DNA of 43,058 nucleotides from Candidatus Omnitrophota bacterium (GTDB lineage Bacteria > Omnitrophota > Gorgyraeia > 2-02-FULL-51-18). Position numbers and translations under genes: made by a program. Shown here piece after piece: positions 1 to 43,058 of the stretch. Position 1 is the stretch's first letter. The number at the start of each line of letters is the position of its first letter. Location: contig JAHFFN010000009.1 in NCBI GenBank assembly GCA_023247915.1, positions 1-43,058 of the forward strand. The letters run 5' to 3'. The notes under the pieces were generated by a model. It was not told where the DNA came from and did no database searches. It saw nothing but the letters and a program-made list of their open reading frames with translations.

Positions 1-1185
1 GATATTACCAAACAGATTCGATTCACGCTGGAAGATCAGTTTTCAAATCTTTGGGTCGAGGGAGAAATTTCGAATTTCAAATTTCATACCTCTGGCCACA
101 TGTATTTTACTTTGAAAGACGAGACCGCCCAGATTTCCGCCGTGATGTTTCGTCGGGAGAATCTGGCGCTCAAGTTTGAGCCGCAAGACGGACTCAAGGT
201 GTTGTGTTTTGGCCGTGTCAGTGTGTACCCGCCGCGCGGCCAGTATCAGTTTTATGTGGAGCGGATCGAACCCAAGGGAGTGGGCGCGCTTCAATTAAAA
301 TTTGAGGAGCTTAAAGAAAAATTAAGACTCGAAGGGCTGTTCGATCCGGCATTTAAAAAAGAATTGCCCTATTTGCCCGGCCGAATCGGGGTGATTACCT
401 CGATTGACGGAGCGGCGCTTCGCGATATTTTAAATGTGTTGGATCGCCGTTTTCGCGAAACGCATATTTTGATTCATCCGGTGCCGGTTCAGGGTGCGGA
501 CGCCGCTGAAAATATTGCGGAGGCGATTCACCAAATGAATCGCCAAAAAACGGCGGATGTGCTGATTATCGGCCGTGGTGGCGGGAGCCTGGAAGATCTT
601 TGGGCTTTTAATGAAGAAGTGGTGGCGCGCGCGATTTTTGCGTCCGAGATACCCGTGATTTCGGCGGTGGGGCATGAGGTGGATTTTACCATCGCTGATT
701 TTGTGGCGGACTTGCGCGCGGCGACGCCGTCAGCCGCGGCGGAACTGGTGCTCCCACGCAAGGAAGATTTGATTTTAAGGCTTGAAGAATTAAAAGCGCG
801 GTCATTTTCGCTTTTTTTAAATCAGGTACGATTTTTAAGGCAGGAGCTTGAATCCCTGAAGGCTTCACGGGGTTTTCGTGACCCGTTGGGTTTTTTTGAA
901 ATCAAATCCCAGCGCTTGGATGAACTCATCAAAAATCTAAGCGGCTCTTTCAAATCAACTCTTTCCCTTAAAAAGGAACGCTTTTTGTCGTTGGTAGGGA
1001 AGTTGGAGGCGTTGGGACCGCTGGAAGTTTTAAAACGGGGCTTCAGTGTCTCGCTTAAACTTCCGGAAGAGTCCGTGATTCAATCTTCGCGCATGGTCAA
1101 ACGCGGGGATCAGGTGAAGACCAAATTAAAAGAAGGTTTTTTTATCAGCCGGGTGGAGGAAGTATCTTATGAGCCAAGAAAATAA
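1..1185 (+). CDS. xseA: Exodeoxyribonuclease VII large subunit (5' partial)
   Basis: Large catalytic subunit of exonuclease VII, which degrades single-stranded DNA to oligonucleotides in the cytoplasm together with XseB. The reading frame is open from base 1, so the gene begins upstream of the window. The first visible residues already lie in the N-terminal OB-fold, with VEGEISNFK and SGHMYFTLKD, which the family uses to bind single-stranded DNA. The middle contains the usual IGRGGGSLEDLW and SAVGHEVDFT blocks of the catalytic domain, and the C-terminus is a helical region that docks XseB. It overlaps xseB by 17 bases, the usual arrangement, which suggests translational coupling. Nothing appears broken. 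Identification is secure; only the true start is unknown. Confidence 0.97.
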   Translation, partial: DITKQIRFTLEDQFSNLWVEGEISNFKFHTSGHMYFTLKDETAQISAVMFRRENLALKFEPQDGLKVLCFGRVSVYPPRGQYQFYVERIEPKGVGALQLKFEELKEKLRLEGLFDPAFKKELPYLPGRIGVITSIDGAALRDILNVLDRRFRETHILIHPVPVQGADAAENIAEAIHQMNRQKTADVLIIGRGGGSLEDLWAFNEEVVARAIFASEIPVISAVGHEVDFTIADFVADLRAATPSAAAELVLPRKEDLILRLEELKARSFSLFLNQVRFLRQELESLKASRGFRDPLGFFEIKSQRLDELIKNLSGSFKSTLSLKKERFLSLVGKLEALGPLEVLKRGFSVSLKLPEESVIQSSRMVKRGDQVKTKLKEGFFISRVEEVSYEPRK

Positions 1186-1435
1186 AGAACTCGCGTTTGA
1201 AGTCGCGTTCAAAAAATTGGAAACCATTGTGGGGAATCTTGAAAACGGCGATTTGTCTCTGGAAGACGCGCTGAAACAATACGAAGAAGGCGTGCGCATG
1301 GCCGATCTTTGTTCCAAGCGCCTGGGAGAAGCCGAGAAAAAAGTCGAAGTTTTGATGAAAACCAATGCCGGAAAATTCAAGACCGTGGCGTTTGAAGAAA
1401 ATAGCGAATCGAAGGGCAAGAACAAGAAGAAATAA
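1169..1435 (+). CDS. xseB: Exodeoxyribonuclease VII small subunit
   Basis: Small helical subunit (88 aa) of exonuclease VII; several copies bind the C-terminus of XseA. The sequence has the family pattern: FEVAFKKLETIVGNLENGDL near residues 9-28, then SLEDALKQYEEGVRMADLC. The tail is Lys-rich and probably disordered. Its ATG lies inside the 3' end of xseA, and the stop codon abuts the next gene, so xseA-xseB-ispA-dxs reads as one transcription unit. The length is typical of the family. Confidence 0.95.
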   Translation: MSQENKELAFEVAFKKLETIVGNLENGDLSLEDALKQYEEGVRMADLCSKRLGEAEKKVEVLMKTNAGKFKTVAFEENSESKGKNKKK

Positions 1436-2293
1436 TTGAATATTCAATCCTATTTATCTAAAAAATCCAAACAAGTGGATCAGGCTCTGGAAAATTGCCT
1501 TCCAGGCGCCGGAGAATACCCCAAGCATTTGCACCAGGCCATGCGTTACGCTGTTTTTTCGGGCGGTAAGCGCGTAAGGCCTATTTTAGTCTTGGCGGCC
1601 GCGGAAGCGGTGGGTTCCAAGGCACAGAAAGTGATGCCCGCCGCCTGCGCGATAGAACTCATTCATAGTTATTCCTTGGTGCATGATGATTTGCCGTCCA
1701 TGGACAATGACACCCAGCGTCGTGGCAAACCGACCTGTCACATCAAATTTGGCGAAGACACGGCTATCTTGGCCGGGGACGCGCTTTTGACCTTGGCGTT
1801 TAAAATTCTTTCAGAGGGAAGTTTTCAAGCGCCTTCACAGGAATTAAAACGCCGCCTGGAAGCGTTGGGACTGATCGCTCAGGCCGCCGGAAATTATGGC
1901 ATGGTGGGCGGACAGGTTTTGGACATGGAATTTCAAAAAAAGCATCAAAACGCCAGCGTTTCCGACAAAGATTTGCCCGCCATGGAATTTATCAATGTCC
2001 ATAAAACAGGAGCTTTGATCGCCGTTTCCACGCGGGTAGGCGCTCTTTTGGGAGGGGGAACAAAAGCCCAAACAGAGGCGTTGTATCGCTATGGCAAGCG
2101 CATCGGCCACCTCTTCCAAATTGTGGATGACATCATGGATAAAGAAGGGTATGCTAAAATCCTTGGTGCGCAACAGTCTTGGAAACAGGCGGAAGCGCTG
2201 GTTTTAAAGGCGAAACAGGAATTAAAAATTTTTGAAAAAAAGGCCGCGACGCTTGAGGCGCTGGCCGATTTTATTTTAATGAGAAAAAATTAA
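1436..2293 (+). CDS. ispA: Farnesyl/geranylgeranyl diphosphate synthase
   Basis: Short-chain trans-prenyl diphosphate synthase (285 aa) that condenses DMAPP/GPP with IPP to make farnesyl (or longer) diphosphate for quinones and undecaprenyl phosphate. The first aspartate-rich motif is in LVHDDLPSMDND (about residue 81 onward) and the second is IVDDIMD (about residue 226). FSGGKRVRPILVLAAAE is the IPP-binding region. The start is a TTG immediately after the xseB stop, with no intergenic base, so translation probably relies on coupling. The segment after the second motif is shorter than in E. coli IspA (it runs IMDKEGYAKILG), a modest deletion also seen in other bacteria. The exact chain length made cannot be read from sequence alone. 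Confidence 0.93.
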   Translation: MNIQSYLSKKSKQVDQALENCLPGAGEYPKHLHQAMRYAVFSGGKRVRPILVLAAAEAVGSKAQKVMPAACAIELIHSYSLVHDDLPSMDNDTQRRGKPTCHIKFGEDTAILAGDALLTLAFKILSEGSFQAPSQELKRRLEALGLIAQAAGNYGMVGGQVLDMEFQKKHQNASVSDKDLPAMEFINVHKTGALIAVSTRVGALLGGGTKAQTEALYRYGKRIGHLFQIVDDIMDKEGYAKILGAQQSWKQAEALVLKAKQELKIFEKKAATLEALADFILMRKN

Positions 2294-4213
2294 ATGGGTC
2301 CTTTACTTTCCGCAATCAACAGTCCTGACGACGTCAAAAAACTTTCCAAGGAAGAGCTTCCCAAGCTTGCCCGGGAAATCCGCGATTATATTTTGGAAGT
2401 CATCTCCGTCAACGGCGGACATCTGGGCGCGGCGCTGGGCGCGGTCGATTTGACACTCGCGCTTCATTATTGTTTTACAACACCCAAAGACACCGTGGTA
2501 TGGGATGTGGGTCATCAGGTGCACGCGCATAAAATCATCACGGGTCGCCGGGAGGCTTTTAAGACATTTCGTTTGCACGGCGGTTTGAGCGGGTTTTCGA
2601 ATAAAGATGAAAGCAAGCACGATCCTTTTACCACCGGACACGGCGGCGCTTCTATCTCCACTTCGCTCGGCATCGCGGTCGCTAATCGTATTGTCAATCA
2701 TTCGGGAAAAGTCATCGCGGTCATCGGAGACGCGTCGCTCGTCAGCGGCATGGCGTTTGAGGCGCTCAATCACGCCGGTCATTTAAAAGACAATCTCATC
2801 GTAATTTTAAATGACAATGAAATGAGTATTTCCCCGACCGTGGGCGCGCTCAGCAAATCCTTCAATAAGTTTATCTCCAGCGGTTTTTACAATCATCTTC
2901 GTGACGACATCGCCGCCGGACTTAAAAAAATACCCAAAGTAGGCAATCAAATGGCCGAAAAAGCCAAAAAAATCGACGAGGGGCTGAAGCATCTTTTTGT
3001 GCCCGGACTTATTTTTGAAGAATTAGGGTTTCGCTATTTTGGACCTCTTGATGGACACAATATCGACGGCTTGATTGATATTTTTGAAAATATTCAAAAA
3101 ATCAAAGGCCCTGTCATGTTGCATCTGGTGACGAAAAAAGGAAAAGGGTATCCGGTGGCTGAGACCGATCCTGCCAAATGGCATGCCTCCACTCCTTTTT
3201 GTGTGGAGACGGGCGTTGTCAACAAAGCCTCGACCTCCAGAACGTACACGCAGGTCTTTGGAGAAATGGCGGTGAAGCTCGCTTCCGAAAATTCCAAAGT
3301 CGCGGCCATCACGGCGGCGATGTGCGACGGAACGGGTCTTGTCGAATTTTCTAAAAAATTTCCAGAACGTTTTTTTGATGTGGGCATTGCCGAAGAACAC
3401 GGAGTTTCATTTGCCGCGGGATTAGCGAAGGCGGGTATCCGGCCGCTGGTGTCGATTTACTCTACTTTTTTACAACGCGCGCATGATCAAATCATCCACG
3501 ATGTTGCGCTTCAGGAATTGCCGGTTATTTTTTGTTTAGACCGGGGAGGCCTGGTCGGCGAGGACGGCCCGACGCATCACGGTGTTTTTGATCTTTCTTA
3601 TTTAAGAAAAATTCCGGGCATGACACTGATGTCCCCGCGCGATGGACGCGAACTGGAGCAAATGCTCCGTTTTACAGTCTCTCATTTGGAAGGTCCCATC
3701 GCGGTGCGTTATCCGCGCGGTGCGGTGGCTGAAGAAACAAACTCTCCGCTAAAGAATGTTGTTCCCGCACCGCTCGTGCTCGGAAAATCCGAAGTGTTGA
3801 AGCAAGGCAAAGACGCGGCAATACTGGCTATCGGCAGTATGGTCTATACGGCGTACGAAGCGGCGGCACTCCTGGAAAAAGAGGGTGTGTCGGTGACAGT
3901 GGTGAACGCGCGTTTCGCCAAGCCGTTGGATCAAGAACTGATTCTAAAACTAGCCAAAGAAATACCGCTTTTGATCACCGTGGAGGAAGGCTCACTTTTG
4001 GGCGGTTTTGGAAGCGGGGTTTTGGAGCTGGTGGAAAATGCTTCCGGATTTGAAAAACCCGAGATTCGCACGCTCGCGATTCCGGACAAATTTATTTCTC
4101 ACGGCAAGCGGGATATTTTGCTGGACGAATTGGGCTTAAGCGCGCCCAAAATCAAAGACGAAGTCCTTCGTCTTTTAAAGAATGTGCCTTCCGGGGATTA
4201 TTTCTCTAGATAA
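2294..4213 (+). CDS. dxs: 1-deoxy-D-xylulose-5-phosphate synthase
   Basis: First enzyme of the MEP isoprenoid pathway (639 aa): thiamine-diphosphate-dependent condensation of pyruvate and glyceraldehyde 3-phosphate. The TPP-binding region is GDASLVSGMAFEALNHAG followed by LNDNEMSISPTVG. The transketolase pyrimidine domain shows the diagnostic DRGGLVGEDGPTHHG, and the C-terminal transketolase domain is complete. The ATG directly follows the ispA stop, pairing the precursor-forming enzyme with its prenyl synthase. The 3' end overlaps the convergent minus-strand gene by 16 bases, and I see no terminator hairpin there. Confidence 0.97.
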   Translation: MGPLLSAINSPDDVKKLSKEELPKLAREIRDYILEVISVNGGHLGAALGAVDLTLALHYCFTTPKDTVVWDVGHQVHAHKIITGRREAFKTFRLHGGLSGFSNKDESKHDPFTTGHGGASISTSLGIAVANRIVNHSGKVIAVIGDASLVSGMAFEALNHAGHLKDNLIVILNDNEMSISPTVGALSKSFNKFISSGFYNHLRDDIAAGLKKIPKVGNQMAEKAKKIDEGLKHLFVPGLIFEELGFRYFGPLDGHNIDGLIDIFENIQKIKGPVMLHLVTKKGKGYPVAETDPAKWHASTPFCVETGVVNKASTSRTYTQVFGEMAVKLASENSKVAAITAAMCDGTGLVEFSKKFPERFFDVGIAEEHGVSFAAGLAKAGIRPLVSIYSTFLQRAHDQIIHDVALQELPVIFCLDRGGLVGEDGPTHHGVFDLSYLRKIPGMTLMSPRDGRELEQMLRFTVSHLEGPIAVRYPRGAVAEETNSPLKNVVPAPLVLGKSEVLKQGKDAAILAIGSMVYTAYEAAALLEKEGVSVTVVNARFAKPLDQELILKLAKEIPLLITVEEGSLLGGFGSGVLELVENASGFEKPEIRTLAIPDKFISHGKRDILLDELGLSAPKIKDEVLRLLKNVPSGDYFSR

Positions 4214-5298
4214 ACCTGGTCGTTGACCGCGAGCGTCTTTCCCGACTCCAGGTTCTTAATATTGCAGGCGGCCATCGCGTCACGGACTTCTAACACACTC
4301 AATGTCGCGATTTTTTGGCCATCTTTTTTAACGGTGAGTTCTGTTTCGGTATTCAAAAGATCGCCGCGACCTAAATCCACAACCACAAATCCATGATCGT
4401 CATTGACCGCCAGGATGCGCCCCTCTTTTCTCGGCGCTTTTTTGGCTTCCGCTGTCTTGGCTTTGGCGACGGGGGCGGAAGGGGTGCCGTTTTTTTCCAT
4501 TGTGATGGATCCTAAATCCACGGCACTCCATTCTTCATCGAGAGATTTTCGAGCCTTGGACACTGTTTCTTCCAGTGTGATTTTCGCGACGTTGATCTCG
4601 GTGATTTTGTCATTGACGGTTTTGTAATAACGGTCGAGTTTGGCAGAAAGCATTCGATTTTGTTCGGTGAGCCGCGCGATTTCAGCCGCGGCATTGGGGG
4701 CGACTCCGGCTAAAACGGGAGCGGCGGCAGATGGTGCGGCTTTCAAACGCTCAATTTCTTTGGTTTTATTGATCAACATTTCTTCGAGGTATGTTTTTTC
4801 TTCCTGAAGATTGCGCAAATCGTTTTCGTATTTTTGCATGTCCGCCTGAGTCGCCTCACTTGAATTTTTGGAGGAATTTATCTTTTCCTCGAGCTGATTT
4901 TTACTCATTTCAGCCTGGGCTAATTTTTCCGTAAGCGTTTTGTTTTGATCTTCGAAAGACTTCACCGCGGATTCCAAATCTTTGACAGAGGAAGACAAAG
5001 AACGATTTTTTGATTCCAGGGACAGGCTTCTAAATAGAAAGAATGCCGCCACAATCGCAAGAAGAACTAGCGGCAGAGCGGATAAAAGCTTGCGCGGTTC
5101 AGCGCTGGCGACAGGTCTTTCGTACATAGGTTCTGGAGTGGGAGCGGGCGTAGGGGCAGTCACAGGAGGCGGAGCCGCCGATTGTTCTGAAATTTTTTTG
5201 AGAAATTCATACTCTGATTCTGAAATACGTGGCGGATCTTCAGGTGAATGACCTTGCGTGGGAGTCCGTTCAGAGGCAAGTCTATCATCGATAGGCAT
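4198..5298 (-). CDS. Membrane-anchored coiled-coil protein of unknown function
   Basis: A 366-residue protein I cannot assign to a named family. Residues 1-68 are polar and Pro/Ala-rich, probably cytoplasmic. About 70-90 is one hydrophobic membrane segment (LLSALPLVLLAIVAAFFLF). Residues 95-185 are a heptad-like coiled coil rich in Glu, Lys and Leu, followed by an Ala-rich linker and a second coiled stretch at about 205-255. A basic Ala/Lys linker leads to a small beta-type C-terminal domain from about residue 292, with EGRILAVNDDHGFVVVDLG and a closing VNDQVYLEK. This C-terminal pattern resembles the small domain found at the end of FlgT-like and related envelope proteins; that is a resemblance only. 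It has its own promoter facing away from tatC and overlaps the dxs 3' end. Confidence 0.75.
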   Translation of the reverse strand: MPIDDRLASERTPTQGHSPEDPPRISESEYEFLKKISEQSAAPPPVTAPTPAPTPEPMYERPVASAEPRKLLSALPLVLLAIVAAFFLFRSLSLESKNRSLSSSVKDLESAVKSFEDQNKTLTEKLAQAEMSKNQLEEKINSSKNSSEATQADMQKYENDLRNLQEEKTYLEEMLINKTKEIERLKAAPSAAAPVLAGVAPNAAAEIARLTEQNRMLSAKLDRYYKTVNDKITEINVAKITLEETVSKARKSLDEEWSAVDLGSITMEKNGTPSAPVAKAKTAEAKKAPRKEGRILAVNDDHGFVVVDLGRGDLLNTETELTVKKDGQKIATLSVLEVRDAMAACNIKNLESGKTLAVNDQVYLEK

Positions 5299-5307
5299 TT
5301 ACGAGGC

Positions 5308-5336
5308 AGTTTAGCATAAGGTATCTGACGAGTCAA
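5308..5336 (-). promoter_or_regulatory. Sigma70-type promoter for the minus-strand coiled-coil gene
   Basis: Read on the minus strand: TTGACT (5336-5331), a 17-base spacer, then TAAACT (5313-5308) preceded by TG at the extended -10 position. The start codon at 5298 lies only nine bases beyond the -10 box, so the transcript should have little or no 5' leader. Confidence 0.65.
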
Positions 5337-5351
5337 CGAAGCCCACCGTCA

Positions 5352-5360
5352 TGATATAAT
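5352..5360 (+). promoter_or_regulatory. Extended -10 promoter for tatC operon
   Basis: TGATATAAT is a perfect extended -10 box. No good -35 hexamer lies 16-18 bases upstream. The tatC ATG at 5371 is ten bases after the box, so the mRNA is probably leaderless or nearly so. It is back-to-back with the minus-strand promoter in a 72-base intergenic gap. Confidence 0.65.
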
Positions 5361-5370
5361 AACCCCCGCT

Positions 5371-6099
5371 ATGGAAGCAAAATCCCTGACATTTTTTGAG
5401 CATTTAGAGGAATTGCGCCGCCGTCTTTTGATCTCGCTGATCGCTTTCTCTGTGGCCGCCGGCGTGGGCTATCTCTATTCGGACAAGGCGTTGCGTTTTT
5501 TGATGCGTCCGATCACCGCACACATCAATGAAATCTATTTTTTCTCACCAGCAGAGGCTTTTTTGGTCAAGGTGAAGGTCGCGCTTTTTCTAGGAGTGAT
5601 CGGCGCATCCCCCGTGATCGCTTCTCAGCTCTGGCTTTTTGTGTCGCCGGCGCTCCGACCCGTCGAAAGAAAAGCGATTTGGCCGCTGATTATTCTAACG
5701 ACGGTTCTATTTTTGACGGGGGTGTGTGTCTCGTTTTTTGCGGTGTCGCCGATGGCTTTAAATTTTCTAGTCGGCATGCAAAACGAATTTTTAAAACCGA
5801 TGATATCCATCACGGAGTATCTCAACTTTCTGACGGGGATGCTCTTGGCTTTCGGCGTCGCTTTTAATCTGCCAGTGGTGATTATGGGCTTGGTTTTTGC
5901 CGGGATTTTAAATGCCAAAACTGTAAATCAATACCAACGGCATGTGATTGTGCTTATTTTTGTAGCCGCCGCGATTTTGACGCCGGGACCGGATATCGCC
6001 AGCCAATTGTTTTTGGCGTTGCCGCTAGTCGCTTTGTTCGAACTCAGCGTTTTGGGAGCGCTACTTATCGCTTGGATGCGGAGAAAAGATAAAAAATGA
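5371..6099 (+). CDS. tatC: Sec-independent protein translocase TatC
   Basis: Six-span inner-membrane subunit of the twin-arginine translocase (242 aa), the receptor for RR-signal peptides of folded proteins. The N-terminus carries the signature FFEHLEELRRRLL, with the conserved cytoplasmic Glu/Arg pattern. The periplasmic loop with FFSPAEAFLVKVK and the later FGVAFNLPVVI and ILTPGPDIASQL segments are all present. TatA/TatB genes are not in the window. The stop overlaps the next ATG as ATGA. Length is normal and the ATG fits both the promoter position and the family start. Confidence 0.96.
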   Translation: MEAKSLTFFEHLEELRRRLLISLIAFSVAAGVGYLYSDKALRFLMRPITAHINEIYFFSPAEAFLVKVKVALFLGVIGASPVIASQLWLFVSPALRPVERKAIWPLIILTTVLFLTGVCVSFFAVSPMALNFLVGMQNEFLKPMISITEYLNFLTGMLLAFGVAFNLPVVIMGLVFAGILNAKTVNQYQRHVIVLIFVAAAILTPGPDIASQLFLALPLVALFELSVLGALLIAWMRRKDKK

Positions 6100-7025
6100 C
6101 ACTTTTTTTATTTTTCATTTTAATTTTCGTCGCAGTTTTCCTGGTTTACTCCATTCATTCGGGCTTTAAATACACGCGAATGATTGCCAATATTTTTTTA
6201 AGCTTGGTGTACAAGCCTTCATTGGAATCTTTTTCGTCCGGACGCGGAGAGAAGATCAGTATTTTAAGCAGTTCCGACACGCAACTGGAGGCGCTTTTTT
6301 GCCAAGCGCAGGATCCAAGGGGTATCGTGATTTTTTGTCACGAGTCGGGGAGCTCCAAAGAATCCTGGGAGAAATACGCGTTTTTCTTACCTGAGCAGGG
6401 ATTTCATGTGCTGAGCATCGATTATCAAGAAAAATCCGATCCCGGCGTCAAAAACAGTCTCCATCAATGGCCTATCACCGAGGATGTGGACAGGCTTTCG
6501 GTGGCGATCCGTTGGGCAAAAAAAGCGGTGAAAGACAATCAACCAGTTATTTTATTCGGCGTTTCGATGGGTGCGGATGTGGCGTTGGCCGCTTCCAGCC
6601 GGGAGTCCGCGGTGAAAGCGGTGATCGCCGACGGTCTTTTTTCGATGAAGGAAATTTTCCGAGACTACATTCGTAAATGGGCGCCGGTGCTGGTGCGTCC
6701 CAATCTTTTTGGGGAGCATTATCCCGGCTGGGTGGTCGCTATTTTCACCAATCTCGGTTTTTGGTATTCCCAGAAAAAGTCCAAAAAGATCTTTGTGGAT
6801 GTCGAAAAAATTTTGTGTCAATCGCACCCGCCTTTGCTTATGATCTACGGGGAGAAAGACGATTATATCCCGGTGACTCATCAGCAGTTTTTGGAAAAGA
6901 AAAATCATTTTTCGGAGTCGACCCGCAGACTTGTCGTGCCGGAAGCAGGACACAATCAAGCGATTGTGCTGGGCCGGGAAGCGTATGAAAAAACCATTTT
7001 AGATTTTTTAAGGAAATCGTTGTGA
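6096..7025 (+). CDS. Membrane-anchored alpha/beta hydrolase
   Basis: Serine hydrolase of the alpha/beta fold (309 aa) with an N-terminal hydrophobic anchor (about residues 2-20), so the catalytic domain is probably on the periplasmic face or membrane-associated. The nucleophile elbow is GVSMGA with Ser157; the acid is probably in YGEKDDYIPV and the histidine in EAGHNQ near the C-terminus. It resembles BAAT/prolyl-oligopeptidase-like or YqkD/Bem46-type hydrolases, whose substrates are mostly unknown. It overlaps tatC and the following gene by four bases each (ATGA, GTGA), indicating coupled translation. Substrate cannot be inferred; an acyl ester or thioester would suit the lipid genes downstream. 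Confidence 0.85.
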   Translation: MTLFLFFILIFVAVFLVYSIHSGFKYTRMIANIFLSLVYKPSLESFSSGRGEKISILSSSDTQLEALFCQAQDPRGIVIFCHESGSSKESWEKYAFFLPEQGFHVLSIDYQEKSDPGVKNSLHQWPITEDVDRLSVAIRWAKKAVKDNQPVILFGVSMGADVALAASSRESAVKAVIADGLFSMKEIFRDYIRKWAPVLVRPNLFGEHYPGWVVAIFTNLGFWYSQKKSKKIFVDVEKILCQSHPPLLMIYGEKDDYIPVTHQQFLEKKNHFSESTRRLVVPEAGHNQAIVLGREAYEKTILDFLRKSL

Positions 7026-7777
7026 AGAATCAAGGCAGAGTTTTTATTTTAATCTTAATAGGGGCGCTTTTATTTTCTAATGCCGCTTTTGCGGAGACAT
7101 TGGCGCCAAAAGATCCCAAAGGGAGTTTGATTAGTTTCTTGAAAAAAGGGAATCACTCCTATAGAAAATTAAAAGATTACAAGGCACTGTTTATAAAAAT
7201 TGAAAGAGAAGAAGGGGTTTTGGGGGCGGAGGAGAGAATTTATCTCAAGTTTGAAAAACCCTGGAAAATTTTCATGAAATGGATGGAGGGGGAGAAAAAG
7301 GGTTTGGAAGTCGCCTATGAGCGCGGCAAACATAAAAATAATCTGATGATTCACAAGCCCGGGCTTCTTTTGGGATTAGGGCCTTCGGTGGTTTACTTGG
7401 ATCAAAATAGCCCGTGGGTGCGCAAGGGCAGTGCCTCCTACGACATTGAAGACGCGGGGATCGGAACTTTCCTTGAGGATTTTACCGCCGCCGTCGCGCA
7501 ATCGTCTCGTGAAAAAAAACTCAAAGTGGAATGTCCGAGCGAATCTTTTTTTGACGTGACCTTTTTGGACTCCAAAGACGATGACATCTATTTCGCGTAT
7601 CGCGTGAAAGTCCTCTTCGATACCCACTCCCATCTCCCTGTCAAAATGGAACTTTTCGATTGGCAAAACCAACCGATGGGTATCTACGAGTACCGCGAAC
7701 TAGAGCTGAATACGGGTCAGAATGAGGCATTTAAGAAAGAAATTAATCGAAATCTGCTGAAGGTGTACAATAGCTGA
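7022..7777 (+). CDS. DUF1571 (LolA-like) exported protein
   Basis: A 251-residue secreted protein with an N-terminal signal peptide (hydrophobic stretch FILILIGALLFSNAAFA, likely cleaved after AFA near residue 24). The mature part matches the DUF1571 pattern: an early LKDYKALFIKIEREEGVLG, a PWKIFMKWMEGEKKGLEV block and a GIGTFLEDF helix. DUF1571 belongs to the LolA/LppX half-barrel superfamily, whose members hold lipid chains or lipoprotein acyl groups in the periplasm. Its start is a GTG overlapping the hydrolase stop. Next to a FabL gene, a glycosyltransferase and an acyl-assembly cluster, it may carry a lipid product across the periplasm; that role is inferred. Confidence 0.8.
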   Translation: MKNQGRVFILILIGALLFSNAAFAETLAPKDPKGSLISFLKKGNHSYRKLKDYKALFIKIEREEGVLGAEERIYLKFEKPWKIFMKWMEGEKKGLEVAYERGKHKNNLMIHKPGLLLGLGPSVVYLDQNSPWVRKGSASYDIEDAGIGTFLEDFTAAVAQSSREKKLKVECPSESFFDVTFLDSKDDDIYFAYRVKVLFDTHSHLPVKMELFDWQNQPMGIYEYRELELNTGQNEAFKKEINRNLLKVYNS

Positions 7778-7778
7778 C

Positions 7779-8519
7779 ATGGAAAAATTTATATTTATTA
7801 GTGGGGGATCCCGGGGAATTGGGAGAGCCATTGTGCTTTCTCAGGCTCAGAAGGGGACGACATTTTTTGTTAATTTTCTTCGGGACGAGGAATCGGCGGA
7901 GAGTTTGAAGGCGGAAGTTGAGAAGAAGGACGGCAAAGTCGTCCTTTTGCCGGGAAATGTCGGCGACCCGGAAGCCATTACCTCCATTTTTGAGGAAATA
8001 AAAAAGCACACGTCCCGCTTGGACGCGTTGATTCACAGCGCGGCCCTCGGGGTGTTCAAGCCGGTGAGCCAGCTTCGCGTGAAGGATTGGGATATTTCAT
8101 TGGATGTAAACGCGAAGGCATTTTTGGTTTTGACGCAGGCGGCTTTGCCTCTCATGAAAGCCAACGGCGGAAAAATCGTCACGATTTCAAGTCTGGGCGC
8201 TCAACGTTTCACACCCAATTATGGCGCGATCGGGATTTCCAAGGCGGCGCTTGAAAATCTGGTGCGTTATCTGGCCGTGGAACTTGCCCAATACAAAATT
8301 CATGTCAACGCGGTTTCGGGCGGGCTTATCGACACCGATTCTCTGACGCATTTTCCGGATATCGCGCTCATGAAAAAAGAATTTTTGTCCCGCACACCCG
8401 GCGGGCGGCTCGGAACGCCGGAAGACATCGCCAAAGTCATTTCTTTTTTATTGTCCCCCGAATCGGATTGGATTTACGGCCAAACCTTGATCGCTGATGG
8501 CGGCTATTCTCTCTTTTAA
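7779..8519 (+). CDS. fabL: FabL-type enoyl-ACP reductase (SDR)
   Basis: Short-chain dehydrogenase (246 aa) with a cofactor motif GGSRGIG near residues 9-15. Instead of the YxxxK of ketoreductases it has Tyr148 and Lys155, six residues apart (NYGAIGISK). That Y-x6-K spacing, with the following AALENLVRYLAVELA and VNAVSGGLIDTDSLTHFP, matches Bacillus FabL (enoyl-ACP reductase III) rather than FabG. The predicted reaction is NAD(P)H reduction of trans-2-enoyl-ACP, the last step of each elongation round. It follows the DUF1571 gene by one base and its 3' end overlaps the glycosyltransferase gene by 23 bases. General annotation would probably call it FabG; the tyrosine-lysine spacing argues against that. 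Confidence 0.82.
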   Translation: MEKFIFISGGSRGIGRAIVLSQAQKGTTFFVNFLRDEESAESLKAEVEKKDGKVVLLPGNVGDPEAITSIFEEIKKHTSRLDALIHSAALGVFKPVSQLRVKDWDISLDVNAKAFLVLTQAALPLMKANGGKIVTISSLGAQRFTPNYGAIGISKAALENLVRYLAVELAQYKIHVNAVSGGLIDTDSLTHFPDIALMKKEFLSRTPGGRLGTPEDIAKVISFLLSPESDWIYGQTLIADGGYSLF

Positions 8520-9675
8520 TTTTTTAGCGTCCGCGTCGCTGATCTGGATTTTCGCGGTTTGGATCAAGCGCATTTTTTGGATGCGGCATTTCCGCGAATT
8601 TAACGCCCCTCTCAAGCCTTCCACCTCTATTTTAAGCAACGCGCCGAAAGTCACGGTGATTGTTCCCGCTAAAAACGAAGAAAAAAATATTCCCAATTGC
8701 TTGTATCATCTTTTTGGTCAAAATTATCCCAATTATGAAATTATTGTCGTGGACGATCGCTCGGAAGATCGTACGCCGCATCTGTTAGAAAATTTTAAAA
8801 AATTGTCTCCGGTTCCGTTCAAAGTTATCCGCATTGAAAAATTGCCCGAAGGGTGGACGGGGAAAAATCACGGGATGTTTGTCGCGTCCAAAGCGGCGAC
8901 CGGCGATTGGCTTCTTTACACGGACGCGGATACAACGCATCAGCCCGAAAGTGTTTCGACGGCTATGCGGGCGGTCTTGGAAGGCAACATTGATTTTCTG
9001 ACCTTGGCGCCGGAGACCGAGTGCCGCAGTTTTTGGGAAAAGACAGTTCAGCCGCTGGCGGTTTCAAGTCTCGCCTTATGGTTTAATTCCAATCGCGTCA
9101 ATGACGACAAAAATCCCGCGGTTTTAGCCAATGGCCAGTATATTTTGATCAAAAAAGAGGTGTATGAACGTTTAGGGGGCAATGAATCGGTCAAAAATCA
9201 AGTGATTGAAGACGTGGAATTCGCGAAACTGGCGCGTGCCAAAGGTTTTCGCGTACGGTTTTTAAACGGAACCAAACTTTACGCGACGCGTATGTACAGT
9301 TCTTTGAATGAAATCAAAACCGGATGGACACGGATATTCACGCATCTTTTTAACAAAAATACGTCGGCCATTTTGCATAAAATAGTTTTGTTTTTATTTT
9401 TCTCGCTATGGCCGTTTGTCTTGTGCGCCACTGAAAAATTATTTTGGCTCAAACATTCGTCGCATTTTAATCCTCAGCTTTTAATTTTAAGCGCCGCGGT
9501 TTGTTTGTGGATTATTCTCATTCGCTTTTTTGGGAACCGTCTTTTGAAATGCAATCCTTGGTATGCATTTTTACATCCCCTCGGATCTCTGGTGATGATT
9601 TGGATATTATCCATCTGCTTATTTCGAAGCCTCTTTAATCTTCCTTCTGTTTGGAAGGGACAATACTATCGCTAA
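8497..9675 (+). CDS. Membrane family 2 glycosyltransferase
   Basis: GT-A fold glycosyltransferase (392 aa) of family 2 with one N-terminal membrane helix (about residues 4-22) and three or so C-terminal membrane helices after residue 300. The nucleotide-sugar region is VIVPAKNEEKNI, with VVDDRSEDRT; the metal-binding motif is TDADT (Asp143, Asp145); a later IEDVEF supplies the usual ED acceptor-side motif. The segment LPEGWTGKNHGM is typical of the HpnB/CrtQ-like subgroup, which glycosylates lipid-type acceptors. It overlaps fabL and ends a transcription unit at the repeat element. The likely acceptor is a membrane lipid or polyisoprenoid; the sugar is unknown. Confidence 0.87.
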   Translation: MAAILSFNFLASASLIWIFAVWIKRIFWMRHFREFNAPLKPSTSILSNAPKVTVIVPAKNEEKNIPNCLYHLFGQNYPNYEIIVVDDRSEDRTPHLLENFKKLSPVPFKVIRIEKLPEGWTGKNHGMFVASKAATGDWLLYTDADTTHQPESVSTAMRAVLEGNIDFLTLAPETECRSFWEKTVQPLAVSSLALWFNSNRVNDDKNPAVLANGQYILIKKEVYERLGGNESVKNQVIEDVEFAKLARAKGFRVRFLNGTKLYATRMYSSLNEIKTGWTRIFTHLFNKNTSAILHKIVLFLFFSLWPFVLCATEKLFWLKHSSHFNPQLLILSAAVCLWIILIRFFGNRLLKCNPWYAFLHPLGSLVMIWILSICLFRSLFNLPSVWKGQYYR

Positions 9676-9820
9676 CAAACTAACGGTTAAGGGTAGCGCA
9701 AACTTCAGTTTGCGTAATTCAGGTAGAATTCAAAATACCTAAAAAACACCTTCCGGATTAATGGTTCGGCCAGAAAAACGTAGGTCAGGTTTAAACCTGA
9801 CCTACGTTTTTCTACCTTAT
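9676..9820 (+). repeat. Intergenic repeat family, copy 1
   Basis: About 145 bases of structured non-coding DNA between the glycosyltransferase and acyltransferase genes. It holds an 18-base hairpin (CGCAAAC-TTCA-GTTTGCG, 9697-9714), a small AGGTA...TACCT stem (9721-9740), and a perfect 42-base palindrome at 9772-9813. Closely related copies occur at 19059-19203 (same orientation) and 38138-38280 (opposite orientation). No open reading frame or transposase is associated. Confidence 0.9.
9772..9813. terminator. Perfect 42-bp palindrome, probable bidirectional terminator
   Basis: Each arm is 21 bases, with no mismatch, centred between 9792 and 9793. The core reads GTAGGTCAGGTTT on one side, and the ends are A-rich on the left and T-rich on the right, so RNA from either strand forms a strong stem followed by a U tract. 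It lies between two same-direction transcription units. Confidence 0.75.
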
Positions 9821-9845
9821 CCCCATGGCTCACCCGAGCTATTTA

Positions 9846-9854
9846 TGTTAAAAT
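9846..9854 (+). promoter_or_regulatory. Extended -10 promoter for the acyltransferase gene
   Basis: TGTTAAAAT has the extended -10 form and ends six bases before the ATG at 9861. No convincing -35 box is present. The transcript would be leaderless. Confidence 0.5.
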
Positions 9855-9860
9855 CAACCC

Positions 9861-10625
9861 ATGAATTCAAATCAAAAAGACAAAAAAGCTAAAAGCGAAT
9901 TCCAGCGATTTCAGCTGTGGCTTTGGGGACTGCATTTGCTGGCGATTGTTATTTTAGGATTCAGCTTTTTCCCCGCTATTTTTCTGTTTTATTCTGTTTG
10001 GAAAGCTCTCGCGTTTTACGCGGTTTGGATCAAAATTCTCGCCGTTTCTTTTTCGTTGGCTGTAGGGTATTTCGTTTTCGGCTTGGCGCTCATTTTCTTC
10101 TGCGTCACCGCTAAAAATATTTTTGGATTTAAGATTCAGCAAGGGCTTTTTCCGATGTATTCCATCGAAGCGCTCCGGTGGATGGGGTACAACTCTTTGA
10201 TCTTGATCGCCAATAGCGCTTTTTTGGATGTTTTGCGCATCTCTCCGTTTCAGACGCTTTTTTACCGCGCGATGGGCGCTAAAATTGGCAAGGACGTCAA
10301 TGTGAATACCGGCGGTCTAGCGGATCTATCCATGCTTGAAATCGGCGATCACTGTGTGGTCGGCGGGGGTGTGGCGTTGATCTGCCATGCCGTCGACCGG
10401 GGTTTCTTACGTCTTTTACCGACAAAGTTGGGAAATCAGGTCTCGATCGGGTTGGGGTCTGTGATTATGCCTGGCTGCGAGATCGGGGATGGCGCAGCGA
10501 TTGCCCCTTGCAGTTTTCTTCCTAAGGGAACCAAGGTTCCTCCGAAAGGCTATTGGGGTGGCAATCCGGCTCGGGATTTGAGGGCTGAAAAACGGGAAGC
10601 CGCCTCCTCCGCCACAGCGCAATAA
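9861..10625 (+). CDS. Membrane-linked hexapeptide-repeat acyltransferase
   Basis: A 254-residue protein with two or three hydrophobic segments in residues 15-90, followed by a left-handed parallel beta-helix domain from about residue 135. The hexapeptide repeats are visible as GAKIGKDVNV, LEIGDHCVVGGGVAL and NQVSIGLGSVIMPGCEIGDG, ending in the usual GNPAR. This layout (membrane helices plus LbH domain) resembles the C-terminal region found in some NRPS-associated proteins and stand-alone membrane O- or N-acyltransferases. It probably transfers an acyl group to a lipid or sugar acceptor at the inner membrane. It precedes the acyl-assembly cluster and has its own promoter, so it may act on that cluster's product. 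Catalytic His cannot be assigned with confidence. Confidence 0.8.
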   Translation: MNSNQKDKKAKSEFQRFQLWLWGLHLLAIVILGFSFFPAIFLFYSVWKALAFYAVWIKILAVSFSLAVGYFVFGLALIFFCVTAKNIFGFKIQQGLFPMYSIEALRWMGYNSLILIANSAFLDVLRISPFQTLFYRAMGAKIGKDVNVNTGGLADLSMLEIGDHCVVGGGVALICHAVDRGFLRLLPTKLGNQVSIGLGSVIMPGCEIGDGAAIAPCSFLPKGTKVPPKGYWGGNPARDLRAEKREAASSATAQ

Positions 10626-10650
10626 CAGGGTGGTGTTTTAGACGGTTTCA

Positions 10651-10659
10651 TGCTATATT
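10651..10659 (+). promoter_or_regulatory. Extended -10 promoter for the acyl-assembly cluster
   Basis: TGCTATATT, an extended -10 match, lies 36 bases before the TTG start at 10696. The leader contains a clear AAGGCGG ribosome-binding site at 10684-10690, which supports the TTG start. No good -35 is visible. Confidence 0.5.
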
Positions 10660-10695
10660 CTTAATTTAAATTTTAGAGTTTTTAAGGCGGTTGTT

Positions 10696-11100
10696 TTGAG
10701 TGCTTTTTGTTTCATTGATCAAGTAACTGAAGTCCAGCCGGGTGAAAGCGTTACGGCGTTTTTCCGTTTGAATGGAAACGAGGAATTTTTGCTCGATCAT
10801 TTTGACGGATTTCCGGTGATGCCCGGTGTTTTACAGCTTGAGACTTTAAAACAGGTCGCTTTGAAGCTTTTGGAGTCTTCGGATTCCTCGAAAGTTTTTT
10901 ATACGATGTCTTCCGCCGAGGAAATGAAATTCGGGCAATTCGTGAAACCCGGCGATACGCTGAAAGCGTTTGTCCGTCTGGTGAAGACGGAAAAACAGAC
11001 ACGGTTTTTTGAGGGGCGCTTAGATTTGGTGGATGCCGTTTCCGGCTCACTGAAAGGCAAGACGCTCACAGCGCTTTTCCAGATGGTGCCGTTGGCATGA
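10696..11100 (+). CDS. FabZ-like hot-dog dehydratase 1
   Basis: Hot-dog-fold protein (134 aa), predicted 3-hydroxyacyl-ACP dehydratase. The active-site helix region reads LLDHFDGFPVMPGVLQLE, with catalytic His35 and Glu49 at the spacing used by FabZ. It is slightly shorter than standard FabZ and not closely like the housekeeping enzyme. Its TTG start is supported by the AAGGCGG site five bases upstream. It is the first gene of a compact set and overlaps the ketoreductase gene by four bases (ATGA). A second, different FabZ-like protein lies at 12646-13122, so the cluster has two dehydratases, as do aryl-polyene-type systems. Confidence 0.85.
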   Translation: MSAFCFIDQVTEVQPGESVTAFFRLNGNEEFLLDHFDGFPVMPGVLQLETLKQVALKLLESSDSSKVFYTMSSAEEMKFGQFVKPGDTLKAFVRLVKTEKQTRFFEGRLDLVDAVSGSLKGKTLTALFQMVPLA

Positions 11101-11861
11101 CCAGCGTGGACAGTCTGAAAAAGAAAGTCGCGCTCGTGACTGGCGGCGCGCGTGGAATTGGTGAGGCTATTGTGAAGCGCCTAGCCTCTCAAGGCGCAAA
11201 AGTTTATTTTACCTATCAGTCTTCGGCGGAAAAAGCCCAAGCGCTGGTTCGTTCTTTTGAAAAAACGGGAAATGTAATTGCTCTCCCGTGTGATGTGAGA
11301 AAAAGCGAAAACGTCGAGTCCGTGGTGGATCAAGTGCTTGAAGCGGAGCCGACGCTGGATATTCTGGTGAACAATGCCGGCATTATCCGCGACGGTTTGT
11401 TTCTGGCGCTATCCGAAGAAGATTGGCAGGAAGTGATGGCGACCAATCTTGGAGGCGTGATTCATTTTTCTAAAAATGTTCTCCGGCAGATGATTATGCA
11501 GGGCGGAGGGCGCATCATCAATATTTCTTCGATTGTCGGGGAGCTCGGCGGAGTAGGTCAGGCCAACTACGCGGCTTCCAAAGCGGCAGTGAACGCTTTG
11601 ACCAAATCACTGGCGGCCGAATACGCCGCTAAGAATATCACGGTCAACGCGATCGCTCCCGGCATGGTGGAAACAGAAATGACCAGCGCGGTTCGTTCCG
11701 CGTTTGGGGATAAGATCAAAGAAAGAATTCCGGCAGGCTCTTACGGCCAACCGGAAGAAATCGCCGCAGTCGCGGCATTTTTAGCGTCTGAAGAATCGCG
11801 TTACATCACCGGTCAGGTGATTACGATTGACGGTGGTTTGAGTTTGTTGAGTCGCCGATAA
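11097..11861 (+). CDS. fabG: 3-oxoacyl-ACP reductase
   Basis: Short-chain dehydrogenase (254 aa) of the FabG type: NADPH-dependent reduction of 3-ketoacyl-ACP. Cofactor motif GGARGIG (about residues 16-22), NNAG at 92-95, and catalytic Ser145, Tyr158 and Lys162 with normal FabG spacing (NYAASK). The C-terminus IDGGLSLL is typical. It sits between dehydratase 1 and the carrier protein and is coupled to the former by a four-base overlap. It contrasts with the FabL-type paralogue at 7779-8519. Confidence 0.94.
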   Translation: MTSVDSLKKKVALVTGGARGIGEAIVKRLASQGAKVYFTYQSSAEKAQALVRSFEKTGNVIALPCDVRKSENVESVVDQVLEAEPTLDILVNNAGIIRDGLFLALSEEDWQEVMATNLGGVIHFSKNVLRQMIMQGGGRIINISSIVGELGGVGQANYAASKAAVNALTKSLAAEYAAKNITVNAIAPGMVETEMTSAVRSAFGDKIKERIPAGSYGQPEEIAAVAAFLASEESRYITGQVITIDGGLSLLSRR

Positions 11862-11880
11862 AAGGAATTTAGAGGGCTTT

Positions 11881-12276
11881 ATGTACGAAAAAAACGATAT
11901 TATTAAAAGTGTTACCACCATCATCGCTCAAGCGCTGCGAGCGGATGAAAAGAAGATCACGCTTCAATCCTCTTTGATTAAGGACCTAGGAGCGGAATCC
12001 ATCGATTTCTTGGATATCGTTTTTCGTTTGGAAAAAACATTCAAGATCAAGATTCCTAAAGGCGAATTATTTCCCGAGAAACTTCTCACAGACGCACGTT
12101 TTGTCAAAGACGGCAAAATCACCGAAGCCGGTATTGAAGAGTTAAAGTCCAAGATTCCCAGCGCTAATTGGCAGGATTTTTCAAAAAATCCTCTGGTTTC
12201 CAACCTCGGCGAAGTATTTACCGTTGGCATGATCGTGGATTATCTTTACGAGAAGCTCGCGGTCGCCAATAAATAG
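11881..12276 (+). CDS. Acyl carrier protein, extended type
   Basis: Carrier protein of 131 aa, longer than the usual 75-80. The phosphopantetheine attachment site is Ser40 in LGAESIDFLD. Helices I-II look normal; the extra length is an insertion after FKIKIPKGELFPE with a KDGKITEAGIEELK stretch, before a C-terminal helix DYLYEKLA. Long carrier proteins of this kind occur in specialised fatty-acid/polyketide-like clusters rather than in primary fatty-acid synthesis. A dedicated holo-ACP synthase follows 10 bases later, which supports a self-contained assembly line. Confidence 0.9.
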   Translation: MYEKNDIIKSVTTIIAQALRADEKKITLQSSLIKDLGAESIDFLDIVFRLEKTFKIKIPKGELFPEKLLTDARFVKDGKITEAGIEELKSKIPSANWQDFSKNPLVSNLGEVFTVGMIVDYLYEKLAVANK

Positions 12277-12286
12277 ACGGTTTCCC

Positions 12287-12661
12287 ATGCCTTCCGGCGG
12301 CCCGTCCCGCATCCGTTTGGGCATTGATCTCATTGAATTCAAAAAAGCCAAAGATTTTTACAAGCATCATCAAAATCGCCTCGCGTCTTTTTTTTCGGAA
12401 AAAGAAATTTCTTATATCGGTCATGGGGCGGAGGCCTACCGGAAGCTTGCGGGACTTTTAGCGGCGAAAGAAGCGGCGTTTAAGGCTTCCGGAAAAACTT
12501 GGATGGGTCCTGAAGGCTTTGCCGCGATTCGTTTGACACCGCCCACCGGGAAAAAGAATTTTTTTTCGGTGAAAAAAAGCTCGCAAAGCAAAGAGGCGCT
12601 TAAAATTTTTCTCACTCAACAACATAAAAAATATGTGGTGGCTCAGTGCGTTGGGATTTAG
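12287..12661 (+). CDS. acpS: Holo-ACP synthase (AcpS)
   Basis: 4'-phosphopantetheinyl transferase of the AcpS type (124 aa), which loads the Ser of apo-ACP using CoA. The metal-binding GIDLIE motif is at about residues 9-14 and the second motif is LLAAKEAAFKA (about residues 58-68). It lies directly after the ACP gene and overlaps the following dehydratase gene by 16 bases. Whether this is the cell's only AcpS cannot be judged from this window. Confidence 0.93.
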   Translation: MPSGGPSRIRLGIDLIEFKKAKDFYKHHQNRLASFFSEKEISYIGHGAEAYRKLAGLLAAKEAAFKASGKTWMGPEGFAAIRLTPPTGKKNFFSVKKSSQSKEALKIFLTQQHKKYVVAQCVGI

Positions 12662-13122
12662 TCGATAAATTTGACGTGTTAAAAAAAGGCGAGTACGCCA
12701 AGGCCTCCAAAAAATTTTCGGGTTCCGAAGATTTTTTTACCGAACATTTTCCAGGAAAACCGATTGTACCCGAACCTCTTTTTATTGAAATGGTGGCGCA
12801 AGTCGGCGGCGTTTTATTTGGTTTGGGACTCGATTTTAAAAAAGAAGTTATTTTAGCCAAAATCACCGAATCGCGTTTTTTGAAAGCCGTTTCACCGCCC
12901 TGTTCGTTTGTGATCGAAGCAAAAGTTGAAGACGAAAGAGAAGATGGCGCCTGGATTGTTGGAACCGTGATGTCGGGTGGGAAGCTTATTTCCGAATCAA
13001 GACTCCTTTTGGTTGCCATCGCCGGACTCGGACAGAATGATCGCAAAATTGTTTTCAATGATCATTTTTTAAAACATTATGATGTTTATCAAGTGGCAAA
13101 GTTGAGCGAGGTTTTATCTTGA
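12646..13122 (+). CDS. FabZ/FabA-like hot-dog dehydratase 2
   Basis: Second hot-dog protein (158 aa). The active-site segment is FFTEHFPGKPIVPEPLFIE with His34 and Glu48; the usual MPGV is replaced by VPEP. The N-terminal WDLVDKFDVLKKGEYAKA fits the FabA/FabZ-like family, supporting the GTG start that overlaps acpS by 16 bases. Predicted function is dehydration (or isomerisation) of a 3-hydroxyacyl-ACP. It ends in TTGA, where TTG starts the next gene. Two unlike dehydratases in one cluster suggest either a heteromeric dehydratase or different substrates. Confidence 0.82.
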   Translation: MRWDLVDKFDVLKKGEYAKASKKFSGSEDFFTEHFPGKPIVPEPLFIEMVAQVGGVLFGLGLDFKKEVILAKITESRFLKAVSPPCSFVIEAKVEDEREDGAWIVGTVMSGGKLISESRLLLVAIAGLGQNDRKIVFNDHFLKHYDVYQVAKLSEVLS

Positions 13123-14375
13123 AAAAGCGTGTGGTGATCACGGGACTCGGTCCTGTGTCCGCTCTGGGAGAAGGCGCGGATACTTTTTGGTCAGGCATCG
13201 CCGCGGGTCGGAGTGGCATCGATCGTGTTTCTTTCGGCGAGGGAGACGGCGCCTTGCCGCGCACGGCGGCGCAAGTGCCTGATTTTGATCCCGAAAAATA
13301 TGTCACACAGCGCAAGTCACTTAAAGTCATGGCGCGGGACATTCAACTGGCGATGGCGGGAGCCAGCTTAGCGATGAAGGACGCGGGACTCGCGGCGCCT
13401 GTCGCGGAACCGGATCGTTCGGGCGTGATTGTCGGCGCCGGCGTTTTGAATCATGAGCTGGATGAATTGGCCTACAGCATTCAAAATTCGATCGGAGAAA
13501 AAGGCAATCTCGATTTAAAAAAATTTGGACAGGATGGCATTCCGGCTCTTTTTCCTTTGTGGCTTCTCAAATATTTACCCAATATGCCCGCTTGCCATAT
13601 TTCTATTTTGTATGACTTGCGCGGATTTAATAACACCATTACCACCGGTTCTTCGGCAGGTCTTCAGGCAGTCGGCGAAGCGTTTCGAATCTTGGAACGC
13701 GGGGACGCGGATTTGATGCTTGCCGGCGGCGCCGATTCCAAGGTAAATCCGGTCGGTATTTCTCAGTACCAAGTGATGAAAGTTCTTTCGAAAGCGGCGG
13801 AAACCAATCCCAAAAACGCGTACAAACCTTTTGACACGGCCGCGGATGGATTTGTAGTGGGAGAGGGAGCCGGATTTTTGGTGCTCGAAGAGTTGGAGCA
13901 CGCCAAAAAGCGCGGCGCTAAAATTTACGCGGAAATCACGGGCTTTGGTTCTTCCGGGCCTTCGGGTTGTGCCACGGCAATGAAACACGCGTTGGAAGAA
14001 GCGGAGATTGCCGCCTCGGGTATTTCTTATCTTCAAGCCTGCGGACTTGGGATCCCTGAAGAAGACACACTGGAATTGGAAGCGCTTGAGAAAACATTTG
14101 GAGGCGCTATCAAAGATTTGTCCGTCGGTTTTTCAAAACCTAATATTGGTTTTACCGGATTTGCGGCCGGAGCTTTGGATCTGATTGTTTCTACATTGTC
14201 CCTTCAACAAAATACGGTACCGCCGGTGGTCACGCGCCCCCAGTTTAAAAAATCTTCTTCGTTTCAATGGGGAGAAAAAAGCCGTTCCAAGAAAATACAG
14301 CATGCCATGACCAGCGCTTTTGGTTTCGGCGGGCAAAGCGCTTCGATGGTGATCGAAGCGTATGAGGGCGTCTAA
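13119..14375 (+). CDS. Ketosynthase-like protein lacking the catalytic triad (chain-length-factor-like)
   Basis: A thiolase-fold protein (418 aa) alignable without gaps to FabF around the active site, yet every catalytic residue is changed. The nucleophile Cys is Ser178 (TITTGSSAG where FabF has SIATACTSG). The first His is Cys308 (QACGLG instead of NAHGTS). The second His is Phe345 (NIGFTGF instead of MTGHLLG). The structural Lys340 remains. This is the pattern of a chain length factor, the inactive partner of a type II ketosynthase, and the intact ketosynthase gene follows directly. Its TTG start overlaps the preceding stop as TTGA. Predicted role is a heterodimer with the product of 14377-15666 that sets chain length. 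Most automatic annotations would call it FabF. Confidence 0.85.
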   Translation: MKKRVVITGLGPVSALGEGADTFWSGIAAGRSGIDRVSFGEGDGALPRTAAQVPDFDPEKYVTQRKSLKVMARDIQLAMAGASLAMKDAGLAAPVAEPDRSGVIVGAGVLNHELDELAYSIQNSIGEKGNLDLKKFGQDGIPALFPLWLLKYLPNMPACHISILYDLRGFNNTITTGSSAGLQAVGEAFRILERGDADLMLAGGADSKVNPVGISQYQVMKVLSKAAETNPKNAYKPFDTAADGFVVGEGAGFLVLEELEHAKKRGAKIYAEITGFGSSGPSGCATAMKHALEEAEIAASGISYLQACGLGIPEEDTLELEALEKTFGGAIKDLSVGFSKPNIGFTGFAAGALDLIVSTLSLQQNTVPPVVTRPQFKKSSSFQWGEKSRSKKIQHAMTSAFGFGGQSASMVIEAYEGV

Positions 14376-14376
14376 G

Positions 14377-15666
14377 ATGCGTCGCCGCGTTGTCATCACG
14401 GGGTTAGGGGCTGTCACGCCGCTTGGCAATAATGTGAAGGACACATGGACGGCTTTAGCCGCCGGTAAATCCGGGATTCGTCCGATCACGATTTTTGACG
14501 CGTCGCATTTTCCGACCAAAATCGCCGGCGAAATCAAAAATCTCAACACCGACGCCTGGACAGGCAAAAACGGAAGTTTCCGTTTTATGGGCAGAAACAG
14601 TTTATTTGCTTTGGAGGCGGCTCACGAAGCGTTTAAGGACGCTGGTCTTCAAAAAAATAAATTAAATCATGAACGTTTTGGCATTTACATGGGCGCCGGC
14701 GACGGCGGTTTTGATTTTCGTGAATACGGGGAAATTGTTTCGCGATCCATCGACCAGGACTCGATGTCGGTGAATGTTCGCGCTTATTTTGAAAATGTGC
14801 TTAAAAATTTAAAATCCGCGGAAGTGTTGGAGCAGGAACCGTCTCAGGTTGTCCGGCATCTGGCGGACACGTTTGAAGCGGCGGGGCCTGTTTCTAATTG
14901 TTTGACCGCTTGCGCGGCTTCCAGCCAAGCGCTTGGAGAAGCGTCGCGCTTGATCCGTGAGGGGTATGCCGATGTAATGCTTTCCGGCGGGGCTCACTCG
15001 ATGATTCACCCGCTGGGCGTGGCTGGTTTTAACCTTTTGACGGCGCTTTCAACACGCAATGAGTCTCCCGAACGCGCTTCCAGACCCTTTGATAAAAATC
15101 GCGACGGCTTTGTTCTTTCCGAAGGCGCCGGCGTTTTGATTTTAGAAGAACTGGAACATGCCAAAAAACGCGGCGCGACCATTTACGCGGAGCTTGTGGG
15201 TTATGGCGGGACGGCCGACGCGTTTCGTTTGACCGATCCGCACTCCGAAGGACGCGGCGCAGCTCAGGCCATGCGCTTGGCTTTGAAAGACGCGTCCTTG
15301 AGCACGACGGAAATCGATTATATCAATGCGCACGGCACTTCGACGGAGCTCAATGATCAGATCGAAACGCATTCGGTCAAAACCGTTTTTGGAGAAAAAG
15401 CCAAGCAGATCCCGATGAGTTCCATTAAGTCGATGCTGGGGCACATGATTGCCGCCGCCGGCGCGGTGGAGCTGATTGCCAGCGTTCTCACGATTCGTGA
15501 AAGTTTGATTCCTCCGACAATCAATTACGAAACTCCCGATGAAGCTTGCGATCTGGATTATGTGCCCAATCAGGCGCGTCAGAAAAAAGTAAACACCGTG
15601 CTCAGCAACTCTTTCGGCTTTGGCGGACAAAATATCACTCTGATCGCCAAGAGGTTTGAGTCATGA
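14377..15666 (+). CDS. Beta-ketoacyl-ACP synthase II-type ketosynthase
   Basis: Condensing enzyme (429 aa from this start) with an intact Cys-His-His set: Cys179 in TACAAS, His319 in NAHGTST, Lys351 and His356 in KSMLGHMIAAAG. I chose ATG 14377, which gives the family start MRRRVVITGLG; an in-frame ATG at 14362 would add five residues and overlap the previous gene. There is an insertion-rich N-terminal region around residues 50-70 relative to FabF. Together with the degenerate paralogue just upstream it forms a ketosynthase/chain-length-factor-like pair. Overlaps the HAD gene by four bases. Confidence 0.93.
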   Translation: MRRRVVITGLGAVTPLGNNVKDTWTALAAGKSGIRPITIFDASHFPTKIAGEIKNLNTDAWTGKNGSFRFMGRNSLFALEAAHEAFKDAGLQKNKLNHERFGIYMGAGDGGFDFREYGEIVSRSIDQDSMSVNVRAYFENVLKNLKSAEVLEQEPSQVVRHLADTFEAAGPVSNCLTACAASSQALGEASRLIREGYADVMLSGGAHSMIHPLGVAGFNLLTALSTRNESPERASRPFDKNRDGFVLSEGAGVLILEELEHAKKRGATIYAELVGYGGTADAFRLTDPHSEGRGAAQAMRLALKDASLSTTEIDYINAHGTSTELNDQIETHSVKTVFGEKAKQIPMSSIKSMLGHMIAAAGAVELIASVLTIRESLIPPTINYETPDEACDLDYVPNQARQKKVNTVLSNSFGFGGQNITLIAKRFES

Positions 15667-16340
15667 AAAACAAAAATACAAAATTTTTTATCGATTTTGA
15701 TGGGACGATCTCGACTGTCGATGTGGTGGACTTGATTTTAGAGCGTTTCGCGTCGGAAGAATGGAAAGTCGTTGAAAAAGAATGGGCGGAAGGAAAAATC
15801 GGTTCCCGAGAATGTTTGTCGCGGCAAATCGCGCTGGTCAATGCCGGCCAAGAAGACGTGCGTCGTTTGCTTTCGAAGGTGGAAGTGGATCCGTATTTTG
15901 AGGAATTTTTAAAACAGGCGCGCGGGCTGTCCATTCCGGCGACAGTGGTCAGCGACGGTTTTGATTTTTCGATTCAGGAAATTTTAAAACGTTCGATCGA
16001 GTCGTCTCTTTTGGAAAATTTGCCGGTGTATTGCAACCGTTTGGAATGGTCTGCCGGAAAACCTAAAGCGGTTTTTAACGGCGATAGTCCCTGTGAGCAC
16101 GGCTGCGCGAACTGCAAACCCAGAGTGCTCAAACAATTGACGGACTCCCATGATTTTGTGGTGTTTATCGGCGACGGTCTCTCGGATCGCTTTGCCGCCC
16201 GAAGCGCGGATCTGACTTTCGCGAAGGGAAAACTGCTCCAATTTTGTCAGGACAATCAAATCAAACACAAGCCGTACACGAATTTTAAAGACATCAAGCA
16301 GTGGATGGAATCCGAACTCTTAAACCTAGGAAGGATTTAA
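15663..16340 (+). CDS. HAD-family phosphatase, MtnX/SerB-like
   Basis: HAD hydrolase (225 aa) with motif I DFDGT (Asp nucleophiles near residues 12-14), motif II VVSDGF and motif III GDGLSD. A Cys-containing CEHGCANCK stretch is shared with the MtnX-like subgroup (2-hydroxy-3-keto-5-methylthiopentenyl-1-phosphate phosphatase). No methionine-salvage genes lie nearby, so an MtnX role is doubtful. More likely it removes phosphate from an intermediate of the acyl cluster or its amino-group donor. The gene overlaps the ketosynthase by four bases and abuts the aminotransferase gene. The substrate is unknown. Confidence 0.83.
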   Translation: MKNKNTKFFIDFDGTISTVDVVDLILERFASEEWKVVEKEWAEGKIGSRECLSRQIALVNAGQEDVRRLLSKVEVDPYFEEFLKQARGLSIPATVVSDGFDFSIQEILKRSIESSLLENLPVYCNRLEWSAGKPKAVFNGDSPCEHGCANCKPRVLKQLTDSHDFVVFIGDGLSDRFAARSADLTFAKGKLLQFCQDNQIKHKPYTNFKDIKQWMESELLNLGRI

Positions 16341-17723
16341 ATGAAACATTCAGAAAAAGAACTTTTGGAAAAAGAAAAAAAATATTGTTCTTACGGCGAC
16401 ACGGTGCATTATTTGGAACCGCCGAAGTTTTTTGAAAGTTGCGAAGGCTCTTATCTTTATGACAAACAAGGCACGCCGTTTCTGGATCTTCAGATGTGGT
16501 ATTCGGCCGCGAGCTTTGGCTACAAGAACGAACGTCTCGGCAATGCCTTAAAAAATCAAATCGACAAACTTCCTCAGTTGGCGTGTCAGTACCTGCACGC
16601 GGAAAAAGTGGAACTTGCTGAAAAAATCGCCAAATCGATGGAACGTCTCTTTGGGGAAGAAGGCCGCGTCCATTTCAATGTCGGCGGCGCTCAAGCGGTG
16701 GAGGATTCACTCAAAGTGGTGCGCCAGACAACGAAGAAAAATCTGATGTTCGCTTTTATGGGCGGTTATCACGGCCGGACGCTTGGCGCTTCGGCAATTA
16801 CGTCCAGCTATCGCTATCGCCGGCGCTTCGGTCATTTTTCCGACCGCGCGCATTTTGTGCCGTATCCGTATTGCTATCGCTGCCCGTATGACAAAAAACC
16901 CGAAGATTGCGGCCTGTATTGTGTGAAACAATTCGAAAAACTCTTTGAGACCGAATACAACGGCGTGTTGGACGTGAAAACGAATGAATCCGAATTTGGA
17001 GCGTTTTACGTCGAATCCGTACAGGGCACGGGCGGTTACGTGATTCCTCCCAAAGATTATTTTAAGGAATTGAAAAAAGTATTGGATCGCCACAATATTC
17101 TTTTGGTCGACGATGAGATTCAGATGGGTTTTCATCGCGCGGGAAAATTGTGGGGTCTGGCCAATTTTGGCGTGACGCCGGATATTGTCGTTTTCGGAAA
17201 AGCGCTGACCAACGGACTCAACCCGCTTTCGGGAATTTGGGCGAAAGAAAAGCTCATCAATCCCAAGGTGTGGGGCGCCGGCTCTACGCACTCCACATTT
17301 TCTTCGAACACCCTCGGAACCGCGGTAGGTCTCGAAGTCATGAAGATGTGCGAAGAAATGGATTATGAGAAAAAAGTATTCGACAAAGGAATGAAGTTTT
17401 TGATCCGCTTGAAGAGCCTTCAGAAAAAATATCCGAAGGTGATCGGCGACGTCGACGGTTTGGGCTTGGCGCTTCGCATGGAAATCGTGAAACCCGATGG
17501 CTACGCGCCGGATCGCGAGTTTGCCGATCACATGTTCGCCGAAGGCATGCAGGGCGATCTCGACACGCCGAAGGGCAAGCGAGGGTTGGTGCTCGACGTG
17601 GGCGGTTATTACAAAAACGTGTTTACGATCGCGCCGGCTTTTGACATTAGTGAAGCCGATATGGATCTAGCGACGGATCTTTTTGAGCAACTCATTCAAA
17701 GGTGCCTCAAGAAGTACCGCTAA
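16341..17723 (+). CDS. Class III (PLP) aminotransferase
   Basis: PLP-dependent aminotransferase (460 aa) of the ornithine/4-aminobutyrate/lysine type. The PLP Lys is Lys287 in FGKALTNG, and the Asp of VDDEIQMG contacts the pyridine nitrogen. GGAQAVEDSLK binds cofactor phosphate. A four-Cys patch, C178-x2-C181-x8-C190-x3-C194, recalls a motif of archaeal-type GABA/broad-specificity aminotransferases and could bind metal or form disulphides. Its start abuts the HAD stop and the adenylating enzyme follows three bases later, so it belongs to the acyl cluster. It may introduce an amino group into the product or supply an amino or aldehyde precursor; the substrate cannot be deduced. Confidence 0.88.
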   Translation: MKHSEKELLEKEKKYCSYGDTVHYLEPPKFFESCEGSYLYDKQGTPFLDLQMWYSAASFGYKNERLGNALKNQIDKLPQLACQYLHAEKVELAEKIAKSMERLFGEEGRVHFNVGGAQAVEDSLKVVRQTTKKNLMFAFMGGYHGRTLGASAITSSYRYRRRFGHFSDRAHFVPYPYCYRCPYDKKPEDCGLYCVKQFEKLFETEYNGVLDVKTNESEFGAFYVESVQGTGGYVIPPKDYFKELKKVLDRHNILLVDDEIQMGFHRAGKLWGLANFGVTPDIVVFGKALTNGLNPLSGIWAKEKLINPKVWGAGSTHSTFSSNTLGTAVGLEVMKMCEEMDYEKKVFDKGMKFLIRLKSLQKKYPKVIGDVDGLGLALRMEIVKPDGYAPDREFADHMFAEGMQGDLDTPKGKRGLVLDVGGYYKNVFTIAPAFDISEADMDLATDLFEQLIQRCLKKYR

Positions 17724-17726
17724 AGC

Positions 17727-19040
17727 ATGTCGCTTATTTCACTCATCAACGCGTTTCCCATCGGGAATTCCGCTGAAAAGGGCTTTTTTCTTTATAAGAA
17801 TGCTCCGGCGGGGGTGTTGAAGGGCATTGAACAAGGCCAGTTTTCAAAAGTTGTTCAATGGGTGTATGAAAAAAGCGCTTTTTATCGCCGTGAGTTCAAT
17901 AAATACGGTATTAAGCCCGCCAAAGTAAAAGTTCCCGCAGATCTCGGTGATTTTTTTACCACACCGGAAAATATCCGGGCCAATGTGAAGGATTTTATTT
18001 GCCTGCCTCCGGACACCGCTTACGAGACGACCGGCACCACTTCCAAAAAAACCAAACGTGTTTATTTTTCCCGCAATGAAGTCAAAGAAGCCGGGTGGGC
18101 GGGGGCGGTGGGTTTGTGGGGATTGGGCGTGCGGCCGAACGACAGAGTCGCGAGCGCGTTTGATTATTCTTTTTGGGTGTCGGGGCCTGTCTTGCAAGCT
18201 TCCTGCGAAGTGCTGGGATGTTTTCATGTGGAAGCGGGACGCATTGATCCCGCGGAATTTTATGACCGGTTGATGGATTATGGAATTACGGTGATTGTTG
18301 GGGATCCTTCCTGGATTTTACGTCTGACGGAAATCGCCGAGAAAAAAGGGCGTTGGCCGCTTAAGCTTTTGATCGGTGGAGGCGAAAATATGACGGAGGA
18401 GACACGCCGTTATATCGAAAAAGTTTGGAAAGCGGACATGATTTTAAGTTATGGCCAGACAGAAGCGTTTGGGGCGATTGGCATGGAGGCGCTGGCCAAA
18501 GACGGCTATCATTTAAATGAATTTCATAATTATTTTGAAATTATTCATCCGGACGCCCAGGGGTATGGCGAGCTTGTTTACACCAATCTCAATCGGCGAG
18601 TCATGCCGTTGATTCGTTATCGTTCGGGAGACATCACGCGGTTTATTGAAATTCCTTCCAAGAGCGGGTTGCCGGGTCGTCGCATTGAAAAGTTAAAAGG
18701 CCGGGTGGATGAGTGGACGGTGACTGCGATGGGGAATATCGCTCCCTGGATGTTCGAATCGGTATTTTCTTCCATCGAAAGTCTGAGTCCTGATTGGCAG
18801 ATTCGGGTGGATAAAGAGGGGAATAAGGACTTTATTTCTTTTCACCTGGAATGCGATAACGGGGCGCTGAATGCCGCCGAGGTTCAAGAAAAAATTTTCT
18901 TCCGCATCAAACAAGAATTCTCCGAAGCCTGGAAAATCTACGAAATGGGTCTACTCAAACTCTCCGTAGAATTCCACCCCAAGGGCGCCCTTCGCCAAGA
19001 CCGCAAACTGAAGAGAATTATTGATCTCCGGAAATTTTAA
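17727..19040 (+). CDS. PaaK-like adenylate-forming enzyme
   Basis: A 437-residue member of the phenylacetate-CoA ligase branch of adenylating enzymes. The phosphate-binding loop is TTGTTSKKTK (about residues 96-105). An ATP-contact segment is SYGQTEAFG, and the later LIRYRSGDITRFI block contains the conserved Asp. A C-terminal lid domain is present but short. It probably activates a carboxylic acid as an AMP ester for transfer to CoA or to the cluster's ACP, supplying a starter unit, analogous to adenylating enzymes of aryl polyene clusters. It is the last gene before the repeat-flanked terminator. The acid cannot be named. Confidence 0.83.
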   Translation: MSLISLINAFPIGNSAEKGFFLYKNAPAGVLKGIEQGQFSKVVQWVYEKSAFYRREFNKYGIKPAKVKVPADLGDFFTTPENIRANVKDFICLPPDTAYETTGTTSKKTKRVYFSRNEVKEAGWAGAVGLWGLGVRPNDRVASAFDYSFWVSGPVLQASCEVLGCFHVEAGRIDPAEFYDRLMDYGITVIVGDPSWILRLTEIAEKKGRWPLKLLIGGGENMTEETRRYIEKVWKADMILSYGQTEAFGAIGMEALAKDGYHLNEFHNYFEIIHPDAQGYGELVYTNLNRRVMPLIRYRSGDITRFIEIPSKSGLPGRRIEKLKGRVDEWTVTAMGNIAPWMFESVFSSIESLSPDWQIRVDKEGNKDFISFHLECDNGALNAAEVQEKIFFRIKQEFSEAWKIYEMGLLKLSVEFHPKGALRQDRKLKRIIDLRKF

Positions 19041-19058
19041 TTATTTTCCTTCCATTTC

Positions 19059-19203
19059 CAACAAACCCCACGGTTAAGGGTAGCGCAAACTTCAGTTTGC
19101 GTAATTCAGGTGGAATTCAAAATGCCCAAAAGGTTTGAAGGGCTAAGGAGAAGACCCTTCAGAAAACAGTAGGTCAGGTTTAAACCTGACCTACTGTTTT
19201 CTA
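19059..19203 (+). repeat. Intergenic repeat family, copy 2
   Basis: Same element as at 9676-9820, with the same order of parts: CCCACGGTTAAGGGTAGC lead-in, an 18-base hairpin at 19084-19101, a GGTG...TGCCC region, and a perfect 42-base palindrome at 19161-19202. It fills half of the 302-base gap between the adenylating-enzyme gene and uppP. The rest of the gap (19204-19342) holds a short inverted repeat and the uppP promoter, and no gene. Confidence 0.9.
19161..19202. terminator. Perfect 42-bp palindrome, probable bidirectional terminator
   Basis: Arms of 21 bases with no mismatch. Compared with copies at 9772 and 38138, the positions next to the shared GTAGGTCAGGTTT core differ, and each change is matched on the opposite arm. 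Strong stem plus T tract on both strands, right after the last gene of the acyl cluster. Confidence 0.75.
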
Positions 19204-19263
19204 GGAGCTACCTTATAATTTGATCCGAGGTCGGTTTGGGTTGTGTGCAATCCATGTGATTTG

Positions 19264-19279
19264 GCAGGTTGAAACCTGC
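19264..19279. repeat. Short inverted repeat
   Basis: GCAGGTT-GA-AACCTGC, seven-base arms. It looks like a relative of the CAGGTTTAAACCTG core of the larger palindromes, without T tracts. Too small to call a terminator. Confidence 0.5.
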
Positions 19280-19327
19280 ACTACAGTCGGGACGTGGGTG
19301 TGTTAGCAATAGCCCGAGTTTCAAATA

Positions 19328-19336
19328 TGATATAAT
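19328..19336 (+). promoter_or_regulatory. Extended -10 promoter for uppP
   Basis: TGATATAAT, a perfect extended -10 box identical to that of tatC. It ends six bases before the uppP ATG at 19343, so the mRNA would be leaderless. No convincing -35. Confidence 0.65.
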
Positions 19337-19342
19337 TTATCA

Positions 19343-20110
19343 ATGAACCTATTCCATGCCATTATTCTCGGAATTATCGAAGGAATCACGGAATTTCTTC
19401 CTATTTCTTCAACAGGCCATCTAATTCTAACGGCAAAAATTCTTGGTTTAACTCAAACTGAATTTTTAAAGAGCTTTGAGATTGCCATTCAAGTGGGGGC
19501 TATTTTGGCGGTGTTGGTGCTTTATTGGAAAAAGCTCTTACTGGATCTGGAAACTTTTAAACGCGTTTTAGCGGCTTTTGTGCCGACGGCGATTATTGGA
19601 TTTTTACTGCACAAATTGATCAAAAAATTTTTGATCGGAAATATTCATGTGGTTCTTGGCACGTTCTTTGTTGGGGGTGTCATTCTTATTCTTTTTGAGA
19701 AATTCCACAAGGAAGAAAATTCTAAAATCGGAGAAATCCGACAAATCTCTTATGGGCAATCGATTTTAATCGGTCTTTGCCAGTCGCTGGCGGTGATTCC
19801 CGGTGTCTCGCGCTCAGCGGCCACGATTGTCGGGGGACTGGCAATAGGGATTCAAAGAAAAACAATCGTAGAGTTTTCATTTCTGCTGGCAATTCCGACG
19901 CTTGTGGCCGCGACGGTTTTAGATCTCCTTAAAAGTTCAAGCGGATTTTCCTTTGACCAGTGGGAATTAATTTTAGCGGGCGCTCTGGTTTCATTTATCG
20001 TCGCGATTTTTAGTATCCGAGTTTTCTTGGCATTTGTCAGCCACTATAGTTTTAAAACTTTTGGTTGGTACCGCATCGTCATCGCGCTCCTATTCTGGAA
20101 TTTATTTTGA
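19343..20110 (+). CDS. uppP: Undecaprenyl-diphosphatase
   Basis: Integral membrane phosphatase (255 aa) of the UppP/BacA family, which recycles undecaprenyl diphosphate to the monophosphate lipid carrier for cell-wall and glycan synthesis. Both signature regions are present: EGITEFLPISSTGHLIL near residues 13-29 and PGVSRSAATIVGG near residues 152-164. About seven to eight hydrophobic segments are visible. Neighbouring flippase-like and glycan genes fit an envelope role. The stop overlaps the next start as TTGA. Confidence 0.96.
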   Translation: MNLFHAIILGIIEGITEFLPISSTGHLILTAKILGLTQTEFLKSFEIAIQVGAILAVLVLYWKKLLLDLETFKRVLAAFVPTAIIGFLLHKLIKKFLIGNIHVVLGTFFVGGVILILFEKFHKEENSKIGEIRQISYGQSILIGLCQSLAVIPGVSRSAATIVGGLAIGIQRKTIVEFSFLLAIPTLVAATVLDLLKSSSGFSFDQWELILAGALVSFIVAIFSIRVFLAFVSHYSFKTFGWYRIVIALLFWNLF

Positions 20111-21090
20111 AAAAATTTAAAATCTTATTTCTTTTATTGGGTCTGGCGCTCTTGGCGTGGACTGTGCACAAAGTGGGGATCGGAACTCTCACTTCCAATA
20201 TTTTAAACCTGCGTTGGAAGCTTCTGATTCTTTTTTTAGTTTATCCTTTTATTTTTGCGTGCAATACCTGGGGATGGGCGTACGCGTTCCCCACGCCGCT
20301 TCCTAAACACGTCCGATTTAAAGATCTTTATTTCGTCCGGATCATCGGTGAAACATTTAACAACCTGATTCCTTGGGCTGCCTCCTTAGGCGGAGAACCT
20401 ATCAAAGCCCAGCTCCTTAAGAAAAATCATGAAATTCCTCTTTCGGCCAGCTACGCGTCACTTTTGATTGTGCATGTCACCTTTTGGATCTCGCTCAATC
20501 TTTTTGTCATCTTAGGACTTCTTATTACCAGTAAAAGCCGTCCTTTGACGCCGGTCTTGTGGCATAGCATGCTTATTTTTTTGGTGGTCTTGGGTGGAGT
20601 GGTTTTTGTTTTTACGCTGCTTCTTTTTCGAGGTGTTTTTTCTAAAACGCATGGACTGGTTAAAAAAATAGGTTGGATAAAAAAACTTGAGGATAAAACA
20701 GCTCATTACCTCAAGCTAGATGGGGAAATCAAAGACTTCTTTCTCAAAAATCCTAAAAGGCTTTTATTGTCTTCTTTTTTTAATTTCCTCTCCTGGTTTT
20801 TGGGGAGTTTCGAAGTTTATTTTTTCGGAAAGATTTTGGGATTGCCGATTAGTTTTACGGACGCGTGGCTTTTGGAATCATTGATTCAGGTTTTACGTAT
20901 CATCACCTTTTTTGTCCCTGCCTCCATCGGCGCCCAAGAAGGCGGGATTCTTTATATTTTTTCTGAATTTGGTTTCTCAAATCCTCTCAGTATCACCTTC
21001 GCCATCCTCCGTCGCATCCGCGAAATCATCTGGGTCGCCCTTGGCCTTATCCTCTGGGCAATCATGGATCACCCAGTCCCTAAGCAATAA
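20107..21090 (+). CDS. Flippase-like integral membrane protein (LPG synthase TM / UPF0104)
   Basis: Membrane protein (327 aa from TTG 20107) with about seven or eight hydrophobic helices. It carries the family hallmark NLIPWAASLGGEPIKAQLLKK, seen in the lysylphosphatidylglycerol-synthase transmembrane domain and in UPF0104/YbhN-like flippases, plus PASIGAQEGGI near the C-terminus. No catalytic aminoacyl-transferase domain is attached, so lipid transport or an accessory envelope role is more likely than LPG synthesis. The frame is open further upstream (to 20065), but the TTG overlapping the uppP stop gives a normal start just before the first helix and matches the coupling style seen elsewhere here. 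Confidence 0.8.
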   Translation: MKKFKILFLLLGLALLAWTVHKVGIGTLTSNILNLRWKLLILFLVYPFIFACNTWGWAYAFPTPLPKHVRFKDLYFVRIIGETFNNLIPWAASLGGEPIKAQLLKKNHEIPLSASYASLLIVHVTFWISLNLFVILGLLITSKSRPLTPVLWHSMLIFLVVLGGVVFVFTLLLFRGVFSKTHGLVKKIGWIKKLEDKTAHYLKLDGEIKDFFLKNPKRLLLSSFFNFLSWFLGSFEVYFFGKILGLPISFTDAWLLESLIQVLRIITFFVPASIGAQEGGILYIFSEFGFSNPLSITFAILRRIREIIWVALGLILWAIMDHPVPKQ

Positions 21091-21095
21091 TTTAA

Positions 21096-21315
21096 TCCAC
21101 ATACCCCCACAGCTTTTCTTCTTTCTTCCGAACCCGATGCCGTGCCTGTTTCTGTAAGTCGTGGGAACCCCTCGGCGCCACAAAGGCGACATCGTCGTCG
21201 GCGTAGCCGTCGACGAATCGCCTTTGCTCTGCCGTTTCCCACTGACTTACAGAAACAGGCACAAGCGGGCATAGGGTTCGGAAGAAAGAAGAAAAGCTGT
21301 GTAGATCTAGTGGAA
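21096..21315. repeat. Long nested hairpin element
   Basis: One continuous fold-back. Perfect arms 21108-21135 / 21274-21301 (28 bp) are followed inward by ATGCC/GGCAT, a 5-base bulge, perfect arms 21142-21160 / 21244-21262 (19 bp), GTGGGAAC/GTTTCCCAC, then CAAAGGCGA/TCGCCTTTG and a near-palindromic tip around GCGTAG at 21200. Outer bases TCCAC/GTGGA extend it to about 21096-21315. Open frames on both strands here are by-products of the palindrome and look non-genuine. Confidence 0.85.
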
Positions 21316-21319
21316 GGCA

Positions 21320-21448
21320 TTATCGCCCGAGGAGAATGAGGGCTATTGCTTTGGCGTATAGCCCGTAGCGAATATCTTTTAGAAAGTCCTGACCACGGGA
21401 TTTACCGGTGCGAACACATAATGCAAAAGCTACCTCAAAATGTTGCCA
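21320..21448 (-). pseudogene. Possible degenerate ORF fragment inside an inverted repeat
   Basis: On the minus strand an open frame of 42 codons ends at the TAA at 21320-21322 and reads protein-like (VRTGKSRGQDFLKD, then IRYGLYAKAIALILLGR). A single in-frame TGA (21449-21451) separates it from further protein-like residues upstream (NEGHCFGYPTLDCR). It may be a decayed gene or the translated face of a mobile repeat. No family recognised. Low confidence that it was ever a gene. Confidence 0.3.
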
Positions 21449-21490
21449 TCACCTGCAATCAAGCGTAGGGTAGCCAAAGCAATGGCCCTC
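21338..21490. repeat. Large inverted repeat upstream of glmS
   Basis: An 18-base arm at 21338-21355 pairs with 21473-21490 with a single G-U in RNA (GAGGGCTATTGCTTTGGC against GCCAAAGCAATGGCCCTC). About 117 bases lie between the arms. Together with 21096-21315 it fills most of the 477-base gene-free stretch 21091-21567. Confidence 0.75.
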
Positions 21491-21534
21491 GTTCGACGAC
21501 GGCGTGGGACGTTTTTCGCTTTCCACCCAGTATT

Positions 21535-21543
21535 TGATACAAT
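21535..21543 (+). promoter_or_regulatory. Extended -10 promoter for glmS
   Basis: TGATACAAT, extended -10 type, 24 bases before the glmS ATG. The short leader has a ribosome-binding site AAGGA at 21557-21561. There is no room for, and no sign of, a glmS ribozyme. Confidence 0.5.
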
Positions 21544-21567
21544 AAGCCCTTATTATAAGGAAAGCTT

Positions 21568-23472
21568 ATGTGCGGTATTTTTGGGTATACAGGCGGTAAA
21601 CAGGCTCAAAATCTTGTGATCCAGGGGTTAAAGCACCTGGAGTATCGAGGGTATGATTCTTCGGGCGTCGCGATTCAGAACGGCGCCAAAGCCATTCATT
21701 TTGAAAAGACTCAAGGGAAAATCCGGAACCTTGAGGAAATTTTAAAAAAGCATCCTTTGCAGGGGAAAACCGCGATCGGCCACACGCGTTGGGCGACGCA
21801 CGGCACTCCCAATGATTTAAATGCCCATCCTCATCTCGACAATCACAGCCAAATCGCCGTGGTGCACAACGGGATTATTGAAAACTATTTTGATTTGAAA
21901 CAAAATTTAAAAAAACACGGCGCGCGCTTTCGTTCCGAAACCGACACCGAAGTGATTGTCCATCTGGTGGCCAAATACTACAAAGGAAACCTGGAAAACG
22001 CGGTGCGCCGGGCGCTGAAAGACATTCGCGGTACCTACGCGATCGCCGTGATTTGCTCGAAAGAACCCGGCAAGATTGTGGCGGCCAGACTCGACAGCCC
22101 GCTTGTCGTCGGCATCGGCCGCGAGGAAAATTTCTTGGCTAGTGACGTTTCCGCCCTTTTGGATCACACCGACCGCGTGATTTACGTGGAAAACGGGGAA
22201 GTAATTACGCTTTCCGACCGTGCCGTCAGTATCACCGACTTGTCCGGAAAACCGGTGAAGCGCGTTCCCGTCAAGATCCAGTGGACGATTACCCAAGCCA
22301 AAAAGGGTGGCTACCCGCATTTCATGATCAAAGAAATTTTTGAACAACCTGAGATTTTGACCGCCATTTTGCGCGAGCGCATTCAAAAATCAAAAATTAT
22401 ATTTGAGGAATTAAAAATTTCAGCCGCGGAATTAAAATCCGTGAAACGCATCGTTATCATCGCCTGTGGCACCGCGTATCACGCGGGGCTTGTTGGAAAA
22501 TACATTCTCGAAGAATTCACCAACATCCCCGTGTGGGTGGACACTTCCTCGGAGTTTCGTTACCGCGATCCCAAGGTAGGAAAAGGGGATCTAGTCATCG
22601 CGATTTCACAGAGCGGTGAAACGGCCGATACATTGGCCGGGATTCGCGAAGCCAAAATGAAGAAAGCGTTGACCTTGACGATTTGCAATGTGCTGGGGAG
22701 CACGATGTCCCGCGAAGCCAAGGGTGTCATTTATACTCACGCCGGTCCCGAAATCGCGGTCGCTTCCACCAAGGCCTACACCGCACAGCTGGCAACACTC
22801 TATCTTTTGGGGCTTTATTTGGGGAATTTCTTAAAAACACTGCCCGAGAAGCGTTTTCACGCGTTGGTCAAAGAATTATTCCGCGTTCCTTCCATGATGC
22901 AGAAAGTGCTCGACCAGTATAAAAAAGAAGAGAAGGATTGGGCTGCCAAAGCGCATGATTTCAACAAACGTTATCACGCGCAGCTTGAAAAATATTATAA
23001 AGCTGACCCGGAAAAGAGAAAGCGTTCTCCAAACGGTTTCTTCCTTTATCTGGGGCGCGGCATCAATTATCCCAACGCGTTGGAAGGTGCTTTGAAGCTA
23101 AAAGAAATTTCTTATATTCCCGCCGAAGGTTATCCCGCGGGGGAAATGAAACACGGCCCCATCGCGCTCATCGATGAAAATCCGTGGGTGATTTGTCTGG
23201 CGCCTCAATCCAAGACCTATGAAAAAATGATTTCAAATATTCAGGAAATCAAGGCTCGCGGCGGCATGGTGATTCCGGTCGTGACCGAAGGCGACAAGGA
23301 AATTTACAAGCTCAAGCCTTTTTACACCATTGAGATTCCGAAAGTCTCCGAAATCTTGTCTCCGCTAGTCGCGGTATTGCCACTACAACTTATCGCCTAT
23401 TGTGTCGCCAAAGAATTCGGTGAGGACATTGATCAGCCTCGCAATCTCGCCAAGTCCGTGACGGTGGAATGA
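21568..23472 (+). CDS. glmS: Glutamine--fructose-6-phosphate aminotransferase
   Basis: Makes glucosamine 6-phosphate from fructose 6-phosphate and glutamine, the entry to peptidoglycan and LPS amino sugars. Cys2 (MCGIFGYTGG) is the glutaminase nucleophile after Met removal, with the HTRWATHG and HNGIIENYFDL blocks. Two SIS isomerase domains follow (ACGTAYHAG, ISQSGETADTLAG, and EGYPAGEMKHGPIAL). At 634 aa it is about 25 longer than the E. coli enzyme; the extra residues are a Lys/Tyr-rich stretch between the SIS domains (around residues 455-490). The C-terminus ends in LAKSVTVE as usual. The stop overlaps rsmI by four bases. Confidence 0.96.
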   Translation: MCGIFGYTGGKQAQNLVIQGLKHLEYRGYDSSGVAIQNGAKAIHFEKTQGKIRNLEEILKKHPLQGKTAIGHTRWATHGTPNDLNAHPHLDNHSQIAVVHNGIIENYFDLKQNLKKHGARFRSETDTEVIVHLVAKYYKGNLENAVRRALKDIRGTYAIAVICSKEPGKIVAARLDSPLVVGIGREENFLASDVSALLDHTDRVIYVENGEVITLSDRAVSITDLSGKPVKRVPVKIQWTITQAKKGGYPHFMIKEIFEQPEILTAILRERIQKSKIIFEELKISAAELKSVKRIVIIACGTAYHAGLVGKYILEEFTNIPVWVDTSSEFRYRDPKVGKGDLVIAISQSGETADTLAGIREAKMKKALTLTICNVLGSTMSREAKGVIYTHAGPEIAVASTKAYTAQLATLYLLGLYLGNFLKTLPEKRFHALVKELFRVPSMMQKVLDQYKKEEKDWAAKAHDFNKRYHAQLEKYYKADPEKRKRSPNGFFLYLGRGINYPNALEGALKLKEISYIPAEGYPAGEMKHGPIALIDENPWVICLAPQSKTYEKMISNIQEIKARGGMVIPVVTEGDKEIYKLKPFYTIEIPKVSEILSPLVAVLPLQLIAYCVAKEFGEDIDQPRNLAKSVTVE

Positions 23473-24155
23473 GTTCCACCGAGGGCATTTTGTATCTGGT
23501 CTCCACCCCGATCGGCAATCTCGGTGACATCACTTTTCGTGCGGTGGAAGTTTTAAAAAATGTCGATCTGATCGCCTGCGAAGACACCCGCCATTCGAGA
23601 ATTTTACTCGATCACTACGGCATCCAAAAACCTCTGACCAGTTATTTTGATTTTTCAGAATCCAAGCGCGCGCCCGGCATCGTTGAAAAAATAAAAAACG
23701 GCACGAAGGTTGCGCTTATTTCTGACGCGGGAACGCCGGGCATCGCGGATCCCGGTTTCCGGTTGATTCAAGAGGCAATTCGCCAACAAGTCAAAATAGA
23801 AACACTGCCCGGCCCTTCGGCTGTTTTAGCCGCGCTGGCGCTTTCGGGGCTTCCCACGGATCGTTTTGCCTTTGAAGGATTTTTTCCGGTCAAGTCCGGG
23901 CAGAAAAAAAATAAGATTTTGTCACTCAAGGAAGACACCCGAACGATTATTTTTTACGAATCGCCCCACCGGATTTTAAAAACACTGGAGGCGATCGAGG
24001 AAGCGCTGGGGGATGTTGAGATTGTGGTGGCGCGTGAACTCACCAAAAAATTTGAGGAAGTTGTCAGGGATAAAGTGTCGGTGATTTTGAGCCATTTTTC
24101 CAAGAAAAAAATCTTGGGGGAATTTGTGATTCTTTGGAATTTAAAAAATGATTAA
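23469..24155 (+). CDS. rsmI: 16S rRNA (cytidine1402-2'-O)-methyltransferase
   Basis: SAM-dependent methyltransferase of the tetrapyrrole-methylase fold (228 aa) that modifies C1402 in the ribosomal P site. Shows the N-terminal LYLVSTPIGNLGDITFRAVE, CEDTRHSRILL and ISDAGTPGIADPGFRLI, all diagnostic of RsmI. It is shorter at the C-terminus than E. coli RsmI (286 aa), lacking the extra helical tail, as in many bacteria. Coupled to glmS by an ATGA overlap; the functional link is not obvious. Confidence 0.95.
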   Translation: MSSTEGILYLVSTPIGNLGDITFRAVEVLKNVDLIACEDTRHSRILLDHYGIQKPLTSYFDFSESKRAPGIVEKIKNGTKVALISDAGTPGIADPGFRLIQEAIRQQVKIETLPGPSAVLAALALSGLPTDRFAFEGFFPVKSGQKKNKILSLKEDTRTIIFYESPHRILKTLEAIEEALGDVEIVVARELTKKFEEVVRDKVSVILSHFSKKKILGEFVILWNLKND

Positions 24156-24159
24156 AACG

Positions 24160-24186
24160 AGATTGCTTCGCTTCGCTCGCAATGAC
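24160..24186. repeat. Short repeat abutting the YopX-domain gene
   Basis: AGATTGCTTCGCTTCGCTCG followed by CAATGAC, with a weak ATTGC/GCAAT stem. This TTCGCT-rich motif resembles short interspersed sequences seen in many environmental genomes. It leaves no recognisable ribosome-binding site before the ATG at 24189. Confidence 0.45.
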
Positions 24187-24188
24187 CA

Positions 24189-24611
24189 ATGAAAGACATT
24201 AAATTTCGAGTCTGGTATTATCCCGAGAATAAAATGTATTATCGCGGCTATCAAAAATGGCTGCATGTTCTCCTATGCGCCGACGACCATGGCTCCAATG
24301 ATGGCCGGGGACTGCCGGTTCGCCGGGCGGCCTACAAGGACTGCGCGCTTCTGGAAAGCACGGGGGTTCTCGATTTGAAGCATCGTGAGGTGTACGAAGG
24401 CGATATTGTTCGTGTAAACTATAAGGGTAAGACTTTTGTGGATCGGGTGGGCGCGGTGCCGGACATGTTTGGATCCAAAAAGATGCATCCTTTAGATGAG
24501 CTTTTAAAAAAATACGGTGTCCCGGGAAGCCCTGAAAATTTGGAAGTGGAAGTGCTTGGGAATGAATACGAACATCCCGAATTATTAAAGGAGGCGAGTC
24601 ATGAAAACTAA
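24189..24611 (+). CDS. YopX-domain protein
   Basis: A 140-residue protein with the YopX pattern: an opening KDIKFRVWYYPENKMYYRG, a central STGVLDLKHREVYEGDIVRV and a closing VEVLGNEYEHPELLKE. The domain is mostly known from phages and prophages, and its biochemical role is unclear. Here the neighbours are chromosomal housekeeping genes and no other phage gene is visible, so this is either a remnant or a domesticated member. The central region is longer than usual. Its 3' end overlaps the next gene by 11 bases and contains that gene's ribosome-binding site. Confidence 0.78.
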   Translation: MKDIKFRVWYYPENKMYYRGYQKWLHVLLCADDHGSNDGRGLPVRRAAYKDCALLESTGVLDLKHREVYEGDIVRVNYKGKTFVDRVGAVPDMFGSKKMHPLDELLKKYGVPGSPENLEVEVLGNEYEHPELLKEASHEN

Positions 24612-25323
24612 ATATTGGTTTCTAGCGGGTCTTGCGGGGGTCGCGCTTTATTTATCATTATCCGGTTCTGTCGCTTGGGCGGGCGGAGACGCGACAAGGT
24701 TCATCGCGACGATTCAAAAAATTGAAATTAAAAATGCCGCGGGAGACTGGATCACCGTGGAAGAGGGTTCAAGATCGTTTGATTTTGGAGTGCAAAATGA
24801 GCCGATTCTTGTGATGAAAAACGAGGGGAAAATTCCTCCCGGAAATTATACTAATTTTAGAGTGACGATCGCCGATAAAATCCAGTTTTCAGGATCAGAC
24901 GCCGAAAATAAAACCAAAGAAGGCGGGGAAATCGTTTATCGTGGGTCGGCCGCAAAATTTTCAGAACTTCCCGGCGATTTAGTGGAATTTCAGGAAGTAT
25001 CACCTTCGTGGAATAAAGAATCCGAGGGACTGGTGACCATGACTTATTATTTTAATTATAAGAAAAGAAGTAAGCCTATCGAGATCTATAGCCGGAGAGA
25101 TTTCAGCAAAGTCGTGGAGGTCAAGCAAGGCTCTCTGATCAAGATGAAGCTTCTGGCCGAACTCCGGGGCGGCGTCAACTTTGCCTGGTCGGAGTCTTTG
25201 GCCGCCAACACCCCCAAAGCGGAGGCGATGTATATGCTGCCACCTCCTTTTACCGAAGCGTCTCTTTCCGCGGATGCGACTACCGGCCGGGTGGGTAAAG
25301 ACGTGATTGAGATGAAATTTTAG
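24601..25323 (+). CDS. Secreted protein of unknown function
   Basis: A 240-residue exported protein. The signal peptide spans about residues 1-27 (LAGLAGVALYLSLSGSVAWA, likely cleaved after AWA). The mature part is beta-rich, opening with FIATIQKIEIKNAAGDWITV and containing GNYTNFRVTI, a pattern loosely like DUF4382-type or carbohydrate-binding beta-sandwich proteins; I cannot assign it. A strong AAGGAGG site at 24588-24594 supports the ATG. It overlaps the YopX-domain gene by 11 bases, so the two are probably co-expressed. Confidence 0.75.
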   Translation: MKTKYWFLAGLAGVALYLSLSGSVAWAGGDATRFIATIQKIEIKNAAGDWITVEEGSRSFDFGVQNEPILVMKNEGKIPPGNYTNFRVTIADKIQFSGSDAENKTKEGGEIVYRGSAAKFSELPGDLVEFQEVSPSWNKESEGLVTMTYYFNYKKRSKPIEIYSRRDFSKVVEVKQGSLIKMKLLAELRGGVNFAWSESLAANTPKAEAMYMLPPPFTEASLSADATTGRVGKDVIEMKF

Positions 25324-25389
25324 TTTGTTTATAAGTTATTTAAATTAAATAAGTTATAAAAAATAAAGTCACTTATTTTTAGAAAAATA

Positions 25390-25418
25390 TTGACAGAGTG
25401 ACCCGGGAGCCGTATACT
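25390..25418 (+). promoter_or_regulatory. Sigma70 promoter of the pyr operon
   Basis: TTGACA (25390-25395), a 17-base spacer and TATACT (25413-25418): close to consensus. The start point should be near 25425, giving a leader of about 50 bases that contains the PyrR hairpin. Confidence 0.85.
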
Positions 25419-25436
25419 CCCACAAAGTTAGTTAAA

Positions 25437-25470
25437 CCTTTTAAGCGGGTCCAGAGAGGCCTGTAAGGGA
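25437..25470 (+). promoter_or_regulatory. PyrR-binding hairpin overlapping the pyrR ribosome-binding site
   Basis: The RNA contains GGUCCAGAGAGGCC (25448-25461), matching the PyrR binding-loop consensus ARUCCNGNGAGGYU at all core positions; the outer A-U pair is replaced by a G-C pair. The base of the hairpin pairs CCUU (25437-25440) with AAGG (25465-25468), and AAGGGA is the ribosome-binding site for ATG 25476. PyrR bound to this loop would hide the site. No terminator follows, so control should be translational. Consensus is established knowledge from Gram-positive pyr leaders; the mechanism here is inference. Confidence 0.8.
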
Positions 25471-25475
25471 AAAAA

Positions 25476-26006
25476 ATGAACAAGCTTGTCCTCGATAGTC
25501 CTTCGATTGAACGCGCCGCCACCCGGATGGCGCATGAAATTCTAGAAAAAAATAATGGCGTGGACGGTCTGTGCCTGATTGGCATTCAGACGCGCGGAGT
25601 CATTTTGGCTCAACGCCTCGAAAAAATCATTGAAAAAATCAGCCATGCCAAGGTTCCTATCGGGATCTTGGACATCAATCTCTATCGCGACGATTTGACC
25701 AAGGTCGCGGAACAACCCATCATCCATAAAACAGAAATCAACTTTGATTTAGACAATAAAATCGTGGTGTTGGTCGATGATGTGCTCTACACGGGGCGCA
25801 CGATTCGTTCGGCGCTGGACGCGATTGTCGACTTTGGCCGTCCTAAACGCATTGAGCTGGCGGTGTTGATTGACCGGGGGCACCGGGAGCTTCCGATACG
25901 CGCGGATTTTGTGGGGAAAAATATTCCGACTAGCGACAATGAAATCGTGCATGTGCATTTTACAGAAACCGATAAAGTGGAAGAAGTCGTGGTGGCTCAA
26001 AAATGA
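25476..26006 (+). CDS. pyrR: Bifunctional pyr operon regulator / uracil phosphoribosyltransferase
   Basis: PyrR (176 aa) senses UMP/UTP against PRPP and binds pyr leader RNA; many members also convert uracil plus PRPP to UMP. The PRPP loop is [20 protein letters not shown] (about residues 93-112). [15 protein letters not shown] and [12 protein letters not shown] are typical PyrR blocks. It is the first gene of the operon and is preceded by a PyrR-type RNA hairpin, so it probably represses its own translation and that of coupled downstream genes. It overlaps pyrB by four bases. Confidence 0.96.
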
Positions 26007-26956
26007 CGGACACCCCTAAAGCCAAAACGGAGTTTCGCTGGACGCGCAAGGACTTGCTCTCAGTGGAGGAGCTTTCCCGCGAAGAGATCGAATTGATTCT
26101 CCAAACCGCCGAGTCCTTCAAAGAAGTCTCAAGCCGTGAAGTCAAGAAAGTACCCGCGCTTCGAGGTAAAACCGTCGCTAATCTTTTTTTCGAGTCTTCC
26201 ACGCGCACGCGCACAAGTTTTGAACTGGCCGCCAAGCGCTTGTCCGCGGATCTGGTTAATTTTTCCTCCTCCGCCTCCAGCACTTCTAAAGGTGAGAGCT
26301 TGAGCGACACCGCTAAAAATATTGAAGCCATGAATGTGGACACGATTGTGATGCGTCACTCGTCTTCGGGCTCCGCGGAGTATCTGGCCAAAAAACTAAA
26401 AGTCGGCGTGATCAATGCCGGGGATGGCATTCACGAGCATCCCACACAAGGTCTTTTGGATATTTTCACCATTCGTGAAAAGAAAAAATCACTCGAAGGC
26501 GTCCGAGTCTGTCTGGTTGGCGATATTCTGCATTCACGCGTGGCGCGTTCCAATATCTGGGGACTTCTCAAACTGGGCGCCAAAGTGACGGTGTGCGGAC
26601 CCCCGACATTAATTCCCGCCAAAATCGAGCAGTTGGGAGTGGAAGTCAGCTACGATCTCGATAAAGTGATCAAAGATCAGGATGTGCTCAATATTTTAAG
26701 AATTCAGCTGGAACGTCAGAAAGGCGCGTTTTTTCCTTCGATCCGGGAGTACGCGGCCGAATACGGCATTTCCAAAGAGAGAATGCTCAAGGCGAAAAAA
26801 GATGTGATTATCATGCATCCGGGACCGATCAATCGTGGGGTGGAGTTGGCGGCGGAGGTGGCGGATGGGCCGCAGTCGGTGATTTTGGATCAGGTGACAA
26901 ACGGGGTAGCTGTGCGCATGGCAGTTTTGTTTCATACAACGATGGTGGAGCGTTAA
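26003..26956 (+). CDS. pyrB: Aspartate carbamoyltransferase catalytic subunit
   Basis: Catalyses carbamoyl phosphate plus aspartate to N-carbamoylaspartate (317 aa). The carbamoyl-phosphate signature [18 protein letters not shown] and the [14 protein letters not shown] motif are both present, and the C-terminal [11 protein letters not shown] loop is normal. No pyrI regulatory subunit is found in the window, consistent with an unregulated trimer or a complex with PyrC. ATG overlaps the pyrR stop (ATGA). Confidence 0.97.
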
Positions 26957-28240
26957 ATGAAAATCTTAATCAAGGGCGGCCATGTTGTAGATCCCAAGAA
27001 TAAAATCGATGATGTCTTGGACGTGTTTATCGAAAATGGAAAAATTAAAAAAATCGCTAAATCGATTACCGAAAAAGCTGACAAAGAAATCAATGCTAAA
27101 GGGAAAATCGTCTGTCCTGGATTAATCGATGTGCATGTGCACTTAAGACAGCCGGGCTATGAGTACAAAGAAAATATTGAGAGCGGTTTGCGTGCGGCGG
27201 TGAAGGGCGGGTTTACCGGGGTGTGTCCGATGCCCAATACCAATCCCGTGGCGGATCGCCGTTCGGACATGGAATTCATGATCGGCGAAGCGCGTCGTCT
27301 GTCTTTGATCAATCTCTGGCCGGTGGGAGCGGTGACGCTCAAACAAGAAGGAAAAGAGCTGACGGAATTTGGCGAGCTTAAAAAAGGCGGCGCGATGGCG
27401 CTTTCCGACGATGGACGGCCTATTACGGACTCCAGTATTTTGCGCCGCGCCTTGGAATATTCCAAAAAATTTGATCTGGTACTCATGGTGCATTGCCAGG
27501 ATGAAGCGCTTTTCTGCGGCGGATGCATGAATGAAGGGTTTGTGTCGACGAAGCTCGGCGTCCCCGGGATTCCGGTGGAAGCGGAGAGCGTCGAAGTGGC
27601 GCGGGACATTCAGCTAGCGGATCTGACCGGCGCGCGACTGCATTTTTGCCACATCTCGAGCAAAAAATCGCTCGATTTGATCCGTCAAGCCAAGGCACAG
27701 GGCTCTAAAGTGACCGCCGAGACTTGCCCTCATTATTTTCATCTGACAGATGAGGCGGTGCTTCGTTATAATTCCAACGCGAAAATGAATCCGCCTCTAA
27801 GAACGTCGCTGGATGTAGACGCGGTCAAAAAATCTTTGAAAGACGGCACCGTCGACGCGATCTCGACTGATCACGCGCCGCACTCTGAAAGCGAGAAAGA
27901 CTCGGAGTTTGATCACGCGCCCTTTGGCATCATCGGTCTTGAGACATCGCTCGCGCTTTCCTTGAGACTGGTGGAAGAAAAAGTGCTATCATTGTCGGAA
28001 TTGGTGCGAAAAATGTCGCTGGCACCCGCCGAAATTTTAAAAGTGGATCGCGGGCATTTGTCTGAAGGTGCTGTGGCGGACGTGACGATATTTGATCCTA
28101 ATGTGGAATGGATCGTCGATAAAAATAAATTCGAATCCAAATCCAAAAATTCCCCGTTCATCGGGTGGAAAGTCAAAGGCCGCGCAACCGAAGTCATTTG
28201 CGACGGACGCATTGTGATGAAAGACGGAGAGATTGTTTAA
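26957..28240 (+). CDS. pyrC: Dihydroorotase (long form)
   Basis: Amidohydrolase (427 aa) that cyclises carbamoylaspartate to dihydroorotate. Metal ligands appear in DVHVHLRQPG (first His pair), CPMPNTNP, MVHCQDE, HISSKKS and STDHAPH. The length and motif set are those of the Gram-positive/Aquifex type that can associate with PyrB, unlike the shorter E. coli PyrC. The HLRQPG sequence has Gln where HLRDPG or HLREPG is common, a minor change. It starts directly after the pyrB stop. Confidence 0.96.
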   Translation: MKILIKGGHVVDPKNKIDDVLDVFIENGKIKKIAKSITEKADKEINAKGKIVCPGLIDVHVHLRQPGYEYKENIESGLRAAVKGGFTGVCPMPNTNPVADRRSDMEFMIGEARRLSLINLWPVGAVTLKQEGKELTEFGELKKGGAMALSDDGRPITDSSILRRALEYSKKFDLVLMVHCQDEALFCGGCMNEGFVSTKLGVPGIPVEAESVEVARDIQLADLTGARLHFCHISSKKSLDLIRQAKAQGSKVTAETCPHYFHLTDEAVLRYNSNAKMNPPLRTSLDVDAVKKSLKDGTVDAISTDHAPHSESEKDSEFDHAPFGIIGLETSLALSLRLVEEKVLSLSELVRKMSLAPAEILKVDRGHLSEGAVADVTIFDPNVEWIVDKNKFESKSKNSPFIGWKVKGRATEVICDGRIVMKDGEIV

Positions 28241-29329
28241 TTGAAAAAAGAAGCGATTCTAGCTCTAGAAGACGGGAAGGTTTATCGCGGGTTCGCGTTT
28301 GGCGCCGAGGGCGAAGCGTACGGCGAAGTCGTTTTTAATACCAGCATGATGGGCTATCAGGAAATTCTTACAGACCCTTCCTATAAAGGCCAGATGGTTT
28401 GCATGACGTATCCGCTCATTGGCAATTACGGGATCAACAAAGAAGATATGGAGTCGACCCGTCCCTTTCTCGAGGGTTTTATCGTCAAAGAAGTTAGCCG
28501 TATTTATTCCAATTGGCGCGCCAATGAAGATTTAGGTTCTTATCTTAAGAGAAATAAAATTATCGGCATCGAAGGCATCGACACCCGTGCGCTGACCAAG
28601 CATTTAAGAGAAGAAGGCGCCAAAAAAGCCGTGATTTCCACAACGGATCTCGACGAAAAAAGTCTGATCAAAAAAGCGGCCGCCTCTCCGGGTCTTGACG
28701 GACGGGATCTCATCAAAGAAGTGATGTGCCAAAAAGCGTATGACTGGAATGAGAGCGGAAAATACCGTGTGGTCGCGATTGATTCGGGAATAAAACACAA
28801 CATTATGCGGGAATTGGCACTTCGCAATTGTCATGTGCGTGTGGTGCCGGCGACGGCGACCAAGGCGGATATTCTCTCATTCAAACCCAATGGCCTTTTC
28901 TTATCCAACGGCCCCGGTGATCCCGAAGCGCTTCCTTATATTGTGAATACGGTCAAAAGCGTGATGGGTGAGATGCCGATTTTCGGCATTTGTTTGGGGC
29001 ACCAGATTTTAGGACAGGCTTTCGGCGGAAAAACGTTCAAACTTAAGTTTGGCCATCATGGCGGCAATCAACCGGTGATTGATTTAAAATCCCGCGCGGT
29101 GAATATCACCTCTCAAAATCATAGTTTCGCCGTGAATGTCGACACGATTCCCGATAAAAGTGTGGAAATGACGCATATTAATTTAAATGACAATACCTGC
29201 GAGGGGATGGAGCATAAAAAACTTCCGATTTTTTCGGTGCAATATCATCCCGAAGCGGCGCCCGGCCCGCATGACGCGGCGCATCACTTTGACAAGTTTA
29301 TTAGTTTAATGAAAAAAGACCCTAAATAA
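28241..29329 (+). CDS. carA: Carbamoyl-phosphate synthase small (glutaminase) subunit
   Basis: Glutamine amidotransferase subunit (362 aa) delivering ammonia to CarB. The nucleophile is Cys251 in GICLGHQILGQ, with the His-Glu pair in QYHPEAAPG. The N-terminal half (LALEDGKVYRG, FNTSMMGYQEILTDPSY) is the usual CarB-binding domain. The start is TTG immediately after the pyrC stop. Just after the gene lies AAGGATATG, which looks like a former ribosome-binding site for carB now separated from it by a structured repeat. Confidence 0.96.
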   Translation: MKKEAILALEDGKVYRGFAFGAEGEAYGEVVFNTSMMGYQEILTDPSYKGQMVCMTYPLIGNYGINKEDMESTRPFLEGFIVKEVSRIYSNWRANEDLGSYLKRNKIIGIEGIDTRALTKHLREEGAKKAVISTTDLDEKSLIKKAAASPGLDGRDLIKEVMCQKAYDWNESGKYRVVAIDSGIKHNIMRELALRNCHVRVVPATATKADILSFKPNGLFLSNGPGDPEALPYIVNTVKSVMGEMPIFGICLGHQILGQAFGGKTFKLKFGHHGGNQPVIDLKSRAVNITSQNHSFAVNVDTIPDKSVEMTHINLNDNTCEGMEHKKLPIFSVQYHPEAAPGPHDAAHHFDKFISLMKKDPK

Positions 29330-29336
29330 GGATATG

Positions 29337-29398
29337 TTAGCGTTTAGCGGATAGCGTATAGGAAACTACACGCTAAACGCTAAGTGCTATCCGCTAAA
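29337..29398. repeat. Overlapping inverted repeats between carA and carB
   Basis: Two perfect 13-base stems in the order A-B-A'-B': TTAGCGTTTAGCG (29337-29349) pairs with 29371-29383, and TTTAGCGGATAGC (29343-29355) pairs with 29386-29398. The 5' arms overlap by seven bases, so the stems are mutually exclusive. The second stem ends three bases before the carB ATG. No ribosome-binding site remains in front of carB. Confidence 0.8.
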
Positions 29399-29401
29399 AT
29401 A

Positions 29402-32400
29402 ATGCCAAAAAGAACCGACATTAAAAAAATTCTGATTATCGGCTCCGGCCCCATCGTCATCGGGCAGGCTTGTGAATTTGATTATTCGGGGACTCAGGCC
29501 TGCAAGGCGCTTCGCGAAGACGGCTATGAAGTGGTTTTGATTAATTCCAATCCCGCGACCATCATGACGGATCCGCAAACGGCCGATCGCACCTATATCG
29601 AACCAATCACCATCGAATTTCTCGAAAAAATTATTCAAATTGAAAAACCGGACGCGGTGTTGCCGACGCTTGGCGGACAAACAGGTCTCAATATCGCGGT
29701 CAAAGCGGCGGAAGCGGGAATTTTTGAAAAATATAATGTCAAAATGATCGGTGTGAATCTGGCCGCGATCAAAAAAGCCGAAGACCGCGATCTTTTTAAG
29801 AGGGCGATGCAAAAAATCGGTCTCGACATGCCTCGATCCGGCTTAGCCCACACCATGGACGAGGCGATGAAGGTTTTAGAAGAAATAAAATTGCCAGTTG
29901 TTATTCGTCCTGGCTTTACACTGGGCGGCACTGGCGGCGGCATCGCGACAACCATGGAAGAATTTAAGAAAATCGCGGCTTATGGACTCCAACTTTCCAT
30001 GAACTCCCAGATTTTGGTTGAGGAATCCATTGTCGGATGGAAAGAATTTGAGCTAGAGGTGATGCGTGACCGCAAAGACAATGTGGTCATCATTTGCTCG
30101 ATTGAAAATTTTGATCCAATGGGTGTTCATACCGGTGACTCGATCACGGTGGCGCCAATTCAAACACTCACCGATGTGGAATACCAGAAAATGCGTGACG
30201 CGGCGATCGCATGTATCCGTGAAATCGGCGTGGAGACCGGCGGATCGAATATCCAGTTTGCTTTAAACCCCGCTAATGGCCGTATGATTGTGATTGAAAT
30301 GAATCCGCGCGTGTCGCGTTCTTCGGCGCTGGCCTCCAAGGCGACAGGTTTCCCCATTGCCAAGATTGCGGCGAAGTTGGCCGTTGGCTACACGCTCGAT
30401 GAGATTCCGAACGACATCACCAAAAAAACACCCGCCAGTTTTGAACCGACCATTGATTATTGTGTGGTCAAAATTCCTCGTTTCGCGTTTGAGAAATTCC
30501 CTGGAGCGGACACCACGCTAACCACGCAGATGAAATCCGTCGGTGAAGTCATGGCCATCGGCCGTACCTTTAAAGAAGCATTTCAAAAAGGGTTGCGCGG
30601 TCTTGAAATCAAAGCTTCCGGTTTTGAATCCAAAAAAGCCACCGGCGATTTAACCGAGTTTTTAGTTCGCCCCAATGCCGAACGTTTTTATTATCTCAAA
30701 CGCGCGCTTTTAGAAGGAATGAGTGTTGAAAAAATTCATGAGCTGACAAAAATTGATACCTGGTTTTTGGATAACTTGAGCGAGCTTGTGGAGTTTGAAA
30801 GAGGGCTTCAAAAAATCGCGTCTGAGAAAAAAGAACTCACGCGTCAAAAATTACATGATGCCAAAGCGCTGGGATTTTCGGATATTCAGCTCGGGGAAAT
30901 CTTTTCCAAGTCCGAGGGCGACATGCGCATGCTCCGCAAAGCGCTAGACGTCATTCCCACGTATAAATTGGTCGACACTTGCGCGGCTGAGTTTGAGGCG
31001 TTCACGCCTTATTATTACTCCACCTATGAATCCGAAGACGAAGTCAAGACGTCAAATACACAAAAAATTATGATTTTGGGCGGCGGGCCTAACCGTATCG
31101 GGCAGGGGATTGAATTTGATTATTGTTGCTGTCACGCGGCTTTCGCTCTGAAAGAAATTGGTTTTGAAACCATCATGGTCAATTGCAACCCCGAAACTGT
31201 TTCCACGGACTATGACACTTCCGATCGCCTTTATTTTGAACCGGTGACGCTGGAAGACGTGCTCAACATCGTCGACAAAGAAAAACCCAAAGGCGTGATT
31301 GTTCAGTTCGGCGGACAGACGCCGCTCAATCTCGCGCTGGCGCTTAAAAAAGCGGGTGTGCCCATCATTGGCACCAGCCCTGAGGCCATTGACCGCGCTG
31401 AAGACCGCAAAAAGTTTTCCACTATGCTTCACAAGCTGGGTTTGAAACAGCCGGAAAATGGCAATGCCATTAGCTTTGAACAAGCCAAAAAAGAAGCCGA
31501 TCGTATCGGCTACCCAGTGTTAGTTCGGCCTTCGTATGTGCTCGGTGGCCGCGCGATGCAAATTGTTTATGACGAAGCCTCTCTGGATGCCTACATGAAA
31601 CAAAACGCGGTGGAGGCTTCTGCGGATCGTCCGATCTTGGTGGATAAATTTTTAGAAGGTGCTAAAGAAGTTGATGTGGACATGATTTCCGACGGAGAAA
31701 CTTTCGTGGTGGGCGGCGTGATGGAGCATATTGAACAAGCCGGCATTCATTCCGGAGATAGCGCCTGCTGTTTGCCGCCGCATTCATTGAGTGATGATAT
31801 TGTCGAAGAAATCAAACAGCAAACGGCTGAAATGGCCAAAGAACTCGGCGTGATTGGTCTCATGAATGTGCAATTTGCCGTGAAAGACAAAACCGTGTAC
31901 GTTCTCGAAGTAAATCCGCGCGCTTCCCGCACCGTGCCCTTTGTTTCAAAAGCCATCGGCGTGCCGCTGGCCAAACTTGCGGCCAAAGTCATGGCCGGGC
32001 ACAAATTAAAAGATCTTGGATTTACCAAAGAAATTACCCCTTCCTTTAAATCAGTCAAGGAAGTGGTGCTACCGTTTGTTCGTTTCCGCGGCGTCGACAT
32101 TTTACTCGGACCTGAAATGAAGTCGACCGGTGAAGTGATGGGCATTGATACTAATTTTGGAAAAGCATTTGCCAAGGCGCAGATTGCCGCCAGCTCCACT
32201 TTGCCGACCGAGGGCACGGTTTTCTTAAGCGTGAAAGATAAAGACAAACCAGCCATCACGGAAATTGCCAAGCAACTTTCTCTTATGAAATTCAATCTCG
32301 TTGCCACCGAGGGTACCGCCAAAGTTCTAAAAGAAGCGGGAATCGTAGTAAAGCCGCTTAAAAAAATTAGCGAAGGCAGTCCTAATGTCACCGATTTGAT

Positions 32401-32650
32401 TCAAGCGCAGGCGCTTAGCTTGGTGATTAACACCCCGGCCGGTGACAAACCCAGAAAAGATGAAGTGGTGATCCGCTCCATGGCGGTTTCTCGCGGCGTT
32501 CCTTGCATCACAACCATTGAAGGCGCTCTGGCGTCCATTCAAGGCATGAAGGCCGTCAAAGACAAGGAATTATCTGTCTGCGCGCTTCAAATTCATCATG
32601 AGAAACTCCGCAAATCCCAAAAACTCGAGACAGCACCCGTTGGTCAGTAG
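29402..32650 (+). CDS. carB: Carbamoyl-phosphate synthase large subunit
   Basis: Large subunit (1082 aa) with two homologous ATP-grasp halves and a C-terminal MGS-like allosteric domain. It makes carbamoyl phosphate for pyrimidines and arginine. The start ATG 29402 gives [20 protein letters not shown], the conserved N-terminus; the frame is open six codons further to a GTG at 29384, which falls inside a hairpin and is rejected. The second half begins near residue 550 with [20 protein letters not shown]. The long stretches [12 protein letters not shown] and [11 protein letters not shown] are the ATP-grasp loops of the two halves. Nothing is missing. Confidence 0.97.
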
Positions 32651-32652
32651 TC

Positions 32653-33471
32653 ATGTTTAAAGAACGGTGCGTGATCGAGGAAAATAAAAAGATCGCGCCG
32701 GGGCATTATTCGATCCGGTTGCGTTCCTCCAAAATTTCTAAAAAATCCAAACCGGGTCAATTTGTGCAGGTGTTATGCTCGGATTCTTACGAACCTCTGT
32801 TGCCGCGTCCCTTCAGCTTTTTGGATGTGGATAAAAATTCATTTTCATTTTTGTATCAGGTGGTGGGGAAGGGGACGAAAATTTTATCTGCCTTGAAAAG
32901 AGGGGATGAAGTTTCGATTTTAGGGCCGTTGGGGCAAGGCTTTTCTTTGAAAAATGCCAAATCTATCGTGTTGGTGGGCGGCGGCGTGGGGATCCCCCCG
33001 TTGTATCACTGGGCTAAAGAATGTGTGACAAAATTAAAGGTATCGGCCAAAAATATTCACGTGTTCCTGGGTGCGCGCGACAAATCGCTTCTTTTGTGCG
33101 AAAAAGAATTTAAAAAATTGGGTGTTCATTTTTACGCAGCAACGGACAATGGTTCCAGAGGACACAAAGGGTTTGTGACGGAATTGGTGGGTGAACATCT
33201 TGACCGGACCACGTCCGTAGGTGGAAAAAATAGTGCACCGGACGTGGTCCGTATGTACACGTGTGGACCAACCCCCATGTTAAAAGCCGTTTCGGCCTTG
33301 GCAAAAAAATACGACGTTTCTTGCGAGGTTTCGGTGGAAGTTCCTATGGCTTGCGGCTTCGGAGCCTGTCTTGGCTGTGCGATCAAGGTCAAAAAAGACG
33401 ACGGCCATCGTTTCGCGATCGCCTGTTGCGAAGGACCGGTATTCCAAGCGAAAGAAATTTTATGGGATTAA
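32653..33471 (+). CDS. pyrK: Dihydroorotate dehydrogenase electron-transfer subunit
   Basis: PyrK (272 aa) pairs with the class 1B PyrD to pass electrons from dihydroorotate through FAD and a [2Fe-2S] centre to NAD+. The N-terminal FAD domain shows RPFSFLDVD and KGTKILSALKRGD; VGGGVGIPPLYH is the NAD-binding loop. The C-terminal cluster ligands are visible as ACGFGACLGCAIK plus a later Cys in ACCEGPVF. It sits directly before pyrD and overlaps it by 10 bases, as expected for partners. Confidence 0.94.
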   Translation: MFKERCVIEENKKIAPGHYSIRLRSSKISKKSKPGQFVQVLCSDSYEPLLPRPFSFLDVDKNSFSFLYQVVGKGTKILSALKRGDEVSILGPLGQGFSLKNAKSIVLVGGGVGIPPLYHWAKECVTKLKVSAKNIHVFLGARDKSLLLCEKEFKKLGVHFYAATDNGSRGHKGFVTELVGEHLDRTTSVGGKNSAPDVVRMYTCGPTPMLKAVSALAKKYDVSCEVSVEVPMACGFGACLGCAIKVKKDDGHRFAIACCEGPVFQAKEILWD

Positions 33472-34394
33472 ATCTAGAAACCCAAATAGGAAAGATTCAA
33501 TTAAAGAATCCGGTGCTTGTGGCATCGGGTACTTTCGGCCATGCCAAGGAATTTGCACCACTCATTGATTTGAAAAAATTAGGTGGCATTGTCACCAAAA
33601 CAATTACGCTCAAGCCGCGTCTGGGAAATCCTCCGACACGTATCGTTGAAACACCGTCCGGGATGCTCAACGCGATCGGCTTGCAAAATCCAGGTGTCGA
33701 AAAATTTATCGAAGAAAAATTGCCTTATTTTCGGAAATTAAAAATTCCGATCATCGTCTCCGCAATGGCGTATACCGTCGAGGAATTTGCAGAGGTGGTG
33801 AAAATTTTAGATCGGGAAGATGGAATTGATGGATTTGAATTGAATTTATCATGTCCGAATGTTTCGTATGGCACAAAATCTGGATCCGCACGAATGTTCG
33901 CACACGACGAAAAAATGATCGAAGAGGTGGTGGGCGCGGTTCGCAAAGTTACCTCTAAAACATTAATCGCCAAATTGGGGCCTGACGTTTCGGATATCGC
34001 ACGGATGGCTATGGCTGCGGAACGCGGCGGAGCGGATGCTGTCGCGTTGATCAACACCTTCACTGCGATGGTGATCGACCTTAAAACCAGAAAACCCGTG
34101 TTAGCCAATAAAACCGGCGGTCTTTCAGGGCCTTGTGTGAGACCGATTGCAGTTCGCATGACATGGGATGTTTGCCGCCAAACCAAGATTCCCGTGATGG
34201 GCATCGGCGGTATTATGAACGCCAACGATGCTCTCGAATTTTTAGTCGCCGGTGCGAAGGCGATTCAAGTCGGCACCGCCAATTTTGTGAATCCCAACGC
34301 CTCGATTGAAATCTTGGAAGGCATTCAAGCATTTATGAAAAAAAATAAAATTTCAAATATTCAAGAAATCATAGGATCGGTTAAAAACACATGA
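33462..34394 (+). CDS. pyrD: Dihydroorotate dehydrogenase, class 1B catalytic subunit
   Basis: FMN-binding beta/alpha barrel (310 aa) oxidising dihydroorotate to orotate. Shows NPVLVASGTFG near the N-terminus, ELNLSCPNVSYG with the class 1 Cys in the active-site loop, and MGIGGIMNANDALEFLVAGA for FMN phosphate. The open frame runs upstream to 33261 but the added residues are the shadow of pyrK; ATG 33462 gives the family N-terminus. With PyrK present, NAD+ is the likely acceptor rather than quinone. Overlaps pyrF by four bases. Confidence 0.96.
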   Translation: MGLNLETQIGKIQLKNPVLVASGTFGHAKEFAPLIDLKKLGGIVTKTITLKPRLGNPPTRIVETPSGMLNAIGLQNPGVEKFIEEKLPYFRKLKIPIIVSAMAYTVEEFAEVVKILDREDGIDGFELNLSCPNVSYGTKSGSARMFAHDEKMIEEVVGAVRKVTSKTLIAKLGPDVSDIARMAMAAERGGADAVALINTFTAMVIDLKTRKPVLANKTGGLSGPCVRPIAVRMTWDVCRQTKIPVMGIGGIMNANDALEFLVAGAKAIQVGTANFVNPNASIEILEGIQAFMKKNKISNIQEIIGSVKNT

Positions 34395-35095
34395 GTGAAA
34401 AATTAATTGTCGCGTTGGATGTGCCCGGTTTGAATGACGCGGAGAAGCTTGTGAAATCGCTCTCGACCTCCGTCAAAATTTTTAAAGTGGGGAAGGAGCT
34501 TTTTACCTCCGCGGGTTCGGAAGTGGTGAAAATGATTCACTCGCATCGTGCGAAAGTATTTCTCGATCTTAAGTTCCATGATATTCCCAACACGGTGGCC
34601 GGCGCTTGTGCCGCCGCGACGCGCTTGGGTGTGTTTATGATGAATGTGCATGCTTCTGGCGGAAGTACCATGATGAAAGCCGCCGCGGAGGCGGTTAAAA
34701 AAACAGCCAAAGGTTTGAATTATCCTGAACCAATTTTGATCGGTGTGACGGTTCTAACAAGCATGGCTCAATCAGATCTTGTAGAAATCGGGGTTCAAAA
34801 AGAACTTCCGATCCAGGTGAAAGATTTGGCGGTGCTCGCAAAAAGCGCCGGGCTTGGTGGCGTAGTGGCGTCACCTTTAGAAATTGAAACGATACGCAAA
34901 GCCACCGGAAAAGATTTTGTGATTGTGACTCCTGGTGTTCGACCCGAATGGGCTTCCACCGGCGATCAAAAGCGAGTGATGACACCCAAGGAAGCGGTTC
35001 AAAAAGGGGCTGATTTTATTGTGGTGGGTCGGCCTATCACGGCAGACAAAGACCCGCTGAATGCGGCAAAAAGAATTTTAGACGAAATCAAGTAG
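34391..35095 (+). CDS. pyrF: Orotidine 5'-phosphate decarboxylase
   Basis: Final step to UMP (234 aa). The catalytic DxKxxD motif is in VFLDLKFHDIPNTVAGA, LIVALDVPGLNDAEK forms the N-terminal strand with its Asp, and VTPGVRPEW and VVGRPITADKDP bind the phosphate. Length and motifs are those of the bacterial PyrF group 1. It is the last of the classical pyr genes in this operon; pyrE is about 3 kb downstream in a different unit. Confidence 0.97.
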   Translation: MSEKLIVALDVPGLNDAEKLVKSLSTSVKIFKVGKELFTSAGSEVVKMIHSHRAKVFLDLKFHDIPNTVAGACAAATRLGVFMMNVHASGGSTMMKAAAEAVKKTAKGLNYPEPILIGVTVLTSMAQSDLVEIGVQKELPIQVKDLAVLAKSAGLGGVVASPLEIETIRKATGKDFVIVTPGVRPEWASTGDQKRVMTPKEAVQKGADFIVVGRPITADKDPLNAAKRILDEIK

Positions 35096-35103
35096 GAGGG
35101 GCT

Positions 35104-35523
35104 ATGGCACGCGCAATCATTGAAAAAGAACTTCATTTTGAGACGAAGAACGAAACCGGCCTCCTAGGCCAGGTCACCAAAACTCTGGAGCTAGCCCAGG
35201 TCTTTATTATTCATTTGTCCGCCTATTCGGTGAAAAATAAGGCTTATTTCCAGATTATTGTGAAGGATTGCAAGAAAGCCAAGGCGGCGCTCAAACATTT
35301 AATCCCCAAAATCGAAGAACGCGACGTGTTGGTCGTCGAATTTGAGAATAAAACAGGTACTTTGGCGCCCGTCGCGCGGCTTTTAGGCTCCAATCGCATC
35401 GCGGTCGACTATGTCTATGGTACCAGCGGCGATGGGTTCAAAATCGTCGGCATTTTTTCGACCTCCGACAACAAAAAGGCCGCCCAAATAATAAATAAGG
35501 ATTCCGGCAGTTTCGGTGTATAA
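35104..35523 (+). CDS. Tandem ACT-domain protein
   Basis: Small protein (139 aa) with two ACT-like repeats, starting near residues 8 (HFETKNETGLLGQVTKTLE) and 77 (VVEFENKTGTLAPVARLL). ACT domains bind amino acids or other small ligands and often regulate enzymes. A strong AGGAGGG site precedes the ATG, eight bases after pyrF, so it is probably co-transcribed with the pyr genes, perhaps sensing a related metabolite; that is inference. The stop codon region contains the -10 box of the next unit. Confidence 0.8.
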   Translation: MARAIIEKELHFETKNETGLLGQVTKTLELAQVFIIHLSAYSVKNKAYFQIIVKDCKKAKAALKHLIPKIEERDVLVVEFENKTGTLAPVARLLGSNRIAVDYVYGTSGDGFKIVGIFSTSDNKKAAQIINKDSGSFGV

Positions 35524-35524
35524 T
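35519..35524 (+). promoter_or_regulatory. Candidate -10 box for the Arg/Gly-rich protein gene
   Basis: TATAAT overlapping the stop codon of the ACT-domain gene, with no clear -35. If used, the downstream gene has a leader of about 110 bases. Confidence 0.35.
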
Positions 35525-35529
35525 AACAA

Positions 35530-35606
35530 TTGATCGTCGGTGGAAAACCGGCGTGATCACGTAAACAAGAAGATCCTGCGAAGTCCGGCAACATCGGGCG
35601 GACCCC
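35530..35606 (+). ncRNA. Possible structured 5' leader
   Basis: Two hairpins can be drawn: CGUCGGU-GGAAA-ACCGGCG (about 35534-35552) and GUCCG...CGGAC (about 35583-35603). They are followed by a ribosome-binding site AAGGAG at 35628-35633 before the GTG at 35641. It matches no riboswitch class I know. It could be a cis-regulatory leader of the downstream Arg/Gly-rich protein. Confidence 0.4.
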
Positions 35607-35640
35607 CTAAGGAAATTCGATTCATCCAAGGAGAAATAGA

Positions 35641-36075
35641 GTGAGTTTTTTCAAAAAAGATAAAGACGGTAATAGTTCATCCGGCCCTCAAGACGTTGCG
35701 TCGCAACTGGCTAAAATCATCGAGCACATGGGCTTTCTCGAGAAAAAAATAGACTCTCTTTTAGAGCAGTCTCGCAGCCGTCCGCCCATGGGCGGAGGTC
35801 GTTCTTTCGGCGGTCACAGTGGCGGACCCAATCGTGGTTTTCGTCGTCCCGGACAGGGCAGTGGTAATTTTAGACCCGGTCCTCGCGAGGCATTTAACTC
35901 TTCCAGACCTTCTCGTCCTTCACGTCCCGGTGGACCTGGCAGGGATAATCGTGGTCCTCGTCGTCCGTTTAATGGTAACGGCAATAGCCGTCCTCCGTAT
36001 CGTCCGGATCACCGTCCGGATCATCGCCCGGAATCAGCAGCCGGCGCAGGTCAGGAACAGTCGTTCAACTCTTAA
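35641..36075 (+). CDS. Arg/Gly/Pro-rich disordered protein
   Basis: A 144-residue protein, GTG start with AAGGAG seven bases upstream. Residues 15-45 form one amphipathic helix or short coiled coil (QLAKIIEHMGFLEKKIDSLL). From about residue 46 onward it is low-complexity: many RP, RG, SRP and GGP units and a DHRPDHRP repeat, with no hydrophobic core. Similar tails in other proteins bind RNA or promote condensates; a nucleic-acid role is plausible but unproven. Biased composition makes database matches unreliable. It precedes a helicase gene by 27 bases, possibly in the same transcript. Confidence 0.75.
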   Translation: MSFFKKDKDGNSSSGPQDVASQLAKIIEHMGFLEKKIDSLLEQSRSRPPMGGGRSFGGHSGGPNRGFRRPGQGSGNFRPGPREAFNSSRPSRPSRPGGPGRDNRGPRRPFNGNGNSRPPYRPDHRPDHRPESAAGAGQEQSFNS

Positions 36076-36102
36076 AAAAGAGTTTAGTTCTCTAGGACTC
36101 CC

Positions 36103-38025
36103 GTGGAGGCAAGCGACAAGAAGTATTTCCATTTTTTAAAAGAACTTGTCCGCCTTGAGGAAAGGGAAGAAAACGAAGAAATCGAAAACGATTTTCTTCA
36201 CCTTTCTGCACGGGAGCGCCAGGAGCGCGGTAAAGCGCTGTTGGGCTTAGAGCTTGTCGAAAAACATTACAGCCCCGCCGATCACGTCTTGGCAACCTTT
36301 TGCCTGCCAGGCCAAAAAGTTCTCCCCCTTTTTTCTTTAGAAGCCGGGGACATCGTCACCCTTTTCCCCGAAAAACAAAAAGATTTTGAATGTCCCACCG
36401 GCACCGTCTATGAAAAATCAAAAGACACGCTGACCATCGCTTTCAATCACGAGCTTCCGGATTGGCTGGAAAAAGGAAAAACTTATCAGCTTCATCGCTC
36501 GATCAACCGGGTGACGTATAAAAGAATGCTCGAAGCGCTCGACGCGGTGGTGGAAACCAATAACACGCGCTTGGCGCATTTTCGCGATGTTTCTTTAAAA
36601 TTAAAAAAAGCGGTCATCGAGCCGGTGGATGAAAAACACATCCAATGGCTGGATCCTTTTTTGAATGATTCTCAGAAACGCTCGGTGCTTTCCGCTCTTG
36701 GCGCCAAAGATGTGCTTTTAGTGCACGGTCCGCCGGGCACCGGAAAGACCACGGCTCTTGTTGAAATCATCCGCCAAAGCATCCTAAGAAAAGAATCTGT
36801 TTTCGTCGCGGCACCCAGCAATACCGCCTGTGACAATGTGCTCGAACGTTTGGTCGCGAAAAATATCAATGCGCTTCGCTTCGGTCATCCGGCGCGCATC
36901 ACGGAGTCCTTGCGTGAGCACACGCTCGATTTTAAATTGGCGCTTCACCCGGTTAGCCAAATCATTTCCCAAAAACAAAGCGAGCTTCAACGTTTGTTTA
37001 AAAAAGAAGACCGGTATCACGAACGTCGCAGTCCCGGACGCGACGAAGAACGCGCGCTTCGCATGGAAATTGAAAGTCTAAAACAAGAAATTCGAAATCT
37101 AAGAAAAGAAGTTTTTTTGCGGGTGATGCGCGAGACCGAGGTCATGGTCGGCACACTCACCGGCATTCAGGACAAATCGATTCGTGATAAAAATTTTGAT
37201 CTCTTGGTGATTGACGAGGCGACGCAGGCGACCGAGCCTTTGTCTTGGATTCCCATGACACGCGCCAAAAAAGTCGTGATGGCGGGCGATCATTTTCAGT
37301 TGCCGCCGACAATTCGCTCCAAAGAAGCGGACGAAAGAGGGCTGGGCGTCACCTTGTTCGAGAGATTTTATGGGATTTTACCCGGCGAATGCAAAGTGCT
37401 TTTGGAACGCCAATACCGCATGAATGAAAAAATTATGGGTTTTTCTTCACGGGAATTTTATAAAAATTTGCTCGTAGCGGACGAATCGGTGCGTTTTCAA
37501 ACTCTCGCGGGGCTTAAAGGTGTGAAAGCTTGCGCTGAGACCGAAGAGCCGTTTCTTTACATTGATACGGTGGGGAAAGGTTTTGAAGAAAAATTGGAAG
37601 AGGGGAGCGAGAGCCGCTACAATCCCGAAGAGGCGGGGCTTCTTTTGGAACAATTGAAACTCATGCTTTCTTTAGGAGTGCCGCCGGAAGAAATCGCGGT
37701 GATCAGCACTTACAGCGCGCAGGTGCGGCTTTTGACCAGTCTTTCGCCGGATCCTAAAATTGAAATTGATTCGGTGGATGGGTTTCAGGGGAGAGAAAAG
37801 GAACTCGTCATGGTCTCGCTGGTACGCTCCAACATGCTAGGCGAGATGGGCTTCTTGGCCGACACGCGCCGCATGAATGTCGCCATGACTCGCGCCCGCC
37901 GCAAACTCATCGTCATCGGCGACAGCGCCACCCTTTCCGCCATTCCGTTCTACCGAGACTTCATCAAATATTCTCAGGATATCGGTGCCTACAAAACCGC
38001 CTGGGAATTGCCTGTGACGGATTAA
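36103..38025 (+). CDS. SF1 DNA/RNA helicase (UPF1/IGHMBP2-like)
   Basis: A 640-residue superfamily 1 helicase. Walker A GPPGTGKTT at about residues 209-217, motif II LVIDEATQATEP near 368, motif III AGDHFQLPPT, motif IV region LERQYRMNEK, motif V DSVDGFQGREKELV and motif VI VAMTRARRKLIVIG are all present. The N-terminal region (residues 1-180) has an OB-like segment as in IGHMBP2/DNA2-type proteins. Bacterial members of this group have unclear roles in nucleic-acid repair or RNA handling. The start is GTG 36103 with only a weak ribosome-binding site. Next to an RG-rich protein, RNA-related work is possible. Confidence 0.9.
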   Translation: MEASDKKYFHFLKELVRLEEREENEEIENDFLHLSARERQERGKALLGLELVEKHYSPADHVLATFCLPGQKVLPLFSLEAGDIVTLFPEKQKDFECPTGTVYEKSKDTLTIAFNHELPDWLEKGKTYQLHRSINRVTYKRMLEALDAVVETNNTRLAHFRDVSLKLKKAVIEPVDEKHIQWLDPFLNDSQKRSVLSALGAKDVLLVHGPPGTGKTTALVEIIRQSILRKESVFVAAPSNTACDNVLERLVAKNINALRFGHPARITESLREHTLDFKLALHPVSQIISQKQSELQRLFKKEDRYHERRSPGRDEERALRMEIESLKQEIRNLRKEVFLRVMRETEVMVGTLTGIQDKSIRDKNFDLLVIDEATQATEPLSWIPMTRAKKVVMAGDHFQLPPTIRSKEADERGLGVTLFERFYGILPGECKVLLERQYRMNEKIMGFSSREFYKNLLVADESVRFQTLAGLKGVKACAETEEPFLYIDTVGKGFEEKLEEGSESRYNPEEAGLLLEQLKLMLSLGVPPEEIAVISTYSAQVRLLTSLSPDPKIEIDSVDGFQGREKELVMVSLVRSNMLGEMGFLADTRRMNVAMTRARRKLIVIGDSATLSAIPFYRDFIKYSQDIGAYKTAWELPVTD

Positions 38026-38039
38026 ACTCCGTTATCGCT

Positions 38040-38280
38040 AACAAACGAACCGCATGAAAGTAGTGCAAACTTTAGTTTGCTAAATCACACTGATTGCACA
38101 TCCTCCCGAATCGGCTACATTCTGTAGAGCCTCAAGTAGAAAAAAGTAGGTCAGGTTTAAACCTGACCTACTTTTTTCTGGACGATACACCCCTCTGAAA
38201 GGTGTTTTTTAGGTATTTTGAATTCTACCTGAATTACGCAAACTAAAGTTTGCGCTACCCTTAACCGTGGGATTTGTTGT
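38040..38280 (-). repeat. Intergenic repeat family, copy 3 (inverted, composite)
   Basis: On the minus strand, 38280-38138 repeats the element of 9676 and 19059: lead-in CCACGGTTAAGGGTAGC, hairpin at 38238-38255, AGGTA...TACCT stem, then the 42-base palindrome 38138-38179. To the left, 38040-38085 carries a decayed copy of the lead-in in plus orientation (hairpin GCAAACTTTAGTTTGC at 38065-38080). So two oppositely oriented lead-ins flank one palindrome. The 292-base gap between the helicase gene and pyrE holds nothing else but the pyrE promoter. Confidence 0.87.
38138..38179. terminator. Perfect 42-bp palindrome, probable bidirectional terminator
   Basis: Third copy, arms of 21 bases with no mismatch. 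The end of each arm is A/T-rich (AGAAAAAAG on the left), giving a T tract after the stem on either strand. It separates the helicase unit from pyrE. Confidence 0.75.
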
Positions 38281-38300
38281 CAGTAGTTAGAATTAATTTA

Positions 38301-38309
38301 TGGTATAAT
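38301..38309 (+). promoter_or_regulatory. Extended -10 promoter for pyrE
   Basis: TGGTATAAT, a perfect extended -10 box ending eight bases before the ATG at 38318. Leaderless or nearly so; no PyrR hairpin is present here, unlike the main pyr operon. Confidence 0.65.
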
Positions 38310-38317
38310 CCCGAATT

Positions 38318-38899
38318 ATGAACGAACAAGAAATATTAAAAATATTTAAAGATGAAAAAGCCTATTTGACGGGGCATTTTTTGTTGTCGAGTGGGTTGCA
38401 TAGTCCGAATTATATGCAATGCGCGCTGGTGCTTCAGAAGCCTTGGGTGGCGGAGAAGCTTTGCAAGGATCTGGCCAAAAAACTTCTTAAGACTAAGATT
38501 GATGTGGTGATCGGCCCGGCCTTGGGCGGCATGATTGTTTCTTATGAGATGGGTCGCGCGCTCAAAGTCCGTTCTATTTTTGCCGAGCGCGTCGATAACG
38601 TGTTCGCGCTTCGCCGCGGATTTTCTCTCAAGAAAAATGAAAAAGTGCTCGTGACCGAAGACGTGATCACGACCGGCAAGTCGACGTACGAAGTGATTGA
38701 TTTGGTGGAGCGCCATGGCGCTAAAGTCGTCGCGGTGGCTTCCATTGTCAATCGTAGTGACGGCGCGGCCATATTTTCCCAGGATTTTCACTCGCTTTTA
38801 AATATCAATATCAAATCCTACCGACCCGAAGATTGTCCGTTGTGCCGTGAAAAGAAAAACCCTCTTGTGAAACCGGGGAGCCGAGCCCTTCATGTCTAA
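38318..38899 (+). CDS. pyrE: Orotate phosphoribosyltransferase
   Basis: Transfers phosphoribose from PRPP to orotate (193 aa), completing the UMP pathway in this window. The PRPP motif is VLVTEDVITTGKSTYEVIDL. HFLLSSGLHSPNYMQCALVL at the N-terminus and VIGPALGGMIVSYE are typical. A Cys-containing tail (DCPLCREKKNPLVKPGSR) is found in thermophile/Gram-positive-like PyrE. It has its own promoter and no visible PyrR site, so it may not share the control of the pyrR operon. Its 3' end overlaps the Hsp20-like gene by eight bases. Confidence 0.96.
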   Translation: MNEQEILKIFKDEKAYLTGHFLLSSGLHSPNYMQCALVLQKPWVAEKLCKDLAKKLLKTKIDVVIGPALGGMIVSYEMGRALKVRSIFAERVDNVFALRRGFSLKKNEKVLVTEDVITTGKSTYEVIDLVERHGAKVVAVASIVNRSDGAAIFSQDFHSLLNINIKSYRPEDCPLCREKKNPLVKPGSRALHV

Positions 38900-39443
38900 A
38901 AAAACCGCTTATTTTTTTATTCTTTCCGTTCTGATCACTATCCCTGTTTGCGCGGATCAAAATTCCGATTCCAATAAAAATGTTGCCTACGAGCAAGCGC
39001 GCGTGGACTACCGGGCGTATTTGGATCAGCTCAAATCATTGAACCAGCAATATAAAGAAGTGACCGGCGAATTAAAAAATATCATCCAGGAAGAAGGCCT
39101 CCCGGTCTGGGATGAAAAAACCGGCGGCATCAATCTTTTAAAAGGAAGTGATGTGCTAGGTTCCGGCAATGCCAATATTAAAGAAACAGACTCTGAAATG
39201 ACAGTCATTCTTGAGCTTCCAGGGCTCAAAAAAGAGTCGATTCATATCACCATTCAGGAATCTAAGATTCTAAAAGTTACCGCCCAAAAAAAATTACCCA
39301 CTGAGCCCGTCGAGCTTTTGATCCAGCTGCCCGCCATGGCTCTCGACCGGGGTCAACAAGCTTCTTATGAAGACGGGATTCTGACGATTCATATCCCGAA
39401 ATTACCCCAGTCTAAGACGGAAGTTCCTGTCCCAATTCAATAA
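38892..39443 (+). CDS. Exported Hsp20/alpha-crystallin-like protein
   Basis: A 183-residue protein with a signal peptide (about residues 1-21, TAYFFILSVLITIPVCA; the Cys is followed by AD, so a lipobox is not clear). A helical region follows at about 30-65. The second half is an alpha-crystallin/Hsp20 domain: ANIKETDSEMTVILELPGLK, then ESIHITIQESKILKVTAQ, DGILTIHIPK, and a C-terminal VPVPI tail like the IxI motif. Most bacterial Hsp20 proteins are cytoplasmic, so an exported one is unusual and may act as a periplasmic holdase. Start overlaps the pyrE end. Confidence 0.8.
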   Translation: MSKKTAYFFILSVLITIPVCADQNSDSNKNVAYEQARVDYRAYLDQLKSLNQQYKEVTGELKNIIQEEGLPVWDEKTGGINLLKGSDVLGSGNANIKETDSEMTVILELPGLKKESIHITIQESKILKVTAQKKLPTEPVELLIQLPAMALDRGQQASYEDGILTIHIPKLPQSKTEVPVPIQ

Positions 39444-39476
39444 TTTTTACATGTTCGTTACATTCGAAACGCTTCG

Positions 39477-39505
39477 TTGACAAAGGAATACTCCCTTGTT
39501 AGAAT
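39477..39505 (+). promoter_or_regulatory. Sigma70 promoter of the atp operon
   Basis: TTGACA (39477-39482), a 17-base spacer and TAGAAT (39500-39505) with TG at the extended -10 position: the best promoter in the window along with the pyr one. An AGAGGA ribosome-binding site lies at 39519-39524, close to the ATG at 39527. Confidence 0.85.
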
Positions 39506-39526
39506 GACCGCCTACTGCAGAGGATT

Positions 39527-39760
39527 ATGAGCGGAAAAAACGACGCTTTTTACGAGCAGGTCAAGCAATTGGGCGTCCTGACCACGATCCCCATTATCCT
39601 CCTTGTAGGCCCGACGCTCGGCTTCTTTTTGGGCGGCTGGATTGATCGTAAGGCTCATATTTATCCGTGGTTTACAATAGTTTTTGTCTGTTTTGGATTT
39701 ATCGGATCAGGCCGTGAGGTTTTCCGGCTTTTGAAGCAAATCCAGAAAGATGACAAATAA
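39527..39760 (+). CDS. atpZ: ATP synthase-associated protein AtpZ
   Basis: Small membrane protein (77 aa) with two hydrophobic helices separated by a GWIDRKAHIYPW loop, typical of AtpZ (F0F1-ATPase subunit family), and a charged C-terminus. In Bacillus-type operons AtpZ is thought to form a Ca2+/Mg2+ channel with AtpI or assist c-ring assembly. First gene after the operon promoter. Confidence 0.83.
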   Translation: MSGKNDAFYEQVKQLGVLTTIPIILLVGPTLGFFLGGWIDRKAHIYPWFTIVFVCFGFIGSGREVFRLLKQIQKDDK

Positions 39761-39779
39761 AGGAAGATCCCTTTAAGCA

Positions 39780-40157
39780 ATGAACTCTTTTTTCAAAAAT
39801 ACGGCTTTTTTAGGTTTAAGTTTGGCTTTGATTTCGGCGGGAATCGCTTTTTTCGCCAAAGGCGGAGTTTGGGCGCTGGCTGTGGTGGTTGGTGCGGCAT
39901 GGATTTTTTTAAATGTTTATTTTTTGTTCCGTTTGATCGCGATGGGAATGAATGTCCAGGGCGGTAAGAAAGACAAAGTTCTAATTCTCTCTGTTTTTAA
40001 ATTTCCGGTGCTGTATGTGGCCGGATTTTTTATTTTAAAAAGCCGTTTTTTCCCGGTTTACGGCATCGTCACCGGACTCACCGCGTTTATGACTGCTCTG
40101 GTCATCATTTGGGGATTTAGCGCTCGTACTGCTTTTGTAGAGGAGCGCGTCTCATGA
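39780..40157 (+). CDS. atpI: ATP synthase subunit I
   Basis: Membrane protein (125 aa) with four hydrophobic helices, matching the ATP synthase I family by position (between atpZ and atpB) and by its pattern, including FFAKGGVWALAVVVGAAW and the polar MNVQGGKKDK loop. AtpI helps assemble the c-ring. Sequence conservation in this family is low, so the call depends partly on context. ATGA overlap with atpB. Confidence 0.78.
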   Translation: MNSFFKNTAFLGLSLALISAGIAFFAKGGVWALAVVVGAAWIFLNVYFLFRLIAMGMNVQGGKKDKVLILSVFKFPVLYVAGFFILKSRFFPVYGIVTGLTAFMTALVIIWGFSARTAFVEERVS

Positions 40158-41065
40158 GCTGGTTTGTCGCGACCGCTTACGCTTCCGAAGCCGCGCACGG
40201 CGCCGCCGAAGCGCATGGAGCCAAACACGAGACGTCTCTCCACGTCATTAATTTTGTTCAGCTTATCGCCAGACTTATTGGCGGGTCTACCGGCGAACTT
40301 TTCGAAAAATATCAGAACATGATTTTCGGCGTGATTGTGATCGCGATTTTAGGTTTTATTTTTCACGCGGCCTCTAGAAATGCTCAATTAAAGCCCGGTC
40401 GTCTGCAAAGCGCCTGCGAAGCCGTCGTCGAAGCCTTGAATGGATTTGTTTCAGGAATTTTGGGGCCTCAAGGCAAAAAATACACGCCGTTTTTAGGAAC
40501 GCTGTTTCTTTATATTTGGACCATGAATCTCATCGGTCTTCTGCCGCTTATGAAATCCAACACCGCTAATTCGATCACACTTCCCGGTTCCGTGCCGCTA
40601 CCGATCCCAACCACCACCGTGGCTTTAGCTTTAATTGTATTTGTGTATGTGCAATGTATCGGGATTAAAAATCAAGGCATTGTCGGGTATTTGGATCATA
40701 TGGCGGGGACACCCCGGGACGTTTTTGGCTGGGTCATGGTTCCCATCATGCTACCGATCCATTTGATCGGCGAGTTGGCTAAACCTTTTAGTCTGACGTT
40801 CAGACTATTTTGTAACATCATGGGCGGTCATATTTTGGTGGCTGTTTTTATCGGAATGGCGATCGGGGCGGCATTTATTCCGTTCCAAGCGCCGTTTTTG
40901 ATTTTTGAAATCGCCACCAGCACCATCCAGGCATTTGTGTTTACATTGCTGAGTACCGTTTATATTGCGATGATGTTGCCGCATGAACATGCCGAAGAGC
41001 ATGGCGCGGAAAGTCACACGCATGAACAAGCGGCGTCCGCCACAGTACTGGCGGGCAAGCACTAA
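40154..41065 (+). CDS. atpB: ATP synthase Fo subunit a
   Basis: Ion-channel subunit (303 aa) of the Fo sector. The essential arginine is Arg217 in SLTFRLFCNIMGGH. Helices around KYTPFLGTLFLYIWTMNLIG and the C-terminal hairpin are normal. The N-terminus WFVATAYASEAAHGAAEAHG is His/Ala-rich and could contain a short signal-like segment; the C-terminal tail is also His/Glu-rich (EHAEEHGAESHTHEQ). Followed by atpE after a 41-base gap that includes an AAGGAGC ribosome-binding site. Confidence 0.96.
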   Translation: MSWFVATAYASEAAHGAAEAHGAKHETSLHVINFVQLIARLIGGSTGELFEKYQNMIFGVIVIAILGFIFHAASRNAQLKPGRLQSACEAVVEALNGFVSGILGPQGKKYTPFLGTLFLYIWTMNLIGLLPLMKSNTANSITLPGSVPLPIPTTTVALALIVFVYVQCIGIKNQGIVGYLDHMAGTPRDVFGWVMVPIMLPIHLIGELAKPFSLTFRLFCNIMGGHILVAVFIGMAIGAAFIPFQAPFLIFEIATSTIQAFVFTLLSTVYIAMMLPHEHAEEHGAESHTHEQAASATVLAGKH

Positions 41066-41106
41066 ATTAATTAATCAATAACCTAATCAACGAAGGAGCA
41101 TTAAAA

Positions 41107-41340
41107 ATGACGTATCAAGCCGCACTCGCAATTTTTCTTCCGCTTTCACTCGGTATCGCCGCGTTTGGATCCGCGCTCGGTCTCGGTAAAGCCGTTTCCA
41201 GCGCCATGGATGCCACAGCCAGACAGCCAGAAGCTTCAGGCAAAGTGCTCGTCAACATGATGGCCGGTTGCGCGCTGATCGAAGCGTTGACCCTCTATGT
41301 GTTGATCGTGGTGTTTGTTCTTTCGGGAAAGATCTCGTAA
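41107..41340 (+). CDS. atpE: ATP synthase Fo subunit c
   Basis: Two-helix proteolipid (77 aa). The ion-carrying acid is Glu59 in CALIEALTLY and the polar loop is ARQPEASGK. Aligned on the loop with the Na+-type c subunit of Ilyobacter, the Na+ ligand Gln32 is Leu26 here and Ser66 is Ala60, while Tyr70 is kept as Tyr64. Loss of Gln and Ser suggests proton coupling. A strong AAGGAG precedes the ATG, as expected for the most abundant subunit. Confidence 0.96.
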   Translation: MTYQAALAIFLPLSLGIAAFGSALGLGKAVSSAMDATARQPEASGKVLVNMMAGCALIEALTLYVLIVVFVLSGKIS

Positions 41341-41345
41341 TTAAT

Positions 41346-41373
41346 GTAGGGGCGCACGGCCGTGCGCCCCTAC
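41346..41373. repeat. 28-bp perfect palindrome between atpE and atpF
   Basis: GTAGGGGCGCACGG followed by its exact reverse complement. No T tract follows, so it is not a good terminator. It could act as a stem that protects the atpE mRNA end. The motif resembles GC-rich dispersed palindromes common in environmental genomes. Confidence 0.8.
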
Positions 41374-41399
41374 GTAATGCAACACCCTAGGAATTAATC

Positions 41400-41888
41400 A
41401 TGGAAAATTCACATATTATTAAAGAAATTATCGTTCAAATCGTCGGATTCATGGTGGTCTTCTTTGTTTTGAAGAAGCTGGCATGGGGAAAACTCATGGG
41501 CGCGATTGACGCCCGCCGGAAGAGCATCGACGATTCTTTTTCGGATATTGAAAAGCAAAAGAAAAATTTAGAAAACCTCGAAAAAGATTATCGCGGACGT
41601 TTGGAAAATATTGAACAAGAAGCGCGCGTGAAAATTCAGGAAGCGTCTAACATCGGTTTGGCGTTGGCCAAAGACATCCAGGAAAAAGCCCGCGTCGACG
41701 CGCAAAAAATGATCGACCGCGCGAAAGCCGAAATTGATCAGGATCTGGCCAAGGTCAAAATCAATATGCGCAATGATATCGCGACCTTGTCAGCGCTCAT
41801 CAGTGAAAAAATTATTCATGAAAAATTAGACGCGACGATGCATCAGAAACTCGTGGACGAATTTATTAAAGAAATCGAAAAGGTTTAA
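41400..41888 (+). CDS. atpF: ATP synthase Fo subunit b
   Basis: Stator subunit (162 aa): one N-terminal membrane helix (IIVQIVGFMVVFFVLKKLAW, about residues 9-28), then a long charged helix that dimerises and contacts delta. GKLMGAIDARRKSIDDSF is the usual junction. Only one b gene is seen, so a b2 homodimer is likely. Separated from atpE by a palindrome. Ends eight bases before atpH. Confidence 0.95.
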   Translation: MENSHIIKEIIVQIVGFMVVFFVLKKLAWGKLMGAIDARRKSIDDSFSDIEKQKKNLENLEKDYRGRLENIEQEARVKIQEASNIGLALAKDIQEKARVDAQKMIDRAKAEIDQDLAKVKINMRNDIATLSALISEKIIHEKLDATMHQKLVDEFIKEIEKV

Positions 41889-41896
41889 GGTAAACA

Positions 41897-42439
41897 ATGC
41901 AAGATTTGCTCGCGGCCGAACGATACGCCCAAGCGCTTTTTGAGCTTGTGAAAACCTCCGGAGAAGATGTGGATGTGGAGGCGCAATTGGTTTCATTTTC
42001 TTCGGCGCTTCAAAAAGACGCGCATCTGGAAGAGTTTTTTGTGAATCCTTCGTACAGTGCCGCGCAAAAAAGACAGATGATTGAAAAGCTTTACCCCAAG
42101 AATCAGACGCTGGTGCGTTTTTTCGCGGTGCTTTTGGAAAGAAATCGCTTCATTCTCATTCATGAAATCGCGGGTTGTTTTAAGAAGATCGCGGATCGTT
42201 TTCAGAATGAAGGAACGGTGGAAATTTGCACCGCGGTGCCGCTTTCCGGCGCCTCCGAAGCGGCGATTCTTTCTAAGATTCAAAAATTTGCCGGATTTAA
42301 AGTCACGGTCAAAAAAGAAGTTGATCCGAAGTTGATCGGCGGAGTGGTGGTTCGTTTTTACAACAAAGTTTTGGATGGTTCGGTCAAAAATAAGATCGAA
42401 AATTTGAAGAAAGAACTGACAAAAATCAAAGTGGTCTAA
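41897..42439 (+). CDS. atpH: ATP synthase F1 subunit delta
   Basis: OSCP-type stalk subunit (180 aa) linking F1 to subunit b. Shows the N-terminal AAERYAQALFELVK helix, the FVNPSYSAAQKRQMIEKLYP region, and the C-terminal signature DPKLIGGVVVRFYNKVLDGS. Order b-delta-alpha is standard. An AAGG site precedes the ATG. Confidence 0.95.
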   Translation: MQDLLAAERYAQALFELVKTSGEDVDVEAQLVSFSSALQKDAHLEEFFVNPSYSAAQKRQMIEKLYPKNQTLVRFFAVLLERNRFILIHEIAGCFKKIADRFQNEGTVEICTAVPLSGASEAAILSKIQKFAGFKVTVKKEVDPKLIGGVVVRFYNKVLDGSVKNKIENLKKELTKIKVV

Positions 42440-42455
42440 AGTTTAGGAGAATGGC

Positions 42456-43058
42456 ATGGCGCTAAAAGCAGATGAAATCACAAGTATTCTAAAAGAAGAA
42501 ATTAAGCAGTTTGACTCCGGCGTAAAGCTGGAATCCACCGGCGTTATTTTGTCCATTGGTGACGGTATCGCGCGCGTGTATGGCTTGGATGATTGCATGG
42601 CGGGAGAGCTTTTAGAGTTTCCCGGCGGAGAGCTTGGTATCGCGCTGAATCTTGAAGAATCCAATGTCGGCGTCGTGCTTTGCGGCGAAGGACAGGGGAT
42701 TAAAGAAGGCGGAATTGTTAAACGCACCAATCGTATCGCGAGCGTTCCGGTCGGCAAGGGTTTGCTTGGCCGCGTGGTCGATGCTTTAGGTCGTCCGCTC
42801 GACGGCAAAGGCTCGATTGTTTCCACCGAAACTCGTCCGATTGAATTTAAAGCGCCTGGCGTGCTTGTCCGTCAATCGGTTAAAGAGCCGCTTCAAACCG
42901 GCATCAAAGCCATCGATGGCATGATTCCCATCGGCCGAGGACAGCGCGAACTGATTATCGGCGATCGTCAGACCGGCAAAACAGCGGTCGCGATTGATAC
43001 TATCATTAACCAAAAAGGCAAAGACGTTCATTGCATCTATGTCGCCACCGGACAAAAA
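42456..43058 (+). CDS. atpA: ATP synthase F1 subunit alpha (3' partial)
   Basis: First 201 residues of the alpha subunit; the frame is open at the window end. The start ATG 42456 follows AGGAGA (42445-42450) by five bases; an ATG at 42451 runs into a stop after four codons. The N-terminal beta-barrel region and the nucleotide loop GDRQTGKT (residues 169-176, same numbering as E. coli) are present. Forms the catalytic hexamer with beta; gamma, beta and epsilon genes should follow outside the window. Confidence 0.96.

Follow-up and report, generated by a model that had tools for sequence, protein, structure and literature searches.

Probable MITE-like fold-back elements with TA targets between a flippase-like gene and glmS in an Omnitrophota genome

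Small hairpin repeats of several kinds have been described in bacteria. The TA-flanked MITEs Correia/NEMIS, ERIC/IRU and RUP are about 100-200 bp long, gene-less, intergenic and dispersed with 5'-TA-3' ends, RUP being thought to be mobilised by IS630-Spn1 (PMC2229807). YPAL (RU-2) of Yersinia, ∼168 bp, is a long internal palindrome which is not AT-rich, is intergenic and is co-expressed with the genes upstream of it; both occupied and empty sites are known, terminal TA is absent and duplications of 3-26 bp are made (PMC2229807). The BOX, RUP and SPRITE repeats of Streptococcus pneumoniae are small, cluster and insert into one another (PMC10969869), and REP/REPIN/BIME elements are clustered intergenic hairpins with compensatory arm changes (PMC3116915).

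We have compared with these systems a segment of a 43,058-nt stretch of DNA (the window), contig C78 of a 1.65-Mb Omnitrophota MAG that is 89.6% complete and broken at repeats. The segment consists, we consider probable, of two consecutive non-autonomous, MITE-like fold-back elements with TA targets, termed f1 and f2. The f1 group resembles Correia/NEMIS, ERIC/IRU and RUP in size, absence of a gene, an inverted repeat folding into a long stem, TA ends and dispersal. It differs from them in that no partner IS was found, almost the whole length of ∼200 bp takes part in the fold, the arms vary by copy with no fixed terminal repeat, at least six families are stacked in tandem, and placement is at stop codons with a TA|G start. 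By description, the group is likened to YPAL in its long internal palindrome, intergenic location and filled and empty sites but set apart from it by the terminal TA and the 3-26 bp duplications of YPAL, and likened to BOX, RUP and SPRITE as clustering small hairpin repeats. It shares intergenic hairpins, clusters and compensatory arm changes with REP/REPIN/BIME; however, it lacks GTAG at its foot, is much longer and is not adjacent to RAYT genes, and the REP-like family of this genome is a different, 42-nt palindrome. The tendency to lie exactly at stop codons is an uncommon twist on a known bacterial kind of mini-transposon.

Structure of the two fold-backs upstream of glmS

The fold-backs lie downstream of bacA and a flippase-like gene (20065-21090, forward strand; PF03706, LPG_synthase_TM), whose TAA stop codon occupies 21088-21090, and are followed by glmS (GATase and SIS domains; 21568-23472, forward strand). 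The closest relatives of the encoded GlmS, at about 71-78%, are found in Candidatus Omnitrophota MAGs. Here (20065-21568) the flippase gene and glmS are read in one direction, whereas in relatives the two diverge, and the fold-back junction is therefore also a rearrangement point. Hairpin density at glmS loci did not set relatives apart from other phyla, in which scattered high scores occur too.

The whole f1 hairpin spans 21108-21301 on the forward strand, as judged from pairing, fold and similarity to other copies. The preliminary description reported perfect arms of 28 and 19 bases, a single fold-back with its tip at about 21202 and no genuine gene, all of which were confirmed. The outer arms, 21108-21141 and 21268-21301, have 33 of their 34 positions paired, with no mismatch in the first 28, and the inner arm GTGCCTGTTTCTGTAAGTC at 21142-21160, almost invariant among copies, pairs with 21244-21262 at all 19. 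The central part (21161-21243) comprises GTGGGAA/TTCCCAC, CGGCG/TGCCG and AAAGGCGA/TCGCCTTT stems and closes near 21202; its symmetry is imperfect, with conserved asymmetric bulges such as an unpaired AAGCG. RNA folding of 21080-21330 gave one nested hairpin of -151.6 kcal/mol, compared with -69.1 ± 5.0 kcal/mol for 200 dinucleotide shuffles of the same interval, none of which folded as well (z = -16.4). In a stem scan f1 scores 140, whereas no score of 65 was reached when 297 kb of this genome were shuffled. No ORF longer than 83 aa lies mainly inside f1, an Rfam scan of the window gave no match at the gathering score, and searches of f1 for a sigma-70 promoter and for an intrinsic terminator (GC-rich stem then U-tract) returned no match, with no U-tract present. 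The window f1 is no terminator, gene or known RNA family. Its limits probably lie at about 21102-21108 and 21301-21309, since similarity in other copies starts with TA|GCTCC..CACAGC. The far end is not clean: in the window copy one side shows CATACCCC|CACAGC, the opposite side GTGTAGATCTAG.

A second fold-back, f2, which the preliminary description overlooked, occupies 21326-21505 on the forward strand, begins 25-32 nt downstream of f1 and ends 62 nt before glmS. Its 22-nt arms (21334-21355 and 21473-21494) are 91% paired (z = -3.8).

Copies, related families and empty sites

A DNA search detected six f1 copies in the genome, all at unrelated sites: that of the window, C58:6297-6503, C3:21811-22006, C67:50022-50216, C67:3654-3816 and C23:1-98, the last cut by the contig end. 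The five other copies are 84-94% identical to that of the window, a divergence of 6-16% which does not support the earlier suggestion of a recent insertion. Five f2 copies are present, the four others being 88-93% identical. Inverted chimeras are known in metagenome assemblies, and a chimeric inverted join, named earlier as the refuting outcome, or a chance palindrome could in principle yield such a segment. Occurrence in six unrelated contexts with differing arms and conserved asymmetric bulges, the z-score of -16.4, and related copies of two sister families (f3 and f5) in an independent MAG, G002, make this explanation extremely improbable.

The genome carries at least six fold-back families of about 130-230 bp each, often side by side. 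By following the flanks of known elements we reached f3 (contigs C58, C54, C52 and C7), f4 (C54, C40, C11 and C74), f5 (C58, C67 and C74), f6 (C3, C75 twice and C53), n7 (C67) and n8 (C30). Tandem stacks comprise f1+f2, f1+f5 (twice), f1+f6, f1-arm+f3+f2, f3+f4 and f2+f4. Outer arms are common to or exchanged between families, the CACAGCTTTTC arm occurring in f1 and around f2 (loci L012 and L013) and the AGCAGCAGGCATCAAGCTTTGCC arm in f3 plus one f1 copy. In a search of other genomes, as the preliminary description had proposed, f1 itself was not found in 58 related genomes, where a single 24-nt match was the only hit. Sister families are present in relatives, n8 in G001, G003, G008, G009 and G012 and the f5 core in G002, G003, G004 and G012. 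The inner arm pattern had no match in GTDB genomes or IMG/VR, BLAST of f1 against phages and plasmids gave none, and no report of such repeats in Omnitrophota was found in the literature. No family is kept across relatives at a given site. In G002, f3 and f5 stand in tandem at 88 and 95% identity, whereas GlmS is only 77% identical, which suggests that this pair may have arrived by transfer or contamination.

Comparison of gene order with relatives, genes being named by sequence resemblance, indicates how the repeats arose. Between an RNase D-like and a gatC-like gene on C3, 441 bp containing f1+f6 are present here, compared with about 15-30 bp in G004 and G006, and between a kinase-like and a peroxiredoxin-like gene on C58 the composite f1-arm/f3/f2 occupies 491 bp, compared with about 100 bp in G007. 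Because the orthologous pair that flanks f1+f6 here almost abuts in G004 and G006, the fold-back repeats are insertions, the f1 empty site being set by gene order, not base by base. For n8, contig C93 of G012 (L189) carries an insertion of ∼300 bp and contig C15 of the same MAG (L220) does not, with nearly identical flanks; this empty site is near base level, blurred by local changes, and at a further n8 site G011 has no element. The C93 copy sits between a TATAAT-like box and a gene start codon, the C15 allele being without n8. G001 carries two other fold-backs at the RNase D-like/gatC-like junction, and other hairpins occupy the kinase-like/peroxiredoxin-like junction in G001 and G003; the same gene junctions are thus hit more than once. 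The long G001 fold-backs at these two junctions (L272 and L274) are unrelated to the elements found here.

The earlier choice between recent insertion, functional RNA and fold-back mobile element is narrowed by these observations: the mobile element is well supported by the six copies and by empty sites, including those of the sister family n8, and the recency is not. The elements are short, without coding capacity (ORFs ≤83 aa) and repeated (six f1 and five f2 copies); the whole element is an inverted repeat, so that terminal inverted repeats are present; and relatives have empty sites, at the level of gene order for f1+f6 and f1-arm/f3/f2 and near base level for n8. The element works like a TA-target MITE. 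Membership of that class is not claimed outright because the f1 duplication is not clean and no enzyme was found.

TA targets and placement at stop codons

The terminus TA|GCTCC..CAC is common to f1 and reversed f2 copies, and n8 ends read TA|CTGA...TCAG|TA in several copies. TA was observed on both sides of all four f5 copies, of two f2 and two f6 copies, and of at least four of the ten n8 copies. Copies of f1 and f2 begin TA|G, usually at a stop codon. In two tests framed after the pattern was seen, a stop codon is no more than 6 nt away for 9 of the 11 clusters whose neighbours on both sides are known, compared with 2.8 expected from random placement in residual intergenic space (P = 3.5e-7), and the stop abutted by an element is TAG in 8 of 9 cases, compared with a background of 32 of 185 (17%; P = 6e-6). 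The window copy, by contrast, follows a TAA stop at a distance of 17 nt. That the TA of the stop codon is the insertion target, with TAG regenerated by the G at the start of the element, is supported, not proven. Under the proposed mechanism, insertion would occur at a TA dinucleotide, very often that of a stop codon, TA ending up on both sides, and, as the element starts with G, the stop would stay TAG, so that insertion would cost the gene nothing. Transcripts of the upstream gene probably include the hairpin, which may thereby affect where mRNAs end or how far transcription continues into glmS; this would be a by-product or a secondary use.

Positive selection for a role at the 3' end would likewise be consistent with stop-codon placement and with the different fold-backs that relatives have at the same two junctions. 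The corresponding alternative is that the repeats are functional mRNA 3'-end elements, host terminators, insulators or RNA stabilisers that were spread by recombination or a mobile ancestor and are kept by selection. The strong stop-codon association, an orientation relative to the upstream gene that is identical in five of six f1 copies, the presence in relatives of other fold-backs at both junctions and the conserved pairing speak for it. Conversely, there is no U-tract, terminator match or Rfam family, the copy C67b lies between divergent genes and follows no stop codon, no family is conserved at a given site across relatives, and pairing evolves almost without G-U intermediates. A functional RNA, one of the options raised earlier, is thus weakened and judged unlikely, though it keeps its place as a rival to the MITE-like reading.

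Arm covariation and candidate mobilising enzymes

The arms of the fold-backs co-vary. Among five f1 copies 13 of 79 pairs do so, the outer arm having 13 both-sided changes, no one-sided change and no G-T cells. Among ten n8 copies both-sided change affects 45 of 95 pairs, departures being both-sided in 112 cases versus one-sided in 15, with a G-U share of 3.7%. Extreme cases are n7, described below, and four f5-core copies in G003, whose outer arms are for the most part peculiar to one copy but pair almost completely. Because paired changes occur almost without G-T steps, and RNA selection would tolerate G-U, the pattern points to arm-to-arm copying at the DNA level rather than selection on RNA. 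Template switching has been proposed as a process by which hairpins are formed and preserved (PMC8794818), and template-switch mutations associated with quasipalindromes have been documented in E. coli (PMC7202029). The complementarity of the arms may accordingly be maintained by quasipalindrome correction, in which DNA synthesis switches template from one arm to the other, and not mainly by RNA selection. The n7 element (7769-7995 of locus L157, on contig C67 of this genome) is a 174-nt fold-back in which the 3' end of a tRNA-His gene forms the outer arm and an inverted duplicate of that end forms the opposite one. An origin of all arms as inverted copies of host flank is supported only for n7 at tRNA-His and is contradicted by the n8 empty site; arms are not generally captured from the flank, because both n8 arms arrived with the insert in G012.

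No transposase with ends matching the fold-backs was found in this genome; among DDE families the search covered DDE_3 (IS630), which is absent from the 89.6% complete MAG. A trans-acting enzyme, either of DDE type with a TA target or a single-strand HUH/Y1 enzyme, would recognise TA|GCTCC..CAC..GC and the hairpin. Two Y1_Tnp genes are present, on C44 (RAYT-like) and C61, and they admit the alternative that the repeats are REPIN/BIME-like elements mobilised by RAYT, a Y1 HUH transposase, via a single-stranded hairpin. Large hairpins near stop codons and the mosaic tandem layout also recall REP elements. Compensatory changes are, moreover, reported for REPINs (PMC3116915). However, the C44 gene is bracketed by the GTAGGTCAGG palindrome, a family separate from f1, the 42-nt terminal repeats of the C61 gene are unrelated, no GTAG tetranucleotide occurs at the f1 foot, and insertion of the IS200/IS605 type would not be expected to leave TA on either side; this origin is accordingly rated as quite unlikely. 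The Y1 transposases were rejected as f1 mobilisers on the ground that their flanks carry other repeats.

At C61:4086-7418 (L121) terminal inverted repeats of 42 nt, 79% complementary and unrelated to f1, enclose the Y1 transposase gene in the manner of TIRtrons (PMC3733652). Perfect 42-nt palindromes AGAAAAnnGTAGGTCAGGTTTAAACCTGACCTACnnTTTTCT occur at 9772-9813, 19161-19202 and 38138-38179 of the window; their 26-nt core, of which the genome has 11 occurrences, lies on either side of the C44 Y1 transposase, a REP/RAYT-like (REPtron) arrangement. Larger composite hairpins at 19054-19310 and 38060-38258 each enclose a 42-nt palindrome, the latter with GTAG...CTAC ends and GCAAACT...AGTTTGC arms.

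Beyond the MITE-like reading, the f1 group may, tentatively, represent a class of fold-back that rewrites its own arms, with a conserved core, arms renewed per copy as inverted duplicates that are nearly exact (as in the G003 copies of the f5 core and in n7), insertion at the TA within stop codons and a not-yet-known enzyme, a possibility to which we give limited credence. Small hairpin repeats affect both the ends of mRNAs and the plasticity of genomes, and a question they pose is how long, well-paired arms arise and persist. Several families with co-varying arms occur here in one Omnitrophota family, with empty sites in relatives, and this combination of variable, co-varying arms and empty sites makes DNA-level arm copying and stop-codon targeting testable by comparative genomics.
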